From the NCBI RefSeq assembly GCF_014647155.1, contig NZ_BMOQ01000003.1:62001-126000 (forward strand): a stretch of 64,000 nucleotides of DNA, in the 5' to 3' direction. Made by a program: the position numbers and the translations under genes. Positions 1-64,000 of the stretch are shown here, in pieces. Origin of the DNA: Halarchaeum nitratireducens. Lineage in GTDB: Archaea; Halobacteriota; Halobacteria; Halobacteriales; Halobacteriaceae. Each line of letters starts with the position of its first letter. Position 1 is the first letter of the stretch. The notes under the pieces were generated by a model that made no database searches, was not told the DNA's origin, and saw only the letters and a list, made by a program, of their open reading frames with translations.

Positions 1-666
1 CGCGACGATCGGGTCGACCTCGTCGCGCGTCTCGTTCGCGTGGAAGTGCAACGGCACCCCGATCTCGCGGGCCTCGGGAACGTACTCCCGGAGCAGGGCC
101 TCGTCGACCGTCGTGAGGCTGTGCGGACTGTACATCGTCCGGATCCGGCCGTCCGCGTAGCCGTCGTACTCGCGGGCGAACGCGAGGCTCTCCTCGTGGT
201 CGGCGCGCGCCGCGTCCTCGCCCTTCCCGACGCCGACGACGCCGTGTCCGAGTCGGGCGCGCAGTCCCGCGTCGGCCACCGCCTCGGCCACCTCGTCCAT
301 CGAGAAGTACATGTCCGCGAACGCCGTCGTCCCCGCCTTCACGAGCTCGACGAGCGCGAGCTCCGTCCCCGCGCGGACGTCCGCGTCCGTCAGCTCCGCC
401 TCGACCGGCCAGACGTCCTCGCGGAGCCACGCGTCGAGGGGCTTGTCGTCCGCGTACCCCCGTAGCAGGGTCATCGCCGCGTGGCAGTGCGCGTTCACGA
501 GCCCGGGCATCACCAGACAGCCCGCCGCGTCCAGCGTCTCGTCGCCCGCCTCGACGTCGCCCACGGCGACGATCTCGCCCGACTCGTCGTCCACCAGCAC
601 GTCGCCCTCGCGCACCGAGAGGTCCGGGTGGAGGACGCGACCGTCCGCGATACGGAGCGTGGTCAT
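1..666 (-). CDS. Amidohydrolase of the MtaD/SAH-deaminase type, N-terminal 222 residues (truncated by window edge)
   Basis: The reading frame is open from an ATG to the window edge. After a small beta-sandwich N-terminus it shows the metal-binding HxH of the amidohydrolase superfamily (NAHCHAAMTLLRG, His60 and His62) and a third ligand motif, PLHFHANET (His207, His209). The GYADDKPLDAWL stretch after the HxH is typical of the S-adenosylhomocysteine/5'-methylthioadenosine/5'-deoxyadenosine deaminases, which hydrolytically deaminate adenosyl compounds from SAM metabolism. The substrate cannot be fixed from this part. It is divergent from hisG. The C-terminal half lies outside the window. Confidence 0.85.
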   Translation of the reverse strand, partial: MTTLRIADGRVLHPDLSVREGDVLVDDESGEIVAVGDVEAGDETLDAAGCLVMPGLVNAHCHAAMTLLRGYADDKPLDAWLREDVWPVEAELTDADVRAGTELALVELVKAGTTAFADMYFSMDEVAEAVADAGLRARLGHGVVGVGKGEDAARADHEESLAFAREYDGYADGRIRTMYSPHSLTTVDEALLREYVPEAREIGVPLHFHANETRDEVDPIVA

Positions 667-780
667 GTCCGATAGTTCGGATGGTCTCGCCTCAATCCGT
701 CGGTTTCGCGGGTCACCGATCACCGACGCGCCCCCGACGCTCACCGCTAACGCTTAGGTCTCCCCCTGCCACGTACCCGC

Positions 781-1629
781 ATGAAGATCGCCGTCCCGAA
801 CAAGGGTCGCCTCCACGATCCGACGCTCGACTTGCTCGAGCGCGCGGGCCTCGCCGTCGAGGCCGGCGCCGATCGCCAACTCTACGCGGACACCGTCGAC
901 CCCGACGTGAGCGTGCTGTTCGCGCGCGCCGCCGACATCCCCGAGTACGTCGCGGACGGCGCGGCCGACCTCGGCATCACCGGCTACGATCAGCACCGCG
1001 AGTCCCGGGTCGACGACGTCAGCGATCTCCTCGACCTCGAATACGGCTCCTGTCGACTCGTCCTCGCCGCGCCCGAGGACGGCGGTATCGACGCCCCGGC
1101 GGACCTCGACGGCCTGACCGTCGCCACCGAGTTCCCGAACGTCACCGCGGACTACTTCGACGGGAAGGACATCGACGTCGACGTCGTCGAGGTGACGGGC
1201 GCGACCGAGCTCACCCCGCACGTCGAGATGGCCGACGCCATCGTCGACATCACCTCGACGGGGACGACCCTCCGCGTGAACCACCTCGCGGTCGTCGACG
1301 AGGTGCTCGACTCCTCCGTGCGCCTCTTCGCCCGCGACGACGTCGCCGACGACGCGGACGTCGATCGCGTCGTCACCGCCCTCCGTTCCGTCCTCGACGC
1401 CGCCGGCAAGCGCTACGTGATGTTGAACGTCCCGCAGGATCGACTCGACGCCGTCGAGGACGTCCTGCCGGGGATGGGCGGCCCGACCGTCATGGACGTC
1501 GAAGGGGACGACAGCGTCGCCGTCCACGCCGTCGTCGACGAACGCGACGTCTTCGCCACCGTCGCCGAACTGAAGGCGGTCGGCGCGCGCGACATCCTCG
1601 TCACAGAAATCGAACGCCTCGTCGAATAG
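781..1629 (+). CDS. hisG: ATP phosphoribosyltransferase HisG, long form
   Basis: First committed step of histidine biosynthesis: ATP plus PRPP gives phosphoribosyl-ATP. The 282-residue length fits the long HisG form with a C-terminal ACT-like regulatory domain (about residues 210-282), which normally mediates histidine feedback inhibition and removes the need for HisZ. The N-terminus [11 protein letters not shown] and the PRPP-binding stretch [16 protein letters not shown] (about 152-167) are family signatures. The ATG lies about 26 bases after a TATA-like CTTAGG, so the transcript is probably leaderless. The other his genes seen here lie about 57-62 kb into the window, so the pathway is not in one operon. 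Confidence 0.96.
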
Positions 1630-1635
1630 AACGAC

Positions 1636-1742
1636 CTTTTGCAGCGCTCGGCGCGCGTCGCCCGCCGTCGCTTGCAAAAGCTCGACCAAAACCTTCTCGC
1701 TCCTTACAGTCGCTCGTCGGCCCGCGAGCCGCCGGCTCGCGG
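1636..1742. terminator. Hairpin cluster downstream of hisG
   Basis: Two inverted repeats follow the hisG stop. The first pairs CTTTTGCAGCG (1636-1646) with CGCTTGCAAAAG (1669-1680) with one bulged base. The second is a perfect 9-bp stem, CCGCGAGCC/GGCTCGCGG (1722-1730 and 1734-1742), with a 3-base loop. Both could end hisG transcription. The CTTTTGC...GCAAAAG arms resemble those of the long palindrome after tbp, suggesting a common repeat family. Confidence 0.5.
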
Positions 1743-1828
1743 CGAACTGGCGACCTTCCGGGTCCTATCGGACCACTCGTTCGCCGGACGCTAGTCCTGT
1801 GGAACGTTCGGTACAGCCGATCTACTCA

Positions 1829-1985
1829 TCAGATGAATATTAGATGGCAGAGTAAGAGGATGGCAAATAGCGCGCCCACAAAGAAATCCACCAGTCCAAG
1901 AATGTCAGACTCCGACCGACCTATTCTCTCGACTACAGCGCCAACGAGAGCAGACGCAAGGATGAGAAGTGCCCCAATTTGCCAC
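1829..1985 (-). pseudogene. Remnant of a small two-helix membrane protein with an apparent 1-base frameshift
   Basis: A frame ending in TGA at 1829-1831 encodes two clear hydrophobic segments (IGALLILASALVGAVV and FFVGALFAILLLCHLIFI) joined by a charged loop, the pattern of a small membrane protein. No ATG, GTG or TTG precedes the first helix in this frame, and an in-frame TAG lies just upstream. A GTG at 1985 would read V-A-N-W and join the helices if one G were removed from the GGGG run after it. I infer a decayed or frameshifted gene in the AT-rich islet. No homologue is recognised. Confidence 0.35.
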
Positions 1986-2023
1986 TACTCCACAAAACTA
2001 TCGCCTTCCTTTCAACCTCAGAA

Positions 2024-2031
2024 ATATTATA
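2024..2031 (+). promoter_or_regulatory. Archaeal TATA box for the AT-rich islet lipoprotein gene
   Basis: ATATTATA is centred about 30 bases before the lipoprotein ATG, the right distance for a nearly leaderless archaeal transcript. The box reads almost the same on the other strand, so it could also drive the membrane-protein remnant on the minus strand. Confidence 0.5.
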
Positions 2032-2057
2032 CCTGATGTAGGACACACAGAATCACT

Positions 2058-2489
2058 ATGAACCGTAGAGACGTAATTAGATTTGTAGGAACAGGGGCCA
2101 TCGTCGGGCTTACTGGATGCTCAATGGTAAGTGATACTGGCGATGATACAAGCAGTTCTACAACAGCTGTCACTCTTTCGAACGACCGGACATCTCCATA
2201 TGACCTTGGAGTAGCCAATTGGACTAAGGAGAAACTCGAGTTTGATATCCAGATCGATGACCAAGGCGAACGTATAATCAAACGCACTATATCCGTCGAT
2301 TCTGAAAATACAGTTTATCTATCTAACGCTATCCCCCAAAACCCAACAGATATGTCTTGCCTGATAACAGCCAATTCATCATATGGAAGAACCTCGCAAA
2401 AGATATCAGTTAATTATTCATTTGAGGGAGCAACAATACGGGCGGGTGATGGTAGTGTCGAAGTTATAGAATATACAGGGGCAGAGTAA
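2058..2489 (+). CDS. Small Tat-exported lipoprotein of unknown function
   Basis: 143 residues. The N-terminus has a twin-arginine motif (NRRDVIRF), a short hydrophobic stretch and a lipobox (GLTGC, Cys21), so the protein is probably exported folded by Tat and lipid-anchored outside the cell. A Ser/Thr/Asp linker follows, then a beta-rich domain of about 100 residues (phrases such as FDIQIDDQGE and YSFEGATIRAGDG) resembling a small Ig-like sandwich. I recognise no family. Base use is unlike the neighbours: two 60-base stretches counted in and just after the gene are about 38% and 33% GC, with many ATA, AGA and AAT codons. This suggests recent acquisition. Confidence 0.75.
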   Translation: MNRRDVIRFVGTGAIVGLTGCSMVSDTGDDTSSSTTAVTLSNDRTSPYDLGVANWTKEKLEFDIQIDDQGERIIKRTISVDSENTVYLSNAIPQNPTDMSCLITANSSYGRTSQKISVNYSFEGATIRAGDGSVEVIEYTGAE

Positions 2490-2737
2490 TTCTATCTCAG
2501 AATATAATCCACCGCATATATATTCACATACCACTACGACTTCCAGAGATCGATCTGAGGGTCTGGTTAAAATTCGATTAGGTCTTTACATAATGTCATT
2601 TTGGGGATATTCTGTTCACCATACAGTCTGTCGATCTCCTTAACAACCGTTCCACGAAGAGACCGGACGACGAAAGCTGTATGGGCTAGCGTCCGGTGAC
2701 CGAGCGGCTCGTCAGAGCCCGGTAGGTCGCCGTTTCA
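2490..2737. other. AT-rich non-coding stretch between the lipoprotein gene and the tbp terminator
   Basis: I see no supported gene on either strand. The composition stays AT-rich to about 2690, then returns abruptly to GC-rich DNA, marking the right border of the islet. No terminal inverted repeats or target duplication were found at the borders by eye. Confidence 0.5.
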
Positions 2738-2844
2738 CTCGCCCGTTGGGCGAGGCCGAGGAACCCCCGTAGGGGGTGACGACGGCTTTTAGCGTACCTT
2801 TTGCCAGCGAGGCGCGCTCCGCGCGCCTCGCTGGCAAAAGGTAC
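2738..2844. terminator. Hairpin array ending in a 24-bp perfect palindrome after tbp
   Basis: Three stems lie in a row: CTCGCCC/GGGCGAG (2738-2744, 2748-2754, loop GTT), ACCCCC/GGGGGT (2763-2768, 2772-2777, loop GTA), and a perfect 24-bp inverted repeat, 2794-2817 with 2821-2844, around a 3-base loop (TCC on this strand, GGA on the tbp sense strand). The right arm touches the tbp stop codon. A 24-bp perfect stem with CCTTTT/AAAAGG ends is far longer than expected by chance. Likely roles are transcription termination or 3'-end stabilisation for tbp. Confidence 0.7.
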
Positions 2845-3404
2845 TATTCGAGCAGGCCGAGCTCTTCGAGCCGGGAGACGATCTTGTCGACGGCCTTCTC
2901 GGCGTCCTCGGGCTCCTTCCCGCCGGTGATGACGAGTTTGCCGGAGCCGAAGAGGAGCGCGACGACCTCGGGGCCGTCGAGCCGGTAGACGAGGCCGGGG
3001 AACTGCTCGGGCTCGTACTCGATGTTCTCGAGTCCGAGGCCGATGGCGATGGCGTTGAGGTTGAGCTGGTGGCCCAGATCCGCGGAGGTGACGATGTTCT
3101 GGACGACGATCTCGGGTTCGTCCTCGACTTTGATGTCGAGCTCGCGGAGCTTGTCGAAGACGATGCGGAGGGACTCGTGGACGTCTTCGGTGCTCTTCGC
3201 GCCGGTACAGACGATCTTGCCGGAACGGAAGATGAGCGCGGCGCTCTTGGGGTTCTGCGTGCGATAGACGAGACCGGGGAACTGCTCGGGATCGTAGTCC
3301 GCCCCTTCGAGGTCCATCGCCACGGACTGGAGGTCGAGCTCCTGTCCGATACCCGTCGACGCGACCACGTTTTCAATGTTGATGGTTTCCTTCGGGTCGG
3401 TCAT
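2844..3404 (-). CDS. tbp: TATA-box-binding protein (TBP)
   Basis: General transcription factor that binds the TATA box and recruits TFB and RNA polymerase. The 186 residues contain the two imperfect direct repeats of the TBP saddle: VVASTGIGQELDLQSVAMDL with FPGLVYRTQNPKSAALIFRS, and again IVTSADLGHQLNLNAIAIGL with FPGLVYRLDGPEVVALLFGS. The length matches single-domain archaeal TBPs and the C-terminal tail is acidic. Haloarchaea often have several TBPs; this looks like a complete chromosomal copy. Strong TATA-like elements lie upstream, so self-regulation is possible. Confidence 0.97.
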   Translation of the reverse strand: MTDPKETINIENVVASTGIGQELDLQSVAMDLEGADYDPEQFPGLVYRTQNPKSAALIFRSGKIVCTGAKSTEDVHESLRIVFDKLRELDIKVEDEPEIVVQNIVTSADLGHQLNLNAIAIGLGLENIEYEPEQFPGLVYRLDGPEVVALLFGSGKLVITGGKEPEDAEKAVDKIVSRLEELGLLE

Positions 3405-3518
3405 CCTTCGTCTTTAAGTCGTATTTAACCTTTATAAATGTTGGCGATACCGACACCGACTGCCTTATATCGCCGCTCCGTTCGACAGAACGAGGGTCGT
3501 GGGCGACGCAGTGAGCGC
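3405..3518. promoter_or_regulatory. Divergent promoter region of tbp and the tRNA methyltransferase gene
   Basis: On the minus strand TTTATAAA (about 3428-3435) sits about 26 bases before the tbp ATG, giving a leaderless tbp transcript. A second A/T box, TATTTAA, lies closer to tbp. On the plus strand CTTATAT (about 3464-3470) should start transcription near 3495, before the GTG at 3519. A near-consensus TATA in front of a TBP gene suits autoregulation, which is inference. Confidence 0.6.
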
Positions 3519-4487
3519 GTGTACTGCCTCGAACTCGCGGGCGAGGACGACGCCTTCGCCGCCGCGGAGGCGGCCGCCGGGGCCGCCGCGGACGTCGAAC
3601 GGGTCGCGCCCGGTCTCGCTGTCGCGGCCGACGTCGACCCGGCGGGCGTGCGGACGCTCGCCTACACCCGGCACGCCGACGCGCTCCTCGCGCGGACCGA
3701 CGCGACGATCGACGCCGCCGTCGCCGCCCTGACGGCGGCCGACACCGATCGCGTCGGGAGCGTCGCCGTCCGCGCCCGCGACGTCCGCAACACGACGGGC
3801 GTCGACACTCAGCGCGCCGAGCGCGCCCTCGGGAGCGCGCTCGTCGATCGCGGCTTCTCGGTCGACCTCGACGATCCCGACCACGAACTCCGCGCGTGTT
3901 TCAGCGACGGCGTCTGCTGTCTCGGCTGGCACGCCGTCGCCTCCGTGCGCGACTACGGGTCGCGCCGACCGACCGACCGACCGTTCTTCCAACCAGGGAG
4001 CATGGACCCGCTCCTCGCGCGGGCCTGCGTGAACCTCGCGGGTGCCGACGCGGACGCCCGCCTGCTCGACCCGATGTGCGGGACGGGGGGCGTGCTCATC
4101 GAGGCCGGCCTCGTCGGCGCGGCCGTCGTCGGCAACGACGCCCAGAAGAAGATGGTCCGGGGCACCGACGAGAACCTCGCGCACTACCTCGACGACTACG
4201 ACGTTCTGCGGGGGGACGCGACCCGCCTCGCGCTCCGCGACGACGCGCTCGACTGCGCGGTCTTCGACGCGCCGTACGGCCGCCAGTCGAAGATCGAGAC
4301 GCACGACCTCGCCGATCTCGTCGCCGGCGCGCTCGCCGAGGTGCGCCGCGTCGCCGCGGACCGCTGCGTCCTCGTCGCCGATCGGGACTGGCGCGCGGAG
4401 GCCCGCGACGCCGGCTGGTCGGTCGAGGCGCGCTTCGAGCGCCGCGTGCACCGCTCGCTCACGCGGACGGTCCTCGTGCTCGCCTAG
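3519..4487 (+). CDS. TRM11/TrmG10-type tRNA (guanine-N2-) methyltransferase
   Basis: 322 residues. The N-terminal half corresponds to the NFLD/THUMP-type RNA-binding region (it contains VRARDVRNTTGVDTQRAERALG). The C-terminal Rossmann methyltransferase has the SAM motif DPMCGTGGVLIEAG and the catalytic motif FDAPYGRQSKI in place of the usual DPPYG. Family members methylate G10 in tRNA to m2G/m2,2G. I prefer the GTG start (MYCLELAGEDD after decoding) over the upstream ATG at 3438, because that ATG precedes the TATA box at about 3464 and the added residues are arginine-rich and non-haloarchaeal in character. The stop overlaps the convergent neighbour's. Confidence 0.88.
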   Translation: MYCLELAGEDDAFAAAEAAAGAAADVERVAPGLAVAADVDPAGVRTLAYTRHADALLARTDATIDAAVAALTAADTDRVGSVAVRARDVRNTTGVDTQRAERALGSALVDRGFSVDLDDPDHELRACFSDGVCCLGWHAVASVRDYGSRRPTDRPFFQPGSMDPLLARACVNLAGADADARLLDPMCGTGGVLIEAGLVGAAVVGNDAQKKMVRGTDENLAHYLDDYDVLRGDATRLALRDDALDCAVFDAPYGRQSKIETHDLADLVAGALAEVRRVAADRCVLVADRDWRAEARDAGWSVEARFERRVHRSLTRTVLVLA

Positions 4488-4942
4488 TCGAGGACGAGCA
4501 CGCCCCAGATGCGCCGGTAGGTGGCGACGGGGACGGCGACGAGCGCGCCCGCGACCGCGTACGCGAACGCGACGCCCGCGTCGGCCGGCGGCACGTCGAG
4601 CGCGGCGAGCTGCCAGCCGGCGTAGCCGAGCACGCCCGTGGCGAGCGCCCACCGGAAGAACGCCCCGTAGGTGACGGGGAGCCGATCGGTCTCGACGAGC
4701 GCGACGGCCGCGGCCCCGGTGCCGAGCACGAGCGCGACGGCGGCCCAGCCGGGGACGATCGGGAGGAGCGCGACGGCGAACGGGAGCGCGGCGATACAGC
4801 CCGCGGTGGCCCTTTCGAGGCGCGCGCCCGTCCGGCGGAGCGACCCGCGCACGCCGCCCCTCGCCTCCCCGCTCGCGGCTCCGGCGTCCTCCGCGGTCGC
4901 GTCCCCGCGCGCGTCTCCGCCGTCTCCCGCTTCGCCGGTCAT
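4484..4942 (-). CDS. Hypothetical membrane protein, about four helices
   Basis: 152 residues. The first 45 are a hydrophilic Gly/Ala/Asp-rich tail, then come about four hydrophobic segments: AGCIAALPFAVALLPIVPGW, AAVALVLGTGAAAVALVE, GAFFRWALATGVLGYAGW and AGVAFAYAVAGALVAVPVA. A short cytosolic C-terminus follows. I recognise no catalytic motif or family. It is convergent with the tRNA methyltransferase (stop codons overlap) and lies downstream of the RFC-subunit gene on the same strand. Confidence 0.6.
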   Translation of the reverse strand: MTGEAGDGGDARGDATAEDAGAASGEARGGVRGSLRRTGARLERATAGCIAALPFAVALLPIVPGWAAVALVLGTGAAAVALVETDRLPVTYGAFFRWALATGVLGYAGWQLAALDVPPADAGVAFAYAVAGALVAVPVATYRRIWGVLVLD

Positions 4943-5003
4943 CGTCCCCCGTCTCCTCCGCGCGCACCGCGGTCGCGCCGTCCGCCCGCGTCGTCGGCTC
5001 GCC

Positions 5004-6014
5004 TCACGCCTCGCGCCCCAGTTCCGCGAGCAGCCGCGAGAGGTGGACGCGGTCGTTCGTCCCCTCGTTCAGCTCGAACTCGATCTCGCCGGCGAGCGCG
5101 TGGAGCTCCGCGAGCTCGTCGCCGCTGTACTTCGAGCGCCCGACGCGCAACAGCTCGCGGAGGAGCTCCGCCCCCTCGTACCCCTCGTCGACGAGGAGGT
5201 CGTCGAGCGTCGAGCGCGCGTCGGTGAACTCGCCGTTCGCCGCGTCGTCGAGCATCTCCCGGAGGGTGTCGTCGAGGCCGACGTCCTGGAGCGCTTCGTA
5301 GGCTGCGTCCATCGTCACCTCGTCCGCTTCTTCGGCGGTCGTCTGCGCGGCGAGGATCGCCTTGCGGAGGTTGCCGTCCGCGTAGCCCGCGACGAACTCC
5401 AGGCCGTCCGCGTCGTGGTCGACGCCCTCCGCAGCGAGGATCGACTCCAACACCGCGACCGTCTCCGCGTCCGTCGGCGCGCGCACGGAGACGGGGAAAC
5501 AGCGCGAACGGATCGGCGGGATGAGCTTCGTGGGCTGGCGCGTCGTGATCACGAACTGCGTCGCCTCGTGGTACTGCTCCATCACGCGTCGCAGGGCCTG
5601 CTGGAAGTCCTCGCGGATCGCCTCCGCGTTGTCCAGCAGGACGGTGTTGTAGTCGCCCGTGACGGGCGCGTAGCTCGCCGACTCCTTCAGGACGTGATTG
5701 ATGAGGTCGGCCTTCGACGAGTTCCGTCGGCGCTTCGCGGAGATGAACCGCGCGAAGCGCGGATCCTCGCTCACCTCCTTTTTCGTCATCCCGAAGAAGT
5801 CCGCGACGTTCACCTCCACGAGGTCGTTCTCGGCGTCCGCGTGCGCCTCCCGGGCGAGCGCGCGCACCGCCGCTGTCTTCCCCGCGCCGGCCGGCCCGTG
5901 GACGACGAGGTTCTGCGGCTCGTCGAGGGCGTTGCGGAGCCGATCCCGGACCGACGATTGGGGGAGATCGGCGATCGCGGGCGCGTGCGTGTCCGTCCAG
6001 AGCGGCGCGTCCAT
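5004..6014 (-). CDS. rfcC: Replication factor C small subunit of the RfcC/RfcS2 type
   Basis: 336-residue AAA+ clamp-loader subunit that helps load PCNA on primed DNA. It has a Walker A GPAGAGKTAAVRAL, a partner-contacting SRC-like motif (PPIRSRCFPVSV) and the C-terminal collar domain. The Walker B region reads VLLDNAEAI rather than the usual LDEAD, so the catalytic glutamate is missing; this suits an accessory small subunit with weak or no ATPase activity that supplies an arginine finger in trans. The ATG at 6014 is preferred over the GTG one codon upstream. Confidence 0.9.
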   Translation of the reverse strand: MDAPLWTDTHAPAIADLPQSSVRDRLRNALDEPQNLVVHGPAGAGKTAAVRALAREAHADAENDLVEVNVADFFGMTKKEVSEDPRFARFISAKRRRNSSKADLINHVLKESASYAPVTGDYNTVLLDNAEAIREDFQQALRRVMEQYHEATQFVITTRQPTKLIPPIRSRCFPVSVRAPTDAETVAVLESILAAEGVDHDADGLEFVAGYADGNLRKAILAAQTTAEEADEVTMDAAYEALQDVGLDDTLREMLDDAANGEFTDARSTLDDLLVDEGYEGAELLRELLRVGRSKYSGDELAELHALAGEIEFELNEGTNDRVHLSRLLAELGREA

Positions 6015-6064
6015 CACCCCGTCCTACCGCTCGCCCGGCAAAGAAAGGGGCGGTTGCGTACCGC

Positions 6065-6913
6065 TCAGGCGTCCCCGGCGGTCGCCGCCGCGGTCGCCTC
6101 GACGGTGGCGTTCGCGCCCGCGCCGGCGGTCGTCGTCTCGTTCCCGCTCGTCACGCTCTCGCCCTCAGCGCTCACGTTCTCCGCCACCGTGAGGTTGACG
6201 CTCTCGCTCGCGTTCGCGCCGTCGTTCTGCGTGACGGCGAGGTCGACGTCCGCCGAGGCCGAGGCGTTCGCGCTCGTCCCGCCGTCGCCGACGACTCGCA
6301 GCGGCTGGTCCGCACCGGACTCACCCGCGTTCGGGCGGACGATGTAGCGACCGTTGCCCGTCCCGTGGACGGCGAGGTCGTAGACGAAGTCCACCGTCCT
6401 GTTCGCCTCGACGGTGAACGTCGTGGCGAGATGGAGCTTTCCGGACGGCAGTTTCACCGCCGCGCTCGACCCGTCGGTCAGCGTGCCGTTCACGTCGCTG
6501 ACGTAGACGAAGACGTTGTCGTACGTTCCGCTCGGCACGCTCTGGTTCACGATGTGCGTCGCGTTCTCGCCGCGGAGCTCGGTGAGATCGACCGTCTCGT
6601 TCACGTCGACGGTCTGCCAGCCGCCCGCGGTCGCGTTCGCCCCGTCGCTCTCGTTTCCGGCCGCGCTCACACGATGGAGGCCGACTCGCGTCACCGTCGC
6701 GTTCAGGTGCGCGAAGTCATCGATCGCCGCCGGCCGGTCGCTCAGGTACGTGACGACGGTCCCGGAACCGCTCGTCCCGCCGTCGCTCGTCGTACTCGTC
6801 GCCCCGCCGTCGTCGCTCGTCGTACTCGTCGTCCCGCCGCCCGGTCCGCCGGCACACCCGGCGAGCACGACGAGCGCGACCAGACAGACCGCGAGCAGTC
6901 CCTGTCGGTTCAT
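6065..6913 (-). CDS. Secreted DUF4382-like lipoprotein
   Basis: 282 residues. A Sec-type signal with lipobox (LVVLAGCAGG) predicts export and lipid anchoring. A Thr/Ser/Asp/Gly linker encoded by a tandem repeat follows. The domain from VVTYLSDRPAAIDDFAHLN through VVDLTEL-like and SGTYDNVFVYVSDVNG segments to VDFVYDLAVHGTGNGRYIVRPN matches my recollection of DUF4382, a carbohydrate-binding-like beta-sandwich found in cell-surface proteins. The last 80 residues are a low-complexity Ala/Asn/Ser/Glu tail. The chosen ATG is the one directly before the signal peptide; an upstream extension reads as poor protein. Function is unknown. Confidence 0.75.
   Translation of the reverse strand: MNRQGLLAVCLVALVVLAGCAGGPGGGTTSTTSDDGGATSTTSDGGTSGSGTVVTYLSDRPAAIDDFAHLNATVTRVGLHRVSAAGNESDGANATAGGWQTVDVNETVDLTELRGENATHIVNQSVPSGTYDNVFVYVSDVNGTLTDGSSAAVKLPSGKLHLATTFTVEANRTVDFVYDLAVHGTGNGRYIVRPNAGESGADQPLRVVGDGGTSANASASADVDLAVTQNDGANASESVNLTVAENVSAEGESVTSGNETTTAGAGANATVEATAAATAGDA
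6781..6831. repeat. 30-base-period tandem repeat inside the DUF4382-like gene
   Basis: A 21-base unit at 6781-6801 recurs identically at 6811-6831 (period 30). It encodes the Ser-Thr-Thr-Ser-Asp-Gly spacer between lipobox and domain, probably an O-glycosylatable cell-wall-spanning linker that can change length by slippage. Confidence 0.7.
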
Positions 6914-7025
6914 CCATCCCGCCACTGGGAGCGCCCCCCGGATAAACGGAGTGTCCGTTTTCGCACGCCGAGAGTGCCCCCCGGCGTTCCGAAGGCGGTT
7001 TACGCCCTCCGACCCGACTCCCACC

Positions 7026-7946
7026 ATGACTCTCTCCGCCACCTTCCTCGGCACCAGCGGGGCCGTCCCGACCGTCGAGCGCAACACGAGCGCGCTCCAC
7101 GTCCGACGGGAGGGCGAGGCCTTCCTCTTCGATGTCGGCGAGGGCACCCAGCGTCAGATGATGCGCTACGGCACCGGCTTCGACGTCGACGCCGTCTTCG
7201 TCTCGCACGTCCACGGCGACCACGTCTTCGGGCTCCCCGGGCTCGTCCAGACGCTCGACTTCAACGACCGCGACCGCCCGCTCGACGTCTACACGCCCCG
7301 CGGAACGGGCGCCGAACTGCGCGACCTCGTCACCGCCATCGGCGCGACCCCCTCGTTTCGACTCGACGTCCACGAGGTCTCGGCGGGCGAGACGGTCCTC
7401 GAACGCGACGCGTACGGCATCGAGACGTTCCGGACCGACCACCGGACGAACTCGGTGGGGTACGCGCTCGTCGAGGACGATCGGAAGGGCCGCTTCGACC
7501 GCGAGCGCGCGGAGGAGCTCGGCGTCCCCATCGGCCCGAAGTTCTCCGAACTCCACGCCGGTAACGCGGTCGAACTCGACGATGGCACGGTCGTCCGGCC
7601 CGAGCAGGTCGTCGGCGATCCGCGCCCCGGCCGGACGCTCGTCTACACCGGCGACACCCGACCGACCGACGCGACCGTCGCCGCCGCCGAGGACGCAGAC
7701 CTCCTCGTCCACGACGCGACGTTCACCGACGCGGACGCCGAGCGCGCCCGTCAGACCGCCCACTCGACGGGCGGCGAAGCCGGCCGGATCGCCCGCGAGG
7801 CCGGCGCGAAACGCCTCGCGCTCACTCACATCTCCTCGCGCTACGGCGGCGCGGTCGGCGCGCTGAAAGCCGACGCCGCGGACGAACACGACGGCGAGAC
7901 GATCCTCGCCCACGACGGCCTGACGATCGACGTCCCCTACCGCTAG
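7026..7946 (+). CDS. rnz: Ribonuclease Z (tRNA 3'-processing endonuclease)
   Basis: Cleaves precursor tRNAs after the discriminator base. The 306-residue metallo-beta-lactamase protein begins MTLSATFLGTSGAVPTVERN, a family signature, with the metal motif HVHGDHVFGLPGL (HxHxDH), then a flexible-arm region, TGDTRPTDAT and LTHISSRYG. The length fits the short RNase Z (ElaC) form. I chose the ATG at this signature; longer frames upstream overlap the divergent signal-peptide gene. Confidence 0.95.
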   Translation: MTLSATFLGTSGAVPTVERNTSALHVRREGEAFLFDVGEGTQRQMMRYGTGFDVDAVFVSHVHGDHVFGLPGLVQTLDFNDRDRPLDVYTPRGTGAELRDLVTAIGATPSFRLDVHEVSAGETVLERDAYGIETFRTDHRTNSVGYALVEDDRKGRFDRERAEELGVPIGPKFSELHAGNAVELDDGTVVRPEQVVGDPRPGRTLVYTGDTRPTDATVAAAEDADLLVHDATFTDADAERARQTAHSTGGEAGRIAREAGAKRLALTHISSRYGGAVGALKADAADEHDGETILAHDGLTIDVPYR

Positions 7947-8036
7947 CCCGGCCCGCGACGTCGGTCCCGGCGGGCCCGCCGAGACACGTCGATCCCGGCC
8001 AAACCGTCAAGGGCGCACCGCGTGGACGTGCGAGCG

Positions 8037-9619
8037 ATGCCCGCACCCCGTGACGCCCTCCGCGACGGCCCCCGCGTCGCGCTGAATCGCCCGCGCGTCT
8101 TCGGCTTCGCCGCCGGCGCGCTCCTCTGTGAGGTCCTCCTCCGCCTCGCGCTCGCCACCGTTCACCCCCTGCTCGGCGTCCTCTGCCCGCCGGTCGTCTC
8201 GCCCTCCCGCTCCTCGGCGCGGCCGCGCCCGCCGTCAACGTCGGCGTCGCCGTCCCGGACGCGACGTCCGCGTTCGCTCTCCGCGCGCGACTCCGCGAAC
8301 GCGGCCCGGCGCTTTTCGTACTCGCCGTCGCCGGCCACCTCGTCGCGCTCGCCTGCGGCGCGGCCGTCTTCCTCCTGCTCGACACCCCGGTCCGCTGGGC
8401 GATCTACGCGACCGGCGGCACCGTCCCGACGGTCGCCGTCCACCTCACGCCGCTCCTCGGCGTCGCCGCCGGCGCGTTCGTCGCGTGGGGCCTCCTCGCG
8501 CCCGCCGTCGCGCGCGCCGCGAGCGGCGACGACCTTTCCGACTTCCGCAGCGTCGCCCGCGCGCCGCTTCGCTTCCGCGACCGCCGGCGGATCGCAGTCG
8601 TCCTCGTGCTCCACCTCGCCTGCGCGCTCGTCGCTCTCGGTCTCTTCGGCGTCTGCGTCGCCCTCGCCCGCGATACCTACCCGACGCGGACCGCGGCGCT
8701 GGTCTCGCTCGGCGTCGCGTTCGTCTCGGCGATCGGCGCGCTCGTGCTCCTCGGCACGCTCGCCTATCCGGTGCACGTCGCGCTCGCCCGCCGCGGCCGC
8801 GGCGGATCGCGCTCCCCGACGCCCGTGCCCGCGAGGCGCGTCGCTCTCGTCGCGCTCCTCCTCACCGCTCTCGTCGCCGGGGCGAGCGCGATCCGCGTGA
8901 CGGAGACGCGCCCGACGCCCGACGTGGGGCCCGCGTCGCTCCCCGCCGAGGCGACCGACGCGTACGCCGCCGCGCTCGACCGGACGGCCGCGCGCGACCA
9001 CCGCGTCACCGTCCGACACGCACGCGAGGGGGGCGCTCTCGTCTCGACCACGACCGTCGATCGCACCGATCGCCGGATCCGCCTCACGGTCGATCAGGGC
9101 GCACGCCGTCCCGCCGTCGGCTACGCGGACAGCGGCGTCGTCTACGGCGTTGCCGGGTTCTCCCCCGGCCTGTTCGCCCTCGGTGAGCGCGACGTCCACG
9201 ACTCCCGGGGCGCGTACGCACTCCCGGGCTACTGGTCCCTCCGCGACGAGCGCGTGATCACCGACGGCTTCCCGTACGGTCTCCCGGATCCGCGCACGGG
9301 CGCGTGGACGACCGTCGACGAGACCGCCGACACCCGGACGGTCGCCCTCACCGACGGCCGCGCGGTGTTCGACGCGCTACAGGACGCCGACGCCGACGAC
9401 GCGACCGTGCGCTCGGGACGCGTGCGGATGCGCCTCGACACCGAGCGCGGCGTCGTCCTCGGCGGCTCCGCGCGGCTGAACGCGACGATCGGCGAGCACG
9501 ACCTCGTCCGGAACCTCACGTACGACGCCGCGAGCGGCCCCGCCGTCGACGCCCGCCGGCCCGACGCCCTCGGGGCGCGCTCGCTCGGCGAGTGGACGTG
9601 GGACGTCTTCGCGTACTGA
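8037..9619 (+). pseudogene. Multi-pass membrane protein gene interrupted by an apparent frameshift
   Basis: An ATG at 8037 opens a frame with a plausible first helix (VFGFAAGALLCEVLLRLALA) up to about 8180. After that the hydrophobic coding signal continues in the -1 frame (LPLLGAAAPAVN, ALFVLAVAGHLVALACGAAV, then LHLACALVALGLFGVCVALA and VALVALLLTALVAGA) to a TGA at 9617-9619. That second frame has no ATG or GTG between its upstream TGA near 8128 and a GTG at 8606, within a helix. The simplest reading is one lost base near 8165-8200. The C-terminal 230 residues form a beta-rich extracellular domain. Family not recognised. Confidence 0.6.
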
Positions 9620-9679
9620 GCCGCGTCCCGGACGACGCGATCCGGACCGGTTTTCCCGTCCCCGGCCCCACACCCGCGT

Positions 9680-11113
9680 ATGACGACCGCCGCCGACATC
9701 GCCGCCTTCGTCGCCGACGTGACGTACGACGACCTCTCCGCGGCCGTCGCCGACGCGACCGAGCGCCGCCTCTTCGACGCGCTCGCGGTCGCGCACGTCG
9801 CTTCCGACGCCGCCGGCGCGGCCGCCGACGTCGCCGCGGGAGAGGGCGGCGACGCCTGCGCCTGCTGGGCCGCCTCGACGCGCGCCGGCCCGGCGGCCGC
9901 GGCGCTCCACAACGCCGCCCGCGTTCGCGGCTCCGCGGCCGCGGACGCCTTCCTCGCGCCCGACGGCCCGAGCCACCCGAGCGAGGCCGTGCCCGCCGTC
10001 GTCGCCGCCGCCGAGGCCGCCGACGCGGACGGCGAGACGCTCGTCGCCGCGCTCGCCGCGACGTACGAGGTCCACGGCGAACTTGCGTGGCACGCCCCGG
10101 TCCGCGAACACGGGTGGGGGCCCGCGATCCACACGCTCGTCGCCGCGGCCGCCGGGGCGGCGCGCGCCCGCTCGCTCGACGCGGCGGCGACCCGGGACGC
10201 CGTCTCGATCGCCGTCGCCAACGGGGCGTCCTTCGGCGCCGGTCCCGACGACACCGACCACGACCTCGCGGGACCGCTCGCCGCTCGCGCCGGCGTCACC
10301 GCCGCGTCGCTCGCCGCCGCGGGCGTCGCCGGCCCAGCCGATCCTTTCGTCGACCACCCGGTCCTCGGGGTCCTCGCCGACGGCGCGGGCGACGCGGACG
10401 GCGCAGCTGCCGACGACGGGGTCGACGAGGCACGCGAAGGCGCGGCCTGCGAGTTCGGCGAGGACACGGACTCCATCGAGGCGCACGCCGAGGAGGACGG
10501 CTTCGCGCTCGATCCGGCGTGCGAGCGCGTCCACGACGTCGCCGCCAGACGCGTGCGCGGGCCGTTCGCCGTGCAGGCCGCGGTCGCGGCCGCCGCCGAC
10601 CTCGGCGCGCGCGTCGCGCTCGATCCCGACGCCGTCGAGCGCGTCACCGTCCGGACGTTCGACTCGCTCACGCTCCCCGCGCCCGCGAACGATCCGACGC
10701 CCGACACGGTCACGGACGCCGCGCGCTCGCTCCCGTACTCCGTCGCCGCGGCGCTCGTCAGCGGGCCGACCGACCTCGCCGACATCCTCGGCGACGAGGC
10801 CGTGCGCCGCCTCGCCGCGACCGTCGCCGTCGAGGAGGCCCCCGGGCTCACCGCGCAGTTCGAGGCCGGCCTGCTCCCCGCCGTCGTCGATGTCGAACGC
10901 GACGACGGAAGCGTCTACCACGCCGAGGTCGGCGCCTACCCAGGTCACCCCACGCAGCCGATGGACTGGGCGACCCTCGAAGCGAAGGCCGGCCGACTCC
11001 TCCCCCCCGAGCGGGTCGAGGCGCTCCGCGCCGCCTGCCAACACGCCGACGAGGCGACGCGCGTCGCGGACGTCCTCGCCGCCCTCGAAGCGAGTGCGGA
11101 GCGGGACTTATAG
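9680..11113 (+). CDS. MmgE/PrpD family protein (2-methylcitrate dehydratase-like)
   Basis: 477 residues matching the all-helical MmgE/PrpD fold: an N-terminal AFVADVTYDDLSAAVADATE-type helix, RRLFDALAVAHVAS, a conserved ALHNAARVRG stretch, SHPSEAVPAVVAAAEA, and YEVHGELAW with HGWGPAIHTLVAAAAGAARA. Members dehydrate 2-methylcitrate, or isomerise/dehydrate related tricarboxylates. No other methylcitrate-cycle genes are in the window, so the substrate is open. There is an Asp/Glu-rich insertion (about residues 235-275). It ends 28 bases before the next gene. Confidence 0.82.
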   Translation: MTTAADIAAFVADVTYDDLSAAVADATERRLFDALAVAHVASDAAGAAADVAAGEGGDACACWAASTRAGPAAAALHNAARVRGSAAADAFLAPDGPSHPSEAVPAVVAAAEAADADGETLVAALAATYEVHGELAWHAPVREHGWGPAIHTLVAAAAGAARARSLDAAATRDAVSIAVANGASFGAGPDDTDHDLAGPLAARAGVTAASLAAAGVAGPADPFVDHPVLGVLADGAGDADGAAADDGVDEAREGAACEFGEDTDSIEAHAEEDGFALDPACERVHDVAARRVRGPFAVQAAVAAAADLGARVALDPDAVERVTVRTFDSLTLPAPANDPTPDTVTDAARSLPYSVAAALVSGPTDLADILGDEAVRRLAATVAVEEAPGLTAQFEAGLLPAVVDVERDDGSVYHAEVGAYPGHPTQPMDWATLEAKAGRLLPPERVEALRAACQHADEATRVADVLAALEASAERDL

Positions 11114-11141
11114 GCCGCGAGCGCCTATCCGCCCCCGTCGA

Positions 11142-13106
11142 ATGAGCACTCGCACGCGCGCCCTCGACACGCTCGTCTACGGCGTGGACGTCCAGAGCGG
11201 CGACGTCCGCGGTGACGCGCCCTCGTACGCCCTCGTCACCTACGACGGCGAGTCGATAGAGCGCGACGTCGTGACGCGCCGTAAACTCCTCCGCCTCGTC
11301 GACGCGGAGGAGCCGGACATCGTCGCGACGGACAACATGTACGAACTCGCCGCGGACAAGGACGCGCTCGTCCGGTTCCTCGGCGGGCTCCCCGACGCGA
11401 CGAAACTCGTACAGGTGACGGGCGACGAACGCCCCGAGCCCCTCTCGCGGGTGGCGAAACGCCACGGCGTTCCGTACGGGAAGCCCGCCATCGAGGAGGC
11501 CGAGGCCGTCGCTCGCCTCGCCGCCCGCAACGTCGGATCCGAGGTCTCCGCGTTCACGGACGAGACGACCGTCAAGATCTCCCGGGGACGATCGACCGGG
11601 AAGGGGGGCTGGAGCCAGGACCGATACACCCGCCGGATCCACGGGAACGTCAAACGCGAGGCGCGGAACGTGGCCTCGAAGCTCGACGACGCCGGCCTCG
11701 ACTACGAGCGCGAGGTCACGGAGAAGTACGGCGGTTTCTCGAACGCCGTCTTCACCGTCGAGGGCCGCCCGCAGGACATTCCCGTGTCGAGCATGCGCTC
11801 GGGCGACGTCCGCATCGAAGTCGAGCGCGTCCGCCGCGACGGCATCGAGTTCCGCCCGCTGGCGAAGCGACGCGACCGGGTCTTCGTCGGCGTCGATCCC
11901 GGCACCACGACCGCCGTCGCGCTCGTCGACCTGGACGGGCACCTGCTCGACGTCCTCTCCACCCGGACCGCGGACACCGCGGACGTCATCGAGTGGATCA
12001 TCGAGCGCGGCCGGCCCGTGCTCGTCGCCGCGGACGTCGACCCGATGCCCGCGACCGTCGATCAGATCCGCCGGAGCTTCGACGCCGCCGGCTGGCACCC
12101 CGAGAGCGACATCCCCGTCGACGAGAAACAACACCGGACCCGCGAGGAGGGGTACGACAACGACCACGAGCGCGACGCGATGGCCGCCGCGCTCTACGCC
12201 CACGACGACCACGCCGATCAGATCCGGCGCATCACGCGCAAGATCCCGCCGCGCGTCGATCGCGGCGAGGTCGTAAAGCGCGTGCTCGCGGACGAGTCCA
12301 CGGTCGAGGCCGCTGTCGACGACCTCACGGCGGACGACGGCGACGACGGCGACGACCACGAGCACGAGGCGCGCGAACTCACCGAGGAGGAGCGCACGAT
12401 CAAGCGCCTCCGCGAGCGCGTTGCCCGCCTCGACGACCACGTCACGGACCTTGAAGCCGACCTCGACGCGAAGGACGAGCGCATCGCGGAGCTGGAGACC
12501 GAACTTGAGGAGGCCCGCCGCGAGGAGCGCAAGGAGGCCCGCGAGCGCCGCGAGGTCACCCGGCTGGAGTGGGAGAACGACCGACTCGAAGACGAACTCG
12601 ACGAGGAGCGCGAGCGCGCCGACGAGCTGGCGAAGAAGCTCGAACGCCTCAAGGAGCTCTGGAAGCTCGACCACTCGAACTTCGCGGACGTCAACGGCTC
12701 GGGATCGCTGACCGCCGTGAAGCCGGTCGCGCAGTTCACCCTCGACGAGATCGAGGCGGCGGACGAGGCGTACGGCATCGCGCGCGGCGACGTCGTCTAC
12801 TTCCGCGACGCCAGCGGCGCGGGCCGGCGAACCGCCGAGGCGCTCGTCGAACGCGAGCCCCGCGTCGTCCTCCTCGACGGGGAGACGAGCGACGTCGCCG
12901 AGGAGGTGCTCTACGAGGCGGACGTCGCCTTCGGCGACGCGAGCGACGTCTCGATCCGCGAGATCGACGAACTCGCCATCGCCCGCGAGGACGCCGTCGC
13001 GGCCGTCGAGGCCGACTACGCCGACCGCGCCGAGCGGCGCGCCCAGGCGGAGACGGAGAGCATGGTCGACTCGATCATCAGCGAGCACCGGGCGGATCGG
13101 GAGTAA
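11142..13106 (+). CDS. DUF460 family protein with RNase H/RuvC-like domain and coiled coil
   Basis: 654 residues. An N-terminal domain (VYGVDVQSGD..., YALVTYDGE) is followed by an Arg/Lys/Gly-rich nucleic-acid-binding-like stretch (SRGRSTGKGGWSQDRYTRRI), then an RNase H-fold core VFVGVDPGTTTAVALVDLDG with downstream acidic residues in VLVAADVDPMPATV and DNDHERDAMAAALYA, the RuvC/YqgF arrangement. A long charged coiled coil (about 415-515) and a C-terminal domain (KPVAQFTLDEIEAADEAYGI) follow. DUF460 is an archaeal family thought to include nucleases; the function is not established to my knowledge. The ATG sits just after an A/T-rich TTATAGG element. Confidence 0.85.
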   Translation: MSTRTRALDTLVYGVDVQSGDVRGDAPSYALVTYDGESIERDVVTRRKLLRLVDAEEPDIVATDNMYELAADKDALVRFLGGLPDATKLVQVTGDERPEPLSRVAKRHGVPYGKPAIEEAEAVARLAARNVGSEVSAFTDETTVKISRGRSTGKGGWSQDRYTRRIHGNVKREARNVASKLDDAGLDYEREVTEKYGGFSNAVFTVEGRPQDIPVSSMRSGDVRIEVERVRRDGIEFRPLAKRRDRVFVGVDPGTTTAVALVDLDGHLLDVLSTRTADTADVIEWIIERGRPVLVAADVDPMPATVDQIRRSFDAAGWHPESDIPVDEKQHRTREEGYDNDHERDAMAAALYAHDDHADQIRRITRKIPPRVDRGEVVKRVLADESTVEAAVDDLTADDGDDGDDHEHEARELTEEERTIKRLRERVARLDDHVTDLEADLDAKDERIAELETELEEARREERKEARERREVTRLEWENDRLEDELDEERERADELAKKLERLKELWKLDHSNFADVNGSGSLTAVKPVAQFTLDEIEAADEAYGIARGDVVYFRDASGAGRRTAEALVEREPRVVLLDGETSDVAEEVLYEADVAFGDASDVSIREIDELAIAREDAVAAVEADYADRAERRAQAETESMVDSIISEHRADRE

Positions 13107-13155
13107 CGCGGCGCCGAGCGCCAGCGAGGGGCCGCGAACAGGCGAACGGGGAGTA

Positions 13156-13260
13156 CGCGGTCCCACTGAGACCGCGAACCGAACGGTGGAACCGTGAGGA
13201 GCGACCCGTGAGCAACGCGATTCCGGAGGAATCGCGGGAAACGCGAGCGGCGCTAGCCGC
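13156..13260. repeat. Array of short-loop hairpins after the DUF460 gene
   Basis: Four inverted repeats occur within about 105 bases: CGCGGTC/GACCGCG (13156-13162, 13170-13176), ACGGT/ACCGT (13183-13187, 13191-13195, loop GGA), CGCGATTCC/GGAATCGCG (13216-13224, 13228-13236, loop GGA) and GCGGC/GCCGC (13247-13251, 13256-13260, loop GCTA). The region has no supported gene. The pattern is like interspersed hairpin repeats common between haloarchaeal genes. Confidence 0.6.
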
Positions 13261-13354
13261 GAGCGACGCGTCGCCGAGCCCATCGAGCGGCGCGACACGG
13301 GGTCGCCGACCGACCCGTCGGTAGATACTTCGCGCTGGCTCGCGCAAGACGCGT

Positions 13355-14092
13355 ATGGCCGCCGGGTTCGACACGTCGTGGGTGGTCGGCGGGTTCTTCG
13401 TGGTCCTCGGTGGCGTCGTGGCCGCGTTCAGCGCGCGGTACGTGTGGCGGGCGCTGGCGGTGTACCGAGCGATGGACGCGGACGCTCTCGACGGTGTCCC
13501 GGCCGGATCGCTTGTCCGCGTCTCGGGCATGGCGGCGGGCACGGCCGAGTCACTCGTCGCGCCGTTCAGCGGGCGGCCGTGCGTCGCGCTGCGGTACGCC
13601 GTCGAGGAACGACGGCTCAGTCCGTGGCTCCTGCCGTGGTTCGTGACGGTCCACGAGCGGGCGGGCGCGGACGCGTTTCACGTGCGGACGCCCGTGACTG
13701 CAGTTGCGGTGACCGCGCCGCCGCGCTCTGTCGTGGTCGGGCGCGACGTCGTGGCGCAGATGGGACGGACGGCGTCGCCGCCGTCGCGGGTGGCGCGCTT
13801 CGAGCGCGAAGTCGACCTGCCGGGCCTCGACGTCTGGCGGCGCCCGCCCGGCGTTCTTCGTCCCGTCTTCGACGCGCTCTCGCTGGGCGCCCGGCGGTAC
13901 GTCGAGGACCGCGTGGAACCCGGTGACAACGTGACGGTCGTGGGGCGCGTGACGGACGACGGCAGCGTCGACCCGCTCGTCATGGCCGACCGGCCCCGGG
14001 GCGCGACCGTGGTCCGGATGGCGCGCACGTCGCTCGCCGGCGTCCTCGCGGGCGGATTGGCGATCGCGATCGGCCTCGTCCTCCTCGCCTGA
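13355..14092 (+). CDS. GIDE-like integral membrane protein
   Basis: 245 residues. It has an N-terminal membrane segment (VVGGFFVVLGGVVAAFSARYV), an extramembrane beta-rich domain (GSLVRVSGMAAGTAESLVAP, then FSGRPCVALRYAVEER), and a C-terminal helix ending the chain (SLAGVLAGGLAIAIGLVLLA). This helix-domain-helix layout with an RVSG...PFSGRPC core resembles the GIDE domain of mitochondrial E3 ligase MUL1 and its prokaryotic relatives, which lack the RING finger. No RING is seen here. Function is unknown. The gene appears single, between a hairpin array and tyrS. Confidence 0.65.
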   Translation: MAAGFDTSWVVGGFFVVLGGVVAAFSARYVWRALAVYRAMDADALDGVPAGSLVRVSGMAAGTAESLVAPFSGRPCVALRYAVEERRLSPWLLPWFVTVHERAGADAFHVRTPVTAVAVTAPPRSVVVGRDVVAQMGRTASPPSRVARFEREVDLPGLDVWRRPPGVLRPVFDALSLGARRYVEDRVEPGDNVTVVGRVTDDGSVDPLVMADRPRGATVVRMARTSLAGVLAGGLAIAIGLVLLA

Positions 14093-14141
14093 ACGCCCGC
14101 ACATCCGCATGGCTTAACCCACTCCTCCGATTTCGACCTGT

Positions 14142-15122
14142 ATGGACGCCTACGAGCGCATCACTCGGAACGCGGCGGAAGTCGTGACCGAGGAGGAGGT
14201 AGAGACCCTGGCCGACGATCCCGACGGGAAGCGGGCGTACGTCGGCTACGAGCCCTCCGGCGTGCTCCACATCGGGCACCTCCTCACGGCGAACAAGCTC
14301 ATCGACCTCCAGCAGTGCGGCTTCGAGGTCGTCGTCCTCCTCGCCGACGTCCACGCCTCCCTCAACGACAAGGGCACCTTCGAGGAGATCCGCGACACCG
14401 CAGAACAGATGAAAGAGCAGTTCCTCGCGTACGGCCTCGAGGAGGCGAACACCGAGTTCGTCCTCGGGTCGTCCTACCAGCTCGACGAGGATTACGAGCT
14501 CGACCTCCACTCGCTGCAGGTGGGGACGACGCTGAAGCGCGCCCAGCGCGCGATGGCGGAACTGCAGGGCGACGACACCGCGAAGGTGAGCCATGTCGTC
14601 TACCCGCTGATGCAAGCGCTCGACATCGAGTACCTCGACGTCGACCTCGCGGTCGGCGGGATGGACCAGCGCAAGGTCCACATGCTCGCCCGCGAGGAGC
14701 TCCCCGAACTCGGCTACGACGCGCCGACCTGCCTCCACACGCCCATCGTCGGCGACCTAGAGACGGGCGAGGGCAAGATGTCCTCCAGCACCGGCACCAC
14801 CATCTCGATGGAGGACTCCACCGCGGAACTCGAAGAGAAGGTCAACGCGGCCTTCTGCCCGCCGACGGCCGACCCCGAGGGCGACCTCGTGAACCCGGTC
14901 CTCGAGATCTTCCGGTACCACGTCTTCCCGCGCTTCGACGAGGTCGTCGTCGAGCGCCCCGACGAGTACGGCGGGGATCTCGTCTACGGGAGCTACGACG
15001 CCCTCGAAGCCGACCTCGAATCGGGCGAACTCCACCCGGCGGACGCGAAGTCGGCGCTCGCCGCCTCCCTCGACGAACTCATCGCGCCGGGGCGCGAGCG
15101 CCTGCGCGAACTGCGCGGCTGA
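14142..15122 (+). CDS. tyrS: Tyrosyl-tRNA synthetase
   Basis: Charges tRNA-Tyr with tyrosine. The 326-residue class I enzyme has the HIGH motif ([13 protein letters not shown], residues 43-46), a tyrosine pocket segment ([20 protein letters not shown]) and the KMSKS equivalent EGKMSSSTG at about residue 212. The short length without a C-terminal S4-like domain is the archaeal/eukaryotic type. TTAACCC upstream may be part of its promoter. Confidence 0.97.
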
Positions 15123-15213
15123 ACGCTCCCCCGACGGTCCGCCGGCGACCGCTCCCCCAGACTCTCGGTCGCGTGAGTTGGGTTTAACCGTCTGCCGGGG
15201 CTACACGGGCCCA

Positions 15214-15495
15214 ATGAACGAGGAATCCGAGCGGCTCGACCTCCGGATGCCCGAGGGGAACGAGGTGTTCGCCGAGGTGACGGAGATGCTCGGCGCGAAC
15301 CGGATCGCGGTCCGGTGCGCCGACGGCACCGAGCGGACGGCCCGCATCCCCGGTCGGATGCAAAAGCGCGTCTGGATCCGCGAGGGCGACATCGTCCTCG
15401 TCGATCCTTGGGACTGGCAGGACGAGAAGGCCGACGTCGAGTGGCGCTACGACAAGCAGGCGGCCGACCAACTCCGAGAGGAGGGGCACGTCTAG
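15214..15495 (+). CDS. eif1a: Translation initiation factor aIF1A
   Basis: 93-residue OB-fold protein that binds the small subunit A site and stabilises initiator tRNA. Signatures are [40 protein letters not shown] and [20 protein letters not shown]. The ATG at 15214 fits family starts, about 30 bases after a TTTAACC box. It is followed after one base by the RIO1 gene, the first step of a conserved archaeal aIF1A-RIO1-Dim2 arrangement. Confidence 0.97.
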
Positions 15496-15496
15496 C

Positions 15497-16363
15497 GTGG
15501 CCGGCGAGTTCATCGAGGAGACGGAGGGTCCGGCGGGCGACGAGTGGCAGGACCTCGACGTCTCCGACGACGAGGTCGATCGGATCACGCGACGCCAGGA
15601 CCGCGAGTTCGAGTCGTTCCTGAAGCGCCTGAAGGACGCCGATCAGTTCAAGGTCCAGGAGGGCGCGTTCGACGACGCGACGTTCGCCGCGCTCTACAAG
15701 CTCGTACAGGACGGCTATCTCGCGGCCTTCGGTGGCCCGATCTCCACCGGGAAGGAGGCGAACGTGTACGAAGCGGCCGCGGCGGACGGCGACGACGTCG
15801 CCGTCAAGGTCTACCGGATCAACGCCTCGAACTTCCAGCACATGCGCGACTACCTCGAAGGCGATCCGCGCTTCGAGGGCATCCGGGGTGACAAGAAGGC
15901 GATCGTGCTCGCGTGGACGCGTAAGGAGTTCGCGAACCTCGCTCGCGCCCACGACGCCGGCGTCCGCGTCCCGAATCCCATCGTGGTCCAGCGCAACGTC
16001 CTCGTGATGGAGCTCATCGGTGAGGCCACAGATCCCGCACCGACGCTCCACGACGTCACCCTCGAGAACCCCGAGACCGCGTACGACGTCGTCCGCGAGT
16101 ACATGCAGCGCCTCTTCGGCGCCGGGCTCGTCCACGGTGACCTCTCCGAGTACAACATCGTCGTCCACGACGGCGAACTCACGATCATCGACGTCGGACA
16201 GGCCGTCACCGTCCACCACGGGAACGCCGAGGAGTTCCTCCGGCGCGATTGCGAGAACGTCGCCGCGTTCTTCTCGCGCCAAGGCGTCGACGCCGACCCC
16301 GACGCCCTCTACGACCACGTCACGTCCGTCGACGCCGATCCGAGCGGCGACGCCGGCGACTAA
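15497..16363 (+). CDS. rio1: RIO1-type serine/threonine protein kinase
   Basis: 288 residues. Atypical kinase/ATPase involved in small-ribosomal-subunit maturation. It has the RIO-specific N-terminal helices, the P-loop STGKEANVYEA, the catalytic lysine in VAVKVYRI, the catalytic loop LVHGDLSEYNIVVH and a metal-binding IDVGQAV in place of DFG. It starts with GTG immediately after the aIF1A stop, so the two are surely co-transcribed. The C-terminus is short, as in archaeal RIO1. Confidence 0.96.
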   Translation: MAGEFIEETEGPAGDEWQDLDVSDDEVDRITRRQDREFESFLKRLKDADQFKVQEGAFDDATFAALYKLVQDGYLAAFGGPISTGKEANVYEAAAADGDDVAVKVYRINASNFQHMRDYLEGDPRFEGIRGDKKAIVLAWTRKEFANLARAHDAGVRVPNPIVVQRNVLVMELIGEATDPAPTLHDVTLENPETAYDVVREYMQRLFGAGLVHGDLSEYNIVVHDGELTIIDVGQAVTVHHGNAEEFLRRDCENVAAFFSRQGVDADPDALYDHVTSVDADPSGDAGD

Positions 16364-17074
16364 TCCTTTTCCCTCGTTATTCCTGCCGACAGGCCGATAC
16401 GCGCCGTTTCAGCCTCCCGTAGGCGATGTCACCGATCACGATATAAATCTTATACCGCGATACGAAGACGGCGGAAACGGGTCGCTCACTCGGTGTGCCC
16501 GTCCGCGCCTCCGACGGGTGGATCGTCGCCTGTTGTCTCTCTGGGGTCGTCCGCCGGATCCGTCGGCCGCGTCCCCGAGCCGTTACGGGTCGTTCCCCGG
16601 TGGAACTAGTGCCACCCTCGTTCGGCACGTGGCCGGCGGCGTGACCGCGGCCGCCTCGGCGTGCCGTCCCGATACGGTGCTGCTGGGCCGAACGCCGTGG
16701 TGCCGCCGGCGTCGCTCGGCCACGCGATCGACGCGCCACTCGGCCGACCGATCGAGCGATCGAACGCGATCCGGATACGCGTTCCCTCGCGCCGTACTTC
16801 TCGGCGCCAACGGGCCCGGTCCCGATTCCGAACTGGACGATCCGCGGTGTCGCACGCTCGCGCGGCGCATCCGGTGCGGTGTGGAACCCGATCCCGTGTC
16901 GATCGGCCACGCGCTGCTACACGCGGAGGTCGTCGCGTCCGGTAACCGTGTCGCACCGGGAACGAGATCATTTTGATATCACGTTATACGATTTAATCAG
17001 GCCCTGATCACCGCCCGGCGACGCGGCGCACGGCGTGTAAGTCTTAAACCGCTTCGTCCCGTAGCCGACTGCAT
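16364..17074. other. 711-base gap between rio1 and dim2 without a supported gene
   Basis: Several short open frames exist on both strands, but all read as arginine/serine/proline-rich products typical of GC-driven spurious frames and none has an acidic haloarchaeal character. A clear TATA-like GATATAAATCTTATA (about 16439-16453) could start a transcript into the gap, where the first in-frame start would give only about a 49-residue peptide ending at a TGA near 16643. I found no RNase P, SRP RNA or tRNA signature by eye. The last 100 bases turn A/T-rich and hold the dim2 promoter. Confidence 0.5.
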
Positions 17075-17629
17075 ATGACCCAACACGTCAAAATTCCGCA
17101 GGACCGCATCGGGGTCCTCATCGGGGAGGGCGGCGAGACCCTGCGCCGTATCGAGCGGTCGGCGGAGGTCAGCCTCGACGTGAACTCCGACGACGGCGCG
17201 GTCGCGGTCGAGAAGACCGGCGATCCGATCCGCGGCATGAAAGCACCCGACATCGTGCGGGCGATCGGTCGCGGTTTCGATCCCGACGCGGCGCTCACGC
17301 TCCTCGACGACGACATGCGCCTCTTCGAGACGATCGACATCGAGCGCGCGGCGCGTAACGACAACGACCTCCGACGAAAGAAAGGCCGGCTCATCGGCGA
17401 GAACGGCCGCACGCGTGAACTCATCGAAGAGCTCACCGGTGCGGACGTCGTCATCTACGGGTCGACGTTCGGGGTGATCGGCGGCCCGAACGAGGTGGAC
17501 GTCGCTCGCTCGGCGGCAGAGATGCTCCTCGACGGCGCCCCCCACGGCTCGGTCTACTCCTTCCTCGAACGCAAACACGTCGAGGAGCTCAAGCACCAGG
17601 GGATGGAGTACCACGAGTTCTCGGGCTGA
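17075..17629 (+). CDS. KH-domain rRNA-processing protein Dim2/Pno1 homologue
   Basis: 184 residues with two KH domains: [15 protein letters not shown] (GxxG loop near residue 17) and [20 protein letters not shown] (near 107), ending in [20 protein letters not shown], a strong signature of archaeal Dim2/Pno1/Krr1-like proteins. The family binds the 3' end of 16S rRNA during 30S maturation and partners RIO kinases and Nob1. It is usually next to rio1; here it lies 0.7 kb away behind its own AAGTCTTAAAC promoter-like element. Confidence 0.94.
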
Positions 17630-17815
17630 ACGCGCACTTTCCACCGCTCGGCACGACGGGATCGGCGCGGACGACTCCGCCTTCTTCTTTCGTTCGTTGT
17701 CGCGTCCCTCGGTTATCAGACGGCCGCGGCGGACGGTTGTTAAATACTCACGTTGTCATTGTCTCGCACGGTATCTTCGAGCCGTCTGCGACCCGTTCAG
17801 ACACGCTTCCCAAAG

Positions 17816-17823
17816 TTTTATAT
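17816..17823 (+). promoter_or_regulatory. TATA box of the thermosome gene
   Basis: CCCAAAGTTTTATATAG combines a BRE-like purine stretch with a TTTATATA box about 30 bases before the thermosome ATG. It is one of the strongest promoter-like elements in the window, in keeping with high, heat-inducible expression known for archaeal thermosomes. Confidence 0.7.
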
Positions 17824-17850
17824 AGAACGGCAAACAATCAGCGAGTGATT

Positions 17851-19533
17851 ATGGCGCAACAGATGGGCAATCAGCCGTTGATCGTACTCTCCGACGACTC
17901 GCAGCGAACGTCGGGAGAGGACGCGCAGTCGATGAACATCTCCGCCGGGAAGGCCGTTGCCGAGTCCGTTCGGACGACGCTCGGCCCGAAGGGGATGGAC
18001 AAGATGCTCGTCGACTCCACCGGGTCCGTCGTCGTCACGAACGACGGCGTCACCATCCTCAAGGAGATGGACATCGAGCACCCGGCGGCCAACATGATCG
18101 TCGAGGTCGCCGAGACGCAGGAGAACGAGGTCGGTGACGGCACCACATCCGCCGTCATCGTCGCCGGCGAACTCCTCGACGAGGCCGAGGAGCTCCTCGA
18201 TCAGGACATCCACGCCACGACGCTCGCGCAGGGGTACCGGGAGGCCGCCGAGGAGGCAAAGGAGATCCTCTCCGAGATCGCCATCGACATCGACGCCGAC
18301 GACACCGACTACCTCGAACAGATCGCCGCCACGGCGATGACCGGCAAGGGCGCCGAGAACGCGAAGGACGCCCTCTCCGGCCTCGTCGTCCGCGCCGCGC
18401 AGGCCGTCGCCGACGACGGCATCGTCGACACCGACAACATCAAGGTCGAGAAGGTCACCGGCGGCTCCATCGACAACTCCGAGCTCGTCGAGGGCGTCAT
18501 CGTCGACAAGGAGCGCGTCAACGAGAACATGCCCTACGCCGTCGAGGACGCGAAGATCGCCCTCGTCGACGGCGCGCTCGAAGTCCAGGAGACCGAGATC
18601 GACACCGAGGTCAACGTCACCGACCCCGACCAGCTCCAGGAGTTCCTCGACCAGGAAGAAGAGCAGCTCCGCGAGATGGTCGACGCCATCGCCGCGTCCG
18701 GTGCGAACGTCGTCTTCGTCGACGGCGGCATCGACGACATGGCTCAGCACTACCTCGCGCAGGAAGGCATCCTCGCCGTCCGTCGCGTGAAGGACTCCGA
18801 CCTCAGCCGTCTCGCCCGCTCGACGGGCGCGACCCCGGTCTCCTCTGCGAAGGAGATCGAGGCCGAGGACCTCGGTGAAGCCGGCTCCGTCGCCCAGAAG
18901 GACATCGGCGGCGACGAGCGCATCTTCGTCGAGGACGTCGCGGACGCCAAGTCCGTCACGCTCATCCTCCGCGGCGGCACCGAACACGTCGTCGACGAGG
19001 TCGAGCGCGCCATCGAGGACTCGCTCGGCGTCGTTCGCGTCACCCTCGAAGACGGGCAGGTGCTCCCCGGCGGCGGCGCCCCAGAGACCGAACTCGCCCT
19101 CGAACTCCGCGACTACGCCGACTCCGTCGGCGGGCGCGAGCAGCTCGCCGTCGAGGCGTTCGCCAACGCCCTCGAAGTCGGCCCGCGCACCCTCGCCGAG
19201 AACGCCGGCCTCGACCCGATCGACTCCCTCGTCGACCTCCGCGCGCAGCACGCGGACGGCGACACGAGCGCCGGCCTCGACGCCTACACGGGCGAGGTCA
19301 TCGACATGGAGGAGGAAGGCGTCGTCGAGCCCCTCCGCGTGAAGACGCAGGCCATCGAGAGCGCGACCGAAGCGGCCGTCATGATCCTCCGCATCGACGA
19401 CGTCATCGCCGCGGGCGACCTCGCCGGCGGGCAGGTCGACGCCGACGACGGCGGCGACGACGGCGGCGCGGGCGGTCCCGGCGGCGCGCCCGGCGGCATG
19501 GGCGGCATGGGCGGTATGGGCGGCGCTATGTGA
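17851..19533 (+). CDS. Thermosome subunit (group II chaperonin)
   Basis: 560 residues. ATP-driven protein-folding chamber subunit. Typical motifs are [53 protein letters not shown] and [15 protein letters not shown], with a C-terminal Gly-Met tail ([13 protein letters not shown]) that projects into the cavity. The ATG is set by the promoter spacing and by the conserved [20 protein letters not shown] start. Haloarchaea carry one to three paralogues; which one this is cannot be told here. Confidence 0.97.
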
Positions 19534-19579
19534 AGTCAGGCTTCGCCTGATTTCACGTAGGCAGCGAAGCTTCGCTTCG
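19530..19579. terminator. Hairpins overlapping the thermosome stop codon
   Basis: GTGAAGTCAGGC (19530-19541) pairs with GCCTGATTTCAC (19545-19556) with one mismatch and a TTC loop, and includes the TGA stop. A second stem, CGAAGC/GCTTCG (19565-19570, 19574-19579), also has a TTC loop. A terminator or 3'-stabilising role is likely. The 3-base loop matches hairpins elsewhere in the window. Confidence 0.55.
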
Positions 19580-19837
19580 CCCGCCGATGTAAACGAGGGT
19601 CTGAACGAACCTCGGGACGTCGAACGGGCCGGAGTCCTGTGAGACAGCCCCGCCACGCCACCCAGACCACCCACGCCTCGCACCGAACGCTCGACTCCCG
19701 ACGTTCCGTTTCTTTCGACGTTACCCGCGTAGCGACGGCTCTCGGTGCCGTCTCGCGCCCGGTGTCGCGACTCGACGCCGGTCGTCCGCCGACGGTTACC
19801 CACCACGTTTTCGAGGAGCACGCCGTTCGCCCGACCG

Positions 19838-20487
19838 ATGCCCGACGACTCCCGCCGCGGTCGCCTCGCGGTCGTGGCCTCGTCCCTCCTGTTGGCCGCG
19901 AGCGTGTTCGTCCTCGGCTGGGATGTCCGCGTCCTCCTCCTGTGCTACTGGTTGGAGGCCGCGTTCGTCGTCGCCCGGGACGCCATCCAATCGCTGTTCG
20001 CCGCACGGCCGCCCGCCGGCGCGTATCGTCCGACGGACACCAGAGCGCCGTTCCCGCTCCCCGCGCTGGCGGCCGTCCGTGGCGGCATCGAACTCCCCGG
20101 CCTCCCGCCGCTCTACCCCCGAAACGTCCCCCACGTCCTCCCGACGCTGCTCGCGTTCTGCACCCTCTGGCCGCTCGCCGGCCTCGGCGCGAGTGGCGTC
20201 GTCGGTCCGGCGCCGCCGCTCTCGCTCTCGGTCGACGCGCTCGCGGTCGCGGCGGTCGCGTTCACGATCGGGCAGGCGCTCCGCCTCGTCGAGTGGGTGC
20301 GCACAACGGGCTCACGGACGCCGCGCAGTGGGTCGCTCCCCGCGCGACGATCACCGACGCGACGGTCTCCCGAACTCGTCTCGTCCCCGGCGCCGACACC
20401 GTCCACGTCGAGTGTGCGGACGGCACCAGTCGGACGCTCCGCCACGTCTCGAACGCCGAGGCACTCGCCGCGCGCCTCGACTCGTGA
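19838..20487 (+). pseudogene. DUF6498-like membrane protein gene with an apparent frameshift
   Basis: The frame from ATG 19838 gives several good helices (LAVVASSLLLAASVFVLGW, VLLLCYWLEAAFVVARDAI, LLAFCTLWPLAGLGASGVV, LAVAAVAFTIGQALRLVEWV) to about 20295 and then turns into Ser/Arg/Thr-rich sequence. From there the -1 frame continues sensibly (AHNGLTDAAQWVAPRATI, then TVHVECADGTSRTLRHVSNA) to a TGA at 20485-20487. One lost base near 20295-20300 would explain it. The WLEAAFVVARDAIQSLFA stretch is what suggests DUF6498. The 304-base stretch upstream holds only hairpins. Confidence 0.6.
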
Positions 20488-20488
20488 G

Positions 20489-20716
20489 TTAGACCGGGTT
20501 CTCGGCCGCGAAGACGCCCTGCGTCATCCGGTAGGCGGTGAGGAAGAAGAGGACGACGGCGAGGCAGACGGTGATCCCCAGGAGGAAGAACACGGAGACT
20601 TTCGGGATCGGGAGCCACCCCCCGATGGTGCCGAGCGCGAGGACGAGTGACACCGTCGCTACCGACGACAGGACGCTGTGAGCTCTCATGCGGTCCGTTT
20701 CGGCCGCGAACACCAT
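20489..20716 (-). CDS. Small hypothetical membrane protein, two helices
   Basis: 75 residues from this ATG, or 66 from a second ATG at 20689. It has two hydrophobic helices (VLSSVATVSLVLALGTIGGW and VSVFFLLGITVCLAVVLFFL) linked by a short loop, with a polar C-terminus ending FAAENPV. No family recognised. It is convergent with the frameshifted membrane gene (one base between stops) and divergent from the ornithine cyclodeaminase-family gene. Confidence 0.6.
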   Translation of the reverse strand: MVFAAETDRMRAHSVLSSVATVSLVLALGTIGGWLPIPKVSVFFLLGITVCLAVVLFFLTAYRMTQGVFAAENPV

Positions 20717-20783
20717 AATCGATGCGGTGGCCCGGCCGTCCGCGCGTCGCGCGTTCTAAGTGTCCGCCGGCCGACCCCCCGGT

Positions 20784-21770
20784 ATGGAGACGCTGCTCCT
20801 CGACACGGACGACGTGGACGCCAACGCCACGATGGCCGAACTCGTCCCGGCGGTCCGCGAGGCCTTCGCCGCCTACGAGCGCGGCGACGCGCAGATGCCC
20901 GCGAAGTCCTACATCGACCTCCCGCAGTACAACGGCGACTTCCGCTCGATGCCCGCGTACCTCGACGCGGGCGAGTGGGACGCCGCGGGGATCAAGTGGG
21001 TGAACGCCCACCCGGACAACCCCGATTCGTTCGACCTCCCGACCGTGATGGGGACGATGGTCTACTCCGACCCGCACAACGCCTACCCGCTCGCCATCAT
21101 GGACGGCACGGTGCTCACGATGAAACGCACGGGCGCGGCGGCCGCCGTCGCCACCGACGCGCTCGCCGTTCCGGACGCCTCGTCCCTCGGCATCGTCGGC
21201 GCCGGCGTCCAATCCTACACCCAACTGGAGGCGATCAGCCAGGTACGCGACATCACGGAGGTCGTCGTGAGCGACCTCCGCGAGGAGCGCATCGAGCGTT
21301 TCATCGCCCGCTTCGGTGACGAGTTCGACGTCCGCGCGGGCTCGATCAGCGAGGCCGGTCACTGCGACGTGGTCTCGACCGTCACGCCCGTCTCGGAACC
21401 GATCATCGACGCCGACGACCTCGGCGAGCACACGCACGTCAACGCGATGGGCGCGGACGCCGCCGGCAAGCACGAGCTCGCCGACGAGATCCTGCTCGCC
21501 GCGACGCTCGTCATCGACGACTACGCGCAGACGACCCACTCCGGCGAGATCAACGTCCCGTGGAGCGCCGGCGTTCTCGACGACGACGACCTCTACGCCG
21601 AACTCGGCGAGATCGTCGTTGGCGCGAAAGCGGGCCGCACCGACGCGGACGGCGTGACCGTCTTCGACTCCACCGGCCTCGCCATTCAGGACGTCGCGGC
21701 CGCACACGTCGTCTACGAGCACGCCCGCGAGAGGGGGAACGGAACGGCGTTCGACCTGCTCGGGGTCTGA
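20784..21770 (+). CDS. Ornithine cyclodeaminase / mu-crystallin family oxidoreductase
   Basis: 328 residues with the substrate-domain signature MPAKSYIDLPQYNGDFRSMP, AAGIKWVNAHPDNP, a conserved MDGTVLTMKRTGAAAAVATD segment and an NAD-binding Rossmann motif GIVGAGVQSYTQLEAI. Family enzymes include ornithine cyclodeaminase (ornithine to proline plus ammonia) and archaeal alanine dehydrogenase; motif reading alone cannot separate them. TTCTAAG about 28 bases upstream of the ATG points to a leaderless transcript. Confidence 0.88.
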   Translation: METLLLDTDDVDANATMAELVPAVREAFAAYERGDAQMPAKSYIDLPQYNGDFRSMPAYLDAGEWDAAGIKWVNAHPDNPDSFDLPTVMGTMVYSDPHNAYPLAIMDGTVLTMKRTGAAAAVATDALAVPDASSLGIVGAGVQSYTQLEAISQVRDITEVVVSDLREERIERFIARFGDEFDVRAGSISEAGHCDVVSTVTPVSEPIIDADDLGEHTHVNAMGADAAGKHELADEILLAATLVIDDYAQTTHSGEINVPWSAGVLDDDDLYAELGEIVVGAKAGRTDADGVTVFDSTGLAIQDVAAAHVVYEHARERGNGTAFDLLGV

Positions 21771-22001
21771 TCAGTTCCGCGGCCGCCGGAACGGATCGTA
21801 GAACGAGCGCACCATGGAGTTGAGGACGTGCGCGACGAGGAGGAAGGGGAGCAGCGGGATCACGAGCACGACGATGACGAGGAGGTACAGCAGGCCGAAG
21901 AAGTCCATCTCGGCCCGCCCCGTCAGCCCGCCCTCCTCGATGTGCGGCGAGAGCGTCCGCTTCAGTTTCTCGCGTAGCGTCCGCGGCGCTTCGGTGGTCA
22001 T
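21771..22001 (-). CDS. Small hypothetical single-helix membrane protein
   Basis: 76 residues. A basic N-terminus (TLREKLKRTLSPHIEEGGLT) precedes one long hydrophobic helix (GLLYLLVIVVLVIPLLPFLL) and a short basic tail (YDPFRRPRN). It resembles short DUF7535-type haloarchaeal proteins in my recollection, which I cannot verify. The stop directly abuts the stop of the convergent oxidoreductase gene. Confidence 0.65.
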   Translation of the reverse strand: MTTEAPRTLREKLKRTLSPHIEEGGLTGRAEMDFFGLLYLLVIVVLVIPLLPFLLVAHVLNSMVRSFYDPFRRPRN

Positions 22002-22061
22002 ACGGGCGGCTTCGGCGGCCGGGGGATTAAGCCCCCCGGCTTCCGCTCGCCTCGCGCCCCG

Positions 22062-24908
22062 TCACTCCAGGCGGATCGCCGGGCGGAACGGCACCGCCTG
22101 CGACGCCTTCTCGTCCGTCGCGTCCGCCTCCGGGACGACGTCGACGCTCGCGTCGAACTCCCGGGCGAGGAACCCCGCGGCGTCCGCGTACAGTTCGGTC
22201 TCGTCGACGGCTTCGAGCGCCGCCAGCTCCTCGTCGTCGTACTCGCGCACGTCGGAAACGAGATCCTGCACGAGGTCGTTGACGGCGTCGCCCCGCTCGC
22301 GCAGCGACTCCTTTTGCATCACCGTCCCCATCACCGCGCCGACGTCCGGCCCGGTCTCCGCGACCGTCTCGAACACCGTCCCCTTCCACTCCGCGGGCGT
22401 GTACACGGTGATGGCGTCGGGGTCGGTCCCCGTGACGTCCACGATGTCGCGCACGTCGTCGACGAGCGACTCGATGAGGTCCTCCTCGACCTCGACGCGC
22501 GTGCTCTCCAAGTCGCGGTCGACGCTCGGCCACGCGGCGTCCTCGACCGGCACGCCGTCCAGGGCCTCGTGGAGCTCGTTGGCGAGGAACGGCACGACGG
22601 GCGCGAGCAGGCGAAGGCGCGTCCGCAGGACCTCCTGTCGCACCCACTTCGCGGCCGGCCGCTCGGTGTCCGTGCGCTTGCGGTACCAGCGCAGGTCCTC
22701 CTCGAAGCGGTAGAAGGCCTCCTGGGAGGCGCTGCGCGTCTCGAACTCGTCCATCGCCGCGGTCGTCCGTTCGATCGTCCGCTGGAGCTTCGAGAGGAGC
22801 CAGCGATCGATGCGCCGCAACTCGACGTCCTCGCGTTCGGGAGCCTCCAGCGAGACGACGTCCTCCGCGCGCTCGTAGAAGCGATCGAGGCCCTTTCGCG
22901 TCGAGGCGACCTCCTCGGCGCGCCAGTCGTAGTCCTGCCACGGCTGGGCGGAGTTCAGCAGGAAGAAGCGCACCGTGTCCGCGCCGTACTCCTCGATGGC
23001 CTCGGCGGGGAGGACGACGTGGCCCTTCGACGAGGACATCTTCTCGCCCTCCAAGAGGCCCATCCCCATGATGGCGACGCCCTCCGGCCAGTTCGCGCGC
23101 TCGAAGAGGTCCGCGTGGTGGAAGAGGAAGAACGTCAGGTGATTAGAGATGAGGTCGTTCCCCGAGACGCGATAGTCGACGGGGTACCAGTAGTCCCACT
23201 CCTCGCGGAGTTCGAGCGCCTTCTCGGGCGCCTCGCCCTCGACCGCCTCGGGGCCGTCGAAGAGCGCGTCGAAGAACTCCGTGGTGAGCTCCTCGGGGGG
23301 GACGTCCTCGATCCGGTGGGCGATCGTGTAGTACGCCATGTAGATCGTCGAGTCCGAGAGGGGTTCGATGACGAAGTCGTCGTCCCACGGCAGCTTCGTC
23401 CCCAGGCCGTAGTTCCGAATGCACGGCCACTCCTCCAGCCAGTCGATGGTGTGATCGAACTGGTCGCGCGAGGTCTCCGGGACGACGTCCATGTTCGACA
23501 CCGCCTCGTGAGCGAGCGCCTTCCAGTCCTCGTCGTTGTACGTGAGGAACCACGTCTCTTGCTCGGCGACCTCGACTTTCCCGCCGCAGCGACAGACGAC
23601 GGGCTCCGAGAAGTCGTACATCGCGTCGAACTGCCCCGAATCGCGGTAGCGCGCCGCGAGCTCGTCCCGGACGTCCTCGACGACCTTCCCCGCGTACTCC
23701 CCGTACATGTCCTTCAGCGTCCCGCTGTGGAACTCGCGGTTGTAGACCTCCTGGGTGGCCTTCTCCAGTTCGGGGTCGTCCGCGCTCGTGATGCCGTGTT
23801 CCTCGACGGCCGCCCGGGCGGGGAAGACGTCGTCGTACGCCTCGACGTCGATGATGGCCTTCGGTTCGATCTCCGCGACCTCGGCGGGGTCGATACCGTA
23901 CTCGCGCAGCCGCTCGTCGTCCGCTTTCGCGGCCTGCAGGGCCATCCAGTCGTCCGGCGAGTGCGCCGGGACGGACATGACGACGCCCGTCGCGTTGTCC
24001 GGGTCGACGAAGTCGGCGGGCAGGATCAGGACGTCCTCGCCCGTCACGGGGTTCTCGACGCGCTCGCCGACGAGCGCCTCGCCGCGGAACTCGTCGACGA
24101 TCTCGACGTCGCGCTGCTGGAGCGTGAGCTTCTGCGCGGCGTCGTGGCTGACGAGCCACGTCTCGCCGTCGACCTCGGCCTCGACGTAGCGCCCGTCGGG
24201 ATTCACGTAGGCGTTCGTCACGCCGCGCACCGTCTCCGGGCGCAGCGTCGCCATCGGGACTTTGGTGTCGCCGAGCCCGAACTTCACGAGCGTGTACTCC
24301 TGTCGCTCGGCCTCTTCGCCCTCGAGCAGGTCGTGGGTCGTGACGGGGTTCTCCTCCTCCGTACAGTACTTCACGGGGTGGAAGCCCTTCTCCAGGCGGT
24401 CGTCCTCGCGGAGGGTCTCGTACTGCCACGTGACGAACTTCGAGTAGCGCTCGTCGTTCGTCGTGAACTCCCGGCGCCAGTCGATGCTGAGGCCGAGGGA
24501 CTTCATGTTGCGCTTGTAGTGGTTCTCGATGAAGTAGCGCGCGAAGCCCATCGGCGTCTCCAACTCCTCCAGCTCGTCCTCGGGGACGTTGTACGTGTCG
24601 CGCAGGACGGAGAGCTGTTCCTCCTCGCCCTTCTGGAGGCGGTTGACGGCGCCGATGATCGGCGTGCCCGTGACGTGCCACGCGATCGGGAAGAGCACGT
24701 CGTCGCCCTGGAGGCGTCGATAGCGCGCGTAGACGTCCGGGACGGTGTACGTGCGGGCGTGGCCGATGTGCATCCCCCCGCTGGGGTAGGGGTACGGCAC
24801 CGTGACGAACGTCGCGTCCTCGTCGTCGCCGGGGTCGGCCTCGTACCGGCCGCCGTCCTCCCAGCGCTCCTGCCATTTGCGCTCCAGTCGGCGCGGCTCG
24901 TAGGTCAT
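22062..24908 (-). CDS. leuS: Leucyl-tRNA synthetase
   Basis: 948-residue class I synthetase. It has the HIGH motif in PYPSGGMHIGHARTYTVPD (about residues 40-58), a CP1 editing domain inserted in the Rossmann fold, the KMSKS equivalent GEKMSSSKGHVVLP (about 625-638), an anticodon-binding helical domain and a C-terminal tail. The ATG (MTYEPRRLERKWQERWEDGG) is chosen because the longer upstream frame reads as arginine-rich non-protein. CRCGGKVEVAEQETWFLTYN is typical of the LeuRS catalytic region. Confidence 0.97.
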   Translation of the reverse strand: MTYEPRRLERKWQERWEDGGRYEADPGDDEDATFVTVPYPYPSGGMHIGHARTYTVPDVYARYRRLQGDDVLFPIAWHVTGTPIIGAVNRLQKGEEEQLSVLRDTYNVPEDELEELETPMGFARYFIENHYKRNMKSLGLSIDWRREFTTNDERYSKFVTWQYETLREDDRLEKGFHPVKYCTEEENPVTTHDLLEGEEAERQEYTLVKFGLGDTKVPMATLRPETVRGVTNAYVNPDGRYVEAEVDGETWLVSHDAAQKLTLQQRDVEIVDEFRGEALVGERVENPVTGEDVLILPADFVDPDNATGVVMSVPAHSPDDWMALQAAKADDERLREYGIDPAEVAEIEPKAIIDVEAYDDVFPARAAVEEHGITSADDPELEKATQEVYNREFHSGTLKDMYGEYAGKVVEDVRDELAARYRDSGQFDAMYDFSEPVVCRCGGKVEVAEQETWFLTYNDEDWKALAHEAVSNMDVVPETSRDQFDHTIDWLEEWPCIRNYGLGTKLPWDDDFVIEPLSDSTIYMAYYTIAHRIEDVPPEELTTEFFDALFDGPEAVEGEAPEKALELREEWDYWYPVDYRVSGNDLISNHLTFFLFHHADLFERANWPEGVAIMGMGLLEGEKMSSSKGHVVLPAEAIEEYGADTVRFFLLNSAQPWQDYDWRAEEVASTRKGLDRFYERAEDVVSLEAPEREDVELRRIDRWLLSKLQRTIERTTAAMDEFETRSASQEAFYRFEEDLRWYRKRTDTERPAAKWVRQEVLRTRLRLLAPVVPFLANELHEALDGVPVEDAAWPSVDRDLESTRVEVEEDLIESLVDDVRDIVDVTGTDPDAITVYTPAEWKGTVFETVAETGPDVGAVMGTVMQKESLRERGDAVNDLVQDLVSDVREYDDEELAALEAVDETELYADAAGFLAREFDASVDVVPEADATDEKASQAVPFRPAIRLE

Positions 24909-24966
24909 GCCCCGTCGTTCACCGCCGCGGGCCAAAAGGCCTCCCATCGCGGGGGGAAGCCTTTCG

Positions 24967-25467
24967 GTGGCGCGCGCCCAGCTCCAGCTCGTGGCCGACT
25001 TCACCGACCGCGTCCACGCCCGCCTGCGCGACGGCCTCGCCGCGCGCCACCCCGCGCGCTCGTGGGAGACGGAGTGGTACGCGCGCCGAACGCCGGTCGA
25101 CGTCGCGGGCGTCCCGGACAACGCGGCCGCGTCGCTCCTCCTCGTGGAGGTCGAGATGCGGCGTGCGGATCCCGTGAACAACCCCGTGAAGCTCGCGCGC
25201 TACGCCCACGAGGGCGACTTCGACCGCGACGTTCGCCTCGTTCACCTGTTCAGCGACTACTACGCGCTCGACTCGGGCGGCGTCTCCTCGAAGCGCGAGA
25301 ACGCGGCGTTCGTCGGCGCCCTCGCGAGCGACCACCTCGACGGGTTCGCCTACGACGCCCTCACTCTCGACGTCGCGCCGCCGACGCACGGCGCGACCCC
25401 GGATGGTGCGTGGCTGACGGCCGTCGACGAGGCCGCGGCCGCTATCGGCTCACTCCTCGGGGAGTAG
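24967..25467 (+). CDS. Conserved hypothetical protein, possible nuclease-like fold
   Basis: 166 residues from the GTG start, which follows the family-like beginning ARAQLQLVADFTDRVHARLR; the upstream frame is arginine-rich and rejected. The protein is soluble and alpha/beta, with conserved-looking stretches LLLVEVEMRRADPVNNPVKL, LVHLFSDYYALDSGGVSSKR and ENAAFVGALASDHLDGFAYD. The E-x-E followed by a lysine hints at a PD-(D/E)XK-like core, but this is weak. It is divergent from leuS and overlaps the convergent peroxiredoxin gene by 18 bases. Confidence 0.65.
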   Translation: MARAQLQLVADFTDRVHARLRDGLAARHPARSWETEWYARRTPVDVAGVPDNAAASLLLVEVEMRRADPVNNPVKLARYAHEGDFDRDVRLVHLFSDYYALDSGGVSSKRENAAFVGALASDHLDGFAYDALTLDVAPPTHGATPDGAWLTAVDEAAAAIGSLLGE

Positions 25468-25899
25468 CCCGGAGCGTCGGACGTCCTCCAGCACTTCCTC
25501 CGCGTGTCCCTCGGGTGTCACGCCGCCGTACGCCGCCCGCACTTCGCCGTCCGCGAGGACGAACGTCACGCGCTCGGCCGCCCCGCGCGAGGTGTCGACG
25601 TCGAACGCCGCGGCGACGTCGCCGTCGGGGTCCGCGAGCAGGTCGAAATCGAGGCCGTACGCCTCGCGGAACTCCCGGTGCGAGTCCGCGTCGTCCGTCG
25701 AGACGCCGTACACCGAGACGCCCGCCTCGCGGTAGGCGTCCAACTCCTCGTTGAACCCCTTCGCTTCCACCGTACACCCCGGCGTGTCGTCGCGCGGGTA
25801 GAAGTAGAGTACCGTGGGTTCCGCGAAGTCGAGTTCGAGCGTCTCACCGTCCTGATTCGTCGCCGTGATCGGGGGCGCGTCGTCGCCTTCTTCGAGCAT
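25450..25899 (-). CDS. Peroxiredoxin of the Bcp/PrxQ type
   Basis: 149 residues. Thiol peroxidase reducing hydroperoxides. The thioredoxin-fold core contains YFYPRDDTPGCTVEAKGFNE with the peroxidatic Cys in PGCT. There is no second Cys five residues later, so it is an atypical or one-Cys PrxQ. The ATG start is supported by the signature MLEEGDDAPPITATNQDGE. Upstream, the minus strand has a TACTTAAATGG box about 55 bases before the start. The 280 bases between this gene and pheA show no supported gene. Confidence 0.92.
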   Translation of the reverse strand: MLEEGDDAPPITATNQDGETLELDFAEPTVLYFYPRDDTPGCTVEAKGFNEELDAYREAGVSVYGVSTDDADSHREFREAYGLDFDLLADPDGDVAAAFDVDTSRGAAERVTFVLADGEVRAAYGGVTPEGHAEEVLEDVRRSGLLPEE

Positions 25900-26179
25900 A
25901 CTCGGGCTTCGCGGGCCCGCCACTTCGCCGTTGCGTCCCCGCCGAATCCATTTAAGTATCTCTCGGCACAAGTAGTAGATACGACGAGGCGTCGCCGACC
26001 GTTCTCGGCCGTGCGTACTGATCTCCCAGCGACGGCTCTCTCGACTACTCGACGGCGGTGTACCACCGTTGGTCGTTTTCCGGGACGCGGGGGACCGACG
26101 GCGGTCCTTCGGGAGAGGGACGATCGACGCCGCGGTCTCGCGTTCCGCTGACGCGCCGCCCGGTGAGACGCCGGTCCCG

Positions 26180-26989
26180 CTACACGACGTGTTCGACGTC
26201 GTAGCTCCCGAGTCGCCGCACCCAGCCGTTCTCGGCGATCTCCTCGACCTCTTCGAGCGCCGCCTGCGTCCGCTCCTCGAAGAGGCCGCCGTCGACGTCG
26301 AGGTGGAAGAGGTAGTCACCGAGGTGCTCGCCGCTCGGGCGCGACTCGACGCGCGTGAGGTTGACGCCCCGCTCCGCGAACGGTTCGAGAAGTTCGAGGA
26401 GGAGCCCGGGGTAGTTCGCGCCCGGGTAGACGACGAAGCTCGACTTCCCGCCCGCGTCGGTGCGCTCCTCGGGCGGGGCGAGCACGAAGAAGCGCGTCGC
26501 GTTCGAGCGTCGGTCTTGGATGTCCGCGGCGATCACCCGGAGGTCGCCCGTCGCGTTGTCCGGGTGACCGATTCCCGCGACGCTCGGGTCCTCCGCGGCG
26601 AGCTCGACGCCGCGGGCGGTGGACGCGACGGCCTCGATGGTCGCGTCCGGATAGTGCTCGTCGAGGTACTCGCGGCACTGCGCGAGCGCCTGCGGGTGAC
26701 TCGCCACGGTGTCGAACGTCTCGGACTGCGCGAGGAGGCCGTGCTTGATCGGCGTGATGACCTCGCGGACGACCGCGACGTCGCGCTCCGCGAGGGCGTC
26801 CAGCGTCTCGGTGACGCTCCCCTCGATGCTGTTCTCGATGGGGACGACGCCGCGCGCGGCGTCGCCGTCGGCCACCGCGTTCACGATGTCGCGGATGGAC
26901 TCGCGGAACTCGATCTCGTCGTCGGTGGCGACCGCGCCCGCGGCGCGGTGCGAGTACGTCCCCGCGGGGCCGAGCGTGACCGTGTGCAT
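26180..26989 (-). CDS. pheA: Prephenate dehydratase
   Basis: Converts prephenate to phenylpyruvate in phenylalanine biosynthesis. The 269 residues contain the catalytic domain (VTLGPAGTYSHRAA, VVPIENSIEGSVTETLDAL, and the SNATRFFVL motif with the catalytic Thr-Arg-Phe) and a C-terminal ACT domain with the phenylalanine-binding ESRP motif (NLTRVESRPSGEH). The ATG at 26989 is at the family start MHTVTLGPAGTYS. No chorismate mutase domain is fused. Confidence 0.96.
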   Translation of the reverse strand: MHTVTLGPAGTYSHRAAGAVATDDEIEFRESIRDIVNAVADGDAARGVVPIENSIEGSVTETLDALAERDVAVVREVITPIKHGLLAQSETFDTVASHPQALAQCREYLDEHYPDATIEAVASTARGVELAAEDPSVAGIGHPDNATGDLRVIAADIQDRRSNATRFFVLAPPEERTDAGGKSSFVVYPGANYPGLLLELLEPFAERGVNLTRVESRPSGEHLGDYLFHLDVDGGLFEERTQAALEEVEEIAENGWVRRLGSYDVEHVV

Positions 26990-27092
26990 GTCACACGATA
27001 GGCCGCGTACGCGGGAAAAGGGCGTCGGCGCCACGCCGTGCGACGCGGGACGGAAACGCTTTCCCCGCCGCCCGCCCTTCGACTACCCGACA

Positions 27093-29450
27093 ATGCAGGT
27101 CGCCGAGGCGGTCCCGGAGTTCGCGGACGCCTTCCCCTTCGAGGAGTTCAATCGGATGCAACGCGAGGCCGTCCCCGCCCTCACGGAACGCGACGGCAAC
27201 GTCGTCGTCGCCGCTCCCACGGGCTCCGGCAAGACCGCGCTCGCCGAGCTGGCGATCTGTCGCGCGCTCGCCGCCGGCGGGACCGCGCTCTTCGTCGCGC
27301 CGCTGCGCGCGCTCACCAACGAGAAGGAAGAGGAGTGGGAGCGCTTCGAGGCCCTCGGCTACTCCGTCTACGTCGTCACGGGCGAACGCGACCTCGACCC
27401 GCGTCGCGCCGAGCGCGCCGACGTCCTCGTGATGACGCCGGAGAAGGCCGACTCCGCGACCCGCAAACACGACTCGCCGCGGTACTCGTTCGTCACGGAC
27501 GTCGATGTCGTCGTCATCGACGAGGTCCACCTCCTCGACAGCGACCACCGCGGGTCGGTGTTGGAGGTCGTCGTCTCGCGCTTCCGGCGACTCTGTGACC
27601 CCCGGATCGTCGCGCTCTCCGCCACGATGCCGAACGTCGAGGACGTCGCCGCGTGGCTCGATGCACCTCCCGAGTGCACCTTCGAGTTCGGCGACGACTA
27701 TCGACCGGTGGATCTCCACGCCGACGTCACGACGTACGTCCACGGCGACAACTCCTTCGCGGACAAGTACCGCCGGCTCTACAAGGCCTTAGACCGGGCC
27801 GAACCCCACCTCCGCGAGGACGGACAGGCCCTCGTCTTCGTCGCCTCCAGACAGGACACCGTTCGGGCCGCCGAGAAGGCCCGCGACGAGCTCGCGGAGC
27901 GCGACGTCCCGATGGGCGCGCGCGGCGATTACGACTTCCACACCGAGGCCGAGGAACTCGACAACGACACCCTCCGTAAGAGCGTGCTCGACGGCGTCGC
28001 GTTCCACCACGCCGGCCTCTCGAAGAACGACAAGGACCGCGTGGAGGCGTGGTTCCGTGAGGGGAAGATCGGCCTCCTCTTCTCGACGTCGACGCTCGCG
28101 TGGGGCGTCAACCTCCCCGCGCGCTGCGTCGTCATCCGCGACACGAAGTACCACGAACCCCTGGAAGGCGAAGTCGACATGAGCCCGCTCGACGTCCTCC
28201 AGATGCTCGGGCGCGCGGGCCGTCCGGGGTACGACGATGTCGGATACGGCTGGGTGGTCTGCGACAACGCGGAGGCGGACAAGTACCGGACGCTCCTCCG
28301 CGAGGGCAAGGAGATCGAGTCCGCGCTCGCCGACGACCTCCCGGAGCACCTGAACGCGGAGATCGCCATGGGGACGGTCGACGACCTCGACGACGTGATG
28401 GCGTGGCTGGAGACGACCTTCTACTACCGGCGCGCGCAGTCCGCCCCCGAGGCCTACGACTTCGCGAACGTCCGGGAGCGGGTGCGCGGCGTCCTCGACG
28501 ATCTGATCGAGGAGGGGTTCGTCCGCGCGCACGACGACCTCGGCCTGACCGCCACCCAGCTGGGCATGCTCACCTCGACGTACTACCTCGACATGGACAC
28601 CGCGGTCGGCTTTCGCGACCTCGCCGAGGGCGACGTCGACGAGGCGGCCGTCCTCCGCGCCGTCTCGCGCGCCTCTGAGTTCGAGAGCGTGAGCGCCCGC
28701 CGCGACGAGCGCGAGGCCGTCGCGTCCGTCCTCGGGGACCGCGGCGACGACCTCGAAGCGGGCCCGCGGAAGGTGCTCGGCGTCCTCTACGGTGCGATGC
28801 GGGGTTCGACGCCGCCCGAACTCCGCTCCGACGCGTGGGTCATCCGACAGAACGCCCTCCGCCTGCTCGCCGCCCTCGCGGAGTTCCTCGAACGCTTCGA
28901 CGAACCGGACGGCGCGAACCTCGCCCACCGCCTCGAAGCCCGGATCGACACCGGCGTCCCCGCGGAGGCGGTCGAACTCACCGCCCTCGACGGCGTCGGG
29001 GCCGGGCGCGCCCACCGACTCGTCGACGAGGGGATCACGAGCGTCGCCGACGTGCGCGCCGCGGGCCGGGACGGCCTCGTGGAGGCGGGGCTGTCGGGCG
29101 GCGTCGCGGACGCCGTGATCGAGCAGGCCGCGGCGCTCCCCGACCTCTCCATCGACTGGGGCGACTTTCCCGACGCGGTCGCGCGCGGCGAGAACGACAT
29201 GCGGGAGGTGACGGTGCGAAACGACGGCGGGCCCGCGCGCGTCGTCTGTCGCGTCACCGCGACCCGAGACGGGGCGGCCGGCGAGACCGTCGAGATGACG
29301 TCCACGACGACGTACCTCGACGGCGCGACGACGCTCCCCGTCGGCGTCTTCGGCGCGGACGACGACGCGCTCGTCTACGCCGTCGAGGTCGTCTTCCCCG
29401 AGAGCGTCCTCGACACCGTCCGCGAGGCGCGCCTCGTCGACATCGCCTGA
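27093..29450 (+). CDS. Ski2-like/Hel308-related ATP-dependent helicase
   Basis: 785 residues of the superfamily 2 Ski2 group. Motif I APTGSGKTALAELAICRAL, Ia APLRALTNEKEEEWERFE, II VVIDEVHLLDS, III ALSATMPNVEDVA, IV-V region VAFHHAGLSKNDKDRVEAWF and FSTSTLAWGVNLPARCVV, VI MLGRAGRPGYDD, then a winged helix, ratchet and helix-hairpin-helix (ELTALDGVGAGRAHRLVDEG). A beta-rich C-terminal extension of about 120 residues goes beyond canonical Hel308 and recalls the Brr2-type additions. Roles could be DNA repair or RNA unwinding. Followed 35 bases later by the zinc-ribbon gene. Confidence 0.92.
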   Translation: MQVAEAVPEFADAFPFEEFNRMQREAVPALTERDGNVVVAAPTGSGKTALAELAICRALAAGGTALFVAPLRALTNEKEEEWERFEALGYSVYVVTGERDLDPRRAERADVLVMTPEKADSATRKHDSPRYSFVTDVDVVVIDEVHLLDSDHRGSVLEVVVSRFRRLCDPRIVALSATMPNVEDVAAWLDAPPECTFEFGDDYRPVDLHADVTTYVHGDNSFADKYRRLYKALDRAEPHLREDGQALVFVASRQDTVRAAEKARDELAERDVPMGARGDYDFHTEAEELDNDTLRKSVLDGVAFHHAGLSKNDKDRVEAWFREGKIGLLFSTSTLAWGVNLPARCVVIRDTKYHEPLEGEVDMSPLDVLQMLGRAGRPGYDDVGYGWVVCDNAEADKYRTLLREGKEIESALADDLPEHLNAEIAMGTVDDLDDVMAWLETTFYYRRAQSAPEAYDFANVRERVRGVLDDLIEEGFVRAHDDLGLTATQLGMLTSTYYLDMDTAVGFRDLAEGDVDEAAVLRAVSRASEFESVSARRDEREAVASVLGDRGDDLEAGPRKVLGVLYGAMRGSTPPELRSDAWVIRQNALRLLAALAEFLERFDEPDGANLAHRLEARIDTGVPAEAVELTALDGVGAGRAHRLVDEGITSVADVRAAGRDGLVEAGLSGGVADAVIEQAAALPDLSIDWGDFPDAVARGENDMREVTVRNDGGPARVVCRVTATRDGAAGETVEMTSTTTYLDGATTLPVGVFGADDDALVYAVEVVFPESVLDTVREARLVDIA

Positions 29451-29485
29451 GGGTTCTTCTACGGTGACGGGGCCACGTCGCCCCG

Positions 29486-30214
29486 ATGCAGGACGCGACC
29501 CGCGTGCTGGCCGGCGACTGTACCGTCTCATACGAGGACGCAGAACGCACCGAGAAACGCGGCGAGGTGATCGTGCTCGTCAAACCCGACAACACCGTCC
29601 TCGTCCACGACTCCGACGGGTATCAGCCCGCGTCGTGGCTGACGCGCGCCGACGTGGTCCGTTATGCGAGCGACGCGGACGGCGCCCGCATCGTCGCCGG
29701 CTCCGGGACCGAACGCCTCGACGTGCGGAGCCACGAGACGACGCTCGACACCTTCGCGCCCGTGACGCCCGCCGGTCCCGAGGTGGGGACGTGCCCGGAC
29801 TGCGACGGTCCGCTCGTGCGTGCGCGCGGTGACGTCGTCTGTGTCGGCTGTCGAGCGCGCTACCCCGTGCCGCGGGACGCGACGGTGCTCGATGAGACGT
29901 GTGCGCGGTGCGGACTACCGCGGATCCGCGTCGAACGCGGCGCGGTCTTCGAGGTCTGTCTCGATCGCCACTGCGAGCCGATCGACGCGGCGGTGCGCAA
30001 GCGCTTCGACGGCGCGTGGAACTGCCCCGCCTGCGGTGGGGCCCTCCGCATCGAGCGGCGCAACGCCCTCCGCGCCCGCTGTGCGGCGTGCGAGAACGCG
30101 TACGCGGTCCCATCGGGCACCGTCGTCGGCGAGTGCGACTGTGGCGGGCCGCGCTTCGAGACGCCGAGCGGCGAGCGCTGTCTCGCCACGACGTGTCCGG
30201 CGCGCGCGCCGTAG
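29486..30214 (+). CDS. NucS N-domain-like protein with four zinc ribbons
   Basis: 242 residues. The N-terminal about 95 residues look like the DNA-binding domain of endonuclease NucS/DUF91 (RGEVIVLVKPDNTVLVHDSD followed by YQPASWLT). The RecB-like nuclease domain is absent; instead there are four Cys pairs of the topoisomerase I C-terminal zinc-ribbon kind: CPDCDGP...CVGC, CARCGLP...C, CPACGGA...CAAC and ECDCGG...C. It probably binds DNA ends or single strands. It lies directly downstream of the Ski2-like helicase on the same strand, suggesting a joint repair function, which is inference. Confidence 0.8.
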   Translation: MQDATRVLAGDCTVSYEDAERTEKRGEVIVLVKPDNTVLVHDSDGYQPASWLTRADVVRYASDADGARIVAGSGTERLDVRSHETTLDTFAPVTPAGPEVGTCPDCDGPLVRARGDVVCVGCRARYPVPRDATVLDETCARCGLPRIRVERGAVFEVCLDRHCEPIDAAVRKRFDGAWNCPACGGALRIERRNALRARCAACENAYAVPSGTVVGECDCGGPRFETPSGERCLATTCPARAP

Positions 30215-30316
30215 ACCCCGCGTTTCGGGGTGCGTGACCCGAACGCGAACGACGGCCGGCGAGACGCGGGCGCCGCACCGTAGGCCCTTTGGTCGCCCAC
30301 GTCGCACGGTGTCGGT

Positions 30317-31348
30317 ATGAACGGTCACCTCCGGGGGGATCGGGTCGTCGTCGGCGACGACGCCCGTCAGCGGTTCCACGACGCCAGCGGCTACGGGGTG
30401 CCGCGAAGCGGGAACGAGATCGCCCTCTCGCGCGTCGAGGCGGCGCACCTCCTCTTCCGCGGCGAGCTCGACGCCGTCGAGGGAATGGGGTTCCGCGAGT
30501 TCCTCGCGGCCGGCGACAGCGGCTTCAGCACCCGCTTTCTCGTCTACACGGACCTCCGGGACCGGGGATTCTACCTCTCGCCCGCCCGCGAGGACTGGAT
30601 CGACGAGCCGGGCGACGAGGACTTCGTCGTCTATCCGCGCGGGAAGGGGCCGCGCGACGACGAGATCGCGTACCGCGTCCGCGTCGTCGGCGAACGCACC
30701 GACGTCCCCGCGTCCGAACTCGGAGACACCGTGCTCGCCGTCGTCGACGAGGAGTCGGAGCTCACCTACCTCGAAACAGAACGCGTCACCCCCGAGGGCG
30801 CCACCGAGTACGACCTCGGCGAGCCGGCCGAGGGCGTCCTCCTTGACGACCGCGTCGTCGTCTGGGAGCCCCCGACGGCGCTCCACCGCTCGGCCTTCTA
30901 CGGGCAGGAGCTCTCCAGTCGCGCCTCGGACGTCGGTGCCGTCCAGCTCTCGCTCGTCGAGGCCGCGTACCTCGCCGCCGAGGGCGATCTCGTCCTCCCC
31001 GAACGGGACGGCGACGTGAACGCGCTCGTCGAACGCGGTCGCGCGGTCGAACGCGGGCGCTTCGACAGACGGCTTCGGACGTATCGAGAGCTCCGGGATC
31101 GCGGCCTCGTCCCCAAGACCGGGTTCAAGTTCGGCGCGGACTTCCGCACGTACGCCGACGTCTCCGACGTCGAGGACCTCGGACACTCCGAGTGGCTCGT
31201 GCGCTGTCTCGAACCCGCCCACGTCTTCGACCCGCGCGACCTCGCGCTCGACGTCAGACTCGCCCACGGGGTGCGGAAGCGAATGGTTTTTGCGCTGGCA
31301 CACAGAGACGACATCACCTGGCTCGCCGCGAGCCGACTCACGCCCTAA
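30317..31348 (+). CDS. endA: tRNA-splicing endonuclease EndA, two-repeat haloarchaeal form
   Basis: Cuts introns at bulge-helix-bulge motifs in pre-tRNA and pre-rRNA. The 343-residue length is that of the alpha2 form, a fusion of two endonuclease units: residues 1-165 (degenerate) and 170-343. Each unit has the LSRVEAAHLLFRGELDAV / LSLVEAAYLAAEGDL helix and a RELRDRG-type segment. The C-terminal unit keeps the catalytic set: Tyr in ADFRTYADV, His in GHSEWLVRCLE and Lys in HGVRKRMVFAL. It is three bases upstream of trpS. Confidence 0.95.
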   Translation: MNGHLRGDRVVVGDDARQRFHDASGYGVPRSGNEIALSRVEAAHLLFRGELDAVEGMGFREFLAAGDSGFSTRFLVYTDLRDRGFYLSPAREDWIDEPGDEDFVVYPRGKGPRDDEIAYRVRVVGERTDVPASELGDTVLAVVDEESELTYLETERVTPEGATEYDLGEPAEGVLLDDRVVVWEPPTALHRSAFYGQELSSRASDVGAVQLSLVEAAYLAAEGDLVLPERDGDVNALVERGRAVERGRFDRRLRTYRELRDRGLVPKTGFKFGADFRTYADVSDVEDLGHSEWLVRCLEPAHVFDPRDLALDVRLAHGVRKRMVFALAHRDDITWLAASRLTP

Positions 31349-31351
31349 TTT

Positions 31352-32935
31352 ATGACTGCAGACCACACGGACACGGCCGCGACGGACGGCGGGACGGAGA
31401 CCACGGACGGCGCCGACGAGCTCGCGCTCGATCCGTGGGGATCCTCGACCGTCTCCGACTACCGCAAACTCTTCGAGGAGTTCGGCATCGAGTCCTTCGA
31501 GGACGTCCTCGGCGACGTTCCGACCCCCCACTACCTGATGCGGCGGGCGATCATCTTCGGCCACCGCGACTACCGGCGCGTCCTTGACGCGATGCGCGCC
31601 GACGAACCGTTCGCCGCGCTCTCCGGGTTCATGCCGACGGGCGACCCCCACATCGGCCACAAGATGGTCTTCGACGAGATCATCTGGCACCAAGAGCAGG
31701 GCGGCGACGCGACCGCGCTCATCGCCGACCTCGAAGCGCACGCGGCGCGCGACCTCTCGTGGGCGGAGATCGACGAGCACACGCGGGATTACCTCCTCTC
31801 GCTTCTCGCGCTCGGCTTCGACCCCGACGAGGGGACGCTCTATCGGCAGTCGACGAACCGAGACGTCCAAGACCTCGCCTTCGAACTCGGGATCGAGGCC
31901 AACTTCTCCGAGTTCCAGTCCATTTACGGCTTCGACGGCGAGACCGACGTCTCGCACATGCAGTCCGTCGTCACGCAGATGGCGGACATCCTCTCGCCGC
32001 AATTAGACGAGCCGAAGCCGACCGTCGTGCCCGTCGGGCCGGATCAGGACCCGCACGTCCGATTCGCGCGCGACCTCGCCGCCCGAACGCGGTACTTCGG
32101 CGTCACGGAGGCGTACGCCTCCTTCGAGGTCGACGGCGACGCCGAACGCGCCCTGCTCGCGCGAGCCTACGACGCGCTCGCCGACCCCGACGCGCTCGCC
32201 GACCCCGACGCCGACGAGCCGGTGCGCTGCGTCGCCGCGGCCGACTGGCTCGCCGACGCCGATCTCGGCGACGACCGGGCCGCGGCCCGCGACGGCGCCG
32301 TCGAGAAACTCCGCGCTGCTGGCAAGGAGCCGCTCCGTCCGCGCGTGCGGTTCCTCGACCGGAACGCGACGGACGAGGCCTTCGAGGCCCTCATCGAGGC
32401 CGTCGAGGGCGAAAAGCGCGTCTTCGAGGGTCACGTCGACAGCTTCGAGATGGACCGCGGGGCCGCGGCGGATCTCGCCCGCGAAATCGAGGTCGATCAC
32501 GGTGGCTACGGCTTCGTCCCGCCCTCCTCCATCTACCACCGCTTCATGACGGGGTTGACCGGCGGGAAGATGAGCTCCTCGATCCCGGCGAGCCACATCA
32601 GCCTCCTCGACGATCCCGCAGAGGGGTACGACAAGGTGAAGGCGGCGACTACCGGCGGCCGAACGAGCGCCGAGGAGCAGCGCGAACTCGGCGGCGAACC
32701 CGACGACTGCCCGGTGTACGAACTCTACGCCTACCTCCTCGCGTCCGACGACGACGAGTTCGCCGAACGCGTCTACGAGGAGTGCCGAGAGGGCGAGCGC
32801 CTCTGTGGCGACTGCAAGGAACAGGCGGCGACGCTCATGGAGGAGTTCCTCGCGGAGCACCAGGAGAAGCGCGCGGAAGTCGAGGAGCGACTCGACGCGG
32901 CGGACATCGAACTCGAATCGCCGCGACGGCGTTGA
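31352..32935 (+). CDS. trpS: Tryptophanyl-tRNA synthetase
   Basis: 527 residues. The class I motifs are TGDPHIGHKMVFDEI (HIGH) and TGGKMSSSIPASHISL (KMSKS), as in archaeal/eukaryotic TrpRS. The N-terminal extension (LALDPWGSSTVSDYRKLFEE) is the usual archaeal one. There is an Asp/Ala-rich insertion in the middle (around residues 270-345), a halophilic elaboration that makes it longer than most archaeal TrpRS. It lies 3 bases after endA, so the two are probably co-transcribed. Confidence 0.96.
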   Translation: MTADHTDTAATDGGTETTDGADELALDPWGSSTVSDYRKLFEEFGIESFEDVLGDVPTPHYLMRRAIIFGHRDYRRVLDAMRADEPFAALSGFMPTGDPHIGHKMVFDEIIWHQEQGGDATALIADLEAHAARDLSWAEIDEHTRDYLLSLLALGFDPDEGTLYRQSTNRDVQDLAFELGIEANFSEFQSIYGFDGETDVSHMQSVVTQMADILSPQLDEPKPTVVPVGPDQDPHVRFARDLAARTRYFGVTEAYASFEVDGDAERALLARAYDALADPDALADPDADEPVRCVAAADWLADADLGDDRAAARDGAVEKLRAAGKEPLRPRVRFLDRNATDEAFEALIEAVEGEKRVFEGHVDSFEMDRGAAADLAREIEVDHGGYGFVPPSSIYHRFMTGLTGGKMSSSIPASHISLLDDPAEGYDKVKAATTGGRTSAEEQRELGGEPDDCPVYELYAYLLASDDDEFAERVYEECREGERLCGDCKEQAATLMEEFLAEHQEKRAEVEERLDAADIELESPRRR

Positions 32936-32936
32936 T

Positions 32937-33626
32937 CTAGATCTCGGTGTCGTCGGGCGCGTCCTCGCTGTACCGCCCGGAGAAGCGGTCCGTCTGACTC
33001 AGCAGGTAGACGTTCCCGAGGCCGAACAGCGCGGCGCCGCCGAGGGCGAGCCCGGGCAGGGGACCGCCGCCGGTATCCGGGATGTACGGGTATTCGAGTG
33101 CGAGGTCCTCGACGATCGTCTCCGAGTCCGGGAGGACGCCGCTCCCGACCGCGTCCGGCGGTTCCTCGCCCGCCGCCGGACCGCCCGGTTCGCCGCAGAC
33201 GATTCGCGCGACCATCCCGAGCGTCTTGTGCGGGATGCAGTAGTAGTCGTACGTCCCGGTCGCCTGGAACTGGTAAGTGAACGTCGCGTCCTGCTCTTGG
33301 AGCGTGCCGCTGTTCCACGGCTCGGCGTCCTCGGGGATGAGGTCGTTGCTCGCCTGCGGGTTCGACGAGGAGTACGACGTCGTCGAGTGGCTCCCGCTCG
33401 CGTTGACCCACTGGACGTAGTCGCCCGGCTCGACGTAGAGCCCGACCGGATCGAAGAGGTAATCCGATCCCTCCGTGTGCATCTCGACGACGTACGGATC
33501 GCTCTCCGTCCCCGATCCCGTCCGGGGATCGTCGCCCTCACTCTCCTGTGCGGCGGCGGAGCCGACGATACCGCTCGCGGCGAGCCCCGCGCCACCTGCC
33601 TTGGTGATGAACTGCCTCCGTTTCAT
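32937..33626 (-). CDS. Halocyanin-like blue copper protein, Tat-exported and membrane-anchored
   Basis: 229 residues. A twin-arginine signal (KRRQFITKAGGAGLAASGIV, cleaved near SAAAQE), a cupredoxin domain with copper ligands His in SGSHSTTSYSS and the loop YCIPHKTLGM (Cys, His, Met), then a proline/acidic linker and a C-terminal membrane helix (LPGLALGGAALFGLGNVYLL). It should carry electrons on the outer face of the membrane. It is divergent from the cytochrome bc cluster, so it is the likely electron acceptor of that complex. Confidence 0.93.
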   Translation of the reverse strand: MKRRQFITKAGGAGLAASGIVGSAAAQESEGDDPRTGSGTESDPYVVEMHTEGSDYLFDPVGLYVEPGDYVQWVNASGSHSTTSYSSSNPQASNDLIPEDAEPWNSGTLQEQDATFTYQFQATGTYDYYCIPHKTLGMVARIVCGEPGGPAAGEEPPDAVGSGVLPDSETIVEDLALEYPYIPDTGGGPLPGLALGGAALFGLGNVYLLSQTDRFSGRYSEDAPDDTEI

Positions 33627-33797
33627 AACAACGCCGTCCGTGGAGGAGTGTACTCAGCCCCGGATTGAGTGTGTTTCGATCGTCTACTCGCGCTCTCGCC
33701 AGCGCGTAACCGAAACAAGGATGTACGTAACCGGGTAACAGCCAAGTAGCGACGAGTACCGAGCGCCGCTGGCGCGTCGGGACTTCGAAACCAAACA

Positions 33798-34379
33798 ATG
33801 AGACGCGAAACGGCCATCATACTGGTGCTCATCGGCATCGTGCTCATGCCGATGTGGGGCATCGCGATCGCGAGCGGAGGGAATAGCTTCGAGCAGATCC
33901 CCCTACAGTCAGGGGCGGACGTCTCACTCGCGCCGACGGGACAGTTCGTGACGATGCCCACGGAGATCTCGGTCTACGTGGCCGGCATCGTCTCGTGGAT
34001 CGCACTCTTCGCGCTCGTCGGCGTTCTCTACGCGCAGGTGCGATACGCACACAACGTGGGGAGACGGACGGAGCCACTGTATCCCGACGAGGGCGACTCG
34101 CTTCCGTACATGCCGGACTTCCTCCACAACGCGCACAGGCGGATCATCGCGTATTATCCCGCGGACGCCAGTCTCAGAGCCGTCTGGCTCATGGGTCTGT
34201 TCACGTTCCTGAGCGCCGTCTTCGCCGTGCTGTTCGCCGGCGAGGTCATGGGGCTCTCTCGGAACCAGTTCCTCGGGTTCTACGGTGCGATCCTCGCGCT
34301 CTCCCTCTCTGAGACCGTCCTGATGTACTACACGCACTTCATGCCGACCATCGAGGTCGCGGAGGAACGCGATCACTGA
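33798..34379 (+). CDS. Membrane subunit associated with the haloarchaeal bc complex
   Basis: 193 residues with about four helices: ETAIILVLIGIVLMPMWGIA, VYVAGIVSWIALFALVGVLY, AVWLMGLFTFLSAVFAVLFA and LGFYGAILALSLSETVLMYY. The cytosolic loop includes DEGDSLPYMPDFLHNAHRRI. No cofactor motif is seen. Its position two bases before the Rieske gene indicates a subunit or assembly factor of the quinol-oxidising complex. DUF7319-like in my recollection, unverified. Confidence 0.75.
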   Translation: MRRETAIILVLIGIVLMPMWGIAIASGGNSFEQIPLQSGADVSLAPTGQFVTMPTEISVYVAGIVSWIALFALVGVLYAQVRYAHNVGRRTEPLYPDEGDSLPYMPDFLHNAHRRIIAYYPADASLRAVWLMGLFTFLSAVFAVLFAGEVMGLSRNQFLGFYGAILALSLSETVLMYYTHFMPTIEVAEERDH

Positions 34380-34381
34380 CC

Positions 34382-35053
34382 ATGTCCACGAACGACGACA
34401 CTGACGCCGACACCGACGCCCAGGCACAGTCCGAGGTCGACTACGAGGAGGACCGCCTCCAGTCGACCCGGCGGAACGCCGCCAAGTTCTTCGCGGCGCT
34501 CGGCGGCGCGGCCGCGATCGGGAGCTTCGCCGTCACCGGCCTCTACGGCCTTGACGAGTCCGCGCTCTCGGGCGGCCCCGACTACAACTACCAGACGCTC
34601 TACACGCAGGGCACGCGCATCGTCGACGGGGAGGGCAATCCCCTCTCCGTGGACGCGATCGAGGAGGGGAGCGGCGAGAGCATGACCGTCTTCCCCGAAA
34701 AGGAGGGCGGCGGCGCGCTCCAGGTCCCCGTCGCCACGACGCTCCTCGTCCGGTTCTCCGAGGACGACTACAGCGAGCCGACGATGCTCGACGGGACCGC
34801 ACAGGGGTACTCGGCGTACTCCGCGGTCTGCACGCACGCCGGCTGTACGGTCTCCCAGCGGACCGGCCCGAACAACCGGGACTTCCTCTGTCCGTGCCAC
34901 CAGAGCCAGTTCAATCCTCAACAGGGGGCCGAAGTCGTCAGCGGGCCCGCGCCCCGGCCGCTGCCCCAGCTCCCCGTCGGGATCGCCGAGGACGGAGACC
35001 AGCTGATAATCGCCACCGGCCCGTTCGAGGCCCACATTGGGGCCGGGGAGTAA
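34382..35053 (+). CDS. Rieske 2Fe-2S protein of the bc complex
   Basis: 223 residues. A hydrophilic N-terminus precedes a twin-arginine signal anchor (STRRNAAKFFAALGGAAAIG). The Rieske fold has the cluster ligands in VCTHAGCTVSQ and CPCHQSQFN (Cys-x-His pairs) plus the two disulphide Cys. It passes electrons from quinol to the downstream acceptor, probably halocyanin. It sits 3 bases before the cytochrome b gene. Confidence 0.95.
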   Translation: MSTNDDTDADTDAQAQSEVDYEEDRLQSTRRNAAKFFAALGGAAAIGSFAVTGLYGLDESALSGGPDYNYQTLYTQGTRIVDGEGNPLSVDAIEEGSGESMTVFPEKEGGGALQVPVATTLLVRFSEDDYSEPTMLDGTAQGYSAYSAVCTHAGCTVSQRTGPNNRDFLCPCHQSQFNPQQGAEVVSGPAPRPLPQLPVGIAEDGDQLIIATGPFEAHIGAGE

Positions 35054-35056
35054 CCG

Positions 35057-36454
35057 ATGAGCACGATCACCGACTCCGACGAGAGCGAGGAGGCCCAGCA
35101 GTACGACGGGAGCCGCGTCTACCGCTGGCTCGACGACCGCCTCGAACTCGGCGACGAGTTCCTCGGCAAGGCGTTCCCGGAGGACCGCTACGCGTCGTTC
35201 CTCCTCGGTGAGGTCACGCTGTTCAGCTTCGTCTTCCTCGTCCTCACCGGGACGTTCCTCGGCCTGCTCTACCGCCCGGGCGCCGCGGACACCACCTACC
35301 AGGGCATCGTGGCGAACTACGCCGGGACGGAGGTTCCGATGGCGTTCGCGTCCGTCCTGCGGATCACCTACGACGTCCCGATGGGGATGTTCATCCGGAT
35401 GGTCCACCACTGGGGGGCGTACCTGTTCGTCGCCGCGATGGGGCTCCACATGCTCCGCGTCTTCTTCAGCGGTGCGTACCGGAACCCGCGCGAACTCAAC
35501 TGGGTCGTCGGGTCGACGCTGTTGTTCCTCGGCCTCGTCGAGGGGTTCATGGGGTACGCGCTCCCCTTCGACGAGTACGGGTCGACGGCGACCGGGATCG
35601 GGTTCAACCTCGCGAGCTCCATTCCCGTCATCGGCGAGACGCTGACGAAGATCGTCTTCGGGGGGCTGTGGCCCGACAACGCCGGCACCATCCTCCCGCG
35701 GATGTTCTTCTACCACACGTTCCTCATCCCGCTGATCATCGGCGGCCTCATCGCCGTCCACATGTTCCTGCTCATCCGGCAGAAACACACCGACCAGCAG
35801 TCCGGGCGCGACGCCGAGGCCGATGTCGAGGTCTCCGATGAGTCCCTCGTCACCGGTGTTCCGCTCCTCCCGAACCAGGTCGCGGTGGTGCTCATCGTCT
35901 TCCTCTCGACGTTCGCCGTCCTCTCGCTGCTCGCGGGACTCTTCCCCGTCCAGCGCCTCCCCGTCTGGGGGCCCAACGACCCGTTCAGTACGCCGGGCGG
36001 GGTCGCACCGGACTGGTACTTCATGTGGGTGTTCGGCCTCCTGAAGATCATCCCCGACTTCGTGCCGCTCGCGGAGTTCGTCGGCGGCGTGCTCCTCCCG
36101 GGGGTCATCGCCGGCGTCCTCGTGCTCTGGCCGTTCGTCGACTACACGTCGGACGCGGTCCACTTCACGGCCGATCCGATCGAGCGGCCGGCTCAGACCG
36201 CCGTCGGCGTCGGAGCGATCGTCTTCGTCATCATGCTCTCCATCGCCGCGATGAACGGGACGGTCGCCGAGGTCACGGGCATACCGACCGGTGAGGTGAC
36301 GGGCTACCTGCTCTACCTCAACATCATCGTTCCGCTCGTCTGGGGGGCCATCACCTACCTCGTGCTCAAGCGTGGCGTCGAACGCCGTGCCTCCGACGCC
36401 GTCCCGAGCGACGACGACTCGGACGTGGCGAACACCGCGGTCTCCGACGACTAA
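35057..36454 (+). CDS. Cytochrome b of the bc complex, fused cyt b6/subunit IV form
   Basis: 465 residues. The N-terminal four-helix part has the haem-ligating histidines in MVHHWGAYLFVAAMGLHMLR and FFYHTFLIPLIIGGLIAVHM; the C-terminal part has the quinol-site motif as PDWY (GVAPDWYFMWVFGLLK) instead of the more usual PEWY, then about four further helices and an acidic tail. The soluble N-terminus (about 50 residues) is charged. It oxidises menaquinol with the Rieske protein. No cytochrome c1 gene is nearby, as expected for haloarchaea. Confidence 0.95.
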   Translation: MSTITDSDESEEAQQYDGSRVYRWLDDRLELGDEFLGKAFPEDRYASFLLGEVTLFSFVFLVLTGTFLGLLYRPGAADTTYQGIVANYAGTEVPMAFASVLRITYDVPMGMFIRMVHHWGAYLFVAAMGLHMLRVFFSGAYRNPRELNWVVGSTLLFLGLVEGFMGYALPFDEYGSTATGIGFNLASSIPVIGETLTKIVFGGLWPDNAGTILPRMFFYHTFLIPLIIGGLIAVHMFLLIRQKHTDQQSGRDAEADVEVSDESLVTGVPLLPNQVAVVLIVFLSTFAVLSLLAGLFPVQRLPVWGPNDPFSTPGGVAPDWYFMWVFGLLKIIPDFVPLAEFVGGVLLPGVIAGVLVLWPFVDYTSDAVHFTADPIERPAQTAVGVGAIVFVIMLSIAAMNGTVAEVTGIPTGEVTGYLLYLNIIVPLVWGAITYLVLKRGVERRASDAVPSDDDSDVANTAVSDD

Positions 36455-36471
36455 CACTCACACACTCTTCG

Positions 36472-36663
36472 ATGTCTTCGCTTTCGCCGCGGCGCTATCG
36501 TGCGCTCGATCGCCTAACGAAGCTCCTCGGGCTCGTGCTGTTGACCGTCGCGCTCGTTCCCGGGACGCTTCACGGCCCGCTCAAAATCGCCTGCGGGCTT
36601 CTCGGACTCGCGCTCGGTGTCGCGACGGTGTTCGTCGAACCCGATACCGACGCCGAGGACTGA
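36472..36663 (+). CDS. Small membrane protein at the end of the bc cluster
   Basis: 63 residues, two hydrophobic helices (LTKLLGLVLLTVALVPGTL and PLKIACGLLGLALGVATVFV) with an acidic C-terminus (EPDTDAED). It begins 17 bases after cytochrome b on the same strand, so it is probably a small accessory subunit. Its TGA directly abuts the stop of the convergent glutaredoxin-like gene. No family name can be supported from sequence alone. Confidence 0.7.
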   Translation: MSSLSPRRYRALDRLTKLLGLVLLTVALVPGTLHGPLKIACGLLGLALGVATVFVEPDTDAED

Positions 36664-36915
36664 TTACGCCGCGTCCGCGAGCGCGCTCCGCAGGCGCGCC
36701 TCGTCGACCCGGTGCTCGAACGTGACACTGCCCTCGACCTCGACGTACGGGACGCGCTCACCGTACTCGGCTTCGAGCTCGGGGTCGGCGTCGACGTCGT
36801 GCGTCGTCACGGTCACCGCGACGTCGAGGTCGTCGACGACGTTCTCGATGGTTCGCTCGGCTTCGTCGCAGAGGCGACACTGCTCTCGTCTGTAGACGGT
36901 GATGGCGACGCTCAT
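36664..36915 (-). CDS. Glutaredoxin-like protein with CxxC active site
   Basis: 83 residues with a thioredoxin fold. The active site is CRLC in YRREQCRLCDEAERTIENV, and a cis-proline lies in ERVPYVEVEG. It belongs to the DUF836/glutaredoxin 2-like group. Its ATG overlaps the stop codon of the upstream membrane-protein gene (ATGA), so they share a transcript. It likely reduces disulphides or acts in metal handling; the partner is unknown. Confidence 0.88.
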   Translation of the reverse strand: MSVAITVYRREQCRLCDEAERTIENVVDDLDVAVTVTTHDVDADPELEAEYGERVPYVEVEGSVTFEHRVDEARLRSALADAA

Positions 36916-37124
36916 CGTCCGACCCGGTAGACGAGTGCGAGGAGCGCGGCACCGACGAAGAACGTGAGCACGCAACCGACGATCTGGACGATCATCACGC
37001 CCGCGCCGCCGGTGTACTGCCACGGTCTCCCGACGAGCGTCGCGATCGCGACGAGCGCGAGATAGACGCCGAGGACGGTTCCGAGTGCGTCGAACGGATC
37101 GTAGCCGGCGAGAGTTCCTGCCAT
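36912..37124 (-). CDS. Small hypothetical membrane protein upstream of the glutaredoxin-like gene
   Basis: 70 residues, two helices (ALGTVLGVYLALVAIATLVG and VGCVLTFFVGAALLALVYRV) separated by RPWQYTGGAGVMIVQ. The stop overlaps the glutaredoxin-like start by four bases. No family recognised. The 3' side faces the bc cluster; the 5' side faces tRNA-Lys. Confidence 0.65.
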   Translation of the reverse strand: MAGTLAGYDPFDALGTVLGVYLALVAIATLVGRPWQYTGGAGVMIVQIVGCVLTFFVGAALLALVYRVGR

Positions 37125-37205
37125 ACCCGTATCTCTCTGCGTCGTCGCCCCTAACGCTACCGGATGCGTCCGCGCGACCGGTCGCACCGCTCGTCGATCG
37201 AGAGC

Positions 37206-37227
37206 GGGCCGAGCGCGATCTGAACAC
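37206..37227 (-). repeat. Direct repeat of the tRNA-Lys 3' end (possible att scar)
   Basis: These 22 bases match the 3' terminal 22 bases of the tRNA-Lys gene (37311-37332) at 21 positions and in the same orientation, 105 bases downstream of the tRNA 3' end. Tyrosine-recombinase integrons and viruses of archaea use tRNA 3' ends as attachment sites and leave such duplications. No integrase gene or element lies between the copies, so this would be a scar. Confidence 0.55.
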
Positions 37228-37255
37228 TGGCCGCCGCTCGTCGTCCTCGCGTCGT

Positions 37256-37281
37256 CGTGCGTTCGAATCTCGCCGCGGCCG
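37256..37281 (+). other. Orphan tRNA T-arm/acceptor-like fragment
   Basis: GTTCGAATC, the consensus T-loop context, is followed by a possible T-stem strand and CGCGGCC, resembling the 3' end of a plus-strand tRNA. No D-arm or anticodon arm can be built upstream within a normal tRNA length. It may be a relic of another tRNA at the same integration hotspot. Confidence 0.3.
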
Positions 37282-37310
37282 GTTCACGCGTCGCTCCGCG
37301 AGCGGTGTAC

Positions 37311-37383
<73 letters not shown>

Positions 37384-37428
37384 TCATCGGGTACGTGGTG
37401 GGGGCGGCGTTAAACGTTTACCATCCGC

Positions 37429-38088
37429 TCATTCGAGGTACTCTTCGAGGGCGTCGGTCACGACGGCCCCCGGAGTCACGTCCTCGACGGCCGCCCGTCG
37501 TCTGAGCTCCCGATAGGTGTCGAGCGGGAGCGAGACGGTGAGCTCGCCGGGCGTGACGCCGCGCTCGCGCAGCGCGTCCTCGATGGGCCGACCGTCGTTC
37601 ACCTCGCTGGCGATCGCGCGCACCTCGCGGACGGTGAGGTCGTTGTCGATGGCGGCGAACGCGAGCTGATAGCGCGCTTCGCCCCCGACGCGCGCGATGT
37701 GCTTCGCCGCGGTCGGTGCGATATGGCCCGCGGCGACGTGTCGACGGACGGGACGCGGGAGGTCGTGGACGCGCGCCCACTTTCGGATGAACGAGACGGT
37801 GACGCCGTCGCCGGCGCGCTCGGCCGCGGCCTTATAAGACCCCTCGGCGCGGACGAGCGCCGCGCAGGCCGCCGCCCCGCGGAGCATGTAGAACCGATCG
37901 TCGCCGAGCTCGCCGCCCGCGAACGATGCGACGGTCTCGGCGGCGTCGGCGACGCTCTCGGGATCGGTCGGATCGAATTCGACGGCCTCCTGTGCGCGCT
38001 CCCCGGCGACGCGCTCGTCGCCGCGGATGACGGGTCGCCCCACCGGTGACTCGCGGTCCGTCGGCGGAATCTCTGACCCGTCGCTCAT
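37429..38088 (-). CDS. Conserved haloarchaeal regulatory-type protein (DUF7119-like)
   Basis: 219 residues. The middle region has helix-turn-helix character (SYKAAAERAGDGVTVSFIRK, then HIAPTAAKHIARVGGEARYQ), like the ParB/KorB HTH. The C-terminal 45 residues (LTVSLPLDTYRELRRRAAVE plus VTPGAVVTDALEEYLE) resemble a ribbon-helix-helix. A DNA-binding regulator is likely, but the target is unknown. A TTTATATC box on the minus strand about 25 bases before the ATG gives a leaderless promoter; longer upstream frames are rejected for that reason. Confidence 0.75.
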   Translation of the reverse strand: MSDGSEIPPTDRESPVGRPVIRGDERVAGERAQEAVEFDPTDPESVADAAETVASFAGGELGDDRFYMLRGAAACAALVRAEGSYKAAAERAGDGVTVSFIRKWARVHDLPRPVRRHVAAGHIAPTAAKHIARVGGEARYQLAFAAIDNDLTVREVRAIASEVNDGRPIEDALRERGVTPGELTVSLPLDTYRELRRRAAVEDVTPGAVVTDALEEYLE

Positions 38089-38119
38089 ATCCTTGCTAGA
38101 ACGTCTCCGATATAAATCT

Positions 38120-38239
38120 CTACTCCTCGGCGCGCCGCTCGCTGAGGTGCTCCCAGATCTCGGTGCACCCCGCCCCCGGCTCGACATCGTCGAGATGATC
38201 GTCCCCGTCGCGGCCGGCCTCGGTTTGTGTCTCTGCCAT
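38120..38239 (-). CDS. 39-residue acidic small protein, conserved-looking
   Basis: ATG to TAG, 39 codons. The product is strongly acidic with a distinctive end: DDVEPGAGCTEIWEHLSERR, containing one Cys. The composition is haloarchaeal rather than GC-noise, and a TATA-like box on the minus strand (CTTATACC, about 38263-38270) lies about 27 bases before the ATG. A short gap separates it from the DUF7119-like gene on the same strand. I recall similar short C-termini in other haloarchaea but cannot verify this. Function is unknown. The 250 bases upstream hold only a stem ACTACCCG/CGGGTAGT (38287-38312). Confidence 0.65.
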   Translation of the reverse strand: MAETQTEAGRDGDDHLDDVEPGAGCTEIWEHLSERRAEE

Positions 38240-38489
38240 GTGCCCCTTCGTACGACCCCCATCGGTATAAGGACGCCCCAGAGCGCACTACCCGCCTTTG
38301 CTTCCGGGTAGTAGTGATTCCCGCCCCTTTCGACGACGCCGAGCGACCCGTCGAGATACGGGTACATCGTCGCCTCGAAAGCCCAGGACGCGGGGAGTCG
38401 GCGGACGCGACAGATCGCGGTCGTGCCATCGGACCCAGTACCGGCAACAAAGTCTGCTTATCCGGTCCCGATTCCGACGCGGCGGTCGA

Positions 38490-39761
38490 TCAGATCGTGT
38501 GTGTCTCGCCCGTGTCCGGCGCCGTCGCGTCGTAGCCGTCGGCGCGGAGGTCGGCGGCGAACCGACCGGTCGCGTCGCCGTGCACCGCGAAGACGCGCGC
38601 GTCGCGGTAGGCGTCGAGGAACGAGCGGAGACCGTCGCGGTCGGCGTGTGCGGAGAAGTCGAACGACGCCGTGCGCGCCGCGATCGGGAGGGTGCGCCCG
38701 TCGAACTCCGCTCGACCGCGTTCGAGCAGGTCGTAGCCCGGCGTTCCCGGGACCTGATGGCCGACGAACGCGACGAGGTTCGTCGGGTCGCCGCGAATCG
38801 CGGGGACGTACGTCATCGCCGGGCCACCGGTGAGCATCCCCGACGTCGTGATGACGACGGCGTTCTGCTCGGCGATGCGTTTCTTCTGACCGCGCCCGCC
38901 CGTGACGAAGCGGGCGTTTCCCATGGCCGCGCGGAACGCTTCGGGGTCGCGGAGGAACCCGTCGACGCCTCGCAGCCGTTTCGCCACGTCGACCCCCATC
39001 CCGTCGACGTAGCAGTCGATGTCGTGTGCCGCACAGACGAGCATCGCTTCCTGCGTGCGTCCGACCGCGAACGCGGGTACGACGACGGTCCCGCCTCGGT
39101 GAACCGTCTCCCTGAGCTCGCGTGCGAACCGCCGTTCCGTCTCGCGCCGCCGCCCCCGACTCACGTCCGCGTACGTGCTCTCGCAGACGACGACGTCGGC
39201 GTCGGGGCGCGCCGTCGAGCCCGAAAGCAGGCGTTGTCCCTCCGTGTGGAAGTCCCCGGTGTAGAGCAAGCGGGTGTCGTCGTCCCCGGACTGCGTTCTG
39301 CTTCCGTCGGGACTCCGTCCCGATTCGTCGACGAGGACGTGTGCGCTCCCCGGGATGTGGCCGGCGTCGAAGAGCGTGACCGTGTGGCCCGCGGCCTCGA
39401 ACGGTACGCCGTACGCGTGCGTCTGCGAGACTTCGCCGAGCGCGCCGATCTCCGCGCGGGTGAACGGCCGGTCGTAGCGATCGGCCTGTAGCTTCAGAGT
39501 GTCCCGGGCGAGGAGGTCGGCGAGCTCGCGCGTCGGCGGCGTCCAGTGAACCGACGGCCGGCGACCCCCCTTCAACAGGCTCGGCACCGCGCCGACGTGA
39601 TCGAGGTGGGCGTGCGAGACGACGACGGCGTCCGGTTCGACGTCCGGCGGCGTTCTCGCCGGCGTCCCGCCTTCGAGTCCGTAGTCGATGAGGAGCGAGT
39701 CGTTCACCAGCAGGGCGCTGCGACCGATGCCGTTCGCCCCGCCGAGGAACCGTACGTCCAT
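38490..39761 (-). CDS. Metallo-beta-lactamase/beta-CASP RNA nuclease (aCPSF2/RNase J-like)
   Basis: 423 residues. The MBL motifs are HAHLDHVGAVPSLL (HxHxDH), the distal His in FDAGHIPGSAHVLV, TGDFHTEGQRL and ESTYADVSRGRR. The beta-CASP domain follows (VVVPAFAVGRTQEAMLVCAA, TSGMLTGGPAMTYVP) and the RMMBL motif SFDFSAHADRDGLRSF with a terminal VFAVHGDATG. There are no N-terminal KH domains, so it is the aCPSF2-like class rather than aCPSF1. A role in mRNA or rRNA 3'-end processing or decay is expected. Confidence 0.92.
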   Translation of the reverse strand: MDVRFLGGANGIGRSALLVNDSLLIDYGLEGGTPARTPPDVEPDAVVVSHAHLDHVGAVPSLLKGGRRPSVHWTPPTRELADLLARDTLKLQADRYDRPFTRAEIGALGEVSQTHAYGVPFEAAGHTVTLFDAGHIPGSAHVLVDESGRSPDGSRTQSGDDDTRLLYTGDFHTEGQRLLSGSTARPDADVVVCESTYADVSRGRRRETERRFARELRETVHRGGTVVVPAFAVGRTQEAMLVCAAHDIDCYVDGMGVDVAKRLRGVDGFLRDPEAFRAAMGNARFVTGGRGQKKRIAEQNAVVITTSGMLTGGPAMTYVPAIRGDPTNLVAFVGHQVPGTPGYDLLERGRAEFDGRTLPIAARTASFDFSAHADRDGLRSFLDAYRDARVFAVHGDATGRFAADLRADGYDATAPDTGETHTI

Positions 39762-39886
39762 CGGTCCGACGCTACTCGCCCGCGGCGTTTGGGCCCGTCG
39801 GTCCCGCGACCGGACACCAGTCGAACCGTGTGACTCACCCTCGTGACTTTAGTCGTCGGGGGCCTCACGTCCGAGTACCACGCCAT

Positions 39887-41821
39887 ATGAACGAGGGTAC
39901 GTCCTCTCCGGGCCGGCCGACCGCCGCGAACGCATCCCGGATCGATCCGCCGCCCGCGTTCGTCGAGCGGGCGAACGTCACCGATCGATCGATCCGGGAG
40001 GGCTTCGCGGATCGCTGGCCGGAGTGCTGGGATCGGGCCGCGGCCTTCCTCGACTGGTCGTCGTCGTACGATCGAGTGCTGGACGCCGCGAACGGATACG
40101 ACTGGTTCGCCGGCGGCGCGTTGAACGCGTCGTACAACTGCGTCGACAGGCACGTCGAGGCCGGCCGGAAGAGCCACGCGGCCCTCAAGTGGGAGGGTCG
40201 CCTCGGCGAGACGCGGACGTACACGTACCACGACCTCTACCGCGAGGTGAACGCGCTCGCCGCCGCCCTCCGCGAGCGGGGCGTCGAGGCCGGTGACGTC
40301 GTCACGACGTACATGCCGGTACTCCCGGAGCTCCCGGTGACGATGCTCGCATGCGCCCGTCTCGGCGCCGTCCACTCGGTCGTCTTCGCCGGCTACTCGG
40401 CCGACGCTCTCGCCATGCGACTCGCCGACACCGAGTCGGCGTGGCTGCTCACCTGCGACGGCTACTACCGGCGCGGGACCGCCCACGACCTGAAGCGGAA
40501 GGCGGACAACGCCTGTCTCCGCGCCCCGCAGTCGGTCGATCGCATCATCGTCGACCGGCTCGACGACGACCGATCCTACGGCGACAACTACGCCGAGTAC
40601 GCGACCCTCCTCGACGAGTACGCCGGGGAGACGGTCGATCCGGTCCCCCGAGAGTCGAGCGATCCTCTCTTCGTCATCTACACCTCGGGGACCACCGGTC
40701 GTCCGAAGGCTGTCCGACACGCGACCGGCGGCTATCTCGCACAGGTCGCGTGGACGTCTCACGCCGTCCTCGACCTCGAACCCGGTGACACGCACCTCTG
40801 CTCGGCGGATGTCGGGTGGATCACGGGGCACTCGTACGTCGTCTACGGCCCGCTCGCGCTCGGGGCGACGACGGTGTTGTACGAGGGAACGCCGGACTAC
40901 CCCGAGCGGGACCACCTCTGGGAGATCGTCGAGCGCAACGCCGTCGACGTCTTCTACACGGCGCCGACGGTCATCCGCGCGTTCATGAAGTGGGGCGCGG
41001 AGCACCCCCAGCGCCACGATCTCTCCTCGCTGCGGTTGCTCGGAACCGTCGGCGAACCGATCGACGAGACGACGTGGCGGTGGTACTACGACCACGTCGG
41101 GAACGGCGCCTGTGCGCTCGTCGATACGTGGTGGCAGACCGAGACCGGCGGGATCGTGGTCTCTACGCTGCCCGGCGTCGACGGGATGCGCCCGGGCACC
41201 GCCGGCCCGCCCCTCCCGGGCATCTCCGCCGACGTCGTCGACGCGTGCGGTGAGCCGGTCGACCCGGGTGAATCCGGTTCGCTCGTCCTCACCCGCCCCT
41301 GGCCCGGCATGGCGCTCGGCCTCGGCGACTCGACGGGCGAGGCGCCCACGGCGTGGCGCTATGAGACGGGCGACGCGGCGGCCGTCGACGCGGACGGCTA
41401 CCTCCGGCTTCTTGGCCGCGAGGGGAACGCCCTCAACGTCGCCGGGCAGCGACTGGGAACGCGCGAGCTCGAGGCGGCGATCGTCGGCGTCGACGGCGTC
41501 GCCGAGGCGGCGGTCGTCGGCGTCGACGGTCCCCAGAGCGATACCGCCCTCTACGCGTACGTCACGCCGCAGCGCGACGCCGGGTCCGCGGGACCGCTGC
41601 GCGAGCGGGTGCGTGCGGCCGTCGCGGCCGCCATTGGTCGGTTCGCCACCCCGGATGTCGTCGTCTTCACGCCCGACCTCCCGAAGACCCGCTCCGGGAA
41701 GGTCCTCCGGCGCCACCTCCGACAGATCGCCAGCGGTGAGCGAGTCTCCGATACGGAACCGCTTCGCAACCCCGAGATCGTCGGCGAGCTCGAATCGATC
41801 GTCGACGGCGTTTCGGAGTAA
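39887..41821 (+). CDS. Acetyl-CoA synthetase paralogue with altered hinge motif
   Basis: 644 residues. AMP-forming acyl-CoA synthetase of the ACS group: P-loop YTSGTTGRPKAVRHATGGYL, WITGHSYVVYGPLALGATT, and VDTWWQTETGGIVVSTLPG keep the acetate-pocket Trp, and LPKTRSGKVLRRHLR keeps the regulatory Lys. However, the canonical GRxDDVxNVSGHRLGT hinge reads GREGNALNVAGQRLGT (about residues 510-525), so both hinge aspartates and the His are replaced, and the segment before it is about 20 residues shorter than in the neighbouring copy. The start ATG is chosen by homology with that copy. It may be impaired or act on another substrate. Confidence 0.88.
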   Translation: MNEGTSSPGRPTAANASRIDPPPAFVERANVTDRSIREGFADRWPECWDRAAAFLDWSSSYDRVLDAANGYDWFAGGALNASYNCVDRHVEAGRKSHAALKWEGRLGETRTYTYHDLYREVNALAAALRERGVEAGDVVTTYMPVLPELPVTMLACARLGAVHSVVFAGYSADALAMRLADTESAWLLTCDGYYRRGTAHDLKRKADNACLRAPQSVDRIIVDRLDDDRSYGDNYAEYATLLDEYAGETVDPVPRESSDPLFVIYTSGTTGRPKAVRHATGGYLAQVAWTSHAVLDLEPGDTHLCSADVGWITGHSYVVYGPLALGATTVLYEGTPDYPERDHLWEIVERNAVDVFYTAPTVIRAFMKWGAEHPQRHDLSSLRLLGTVGEPIDETTWRWYYDHVGNGACALVDTWWQTETGGIVVSTLPGVDGMRPGTAGPPLPGISADVVDACGEPVDPGESGSLVLTRPWPGMALGLGDSTGEAPTAWRYETGDAAAVDADGYLRLLGREGNALNVAGQRLGTRELEAAIVGVDGVAEAAVVGVDGPQSDTALYAYVTPQRDAGSAGPLRERVRAAVAAAIGRFATPDVVVFTPDLPKTRSGKVLRRHLRQIASGERVSDTEPLRNPEIVGELESIVDGVSE

Positions 41822-41936
41822 GGCGAAAACGCGAAACCGAACTCCGAGATAGCGGCTCCTCTCTTCTCACATTCAGACCGTTGGTGACTCTCACCACCCA
41901 ACGCTTATTTCGCGATAGTATCAAGAGCGAAACGGC

Positions 41937-43649
41937 ATGGACGACCCGTCGGCCGGAGCGCCGCTCACGACGGCCGAATACGAGCGCCTCGTCGACGCCG
42001 CCGACTCGTACCGCACGGAACTCCTCGTCGCCCTCTGCGGGCGCGTCGGCCTGCGGCCCGGCGAGATCGCACGCCTCCGCCCCGGCGACCTCACCCGGAC
42101 GTCGAGCGACCACGACTTCCTCGCGGTCCCGGGGGACGACGACACGCGCGACGCCTACGTTCCGCCGGCCGCCGCGGCCGACGTCCGCAAGTACGCCGGC
42201 GCGGCCGACATCGCCGACGACGAACCGCTCTTCGACGTGACGCCGCGCCGTCTCCAGATGCTGATCGCGGAGGTCGCGGAGCGGGCCGCCGACGGTGACG
42301 ACGACCGCCTCGCCGACGTCTCCACGCGCGACCTCCGCGCGCACTTCGCCGCTCGCCTGCTCGGGGCCGGCGTCGACCCCCGCATCGTCCGCGAAGCGGG
42401 TGGGTGGTCGAGCCTCGCCAGCTTGGAGCCGTACGCCGATCCGCCGACCCGCGCGGAGGTCGCCGCCGCGCTGAGCGACGAAGCGGCGGCCGGGAGCGAC
42501 GCCTCACCGACGGAGCCGGACCGCGAACGACCCGATCGCTCGGGGTTCGCGGAGGCGGCGACGGCCCTCGGTGCGGCGCTCGAGGACGTGGCGACCAGAC
42601 CGGCGGTCGAGGAGCGGGCGTGCGAGGCGCTCGCCGCGACGTGCGGGCCGGCGGTGATCTGCGACGAGCGTGGGGAGATCCGGGCGTCGACCGGCGTCGA
42701 CGACCCGGACGCCCGCGCGGCGATCGCGGACGTGTTGGACGAGACGGCCCTCCTCGACGTCGAGGGCGGCGTTCGGTTCGTCGAGCGCGACCTCACCGCC
42801 GAGGCGTGGCGGGCCGACCGGACGCTGGCGTCCAGCGCCATCCGCGCCGGCGACCGCGTCCACGGGCTCCTCTGTGTCGTCGTCGGCCCGTCCACGTCGA
42901 CCAGCGGCCTTCGACGCGCGCTCGTCGACGCTGGGCGGCGCGTCGGGTGGGCGGTGGCGGCGACCGAGCGCAAGGAGCGACTGCTCTCCGATACGGGCGT
43001 CGAACTGGTGTTCGAGGTGGACGCGGGGTCGTTCTTCGCGTCGGCGTCCCGGGCGCTCGACTGTCGACTGGAGCTCGACGGGCTCGTCCCGATGGCCGAT
43101 CAGTCGCTCCTCTGCTTCGTCGCGGCGCGTGAGGTTTCGGTCGACGCCCTCCTCGACCGGGCCGCCGCGTCGAACGGGATCGCCGACGTTCGCCTCATCC
43201 GCGACGCGGGCGAGCGCGCACAGCTTGAGTTCGTCGTCCGCTCGGACGCGCCGATCGCGGAGATCGTGCGACGCGGTGGCGCCGTGGAGTCGGTGACGGC
43301 CGCCGACGGGGTCGCGCGCGTCGCCGCCGTCTTCCCGACACAGACCGACGTCCGAACGCTCGTCGAGGACGTCACCGCGGCGCACCCCGGTGTCTCGTTC
43401 CGGGCCAAACGCGAGGCCGTGCGGCGCGAGTCGCCGGACGACGTCCACCGGACGGTGGAGCACGAGCTGACCGATAAACAGCGAGTGACGCTCCGCGCGG
43501 CGTACTTCGCGGGCTACTTCGAGTGGCCGCGCGGCAGCACCGCGGAAGAGCTCGCGGGCTCCATGGGCGTCTCGGCACCGACACTGCACAACCACCTTCG
43601 AAAGGCCCAACAGAAGGTCTTCACCGCGCTGTTCGACTCGTCCTCGTGA
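41937..43649 (+). CDS. HTH-10 (Bat-type) regulator with N-terminal tyrosine-recombinase-like domain
   Basis: 570 residues. Residues about 9-170 resemble a tyrosine recombinase catalytic domain: CGRVGLRPGEIARLRPGDL (Arg40), then STRDLRAHFAARLLGAGVD (Arg131, Arg134), GGWSSLASLEPYAD (Trp157, Tyr166). The His of HxxR is replaced by Arg131 and no beta-hairpin Lys is apparent, so catalysis is doubtful. Residues about 185-340 form a GAF-like sensor and about 340-500 the bacterio-opsin-activator region. The C-terminus is HTH-10 (LTDKQRVTLRAAYFAGYFEW, then GSTAEELAGSMGVSAPTLHN). It lies between the two acs genes, so it probably regulates acetate use. Confidence 0.85.
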   Translation: MDDPSAGAPLTTAEYERLVDAADSYRTELLVALCGRVGLRPGEIARLRPGDLTRTSSDHDFLAVPGDDDTRDAYVPPAAAADVRKYAGAADIADDEPLFDVTPRRLQMLIAEVAERAADGDDDRLADVSTRDLRAHFAARLLGAGVDPRIVREAGGWSSLASLEPYADPPTRAEVAAALSDEAAAGSDASPTEPDRERPDRSGFAEAATALGAALEDVATRPAVEERACEALAATCGPAVICDERGEIRASTGVDDPDARAAIADVLDETALLDVEGGVRFVERDLTAEAWRADRTLASSAIRAGDRVHGLLCVVVGPSTSTSGLRRALVDAGRRVGWAVAATERKERLLSDTGVELVFEVDAGSFFASASRALDCRLELDGLVPMADQSLLCFVAAREVSVDALLDRAAASNGIADVRLIRDAGERAQLEFVVRSDAPIAEIVRRGGAVESVTAADGVARVAAVFPTQTDVRTLVEDVTAAHPGVSFRAKREAVRRESPDDVHRTVEHELTDKQRVTLRAAYFAGYFEWPRGSTAEELAGSMGVSAPTLHNHLRKAQQKVFTALFDSSS

Positions 43650-43720
43650 TGGTGGCGCTCGGGTGTGCCAACTAATTAGAATGAATGTTTATTACAATAG
43701 CTTCGATTGCTACGTGTGGT

Positions 43721-45712
43721 ATGGTAGAAAACGACAACCTCGAAACGCGATTGGCCGAACAGGACGTGTTCGAGCCGCCAGAGTCGTTCGTCGAGCAGGC
43801 TAACGTCACCGATCCGAACATCTACGAGGAGTTCGAGGAGAACTGGCCCGAGTGTTGGGAGGGCGCCGCCGATCTCCTCGACTGGTACGACGACTACGAT
43901 CAGGTGCTCGACGACTCGAACCCGCCGTTCTACGAGTGGTTCACCGGCGGGACGCTGAACGCCTCCCACGAGTGCGTCGACCGGCATCTGTCCGAGCGCG
44001 GCGACGAAGTCGCCATCGAGTGGGTCGGCGAGCCGGCCGACGAGGCCGACCGCTCGATCACCTACGAGGAGCTCCACCGGGAGGTGAACGAGTTCGCGGC
44101 GGCGTTACGCGACCTCGGGGTCGGCGAGGACGACGTCGTCACGATGCACATGCCGATGATCCCCGCCCACCCGATCGCGCTCCTCGCCTGCGCGCGTATC
44201 GGCGCGCCCCACTCGGTCGTCTTCGCCGGCTTCTCGGCCGAGGCGCTCGCCGAGCGGATGAACGCCGCCGACTCCGAGTACCTCGTCACCGCGGACGGCT
44301 ACTACCGGCGCGGCGACCCCCTCGACCACCTCTCGAAGTCACGCGAGGGCGTCGAGAAAGTCGAGCACGACGTCGAGACGGTCGTGGTCGATCGCCTCGG
44401 CCCGAACGGCGACGACTTCGGCCACGACCTCGACGAGGACGAACACGACTACGCTGACCTCGTGGCCGACCACGCCGGCGCGACGGTCGAGCCGGTCGCT
44501 CGCGACGCGGAGGACATGCTCTTCCTCATGTACACCTCCGGGACCACCGGCCAACCGAAGGGGGTGAAACACACGACGGCGGGCTATCTCGCGTGGACGG
44601 CGTGGACCTCGCAGGCCGTCCTCGACGTCAAACCCGAGGACACCTACTTCTGCTCGGCGGACATCGGGTGGATCACCGGTCACTCCTACATCGTCTACGG
44701 CCCCCTCGCCCTCGGGACGACGACGACGATGTACGAGGGCGCACCCGACTACCCCGCGGAGGACCGTTTCTGGGAGATCGTCGACGACCTCGACGTCACG
44801 CAGTTCTACACGGCGCCGACGGCCATCCGGTCGTTCATGAAGTGGGGCGCGGAACACCCGCAGCGCCACGACCTCTCCTCGCTGCGGTTGCTCGGGACGG
44901 TCGGCGAACCGATCAATCCGAAGCCGTGGAAGTGGTATTACAAGCACATCGGCGGCGAGGAGTGCCCGATAGTCGACACGTGGTGGCAGACGGAGACCGG
45001 CGGTCACATGGTGACGACGCTCCCCGGCGTCAACGACATGAAGCCCGGGAGCGCCGGTCCCGCGCTCCCCGGCGTCGACGCACGTATCGTCGACGGCAAC
45101 GGCGAGGAAGTACCCGCGGGCGGTGCCGGCTATCTGACCGTCCAGAAGCCGTGGCCCGGGATGCTGCGCACGCTCTACAAGAACGACGAGCGGTTCATCG
45201 ACGAGTATTGGGCCGAGTACTCCGACACCGACTCTGACGACCCCGAGGACTGGGTCTACTTCCCCGAGGACGGCGCGAAGATCGACGACGAGGACTACAT
45301 CACCGTCGTCGGTCGCGTCGACGACGTCGTCAACGTCTCCGGGCACCGACTCGGGACCATGGAGATCGAGTCCGCGGTCGTCTCCGCCGAGGGCGTCGCC
45401 GAGGCCGCCATTGTCGGCGCGAGCGACGACCTGAAGGGCGAAGTCATCCACGCCTACGTCATCCTCGAAGACGACGACGCCGATGAGGACGAACTGCGCG
45501 AGCGCATCGAGGCCGCCGTCGAGGATCAGATCGGTCCCATCGCGCGGCCGGCGAAGATCGTCTTCACGCCCGAGCTCCCGAAGACCCGCTCCGGGAAGAT
45601 CATGCGCCGCCTCCTCGAAGAGATCTCCGACGGGGAGGAACTCGGCGACACCTCGACGCTTCGCAATCCCGACATCGTCCGCAATATCGAAGCCGAAGTC
45701 CGAGGTGAGTGA
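43721..45712 (+). CDS. acs: Acetyl-CoA synthetase (AMP-forming), canonical copy
   Basis: 663 residues. Acetate plus ATP plus CoA gives acetyl-CoA. All motifs are intact: YTSGTTGQPKGVKHTTAGYL, DTWWQTETGGHMVTTLPGVN, hinge and A8 GRVDDVVNVSGHRLGTMEIE, and LPKTRSGKIMRRLLEE with the Lys acetylated in other species. The ATG (MVENDNLETRLAEQ) follows an A/T-rich promoter (AATGTTTATTACAATAG, about 30 bases upstream), so the GTG/ATG codons before it are rejected. It follows the regulator by 71 bases and precedes the transporter by 2. Confidence 0.96.
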   Translation: MVENDNLETRLAEQDVFEPPESFVEQANVTDPNIYEEFEENWPECWEGAADLLDWYDDYDQVLDDSNPPFYEWFTGGTLNASHECVDRHLSERGDEVAIEWVGEPADEADRSITYEELHREVNEFAAALRDLGVGEDDVVTMHMPMIPAHPIALLACARIGAPHSVVFAGFSAEALAERMNAADSEYLVTADGYYRRGDPLDHLSKSREGVEKVEHDVETVVVDRLGPNGDDFGHDLDEDEHDYADLVADHAGATVEPVARDAEDMLFLMYTSGTTGQPKGVKHTTAGYLAWTAWTSQAVLDVKPEDTYFCSADIGWITGHSYIVYGPLALGTTTTMYEGAPDYPAEDRFWEIVDDLDVTQFYTAPTAIRSFMKWGAEHPQRHDLSSLRLLGTVGEPINPKPWKWYYKHIGGEECPIVDTWWQTETGGHMVTTLPGVNDMKPGSAGPALPGVDARIVDGNGEEVPAGGAGYLTVQKPWPGMLRTLYKNDERFIDEYWAEYSDTDSDDPEDWVYFPEDGAKIDDEDYITVVGRVDDVVNVSGHRLGTMEIESAVVSAEGVAEAAIVGASDDLKGEVIHAYVILEDDDADEDELRERIEAAVEDQIGPIARPAKIVFTPELPKTRSGKIMRRLLEEISDGEELGDTSTLRNPDIVRNIEAEVRGE

Positions 45713-45714
45713 TC

Positions 45715-46290
45715 ATGCCCGCTAACACCGACACCGCGAACCCCGGACCGCTCGGCCTCGTCGCGTTCGGCCTGACGACCGTCCTCCTCAGTCTCGTCAA
45801 CGGCGGGATCCTACCCAGCGCGGGTGAACCCGTCGTCCTCCCGCTCGCGCTCGCCTTCGGCGGCACGTGCCAGTTCTTCGCCGGCCTCCTCGAGTATCGG
45901 GAGGGGAACACGTTCGGGTACACGGCGTTCTGTAGCTACGGGGCGTTCTGGTGGTGGTTCGGCCTGCTCGTCCTCTTCGCGGGCAACGGTTGGCTCTCCG
46001 TCAACGCGACGGCCGTCGGCGCCGCGCTCCTCCTCTGGGGGCTCTTCACGGCCTACATGTGGGTCGCGACGTTCAAGCTCAACTGGGCGCTCTGGTCCGT
46101 GTTCCTCACGCTGACCATCACGTTCCTGCTGCTCGGTCTCGGCGACCTCGGCTTCGGGACGGCGACGATCGGCGGCTACGTCGGCGTCCTCACCGGCCTG
46201 CTCGCCATGTACGCCTCGTTCGCGGAGGTCGTCAACTGGGCGTGGGACCGCACCGTGGTCCCCATCGGCGGCGCGCCGCTCAGCGACTGA
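45715..46290 (+). CDS. satP: Acetate transporter, GPR1/FUN34/SatP (YaaH) family
   Basis: 191 residues with six helices. The family signature NPGPLGLVAFGLTTVLLSLV is at residues 9-28, followed by FGGTCQFFAGLLEYREGNTF and YGAFWWWFGLLVLF. Members are acetate/succinate-proton symporters or channels. Only 2 bases separate it from the acs stop, so uptake and activation are co-transcribed. Confidence 0.94.
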   Translation: MPANTDTANPGPLGLVAFGLTTVLLSLVNGGILPSAGEPVVLPLALAFGGTCQFFAGLLEYREGNTFGYTAFCSYGAFWWWFGLLVLFAGNGWLSVNATAVGAALLLWGLFTAYMWVATFKLNWALWSVFLTLTITFLLLGLGDLGFGTATIGGYVGVLTGLLAMYASFAEVVNWAWDRTVVPIGGAPLSD

Positions 46291-46317
46291 ACGGCCGACG
46301 ATTCCCGTTCTCCTCGT

Positions 46318-46596
46318 TTATCGCTCCCGCCAGCGGCGCACGGCGAATTCCCCGTACCCGCCGTAGGCGAGATCGAGGCTCCCGATCCACCAGTTCCACC
46401 GCGACGCCACGCGCCCCTCCGGCGCGTCGCGGAGATGCTCGACGACTTCCGCGGGCGCGAGTTCGTGGCCGGCGTCGCGCTCGTAGCGGCCGCTCGCCGC
46501 GAGATCGGCCGCGATTCGGGCGACGGCGTTGCGCTCGGCCTCGCTCCCGGGGAAGACCGCGAGCGCGTCCGCGAACGCGTCCACGGACCGAGTCAC
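46318..46596 (-). CDS. Hypothetical protein, about 92 residues
   Basis: From a GTG start the product is soluble and mainly helical: TRSVDAFADALAVFPGSEAE, then RNAVARIAADLAASGRYERD and a tryptophan-rich end (SRWNWWIGSLDLAYGGYGEF). Longer starts upstream (to 46707) add arginine-rich sequence and are less likely. No family recognised. Convergent with the acetate transporter. The 206 bases on its 5' side up to the dehydrogenase gene show nothing else. Confidence 0.6.
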   Translation of the reverse strand: MTRSVDAFADALAVFPGSEAERNAVARIAADLAASGRYERDAGHELAPAEVVEHLRDAPEGRVASRWNWWIGSLDLAYGGYGEFAVRRWRER

Positions 46597-46802
46597 ACGC
46601 GACACTCGACGCCCCGGTCCAAAGAGCGTGCCCCCGACCCGTACCTCCGAGTGCGATGCCGGGACCATCCCGGTGCGTGCCCTGACCCCCCGCTCGCGGC
46701 GGTCCAACGAGCCGGTCGCGCCACCGTGCGTCCGGTCGAGCGCGCCCGTCGGCGCGCGTCGCGCGACGCCCCGCCGCGATTTCTCCGGTCGCCAGCCCGC
46801 TC

Positions 46803-47687
46803 CTACCGACGGATCTCGTCGCCGGTGACGTCCTCGATACCGCGCACGAACGCCGCGATGTCCTCCTCGCCGTGGCCGAGCGCGCGCGCCCGGCTCGCAG
46901 CCTCCTTCGTCGCTGCCGTCGCCGGCACCGGCACCTCCCGTTCGCTCGCGCTATCGAGCGCGAGACGCAGGTCCTTGAACTGCAGGTCGAGCGGGAACGC
47001 GGCCTCGAAATCGCCCTCGGCGATGGCCTCCCCCTTCGCGTCGAAGAGCGGCGCCGCCACTCCCCCGGAGCCGATGGCTTCGAGCATCGCGTCCACGTCG
47101 AGGCCGTTCGCGTCCGCGAGCGCGAGCGACTCCGCGAACGACTGCATCATGTTCCCCAAGAGGAGGTTCACGGAGAGCTTCGCGTGCGTGCCGTCGCCGA
47201 CGCCGCCACAGCGCACGACGGGGTCGCCCATCGCCTCCAGCACGCCTTCGACGGCGTCGACGTCCGCGTCCGCGCCGCCCGCGAGCATCGTGAGCGTCCC
47301 GTCTTCGGCGGGCCCGATCGTCCCCGAGACCGGGCAGTCGACGAAGCGCCCGCCCGCCTCGGCGACGAGCGTCGCGGCCGCCCCGGTGTCGTCCGGCGAG
47401 ACCGTACTCGAATTCACGACGTAGTCGCCCGCGGAGAGTCCGGCGAGCAGACCGTCCGTGCCGTCGAGGACGTCCCGGAGAGCCTCGCCGTCCGTCACCA
47501 TGACGACGGTGACGTCCGCGCGCTCGCCGACGCCGCGCGGCGTCCCCGCGACCGGGACGCCCGCGTCCGCGAACGGTTCCGTGGGCGCCTCACTCCGGTT
47601 GTAGACCACGAGGTCGAAGTCGTCAGCGACGTTCCACGCCATCGGTACGCCCATCGCGCCGAGTCCGATGAACCCGACTGTCGTCAT
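46803..47687 (-). CDS. NAD(P)-dependent beta-hydroxyacid dehydrogenase (HIBADH/GLXR family)
   Basis: 294 residues. N-terminal Rossmann motif TVGFIGLGAMGVPMAWNVAD, substrate motif FVDCPVSGTIGPAEDGTLTM and catalytic Lys in GDGTHAKLSVNLLLGNMMQS, followed by the all-helical C-terminal domain. The family includes 3-hydroxyisobutyrate dehydrogenase, tartronate-semialdehyde reductase and glyoxylate/succinic semialdehyde reductases; the exact substrate is open. The ATG at the MTTVGFIG start is preferred over upstream starts in Ser/Arg-rich sequence. Confidence 0.92.
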   Translation of the reverse strand: MTTVGFIGLGAMGVPMAWNVADDFDLVVYNRSEAPTEPFADAGVPVAGTPRGVGERADVTVVMVTDGEALRDVLDGTDGLLAGLSAGDYVVNSSTVSPDDTGAAATLVAEAGGRFVDCPVSGTIGPAEDGTLTMLAGGADADVDAVEGVLEAMGDPVVRCGGVGDGTHAKLSVNLLLGNMMQSFAESLALADANGLDVDAMLEAIGSGGVAAPLFDAKGEAIAEGDFEAAFPLDLQFKDLRLALDSASEREVPVPATAATKEAASRARALGHGEEDIAAFVRGIEDVTGDEIRR

Positions 47688-47778
47688 GGGTGTCGATACG
47701 GACGCGCCGGACAAATAGGTCGGCGGCGAGAGAGACGCGCCGCAAAGGCTTTTGCTGGGCCGGGGTGACGTATCGTTC

Positions 47779-48147
47779 ATGAAAGTGCTGTTGGGCATCG
47801 GCGGGAGCGACGACTCGCTCGACGCCCTCGACCGCACGGTCGAGCGGGCCGTCGAGGCGGGTGACGAGCTCACCGTCGCCGTCCTCGACAACCCGGAGAG
47901 CGACCGGTCCGCGGACGAGGTCATCGATCACGCGTCGTCGGTGCTGGAGGAGGCGGGCCTCGACGCCGACGTTCGACACCTCACGGGCGACCCGGGGAGC
48001 GAGCTCGTCGAACTCGCCGGCCGCGAGGGGTTCGAACAGGTCGTCCTCGGCGGCGGCGAGCGCAGTCCGATGGGGAAGATCCGACTCGGCCACATCGCCG
48101 AGTTCGTCCTGCTGAACGCGCCCGTCACCGTCTCCCTGGTCCGATGA
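47779..48147 (+). CDS. Universal stress protein (UspA fold)
   Basis: 122 residues: VLLGIGGSDDSLDALDRTVE at the start and a C-terminal nucleotide-loop-like VVLGGGERSPMGKIRLGHIA followed by FVLLNAPVTVSLV. The initial ATG fits the family. Its stop codon overlaps the ATG of the acetyltransferase gene (ATGA), so translation is coupled. The function is probably stress-linked nucleotide binding. Confidence 0.88.
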   Translation: MKVLLGIGGSDDSLDALDRTVERAVEAGDELTVAVLDNPESDRSADEVIDHASSVLEEAGLDADVRHLTGDPGSELVELAGREGFEQVVLGGGERSPMGKIRLGHIAEFVLLNAPVTVSLVR

Positions 48148-48701
48148 CGAACGACACCGACGCGCCCGGCCCGTTCCCGACGCCGCCCCACGCCTTCGAG
48201 GACGCCGACGGGCGCGAGATCACCGTCCGCTCGCTCGCGTCGACGGACGCCGACGGGATCGAGTCGCTCGTGGCGATGTACGACGACTTCGACCCGAGCA
48301 TGCGCGCGCAGGGCATTCCGCCGACGGGCGAGGCCCGCGTGCGCTCGTGGCTCGACACGCTCGTCGGGGGCGACGCCTACAACGTCGTCGCGTGGCACGG
48401 CGACGACGCGGTCGGCCACGCGACGCTCGTCCCGGACGGCGACGACGCGTACGAGCTCGCCATCTTCGTCCACCAGGACTCGCAGGGCTGTGGCATCGGG
48501 ACGCGTCTCATCCGCACGCTCCTCGGCTACGGCGCGGCGAACGACGTCGGTCACGTCTGGCTGACGGTCGAGCGGTGGAATCACGCGGCGATCGCGCTCT
48601 ACGAGAAGGTGGGCTTCGAGACGATGAGCGCCGAGAGCTTCGAGATCGAGATGGAGATGGACCTCTCGACGGCCCGCGTTCAGACGGACAACACGGGCTG
48701 A
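48144..48701 (+). CDS. GNAT-family N-acetyltransferase
   Basis: 185 residues. The acetyl-CoA-binding motif is in IFVHQDSQGCGIGTRLIRTL (Q-x-x-G-x-G), with preceding strands GHATLVPDGDDAYELAIFVH and a terminal RWNHAAIALYEKVGFETMSA. The substrate is unknown. It is translationally coupled to the Usp gene and overlaps the convergent second Usp gene by 22 bases. Acs and Usp proteins are acetylated in some species, but a link here would be speculation. Confidence 0.92.
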   Translation: MTNDTDAPGPFPTPPHAFEDADGREITVRSLASTDADGIESLVAMYDDFDPSMRAQGIPPTGEARVRSWLDTLVGGDAYNVVAWHGDDAVGHATLVPDGDDAYELAIFVHQDSQGCGIGTRLIRTLLGYGAANDVGHVWLTVERWNHAAIALYEKVGFETMSAESFEIEMEMDLSTARVQTDNTG

Positions 48702-49132
48702 CTCGCGTAGAGTAACACGTACTCGGCGACCTTCTCCAGCACCGTCCCGGGCGGATCGACGCTCGAACGCGCCTCGCGGGGCATGACGAGGAAGTCCGCG
48801 TCGACGTCGTCCGCGCAGTCGAGGATCACGCTCCCGGGGTGGTGGGTCTTGCGTCGCGTCGAGAAGCCGTGCATGACGGAGGTGCCGACCGGGACGTCGC
48901 TCGCGTCGGCGAGCGCGCGGACGTCGTCGAGGAACGACTCGTGTGCGTCCGCGATCCCGTCCTCGTCCACGTCGCCGTCCGCGATGCTCCGCGCGACGTC
49001 GTCGCCGAGGACGAAGAGCGCGTGGACGTCGGCGTCGTAGCGCTCGGCGACTGCGACCGCGTACTCGGCGGCGGTCCCGGAGGCGTCGCTCCCGTCGACG
49101 GGGACGAGGACCGTCCCGACTTCGAGGCTCAT
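48680..49132 (-). CDS. UspA-family protein lacking the canonical ATP loop
   Basis: 150 residues with the Usp start GTVLVPVDGSDASGTAAEYA. The C-terminal part (FLVMPREARSSVDPPGTVLE, then KVAEYVLLYASQPVLSV) lacks the usual G-x2-G-x9-G-S/T phosphate loop, so it is probably a non-ATP-binding Usp. It is divergent from a third Usp gene and overlaps the acetyltransferase gene at its 3' end. Confidence 0.88.
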   Translation of the reverse strand: MSLEVGTVLVPVDGSDASGTAAEYAVAVAERYDADVHALFVLGDDVARSIADGDVDEDGIADAHESFLDDVRALADASDVPVGTSVMHGFSTRRKTHHPGSVILDCADDVDADFLVMPREARSSVDPPGTVLEKVAEYVLLYASQPVLSV

Positions 49133-49208
49133 GTCGGCGTCTCCGGCGGCCGCCACCAAAAGCCCACCGAGGAGTGGAGTTAAGTGCGGACGCGGCGACG
49201 TCCCCCAC

Positions 49209-49655
49209 ATGATCGATACCGTTGTCGTCGCCACCGACGGGTCGGAGAGCGTGGGGCGCGCGATCGACACCGCTCTCGACCTCGCCGAGCGCTTCGACGC
49301 CGACGTCCACGCGCTCTCCGTCGTCGACACGGGGGCGCTCGACACGACCCCGGACGACCTCCGCACGGAGATGGCGGACGCGCTCGCGGCGCGCGCCGAG
49401 GACGCCCTCGCGAACGTCGCCGAACGCGCCGACGGCCCGGTCACCACCGCGGTCCGCGAGGGACGTCCCGCGGACGAGATCCTCGCCTACGTCCGGGAGA
49501 TCGACGCCGACGTCGTCGCCACGGGCACGCGCGGACGCCACGGCGAGAACCGCCTCCTCATCGGCTCGGTCGCCGAGCGCGTCGTCCGCGACTCCCCGAT
49601 CCCCGTGTTGACCGTGCGGCGCCTCGAAACCGACGAGATCGACGGACGCGCGTAA
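49209..49655 (+). CDS. Universal stress protein (ATP-binding UspA type)
   Basis: 148 residues. Start IDTVVVATDGSESVGRAIDT; the ATP-binding loop is GTRGRHGENRLLIGSVAERV (G-x2-G-x9-G-S), followed by VVRDSPIPVLTVR. A single-domain Usp. The ATG is about 30 bases after a GTTAAGT element, consistent with a leaderless transcript. Confidence 0.94.
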   Translation: MIDTVVVATDGSESVGRAIDTALDLAERFDADVHALSVVDTGALDTTPDDLRTEMADALAARAEDALANVAERADGPVTTAVREGRPADEILAYVREIDADVVATGTRGRHGENRLLIGSVAERVVRDSPIPVLTVRRLETDEIDGRA

Positions 49656-49692
49656 CCGCCGGGTTCTTCTCCCTCGCCGCGCTTCCCCACGT

Positions 49693-50793
49693 ATGAAAGA
49701 CCGGGTCATCGACGACGATACCCTCTCGCTCGAACGGAAGTCCCGCCTCCCGGGGCGGGGCTTCTTCGTCCCCGACGACGTCTCCGAGGCCGAGACGGAA
49801 CGCGAGATGCGCGAGCGCCTCGACGGCGCGGACGTGGTCGTGGTGGCGGACCCCGACGCCGACGGCCTCGCCTGCGCCGCGCTCGTCCGCGAGGTCTATG
49901 GCGCGGCCGCCCTCGTCCCCGCCGGCCCGCACACCCTCGAGGACGGACTCGATCGCGTCGCCGACTACGCCCCCGCCGGCGCGACCGTCTACGTCTGTGA
50001 CCTCTGTCCAGACGAGTACGCGTACGTCCGCGACGAACTCGAACGCCTCGTCGCGCACGCCGGCGCCGTCCACTGGTACGATCATCACCAGTGGACCGAG
50101 GACGCGGCCGAACGCGTCCGCGCGGCCGGCGTCGACCTCGTGATCGGTGACTCCGACGAGGAGTGCACCGCCGACGTCGCCGTGCGCTCCCTCGACGCCG
50201 ACCTCCCGCGCCACCTCGTCGAGCTCGCCGCCGTCACCCGCGATCACGACCTCTGGCTGAAGGAGGACCCGCGCAGCGACGACCTCTCGGACTACTCGCA
50301 TCGCGCCGACGACGAGGAGTACGTCGAGACCGTCCGCGAACACGGCCCCGACCTCCCCGCCGAGGTCCTCGACTTCCTCGAAGCCGAGCGCGTCGAGAAA
50401 CGCGAGCTCATCGACAAGGCCCTCTCCCGCGCCGAACTCCGCACCGTCTCCGTGGCCGGCGAGGACGTGACCGTCGGCGTCACCTACGGTCGGTGCTCCC
50501 AGAACGAGGTCGCCGACGACCTCCGCGAGCAGGGCGCGGACGCCGCCGTCATCGTCAAGCCCGCGGGCTCCGCCTCCATCCGCGGGAGCGAGGACTTCGA
50601 GCGCTGTCACGAGGTCGCCCGGCAGGTCAACGGCGGCGGCCACCCGCAGGCCGCCGGCTGTAAGCCCGACATCTACGACGACATGCTCGACTACGCGAAC
50701 CACTGGACGACCGGCGGGGCCGTCGCCACGCAGGTCATCCTCAACGCCTTCCGAACGCTCCCCGACGAGCCCGCCGAGAGCGCGGAGGAGTAG
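49693..50793 (+). CDS. DHH-family phosphoesterase (RecJ-like)
   Basis: 366 residues. The DHH motifs are VVVADPDADGLACAALVREV (motif I), VYVCDLCPDEYAYVRDELER, WYDHHQWTEDAAER (motif III, DHH) and the DHHA1 substrate motif VNGGGHPQAAGCKPD. A single-stranded-DNA/RNA exonuclease or a nanoRNase is expected; haloarchaea have several such paralogues, some joined to the GINS complex. No OB-fold is fused here. It begins 37 bases after the Usp gene. Confidence 0.92.
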   Translation: MKDRVIDDDTLSLERKSRLPGRGFFVPDDVSEAETEREMRERLDGADVVVVADPDADGLACAALVREVYGAAALVPAGPHTLEDGLDRVADYAPAGATVYVCDLCPDEYAYVRDELERLVAHAGAVHWYDHHQWTEDAAERVRAAGVDLVIGDSDEECTADVAVRSLDADLPRHLVELAAVTRDHDLWLKEDPRSDDLSDYSHRADDEEYVETVREHGPDLPAEVLDFLEAERVEKRELIDKALSRAELRTVSVAGEDVTVGVTYGRCSQNEVADDLREQGADAAVIVKPAGSASIRGSEDFERCHEVARQVNGGGHPQAAGCKPDIYDDMLDYANHWTTGGAVATQVILNAFRTLPDEPAESAEE

Positions 50794-50852
50794 CGTAGCG
50801 CCCGCGTCGCTCTCGGGGCCCGCCGCTCAGACCCCCGTGATCCGACGACGCG

Positions 50853-51284
50853 TCACTCGCAGAGCCAGCGCTCCGAGTAGCTCGCCCCGCACTGGCAGTG
50901 CGCGTAGGCGTGGACGACGGGGCCCTCGGCGTAGAGGCCGCCGACCTCCTCGTTTCGCTCCTCGGTGAACGCGAAGACGAACGAGACGTCGTGGGTCTCG
51001 CCGTCGCCCGCCTCGGGGCACTCGCCGCCCGCGAGGTCGCGATCGACGTGGCCGTCCGCGCCCATCGCCTCCTGTGCGAACTCCATCGCCGCCATTCCCG
51101 TCGTCTTCTGGAAGACGGTGCGCCCCCTCTCCCCGTCGACGACGAGGACCACGCCGTCGTCGTACGCGACGGCGTCCTCGCGGTCCGCGAGCGACCCGAC
51201 GTTCTCGACGACGTCCTCTGTGAGGTAGAGCGCGACGTCCTCGTGGCGCTCGCCCGCGAGGAACTCGGTGTACCTGTCGGTCAT
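50853..51284 (-). CDS. DUF5807-like haloarchaeal protein
   Basis: 143 residues, acidic. Conserved-looking phrases are TDRYTEFLAGERHEDVALYL, VVLVVDGERGRTVFQKTTGM and the end HAYAHCQCGASYSERWLCE. The Cys-rich end could bind a metal. I recognise it as a protein family of haloarchaea (DUF5807 in my recollection) with no known function. It is a tail-to-tail neighbour of the DHH gene. Confidence 0.75.
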   Translation of the reverse strand: MTDRYTEFLAGERHEDVALYLTEDVVENVGSLADREDAVAYDDGVVLVVDGERGRTVFQKTTGMAAMEFAQEAMGADGHVDRDLAGGECPEAGDGETHDVSFVFAFTEERNEEVGGLYAEGPVVHAYAHCQCGASYSERWLCE

Positions 51285-51336
51285 ACCTCCCCTACCCGCT
51301 CGCGGAAGAAAAGCGCCGTGCGTTCGACTCGATGCG

Positions 51337-51747
51337 TTACTCGTCGGCTTCGTCCGCGTCCTCCTCCTCGCCGAGGAGGGAGGCGACGGACTCGTCGCCG
51401 GTCTCCGTGACCTTCGCGTTGATCTGGACGGTCGCGTCGGAGACCTCGCTCCCGCGGACGCTGATCCGGCGGCGCTCGCCGTCGCGCTCGGGGTTGTAAC
51501 CGACGCTCTCGGTCTTGACGAGGACGCTCTCCACGCCGGGCCCGGAGACGTCGCCGCGCATCGGGCGCCCGGCCTCGTCGGAGCCGCCGGTGATCTCGAG
51601 CGTGCAGCCGGTCAGTCCAACGGCGTCACCGTCGACCTCGTCGCCGATATTCCGACCGATGAAGCGATTCGCGTCCTGTCCCTCGACCTCGATCGGGTAC
51701 GCCGTCCCCTCCGCGGGGTCGGCGACCACGACGTTGAACGTAGCCAT
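51337..51747 (-). CDS. rps6e: Ribosomal protein S6e
   Basis: 136 residues. Small-subunit protein found in archaea and eukaryotes. Signatures are [40 protein letters not shown], and [18 protein letters not shown]; the basic positions of other S6e proteins are replaced by acidic residues and an acidic tail ([11 protein letters not shown]). The ATG is fixed by the family start. Confidence 0.95.
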
Positions 51748-51847
51748 ACGCGTATTCCCGGCTGCGCGACCTAAAAGCGCGTCGAAACCCCGGAGCGGCT
51801 GCGAGGCCCGGCGACACGCTTTTGCCCGCTTCTCGGGTAGGCCGGGT

Positions 51848-52483
51848 ATGACCGAGCAGGGCGACGCCGACGGGATCGACGCGACGGCGGACGACGACGC
51901 GACCGACGGCGCGGCGGCGACCGCGGGCGGTGCGGACGAGCCGACGCCCGGCGTCCCGGACGACGTCCGGAAGTACGATCGCTTCAAGAAGGTCGACGGC
52001 GCACAGTACGAGCGCGTCAACGACTTCCTCCGCGAGCGGACCTACGTCACGGCCCGCGAGTGGGCGATCGCGCGCTTGTGCGCGGACTTCCGCACGGAGA
52101 CGGGCGTCGAGATGACGAAGATCGGCGAGAACCTCCCCGAGCTCGTCCCGTTCATGACGGACACCTACACGCCCCAAGCGGTGAATCAGGCCCGCTCGGC
52201 GTTCGAGGACAAGGTGACGAAGGCGGGCGCGACGTTCCTCTACGGCGCGATGAGCGACTTCTTCACCGCGGACGAGCTCGACGACCTGATGTACGAGTCG
52301 ACGGAGGTGGCGAAGTTCCTCCTCGAAGTCGAGGGGGTCGAACTCTCAGTCGAGGAGGAACTCGACGCCGAGGACCGCATCTCCGAGGTCATGCGCGACG
52401 TCCGCGAGGCCAGCGACGAACTCCGGCACTCCGAGGCGACCTGTCCGAACTGCGGTCACGAGATGAGCGAGGCCGACGACTGA
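51848..52483 (+). CDS. DUF5806-like haloarchaeal protein with a C-terminal zinc-binding motif
   Basis: 211 residues. An acidic Asp/Ala/Thr-rich tail (about 40 residues) precedes a helical core: [40 protein letters not shown] and [20 protein letters not shown]. The last 20 residues hold a CPNCGHEM motif. I recall DUF5806 as the family name, unverified. The ATG is about 30 bases after the promoter area of S6e, which diverges. Function is unknown. Confidence 0.75.
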
Positions 52484-52486
52484 GCG

Positions 52487-53305
52487 TCAGTCGTCGCCGA
52501 TCGCGCTCTCCCCGTCGTCGACCAGTCGCCCCCCGGACACGGCGTTCACGACCGCGCCGACGAGCACCACGAGCGCGGCGACGTAGAGCCACGTGAGCAG
52601 TAGCATGACGCCGCCGAGGACGCCGTAGGCCTGACTGTCGCCGGCGTAGGCCACGTACGCACGGAAGAGCGCACCGAACGCGAGCCATCCGGTCGCGGCG
52701 ACGAACGCCCCGGGGAGGGCCTCGCGGGGCGTCACCGTCGCGCCGGGCAGCACGTAGTAGAGCGGCAGGAACGCCACCGTCAGTCCGACGAGCAAGAGGA
52801 GCGGCCCGAGCAGGTCGAGTACGACCTGCTCGACGACGAGCGCGAGCGCCGCACCGACGCCGACGAGGCCGACCGCGGCGACGGCGAGACAGCCGAGCGC
52901 GACGAGGCCGTCCCAAACCGCGCCGACGAGCCCGGCGTCGTCCTCGCCGTAGACGACCGCGAACGCCGTGTTCAGCCCGCGGAAGACCTTCAGCGCGCTC
53001 CACGCGAGCAGGACGACGCCGAGCACCGACGTGCCGAACGCGCCGGTGCGGTTCGTCAGCGCGCCGCGGAGGAGGTCGGCGGCGTTCGGTGAGAGGAACC
53101 CCTGCAGGGCGGCGACGACGGCGTCCGCGGTCGCCGGACCGCGGAGCGCCGCTGCGAGCGCGAAGACGAGCACGAGCAGCGGCACGAGCGAGACGAACGC
53201 CGCGTACGCGATCGCGCCCGCGACGAACGTGAGGTTCCGATCCCGGACGACCGCGACCGTCTCCAGCGCCGTCCGACGGGCGGCGTCGAGCGTCGAGTCG
53301 GGCAT
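52487..53305 (-). CDS. YihY/BrkB-type membrane protein
   Basis: 272 residues, six to seven helices. The YihY signature is FVAGAIAYAAFVSLVPLLVL near the N-terminus, followed by VLGVVLLAWSALKVFRGLNT and later LLVGLTVAFLPLYYVLPGAT and VTPREALPGAFVAATGWLAF. The family was once thought to include RNase BN; the transport or structural function is unknown. The stop lies 3 bases after the convergent DUF5806-like gene. Confidence 0.9.
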   Translation of the reverse strand: MPDSTLDAARRTALETVAVVRDRNLTFVAGAIAYAAFVSLVPLLVLVFALAAALRGPATADAVVAALQGFLSPNAADLLRGALTNRTGAFGTSVLGVVLLAWSALKVFRGLNTAFAVVYGEDDAGLVGAVWDGLVALGCLAVAAVGLVGVGAALALVVEQVVLDLLGPLLLLVGLTVAFLPLYYVLPGATVTPREALPGAFVAATGWLAFGALFRAYVAYAGDSQAYGVLGGVMLLLTWLYVAALVVLVGAVVNAVSGGRLVDDGESAIGDD

Positions 53306-53413
53306 ACCGATCAGTCGGGCGGCCGTCGGTTGAACGTTCGGGCCTGCGTCGGTTCCGTCGGCCCCGCCCGCGCCGCTCGACTCCGCGCGTCCCCCGACGC
53401 GCCCCGTCGCGCG

Positions 53414-54748
53414 CTACGGCGACCGACGGCGAACGTTCGTCCCGCCCGGCTCCCCGAACGCCTCCTCGGGCGCGTCCCACACGCGCTCGCCGCGCCGCAT
53501 CGTCCAGACGGGGAAGACGCCCTCGAAGCCCGCGAACGGCGTCCAGGTGCACTTCGAGTGGAGGGCGTCGGCGTCGATCTCGGTCACGTCGGTCGTATCG
53601 TAGAGCGCGAGGTCGGCGTCGTACCCCGGCGCGATCCGCCCCTTCCCGGCGACGCCGAACAGCTCCGCGGGGTTCCGCGCGGTGACGTCGCGCACGCGCT
53701 CGACCGTGAGGTCCGTGCGCCGCGTCGCGGCGAGGAGGAGCGGCACCATCGTCTCGACGCCCGGCACGCCCGACGGCGCGTTCCAGATGTCCGCGTCCTT
53801 CTCCGCGCGAGTGTGGGGCGCGTGGTCGGTCGCCACGATGTCGAGCGTCCCGTCGACGAGGCGCTCGAACAGCTCGCCGCGCCGGCTCTCGCTCCGCAGC
53901 GGCGGGTTCATCCGCCCGAACGTCCCGAGGTCGTCGTAGTCGTCGCGCGAGAGGAGGAGGTGGTGGGGCGTCGCCTCGCAGGTCAGGCCGCTGTCGGCGG
54001 CGATGTCGACGGCTTCCGGCGTCGAGGTGTGCGCGAGGTGGACCTGCGCGTCGGCGTCGGCGGCGACGTCGACGGTCCGTTCGGCGGCGACGATCTCGGC
54101 TTCCGCGCGCCGGTAGGCGCTCCACGCGTCCGGGTCGTCGCGCGCCGTCGCCTCCGCTCGCGGGTCGTCGTCCCCCCCGCTCGCGCTCTCCGTGCCGCGT
54201 GGCAGCACGCTCTCATCGAAGAGCGTCGCGTCCTCCGCGTGGACGGTGACGGGAACGCCCGCGCTCGCCGCGCGCTCGACGGCGTCCGCGAAGAGGTCGG
54301 CGTCGATCCCCATCTCGCCCGTCGAGTCGGCGAGGAAGACCTCGCCGAGCGCGAACAGCGGGCGCTCGAAGAGCGAGTCGGGATCCCACGACTCCGTGAC
54401 GCCGCCGTTGAGACCGTAGTCGACGAGCGAATCGTCGGCGAACGCCGCCTTCCCGTCGTAGGCCTCCCCCGTCGTCGTGGGCGGATCGGTGTTCGGTTGA
54501 TCGACGACGGTCGTGACGCCGCCCGCCGCGGCCGACCGGGAGCCGGTCGCCCACGTCTCCTTGTGGCTCGCGCCGGGCTGGCGGAAGTGGACGTGGGCGT
54601 CGATCGCGCCGGGGAGGAGGAGGCGCTCGTCGGCGTCGATGGGCACCGTCCCGTCGAGGTCTACGCCGACCGCGTCGATCGTCTCGCCGTCGAGGCGGAC
54701 GTCGCGGACCCGGCCGTCCGCGAGCGTCGCGTCGCGTATCACGCGCAT
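53414..54748 (-). CDS. pyrC: Dihydroorotase
   Basis: Pyrimidine biosynthesis: reversible cyclisation of carbamoyl-aspartate to dihydroorotate. The 444 residues are of the long class I type: metal motif LLLPGAIDAHVHFRQPGASH, GGVTTVVDQPNTDPPTT, VTVHAEDATLF, and VHLAHTSTPEAVD, then CEATPHHLLLSRDDY and VATDHAPHTRAEK, which complete the metal/active-site set. An Asp/Ser-rich loop near residue 180 is a halophilic insertion. Confidence 0.95.
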   Translation of the reverse strand: MRVIRDATLADGRVRDVRLDGETIDAVGVDLDGTVPIDADERLLLPGAIDAHVHFRQPGASHKETWATGSRSAAAGGVTTVVDQPNTDPPTTTGEAYDGKAAFADDSLVDYGLNGGVTESWDPDSLFERPLFALGEVFLADSTGEMGIDADLFADAVERAASAGVPVTVHAEDATLFDESVLPRGTESASGGDDDPRAEATARDDPDAWSAYRRAEAEIVAAERTVDVAADADAQVHLAHTSTPEAVDIAADSGLTCEATPHHLLLSRDDYDDLGTFGRMNPPLRSESRRGELFERLVDGTLDIVATDHAPHTRAEKDADIWNAPSGVPGVETMVPLLLAATRRTDLTVERVRDVTARNPAELFGVAGKGRIAPGYDADLALYDTTDVTEIDADALHSKCTWTPFAGFEGVFPVWTMRRGERVWDAPEEAFGEPGGTNVRRRSP

Positions 54749-54852
54749 ACCCGGGCGTCGGCGCTCTCGCGCCTAAAGCTGACGACACGCCACGCCGCGC
54801 GCGATCCGCGAGCCCGGGCGTGCCGATTTATGCGTCCGGCCCCACGACTCGG

Positions 54853-55320
54853 ATGATGAACACGCCGACCGTACCGGATGTGGATGGGTTCGTCGACGTC
54901 TCCGAGCGGCTGATGCGCTATCTCGAAGTCGTGGCCGCCTTCGTACTCGTCGGTCTCTTCGGCATCGGCGTCTTCGATTTCCTCCTCCAGATCGTCACGC
55001 TCGTCCGCACGGGCGCGATCACGGACACCGCGGCGATCATCGGGCTCATCGACGAGATCCTCCTCCTGTTCATCATCGTCGAGATCTTCCAGACGGTCGT
55101 CGCGTACGCCCAAGAGCAGAGCGTCATCCGCATCGTCATCGCGGCGGGACTCATCGCCGTCGCGCGGAAGGTCATCAGCTTCCACTCCGGTGACTACGGC
55201 ACGCCGACCGAGTCGACGATCGCCGCCGCGGGGTACGCCCTGCTCTTGCTCGCGCTCGTCGCCGCCCTCTACGTCGTCGGGCGCGCGAACGTGACGACGC
55301 CGCCCGACCAGGACGTCTAA
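54853..55320 (+). CDS. PsiE-family membrane protein
   Basis: 155 residues with four helices: YLEVVAAFVLVGLFGIGVFD, IIGLIDEILLLFIIVEIFQT, VIRIVIAAGLIAVARKVISF and AAAGYALLLLALVAALYVVG. The EILLLFIIVEIF core is typical of the phosphate-starvation-inducible PsiE family. The function is unknown; a phosphate transporter gene is 4.6 kb away but not adjacent. The start is one of two adjacent ATG codons. The stop overlaps the convergent nicotinamidase stop by 4 bases. Confidence 0.82.
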   Translation: MMNTPTVPDVDGFVDVSERLMRYLEVVAAFVLVGLFGIGVFDFLLQIVTLVRTGAITDTAAIIGLIDEILLLFIIVEIFQTVVAYAQEQSVIRIVIAAGLIAVARKVISFHSGDYGTPTESTIAAAGYALLLLALVAALYVVGRANVTTPPDQDV

Positions 55321-55889
55321 GCGTCGAAGCCCACGGCGTCGCGCGTCGTCGTCTCGCCGAACAGCCACGCGGCGTGCTCCGTCGCGTACTCCCGGTGGTC
55401 CGCTTCGATGTAGCCGAGCGCGTCCTCGACGACGACGGTGCGATAGTCGCGGAGGCCGGCGCTCGCGGCCGTGTGGAGGACGCAGACGTTGGCGAGCGTC
55501 CCGCAGAAGACGAGGTCTTCGACCCCGTGCGCGTCCAGATACCCCGCCAGTTCCGTCTCGTGGAAGGCGTCGTACGTGTGCTTCTCCACGACGTGATCGG
55601 GGTCGGGGAGGTCGTCGACGAGCTCGGCGTCCCACGTCCCCTCGACGACGTGCTCGCCCCAGCGCGCGAACTCGTCGTACGCGTGGTTCCCCTCGAACTG
55701 CCCCTCGGGGTGGACGTCGCGGGTGTAGACGACGCGCGCGCCGGCCTCGCGGGCGCGCGTCGCGAGCGAGACGCAGGGATCGACGGCGTCGCCGCTCGGG
55801 GGCGCGTAGAGGCTCCCGTCCGGGTCACAGAAGCCGTTCTGCATGTCGACGACGATCAGCGCGGTCTCCGCGGGATCGAACTCGGGCAT
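55317..55889 (-). CDS. Nicotinamidase/isochorismatase-family hydrolase
   Basis: 190 residues. Catalytic triad Asp in ALIVVDMQNGFCDPDGSL, Lys in DHVVEKHTYDAFHET, and Cys in VFCGTLANVCVLHTAASAG (nucleophile in NVCV). The metal-site residues (DVHPEGQFEGNH) point to nicotinamidase/pyrazinamidase PncA rather than isochorismatase. It would feed nicotinate to NAD salvage. Confidence 0.9.
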   Translation of the reverse strand: MPEFDPAETALIVVDMQNGFCDPDGSLYAPPSGDAVDPCVSLATRAREAGARVVYTRDVHPEGQFEGNHAYDEFARWGEHVVEGTWDAELVDDLPDPDHVVEKHTYDAFHETELAGYLDAHGVEDLVFCGTLANVCVLHTAASAGLRDYRTVVVEDALGYIEADHREYATEHAAWLFGETTTRDAVGFDA

Positions 55890-55914
55890 ACCGATGAGGG
55901 CGTCTGCGAGGCGC

Positions 55915-56940
55915 TTAGTCCTTCACCCGGACGGTGATCTTGCCGACGTGCTCGCCGGCTTCGAGGCGGCGGTGGGCGTCGCCGATCTCGTCGAGGGTGT
56001 AGTCGGTGTCGTCGAGGTGGGGGACGATATCGCCCTCGTCGACGAGCGTGGCGACGCGATCGAGGATCTCGCCGTGGCGGAGGCGGCCGGCGTGGTCGTC
56101 GTGAATGAGCGGGAGGAGCATGAACACCGTATCGACGCTGAGCCCCTTCGAGTGGACGGGGTCGAGGTCGGCCTCGCCGCGCGAGACGGTGGTGACGACG
56201 CGCCCTTTCACGCCCGCGGCGGCGAAGTCGTTCCCGAGGTTGTCCGCGCCCGCGCCGACCGTGTCGAAGACGACGTCGAACCCCTCGCCGTCGGTGTACT
56301 CGTCGGTGTAGTCCGCGACGTCGCGCCGATAGTCGAAGGCGTGGTCCGCGCCGAGCTCCTCCGCGAGCGCGCGCTTCTCGTCGGTCGAGGCCGTCGCGTG
56401 GACGACGCCGCCCTCCAGGCTCGCTATCTGGACGCCGACGTGTCCCACGCCACCCGTCCCGCCGTGGACGAGGACGGACTCGCCGGGCGAGACGTCTGCG
56501 CGCGTCACGAGGCCGTCCCACGCGGTGATCGTCACGAGCGGGAGCGCGGCGGCTTCGCGCATCGAGAGCGAGTCGGGCTTGTGCGCGAGCGTCGCGGCGT
56601 CCGCGGCCGCGTACTCGGCGAGCGCACCCGTCGTGCCCGCGAGGCCGCCCGGACAGCCGTACACCTCGTCTCCGACGGCGAACTCGTCGACGCCCTCGCC
56701 GACCGCCACGATCTCGCCGGCGACGTCACCGTGCAGGACGGCGGGGAAGTCCGGACAGAGGCCGCTCGCGAACCCGCTGCGGATCTTCGTGTCCACGGGG
56801 TTGACGCTCGTCGCCGCCACCTCGACTAGCACCTCGTTCGCGTCGACCTCGGGGACGTCGAGCGTGGCCGACTCGAAGACCTCCGGGTCGCCGTGCTCGC
56901 GGATCACCTGTGCGTCCATCGTCTCGGGGATGTCGGACAT
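55915..56940 (-). CDS. Zinc-independent medium-chain quinone oxidoreductase (MDR family)
   Basis: 341 residues. GroES-like N-domain (VLVEVAATSVNPVDTKIRSG, FPAVLHGDVAGEIVAVGEGV) and a Rossmann domain with VLVHGGTGGVGHVGVQIASL. The Cys/His zinc ligands of alcohol dehydrogenases are absent, which fits NADPH:quinone reductase/zeta-crystallin-like enzymes. Substrate not determined. The ATG at MSDIPETMDAQ is chosen over longer frames. Confidence 0.92.
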   Translation of the reverse strand: MSDIPETMDAQVIREHGDPEVFESATLDVPEVDANEVLVEVAATSVNPVDTKIRSGFASGLCPDFPAVLHGDVAGEIVAVGEGVDEFAVGDEVYGCPGGLAGTTGALAEYAAADAATLAHKPDSLSMREAAALPLVTITAWDGLVTRADVSPGESVLVHGGTGGVGHVGVQIASLEGGVVHATASTDEKRALAEELGADHAFDYRRDVADYTDEYTDGEGFDVVFDTVGAGADNLGNDFAAAGVKGRVVTTVSRGEADLDPVHSKGLSVDTVFMLLPLIHDDHAGRLRHGEILDRVATLVDEGDIVPHLDDTDYTLDEIGDAHRRLEAGEHVGKITVRVKD

Positions 56941-57045
56941 ACGCGCTCCTCGGAGCGCCGCGCGCAAAAACGTCAGCGTGCCGGCCGCGTTCGCGGCTAT
57001 CCGCGGCACGCACCACCTAAGTCCCTCGCACCCGACGCGTCGCGT

Positions 57046-57681
57046 ATGCGCGAACTCGACCGCTGTGACTTCTGCGAGGAACCCGCCGACGGCGTCTACG
57101 AGGTCGTCCCCGATACCGTTCCAAGCGGTGCGCGCCGCCTCGTCCTCTGTACGGCCTGCCGGGACACCCTCGCGGGCGTCGTCGACCCGCTGCTCGACGC
57201 CCTCGACGGCCACGACCACGCCGAGCACGACCACTCTCCGGCCGTCACCGTCGAACCCGCGGTCCCCGACGTCGAACTCGACGCGGACGAGACGGCCGAC
57301 GACGCGGCCGACGGCGACGCCGACGCGGCCGACGGCAATCCCGGCCGCGACGTCACGACCGACGGCACCGTCGCTGCGACCGACAGTAATCCCGACGCGA
57401 CCGACGGTGACGCTGACGCGGCAAACAGCGACGCTGACGCGGCCGACGGAGACGAAACCGAGGTAGACGGCGAAACGGATACCGGCCCGGATCGCCCGGA
57501 GGGGTACGCCCAACTCGTCCGTCTCCTGCGCAATCGCCCGGGCGCGATGACGCGCGCGGCCCTCGCGGACCTCGCCGACGGCGCCTACGACCTCTCGCGC
57601 GCCGAGGTGGACGCGGCCGTGGACGCCGCCGTCGAGAACGGGCATCTCGAGGAGACGCCCGAGGGCGTGCGGACGCCCTGA
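57046..57681 (+). CDS. Protein with N-terminal zinc finger, acidic repeat linker and C-terminal winged-helix-like region
   Basis: 211 residues. The N-terminus has two Cys pairs, DRCDFCEEPADGVYEV and RLVLCTACRDTLAGV, a likely single zinc site. Residues about 70-145 are a degenerate repeat of Ala-Asp-Gly-Asp units with almost no hydrophobic residues. The C-terminal 60 residues (YAQLVRLLRNRPGAMTRAAL, then AEVDAAVDAAVENGHLEE) look like a winged helix. A regulatory or nucleic-acid-binding role is plausible. It is convergent with hisB, 1 base between stops. Confidence 0.7.
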   Translation: MRELDRCDFCEEPADGVYEVVPDTVPSGARRLVLCTACRDTLAGVVDPLLDALDGHDHAEHDHSPAVTVEPAVPDVELDADETADDAADGDADAADGNPGRDVTTDGTVAATDSNPDATDGDADAANSDADAADGDETEVDGETDTGPDRPEGYAQLVRLLRNRPGAMTRAALADLADGAYDLSRAEVDAAVDAAVENGHLEETPEGVRTP

Positions 57682-57682
57682 C

Positions 57683-58270
57683 TCAGAGCTCGCCCTTCGT
57701 GCTCGGCGTGTCGCTGCGGCGCTCGTCGAGTCGCGTCGCGTCGTCGAGCGCGCGGGCGTTCGCCTTGAAGAGCGCCTCGACCTCGTGGTGGGCGTTCTCC
57801 CCGTCGATCGCGCAGTGGAGCGTGAGGCCGGCGTGCTCGGCGAAGGAGTGGAAGAAGTGGGCGGCCATCACGCTGGAGAAGTCGCCGATGCGCTCCTGGC
57901 TGAACTCCCCCTCGAACTCGTAGTAGGGGCGCCCGGAGACGTCGAGGACGACGCTTCCGACCGCCTCGTCGAGGGGGACCCTTCGGTCGGCGTAGCGGAC
58001 GATGCCGCGCTTCTCCCCGAGCGCCTCGTTCACCGCCTCCCCGAGGACGATGGCGACGTCCTCGACCGTGTGGTGGTCGTCGATGTGGAGGTCGCCGTCA
58101 CAGCGCACCGTGAGGTCGAAGAGGCCGTGCTTGGCGAACGATTCGAGCATGTGATCGAAGAAGCCGATACCGGTCTCCGCCGTGCTCTCGCCGTCGCCGT
58201 CGAGGTCGACGGTGACGTCGATGTCGGTCTCGGCGGTCGAGCGGGACGCCGCGCCCGTACGCGTGCTCAT
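57683..58270 (-). CDS. hisB: Imidazoleglycerol-phosphate dehydratase HisB
   Basis: Sixth step of histidine biosynthesis. The 195 residues have the two metal-binding His-rich motifs of [23 protein letters not shown] with [18 protein letters not shown], and [15 protein letters not shown] with [18 protein letters not shown]. The enzyme stands alone, without the fused phosphatase of enterobacterial HisB. Three further his genes lie within the next 5 kb but on the other strand. Confidence 0.97.
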
Positions 58271-58312
58271 ACGCCGTCCTTCTCGCGCGTCGCTCAAGGC
58301 CGTTGCGTTCGC

Positions 58313-59320
58313 CTACACCAACCCGAGCGCGCCGAGGGCGGCGAAGAGGAGATCGCCGTAGGTGAACGCGACGATCAGGCCGAGACAGAGCGTGACGAAG
58401 AAGGGCGTCCCGGGGGTGATCCAGACGGCCTCGCGCTCGGTGACGACGTCGAGGCCCTCGCGGAGCGAGGCGGGCGACGTCCCGTACGCGGAGCCCTCGA
58501 TGTCGTCGAGGAACGCCGCCGCGCCCCACGGGTCGCCGTCGCCCGCGACGACGTCACCCGCTCCGCGTCCGTCGCGCTCGCCGCCGTCGGTGCGCGCGCG
58601 CCCGTCGCTCGCCGTCACCACCCCGTCGGTCGGGTCGTTCGGCTCCGCGGGGAGCGTCCCGGGATCGCGCAGGCCGGGATCGTCGCGGAGGTCGGCGAGC
58701 GTGACGCCGCGCCACCGACAGTACATCCGCAGGGCGTCGAGATCGAGGCCGCCGGTGAGGCGCGTGCCCTCGCGGTCCTCAAGGAGGCTGCCGTGCTCGA
58801 CGGGCAGGCGCTCGACGGGGACGCGCTTGCCGACGGCCATCACGGGCGCGATGTCGCCGCGCGCCGCGTTCGAGACGAGCAGGTAGAGCGGGTACGCCAT
58901 CCCGAGGACGAGGGCGTTCATGAGGACGGTGAGGGCGAAGACGCGGACCGTCGTCGGGACGTGCGGGAGGACGAACCCGTCGAAGTAGTACGTCGGGTAG
59001 GTCGGGAGGAGGACGCTGATGGCGACGAGCGCCTTCGCGTCCGCGCCGCCGAAGCCGACGGGGACGACGTAGAAGAACGCGCCGAGGCCGCCGACGAGCA
59101 GGACGCTGACGGCCGTCCGGAGCGCGAACGCCCGGAAGGTGAACGCGTCGGGCGCGTGGACGGCGTTCCACCCCTCGACCGCGAGGCAGAGCACGCCGAG
59201 GACGAGCAGCGGCGGCCAGAGCAGGTCGGGGACGCGACGCGTCTCGATGTCCCGGTACGCACCGTAGGCGAACGCGGGGACGGCGAGCAAGCGGAGCAGG
59301 TCGGGAACGGACGCGTACAC
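58313..59320 (-). CDS. Archaeal prepilin/preflagellin peptidase (PibD/FlaK-type, A24 family)
   Basis: 335 residues, about six helices. The aspartate protease pair is in RDIETRRVPDLLWPPLLVLG (first Asp) and VGFGGADAKALVAISVLLP (GxGxD). A cytosolic insertion of about 130 residues (charged and Gly/Asp-rich) precedes two final helices. The enzyme removes class III signal peptides from pilins and archaellins. The GTG start at ASVPDLLRLLAVPAFAYGAY is chosen from membrane topology; the frame upstream is poor protein. Confidence 0.88.
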   Translation of the reverse strand: MYASVPDLLRLLAVPAFAYGAYRDIETRRVPDLLWPPLLVLGVLCLAVEGWNAVHAPDAFTFRAFALRTAVSVLLVGGLGAFFYVVPVGFGGADAKALVAISVLLPTYPTYYFDGFVLPHVPTTVRVFALTVLMNALVLGMAYPLYLLVSNAARGDIAPVMAVGKRVPVERLPVEHGSLLEDREGTRLTGGLDLDALRMYCRWRGVTLADLRDDPGLRDPGTLPAEPNDPTDGVVTASDGRARTDGGERDGRGAGDVVAGDGDPWGAAAFLDDIEGSAYGTSPASLREGLDVVTEREAVWITPGTPFFVTLCLGLIVAFTYGDLLFAALGALGLV

Positions 59321-59451
59321 GAACGAATCGGCGCGCGAGAGGGGCAAAGGAGTTTCGGCGACGGGCGATCGATCGCCGACCGTCGATGCCGACGCACGGC
59401 TACGTGGCGGTGCGTCCCGAAAGAAAAACGTCGTCGTTCGAGCTGGCCGCG

Positions 59452-59841
59452 TTAGATGACGCGGTTCTGGAGGTAGTCGAGGTGCTTCGCGTTGTAGACG
59501 ATCTTGACCTCGTCCGTGGCCGGCGACCCGATGCAGGTCAGGCGCACGTTCTTCTCCTCGACCTCCTCGTCGCTGAGGATCTGCTGCATGTCCATGTCGA
59601 TCTCGCCCTCCTTGACGATGGACGCGCAGTTCGCACACGCACCGGCGCGGCAGGAGAACGGCCAGTCGTAGCCCTGCGCCTCGGCGGATTCGAGGATGTA
59701 ACTGCCCTCCGGTACGTCAAGCTCACCGTAGTCCTCCTCGTCGAGACCGGCGTCCGCGGCCTTCTCGAAGAGGTCGTCGTCGTCCATGTCCCAGCCCTGG
59801 TCGCTGACGACTTCGTAGTTCAGGTATTCGACGGTTGGCAT
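59452..59841 (-). CDS. fdx: Plant-type 2Fe-2S ferredoxin of haloarchaea
   Basis: 129 residues. The cluster ligands are CRAGACANC and a fourth Cys in [13 protein letters not shown]. It has the haloarchaeal hyperacidic N-terminal insertion ([20 protein letters not shown]) with a hallmark end [11 protein letters not shown]. It is the electron partner of pyruvate and 2-oxoglutarate:ferredoxin oxidoreductases. The ATG at 59841 is chosen over the GTG one codon before. Confidence 0.97.
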
Positions 59842-59921
59842 CACGGTGAGATTTTTCGCCCGTAATGAAAGGCCTTGCTGTTTTCACGCAGTCGCCGCCG
59901 GTTTCGCGCACGGACGTTCGT

Positions 59922-61100
59922 TCATCCGACGACCCCCGCGACGCTGAACAGCGCGAACGAGGCCGTCGCGGCGATCGTCGGCGTGAGCACCCAGAGGATC
60001 ACGACCCGCCCGACGGCCGCGGGATCGAAGAGGTCCCCGGCGGCGAGCTCGTCGGGGTCCTCCTCGCCGATCCGGGGCACGTCGTGCGGGGCGTCCGCCC
60101 GCTCGGTGGTGAGCGACCCCACCGCGATCGGCGTGCGCCCCTCGCCGCTGAGCGCGTCGTTCGCACGGACGGTCCGCGTCGCTCGCCCCCACCCGAGCCC
60201 GACGATGCACATCGTCGCGGAGACGGCGAGGCTCGCCGGTATACCGAGCACCGACAGGGCGGTGATGAGCGACGCGGAGACGACCTCGACGATCAGCGCG
60301 GCGAGCAGCGGGAGGTCCGTGAGGTCGTTTCCGACGGTGTCGAGCGTCCGGCGGGCGATCGTGAACGCGCCGACGGCGATCGCCGCGCCGGCGAGGAGGA
60401 CGCCCGCGTTCGCGGAGAGGTAGCCGCCGCCGACGAGCGGCGCGACGGCGTTCGCGGCGTTCGACGCGCCCGCCGAGAACGCCATGTAACAGCCGATCGC
60501 GACGACGAGGAACGCCGCGAGGAACTGCCGCGGGGTCGCGCTCTCGTTCCTGCCGACCGGGTAGCCGACGGGGCCGAGCTCGCGCCAGACGAGCAGTCCG
60601 TCCTCGGGCGCATCGAGCCGGAAGAAGGCGTCCAGATAGGGGTACGCGTAGCGGCCGACGACCGCACAGAGCCAGAAGGCGAGGACGGGCGCGACGACCC
60701 ACGCGGAGACGATCCGTCCCATCGTCGCCATCTGGAGGGTGCCGGTCGCGGCGCCGAGGCCGGCGATCGAGCCGACCGCGGTCATCGACGTCGACGCCGG
60801 GACGCCGTAGCGATTCGAGACGAGGAGCGCGGCGCCGACGAAGAAGAGGACCGCGACCGACGCCGGGAGGGTGAACTCGGAACTCGGGACGATCTCGCCG
60901 CCCATCGTGTCGATGACGTTCCGGCCGACCGTCCAGCCGCCGAGGAGCGCGAAGACCGCCATCAGCGCGGCCGCGCCGAGTTTCGTCACGACCTTCGAGC
61001 CGACCGCCGGCCCGAAGGCGACGCCCGTCGAGGACCCGCCGATGTTGTAGCCGACGAACGCCGCGACGAGCACGCCGACGGCGAGGAGAGCCGAGACCAT
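59922..61100 (-). CDS. Inorganic phosphate transporter (PiT family)
   Basis: 392 residues, about ten helices in two repeats. The N-terminal repeat has the signature VGYNIGGSSTGVAFGPAVGS and the C-terminal repeat AFSAGASNAANAVAPLVGGG, the pair of GxNxxN-like motifs of PiT proteins. A cytosolic loop between repeats contains a phosphate- or regulation-related segment. It takes up phosphate with sodium or protons. Confidence 0.92.
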   Translation of the reverse strand: MVSALLAVGVLVAAFVGYNIGGSSTGVAFGPAVGSKVVTKLGAAALMAVFALLGGWTVGRNVIDTMGGEIVPSSEFTLPASVAVLFFVGAALLVSNRYGVPASTSMTAVGSIAGLGAATGTLQMATMGRIVSAWVVAPVLAFWLCAVVGRYAYPYLDAFFRLDAPEDGLLVWRELGPVGYPVGRNESATPRQFLAAFLVVAIGCYMAFSAGASNAANAVAPLVGGGYLSANAGVLLAGAAIAVGAFTIARRTLDTVGNDLTDLPLLAALIVEVVSASLITALSVLGIPASLAVSATMCIVGLGWGRATRTVRANDALSGEGRTPIAVGSLTTERADAPHDVPRIGEEDPDELAAGDLFDPAAVGRVVILWVLTPTIAATASFALFSVAGVVG

Positions 61101-61247
61101 CGCCTCGGGCTACGCCCGCACCCGGTTTGAACCCGGTGATCGCAGGCGGCGGGCGCCGACGAGTCGGCCGCCGGCACGGCCTCCGTCGGGCCCCGTCGCT
61201 CGCTCCCGAACGCGGACGCTTTTGCCCGTCGCCCTCGCACTCGGAGT

Positions 61248-61976
61248 ATGTTCGAGACGTTCGAGGTCGTCCCCGCGGTCGACGTACAGGACGGCGAAGT
61301 CGTCCAGTTGGTACAGGGCGAACGCGGAACGGGCAAGCGCTACGGCGACCCCGTCGCGGCCGCCGAGGACTGGCTTGCGGCCGGCGCGGAGACGATCCAC
61401 CTCGTCGACCTCGACGGCGCCTTCGAGGGCGCACGCGAGAACGAGGACGCGATCGGCGCCGTCGTCGAGGCCGTGGGCGACGACGCGGACGTCCAAGTCG
61501 GCGGCGGCATCCGGTCGTTCGCCGACGCGCGCGACCTCCTCGAAATCGGCGTCGATCGCGTCATCCTCGGGACGGCCGCCGTCGAGAACCCCGAGCTGGT
61601 CGGCGAGATCGCGGACGCCTACGACGACAGCACGCTCGTCAGCCTCGACGCCAAGGACGGCGAAGTCGTCGTCTCCGGCTGGACTGAGGGGACCGGCCTC
61701 GACCCCGCGGCGGCCGCCGCCGAGTTCGAAACCGTCGGCGCCTCGGGCGTCCTCTTCACGGACGTCGACGTCGAGGGCCAGCAGACCGGCGTCCGCACCG
61801 ACGTCGTCTCCCGCGTCGTCGACGCCGTCGACATCCCGGTCGTCGCCTCCGGCGGCGTCGCCGCCCTCGACGACATCACGGCGCTTCGAGAGGCGGGCGC
61901 GGCCGCCGTCGTCGTCGGCACCGCGCTCTACGAGGGGAACTTCACGCTCGCAGAGGCTCGCGAACGCGTCGCGTAG
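61248..61976 (+). CDS. hisA: Phosphoribosylformimino-5-aminoimidazole carboxamide ribotide isomerase HisA
   Basis: 242 residues, TIM barrel. Fourth step of histidine biosynthesis. Signatures are VVPAVDVQDGEVVQLVQGER, TIHLVDLDGAFEGA, VGGGIRSFADARDLLEIGVD and VVASGGVAALDDITALREAG with the two phosphate-binding glycine motifs. The catalytic Asp residues are in PAVDVQDG and SLDAKDGEV/FTDVDVEG. It is 60 bases upstream of hisI in the same direction. Confidence 0.97.
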   Translation: MFETFEVVPAVDVQDGEVVQLVQGERGTGKRYGDPVAAAEDWLAAGAETIHLVDLDGAFEGARENEDAIGAVVEAVGDDADVQVGGGIRSFADARDLLEIGVDRVILGTAAVENPELVGEIADAYDDSTLVSLDAKDGEVVVSGWTEGTGLDPAAAAAEFETVGASGVLFTDVDVEGQQTGVRTDVVSRVVDAVDIPVVASGGVAALDDITALREAGAAAVVVGTALYEGNFTLAEARERVA

Positions 61977-62036
61977 CCCCCGACTCCCCGACGGGCGCGA
62001 CAGAAGACCTATCCACGCCCGCCGGTATGCTCCGGT

Positions 62037-62420
62037 ATGAGCGAGAGCGAGAGCGGCTTCGGCGTGGACCTCGACTTCGGGGACGACGGCCTCGTACCAG
62101 CCGTCGCGCAGGACGCCGAGACCGGCGACGTTCTGATGCTGGCGTACGCGAACCGCGACGCCCTCGAACGCACCGTCGAGACGGGGGTCGCGCACTACTA
62201 TTCGCGCTCGCGCGAGGAACTCTGGGAGAAGGGCGCGACGAGCGGGCACACCCAATCGATCGAGGAGGTCCGCGTCGACTGCGACGGCGACGCGCTCCTC
62301 TACGTCGTCGAGCAGACCGGCGGGGCGTGCCACACCGGTCATCGTTCCTGCTTCTACCGCACCGTCGAGGGCGAGACCGTCGGCGAACGCGTCTTCGACC
62401 CCGACGACGTCTACGAGTGA
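62037..62420 (+). CDS. hisI: Phosphoribosyl-AMP cyclohydrolase HisI
   Basis: 127 residues. Third step of histidine biosynthesis. Motifs [55 protein letters not shown] and [17 protein letters not shown] include the zinc/catalytic Cys and Asp/His residues. No HisE domain is fused. It ends 2 bases before the next gene, forming a small operon with hisA and the helical protein. Confidence 0.97.
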
Positions 62421-62422
62421 CG

Positions 62423-63559
62423 ATGGCCGGCGCCACGAGCGACGACCCCGCCGACGTCTCGGGACTGCTCGCGCGCCTCCGCGACGCCCGCGAGCGCCGC
62501 ACCGACGCCGAAGCCGCCGTCGACGAGTACGGCACCGACACCCTCGAACGCCTCCGCGAGCACCGCGCGGACGCGCTCGCCCTCCTCCGGCGGTACGAGG
62601 ACTCGGCGACCGGCTCCGGCGACTTCCAGTCGTACATCGAGTTCGAGGGGAAGGTCGCCGAACTCGTCGAGCGCGTCGACGACGACCTCCCGCGCGCCGA
62701 CGCCTTCGACGACTACGACGACGCGCTCGACAAGCGCCGCGTCACCGAGTCGGACTTCGAGCGCGCCCGCGACGCCCTCGACCCCGTCACCGACCTCACC
62801 GATCGCCTCGACGAACGCGAGGCCGCGCGCGACGCCTATCGCGCCGTCCGCTACGACGCCGAGGACCGACTCGACGCGCTCGACGACGAGATCGCCCGCC
62901 TCGAACGCGTCGCCCGGCTCGCCGACGCCGACCTCGACGCCCCGGTCGCCGACCTCCGCGACCCCGTCGAGGCCTACGACACGGCGGCGCGGACCGTCGT
63001 CGAGGACGCCCTCGCTCAGCGGTCCGCGCGCGACGTCCTCGGGTGGCTCGACGCGCTCACGGCGTTCCCGCTCGTCGACGCGCCGACCGTCCCGCCCGCC
63101 CTCCTCACGTACGTCCGCGAGCACGACGCCGGCGACGAACCCGTCCCGACGCTCCTCGACCACGGCGACGAGTCGCTCTCGAAGCTCGAACACTACGTCG
63201 ACGACCCCGCGGCGCTCAAGCGCGTCGTCGGCGCGAACCGGTCCTTCCTCCAGCGTCTCGACGGCGGCTTCCTGACGCTCGGCTGGCCGCCCGACCCCGC
63301 GGACGTCCTGCGCTACCGAGCGAACGAGCTCGTCTCCGCGCTCGCGCGTCTCGACGCCGATACGGCGATCGACCGTCTCCGGACCGTGACCGCGCTCGCC
63401 CGCACCGAGCGCTACGAGCGGCTCCGCGAGGCCGCGCTCGCCCGCGCGGAACTCGACGACGCCGAACGCGAGCGCGTCGCCAACGGAACGGTCGCCGCGG
63501 CGCTCGAAGACGCCCGCGACGCCCGCGAGCGCCTCGCCTCGGCGCTCGAAGACGCTTAA
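62423..63559 (+). CDS. Conserved haloarchaeal helical protein (DUF7118-like)
   Basis: 378 residues, almost wholly helical and charged. Several heptad-like stretches (LLARLRDARERRTDAEAAVD, VRYDAEDRLDALDDEIARLE, ARDALDPVTDLTDRLDEREA) point to coiled coils. No catalytic motif is seen and I know no function; I recall the DUF7118 name, unverified. It begins 2 bases after hisI and runs convergent with the phosphohexomutase gene, 13 bases apart. Confidence 0.75.
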   Translation: MAGATSDDPADVSGLLARLRDARERRTDAEAAVDEYGTDTLERLREHRADALALLRRYEDSATGSGDFQSYIEFEGKVAELVERVDDDLPRADAFDDYDDALDKRRVTESDFERARDALDPVTDLTDRLDEREAARDAYRAVRYDAEDRLDALDDEIARLERVARLADADLDAPVADLRDPVEAYDTAARTVVEDALAQRSARDVLGWLDALTAFPLVDAPTVPPALLTYVREHDAGDEPVPTLLDHGDESLSKLEHYVDDPAALKRVVGANRSFLQRLDGGFLTLGWPPDPADVLRYRANELVSALARLDADTAIDRLRTVTALARTERYERLREAALARAELDDAERERVANGTVAAALEDARDARERLASALEDA

Positions 63560-63572
63560 TTGTCGCGGCTCG

Positions 63573-64000
63573 CTACTCGATCGCCGCCCGGAGCGCCGCC
63601 GCGAGGTCGTCGGCGAGCTCGCCGGCGCGCGCCTCCGTACGCGCCTCCGCGTAGACGCGCACGACCGGCTCCGTCCCCGACGGGCGCGCGAGCACCCACG
63701 CGTCGCCGTAGTCGAGGCGGTGTCCGTCGATGGTCGTGAGTCCGGCGCCGTCGTCGGCGGTCGCCGCGTCGGCGTACGCCTCCGCGGCCGCGAGCAGCGC
63801 CTCCCGTTCCGCCTCGCCGTCGTACTCGGCGTTCACGCGGACGTTCGCGTAGTCGTCGTAGGGCGCGACGACGTCGCTCGCCGCTGCCCCGTCCGCGAGC
63901 AGTTCGAGGAAGCGCGCGCCGATGTACGCCCCGTCGCGGCTGATCCGGTACCCCGGGAAGATCACGCCGCCGTTCCCCTCGCCCGCGATCGGTACGCGCT
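63573..64000 (-). CDS. Phosphomannomutase/phosphoglucosamine mutase, C-terminal 141 residues (truncated by window edge)
   Basis: The visible part begins at the end of domain 3, VPIAGEGNGGVIFPGYRISR (sugar-binding GEGNGG loop), runs through ARFLELLADGA and ends with domain 4, whose phosphate-binding motif VLARPSGTEPVVRVYAEA is characteristic of the alpha-D-phosphohexomutase superfamily. It is close to archaeal GlmM or ManB. The catalytic serine lies outside the window. Which sugar it acts on cannot be decided. Confidence 0.92.
   Translation of the reverse strand, partial: RVPIAGEGNGGVIFPGYRISRDGAYIGARFLELLADGAAASDVVAPYDDYANVRVNAEYDGEAEREALLAAAEAYADAATADDGAGLTTIDGHRLDYGDAWVLARPSGTEPVVRVYAEARTEARAGELADDLAAALRAAIE

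Follow-up and report, generated by a model that had tools for sequence, protein, structure and literature searches.

Why does a gene situated between two acetyl-CoA synthetase genes encode a transcriptional regulator that begins with a domain resembling a tyrosine recombinase? The question arose from a sequence-only reading of a window of 64,000 nucleotides of Halarchaeum nitratireducens DNA (the whole stretch that was analyzed), which proposed that a recombinase fold had been recruited either as a DNA-binding or dimerization module of a metabolic regulator or as a promoter-inverting switch. As described there, an acs gene (AMP-forming acetyl-CoA synthetase) flanks it on either side. Both have the same orientation as the gene, and the second acs is directly followed by a gene for an acetate transporter (Table 1). 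The longest open reading frame of the downstream acs starts at ATG 43685, i.e., inside the upstream element termed A and inside its own promoter; orthologs favor the ATG given in the table. The same window encodes a DUF7119 protein that weakly matches ParB-HTH and does not belong to the findings on the fusion.

Table 1. Features of the acs locus and the related stand-alone integrase of Halarchaeum nitratireducens. Positions refer to the window unless a contig or locus is named.
Feature	Position	Strand	Remarks
DUF7119 protein	37429-38367	-	ParB-HTH match, E 9.5e-5
Upstream acs	39830..41821	+	true start probably further in
Element B, TTCG-N15-CGAA inverted repeat	41909..41931	+	after the TATA box and before the start codon of the fusion gene; possible operator for autoregulation
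Fusion regulator gene	41937..43649	+	570 aa; recombinase domain, middle, BAT, HTH_10
Tyrosine-recombinase catalytic-type domain (residues ~9-168)	41961..42440	+	Pfam, PDB-sequence and family-profile matches
BAT domain (PF15915; residues 352-499)	42990..43433	+	Pfam E 1.5e-33
HTH_10 DNA-binding domain (PF04967; residues 511-563)	43467..43625	+	Pfam E 1.7e-20
Element A, (TTTTGYA)YANYTAG-N8-YTTA	43667..43692	+	upstream element and TATA box of the downstream acs
Downstream acs	43721..45712	+	likely start ATG 43721 by ortholog alignments
GPR1/FUN34/YaaH (SatP-type) acetate transporter	45712..46290	+	PF01184, E 4.8e-39
Stand-alone integrase	G000:C12:4855-5400 (L124:4843-5445)	-	43% identical to the fusion domain

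The N-terminal part of the protein was matched by the Phage_integrase family PF00589 over residues ~10-168, with an E-value of 8.2e-10 for the whole protein (above the curated cut-off) and of 3.3e-11 for the N-terminal 182 aa alone, so that the earlier call of a tyrosine-recombinase-like domain within residues 1-180 stands. An NCBIfam model for archaeal XerA matched residues 9-167 (E 1.3e-10, below the model's own cut-off), and the best PDB-sequence match by phmmer was the XerC-like recombinase 4a8e (E 3.9e-9). A profile built from 48 family members recovered, among PDB sequences, 4a8e (9.7e-20), XerA 5hxy (1.3e-11), XerD (2e-4), and Cre (8e-4), and 46 of the 48 orthologous N-terminal domains matched PF00589 individually. 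On the strength of these profiles, we assign the domain, by descent, to the tyrosine recombinase/phage integrase superfamily. A core-binding domain is absent, as the recombinase domain starts as early as residue ~9. The C terminus comprises BAT and HTH_10, as in HTH-10/Bat-type regulators. The GAF-like segment that had also been proposed was not detected by Pfam in the middle of the 570-aa protein, though PAS and GAF domains occupy this place, ahead of BAT, in many orthologs (L084, L111, L143, L101, and L085). Comparison of L084, L111, L143, and L101 with the 570-aa fusion suggests that these sensor domains were gained or lost while the locus was otherwise fixed.

Structure models were poor. 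The AlphaFold model of the recombinase domain, computed from a three-sequence alignment of the fusion and related-locus sequences from this analysis, reached a mean pLDDT of 66. With this low-confidence model, the top ~45 Foldseek matches were tyrosine recombinases (best E 1.9e-5, TM ~0.28), and VIA-align gave Z ≤ 4.5, for Cre. Superposition on known recombinases was only partial. The full-length model (pLDDT 43) was left out of the analysis. Because of the weak structure model, the claim of a recombinase fold rests on the sequence profiles.

Alignment with orthologs and stand-alone relatives confirmed the assignment of R40, R134, W157, and Y166 as active-site residues and placed R131 at the position of the HxxR histidine; a hairpin lysine is missing. 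Across 48 fusions, R134 was present in all, R40 in 45, tryptophan or histidine at position 157 in 46, and Y166 in 32 (the tyrosine is missing in 16), while the HxxR histidine was found in three and the beta-hairpin lysine in one. None of the 48 fusions carries the complete six-residue set (R-K-H-R-H/W-Y), compared to 14/14 stand-alone relatives. The loss of His and Lys noted in the sequence-only reading was thereby borne out, and strand-transfer chemistry has probably been lost. Nine positions are invariant across the 48 fusions, namely R26, G38, E43, R71, R104, R105, M108, L133, and R134. R104, R105, and M108 are part of a family-invariant, fusion-specific RRxQM motif at residues 104-108. By eye, this motif aligns with helix J of Cre, at the position of its base contacts. 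Since R71, R104, R105, M108, L133, and R134 do not vary, the domain is constrained rather than decaying, i.e., it was kept after the loss of catalysis, with its arginines and a motif of its own.

The domain is related to stand-alone haloarchaeal tyrosine integrases of ~200 aa, which are 36-42% identical to it; one of them, for which 43% was obtained, is encoded in the H. nitratireducens genome itself. They share its length, its lack of a core-binding domain, and a GGW box, but differ from the fusions in having all six catalytic residues, a GK-rich beta-hairpin, and mobile-element-like neighbors. No stand-alone integrase was found beside acs among those examined. Homologs of this kind (L125-L139) occur in many haloarchaea, with a complete R-K-H-R-W-Y set and no core-binding domain; where neighbors were looked at, they included a methyltransferase-like gene (L128) and a ParA-like gene (L136). 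In a tree of the domain, the stand-alone integrases formed a supported group (100/96) apart from the fusions, with an uncertain root. A viral origin was considered and rejected: no relatives in viral contigs were confirmed, and the lone weak phage relative was the integrase of Haloferax LSV-48N, 26% identical to a stand-alone relative.

The search for further fusions, as suggested by the sequence-only reading, revealed a widespread family. The N-terminal domain was matched in 106 of 145 Halobacteria genomes (E ≤ 1e-12), and about 93 of the 145 carry a fusion, as counted by hand among the listed matches in long reading frames. A draw across the phylum gave matches only in genomes of the order to which H. 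nitratireducens belongs. Synteny was analyzed in 15-kb neighborhoods of dozens of loci, including 48 fusions from many genera. In 46 of these, co-directional acs genes are located both upstream and downstream of the fusion gene; the exceptions are L073, which is cut off by the end of its contig, and L105, in which the upstream acs alone is present. On named plasmids of Haloferax alexandrinus, Haladaptatus salinisoli, and Halococcus dombrowskii, the genes follow one another as acs, fusion, acs, DUF4212, and SSF acetate symporter, with elements A and B both present, and RefSeq labels the fusion there as a "bacterio-opsin activator domain-containing protein". One locus (L140; G010:C1:1716000-1719200) represents a natural disruption mutant, in which the fusion gene is interrupted, close to where the recombinase domain ends, by an insertion of ~1.3 kb that leaves both acs genes and both elements intact.

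Two conserved elements were identified at these loci. Element B (TTCG-N15/16-CGAA) occurs near the start of the fusion gene in 44 of 48 loci, compared to a mean of 3.8 and at most 11 in shuffled sequences, and in most of the 44 it is positioned after the TATA box and before the start codon. The strict pattern TTATTTCG-N13-17-CGAAA is found once in the genome of H. nitratireducens; in other genomes, it is less specific to this site. Promoters of denitrification genes linked to NarO, an HTH-10 regulator, contain CGAA-N4-TTCG-like sites (PMC10062603), and because of these known CGAA half-sites, HTH_10 is the likely reader of element B. In family f3, many loci (e.g., L086, L087, and L089) have AACGTTTATTCG ahead of the first acs, with TTCGAAC ~17 nt further along and still before the start codon; the first acs promoter of this clade possibly carries an element-B-like site.

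Element A (core TAG-N8-YTTA) precedes the downstream acs in 39 of 46 loci (shuffled sequences: mean 0.6, at most 4). Its longer consensus reads TTTTG-Y-A-Y-A-N-Y-TAG-A, and YTTA corresponds to the TATA box ~35 nt before the start codon. The H. nitratireducens copy, TAATTAGAATGAATGTTTAT at 43673-43692, is the single occurrence of this version in the genome. A stricter pattern had exactly one match, always just downstream of the fusion, in 15 of 16 fusion genomes searched, and no match in the three fusion-less genomes searched. Element A was also missing at the promoter position of the best acs homolog (which may sometimes be a paralog) in 30 fusion-less genomes, one of which has an off-position copy. 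Element and fusion co-occur: eight genera with both fusion-bearing and fusion-less species agree (g1, g2, g3, g11, g20, g22, g24, and g26), with a tie in g25 and no case to the contrary. L157 and L159 come from fusion-less species of a genus in which the fusion is otherwise present, and their acs promoters contain TTAG and CTTATT as in element A but spaced differently; this site may be in decay or may have been put to another use. The promoter of the first acs has element A in only 2 of 48 loci, and the element is not a feature of it. Protein columns that co-vary with the flavor of element A are confounded by phylogeny and spread over all domains, and therefore give no pointer to the domain reading it. 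Element A could also be recognized by a different factor, encoded by a gene that disappears along with the fusion, or be inherited with the locus.

Expression data relevant to this locus are available for Haloferax volcanii, in which acs7 (HVO_A0156), HVO_A0155, ssf (ActP), and uspA form one transcript that was found on acetate only, and in which acs8 is HVO_A0158 (PMC7746861). The gene between acs8 and acs7 is accordingly HVO_A0157, which, by synteny with H. alexandrinus, would be the fusion. The transcript length places the induced promoter between the fusion gene and acs7, i.e., at the position of element A. The intervening gene goes unmentioned in that study, and the literature searched yielded no mention of HVO_A0157 or HFX_5130, no report of the fusion, and no binding or expression experiment on the fusion protein. 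HVO_0894/HVO_0896 were also weighed as a possible equivalent of the locus in Haloferax but were dropped, the two acs proteins being only 16% identical.

The conserved dead domain, the acs synteny, and the two elements support the proposed recruitment of the recombinase fold into a metabolic regulator. We consider it likely that the fusion protein is a local, autoregulated transcription regulator of acetate activation and uptake, with the dead recombinase serving as a DNA-binding or assembly module. Such a regulator would be ancestral, or nearly so, to Halobacteria. It would have originated by fusion of a catalytic domain related to the stand-alone integrases ahead of a Bat-type sensor/regulator, and selection would then have maintained the fold of the catalytically dead domain, most likely because it provides a second module for DNA binding or for assembly induced by DNA. 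HTH_10 probably reads the CGAA half-sites of element B at the protein's own promoter, which would result in autoregulation, and the protein may act on the downstream acs promoter via element A, which immediately precedes the TATA box. The acs gene and the acetate-transporter genes that follow would thereby be switched with acetate, the direction of control and the nature of the signal both being presumed. Binding of both elements by the fusion protein is what we infer from their conservation. As to the division of labor, it is possible, though less likely than not, that, in an arrangement conserved throughout the class, the dead recombinase domain reads element A and HTH_10 reads element B. 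If so, one polypeptide would serve two promoters with two unrelated DNA-binding folds. What was once a DNA-rearranging enzyme thus appears to serve, with its fold retained, as a component of a metabolic switch.

A possible alternative, to which we give less than even credence, is that the recombinase domain is a protein-protein (dimer/oligomer) module only, that HTH_10 performs all specific DNA recognition, and that element A is read by HTH_10 or another factor. The BAT-HTH_10 proteins Bat, NarO, and DmsR do regulate promoters without a recombinase domain, exchange of the C-terminal helix is a normal assembly mode of tyrosine recombinases, and the tyrosine position varies in a third of the fusions. 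However, conservation of both active-site arginine positions and of RRxQM in nearly all fusions is more than an assembly surface needs. Very improbable is a phase switch, in which the recombinase domain would have kept an activity of altered chemistry and would use it to invert or excise DNA at the acs locus. The 570-aa protein retains two arginines, W157, and Y166, and an isolated loss of K or H does not abolish activity in every recombinase, but the incomplete active site is shared by all 48 fusions, a third of which lack the nucleophilic position's tyrosine. Furthermore, gene order and orientation are identical in all loci with both acs genes, no inverted repeats flank the promoters beyond what is expected for GC-rich coding DNA, and element A is a single half-site-like element rather than a pair of recombination sites; the promoter-inverting switch was therefore abandoned. 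That the N-terminal similarity is fortuitous is extremely improbable, as the poor, partly superposing AlphaFold model is outweighed by full-domain Pfam, NCBIfam, and PDB-sequence matches far above chance and by clear relatedness to catalytically complete integrases.

For the preferred reading, i.e., a dead recombinase within an acetate regulator, the nearest precedent in terms of mechanism is MrpR (YopR), the master repressor of the Bacillus subtilis prophage SPbeta (PDB 8A0A), which has a tyrosine-recombinase fold without recombination activity and represses via a 15-bp element; its authors suspect further such cases (PMC10516654). In the fusions, a recombinase domain without a complete active site is kept under selection. 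MrpR differs in that it is a repressor controlling phage lysogeny, has a core-binding domain of its own, and lacks a fused regulator; it has kept K and Y and lost Arg and His. The fusion, by contrast, is a putative metabolic regulator encoded on archaeal chromosomes or megaplasmids that has the catalytic-type domain only, fused to BAT-HTH_10, and keeps Arg and loses K and His. Use of a dead tyrosine recombinase as a phage repressor is thus already known, and the cellular fusion differs from it in host, role, architecture, and residues lost. The expectation of novelty consequently held in part: the literature searched contains no description of the fusion, but the family is class-wide, labeled in RefSeq, and preceded by MrpR. 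Bat, NarO, and DmsR share with the fusions the C-terminal BAT and HTH_10, the central PAS/GAF seen in many orthologs, and a gene adjoining its targets, but described members lack a recombinase domain, and the site at the fusion gene has the form TTCG-N15/16-CGAA rather than CGAA-N4-TTCG. The archaeal XerA/XerC-like recombinases (4a8e, 5hxy), as the best sequence match among solved structures, are active enzymes with an N-terminal core-binding domain. In the plant ALOG transcription factors, part of a tyrosine recombinase was likewise recruited as a DNA-binding domain, but these eukaryotic proteins use the N-terminal core-binding part and not the catalytic domain (PMC3537659).

For haloarchaeal acetate metabolism, no regulator of the acetate induction of the acs7-actP operon is known from the literature searched, although the regulator gene seems to be located between the two acs genes studied there. 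The locus supplies a candidate regulator together with two candidate operators, which are testable in Haloferax. The catalytically intact stand-alone relatives allow a direct comparison with the dead domain. The idea that dead recombinases may become regulators, so far supported by the phage protein MrpR, would thereby gain a cellular, archaeal, and class-wide case.
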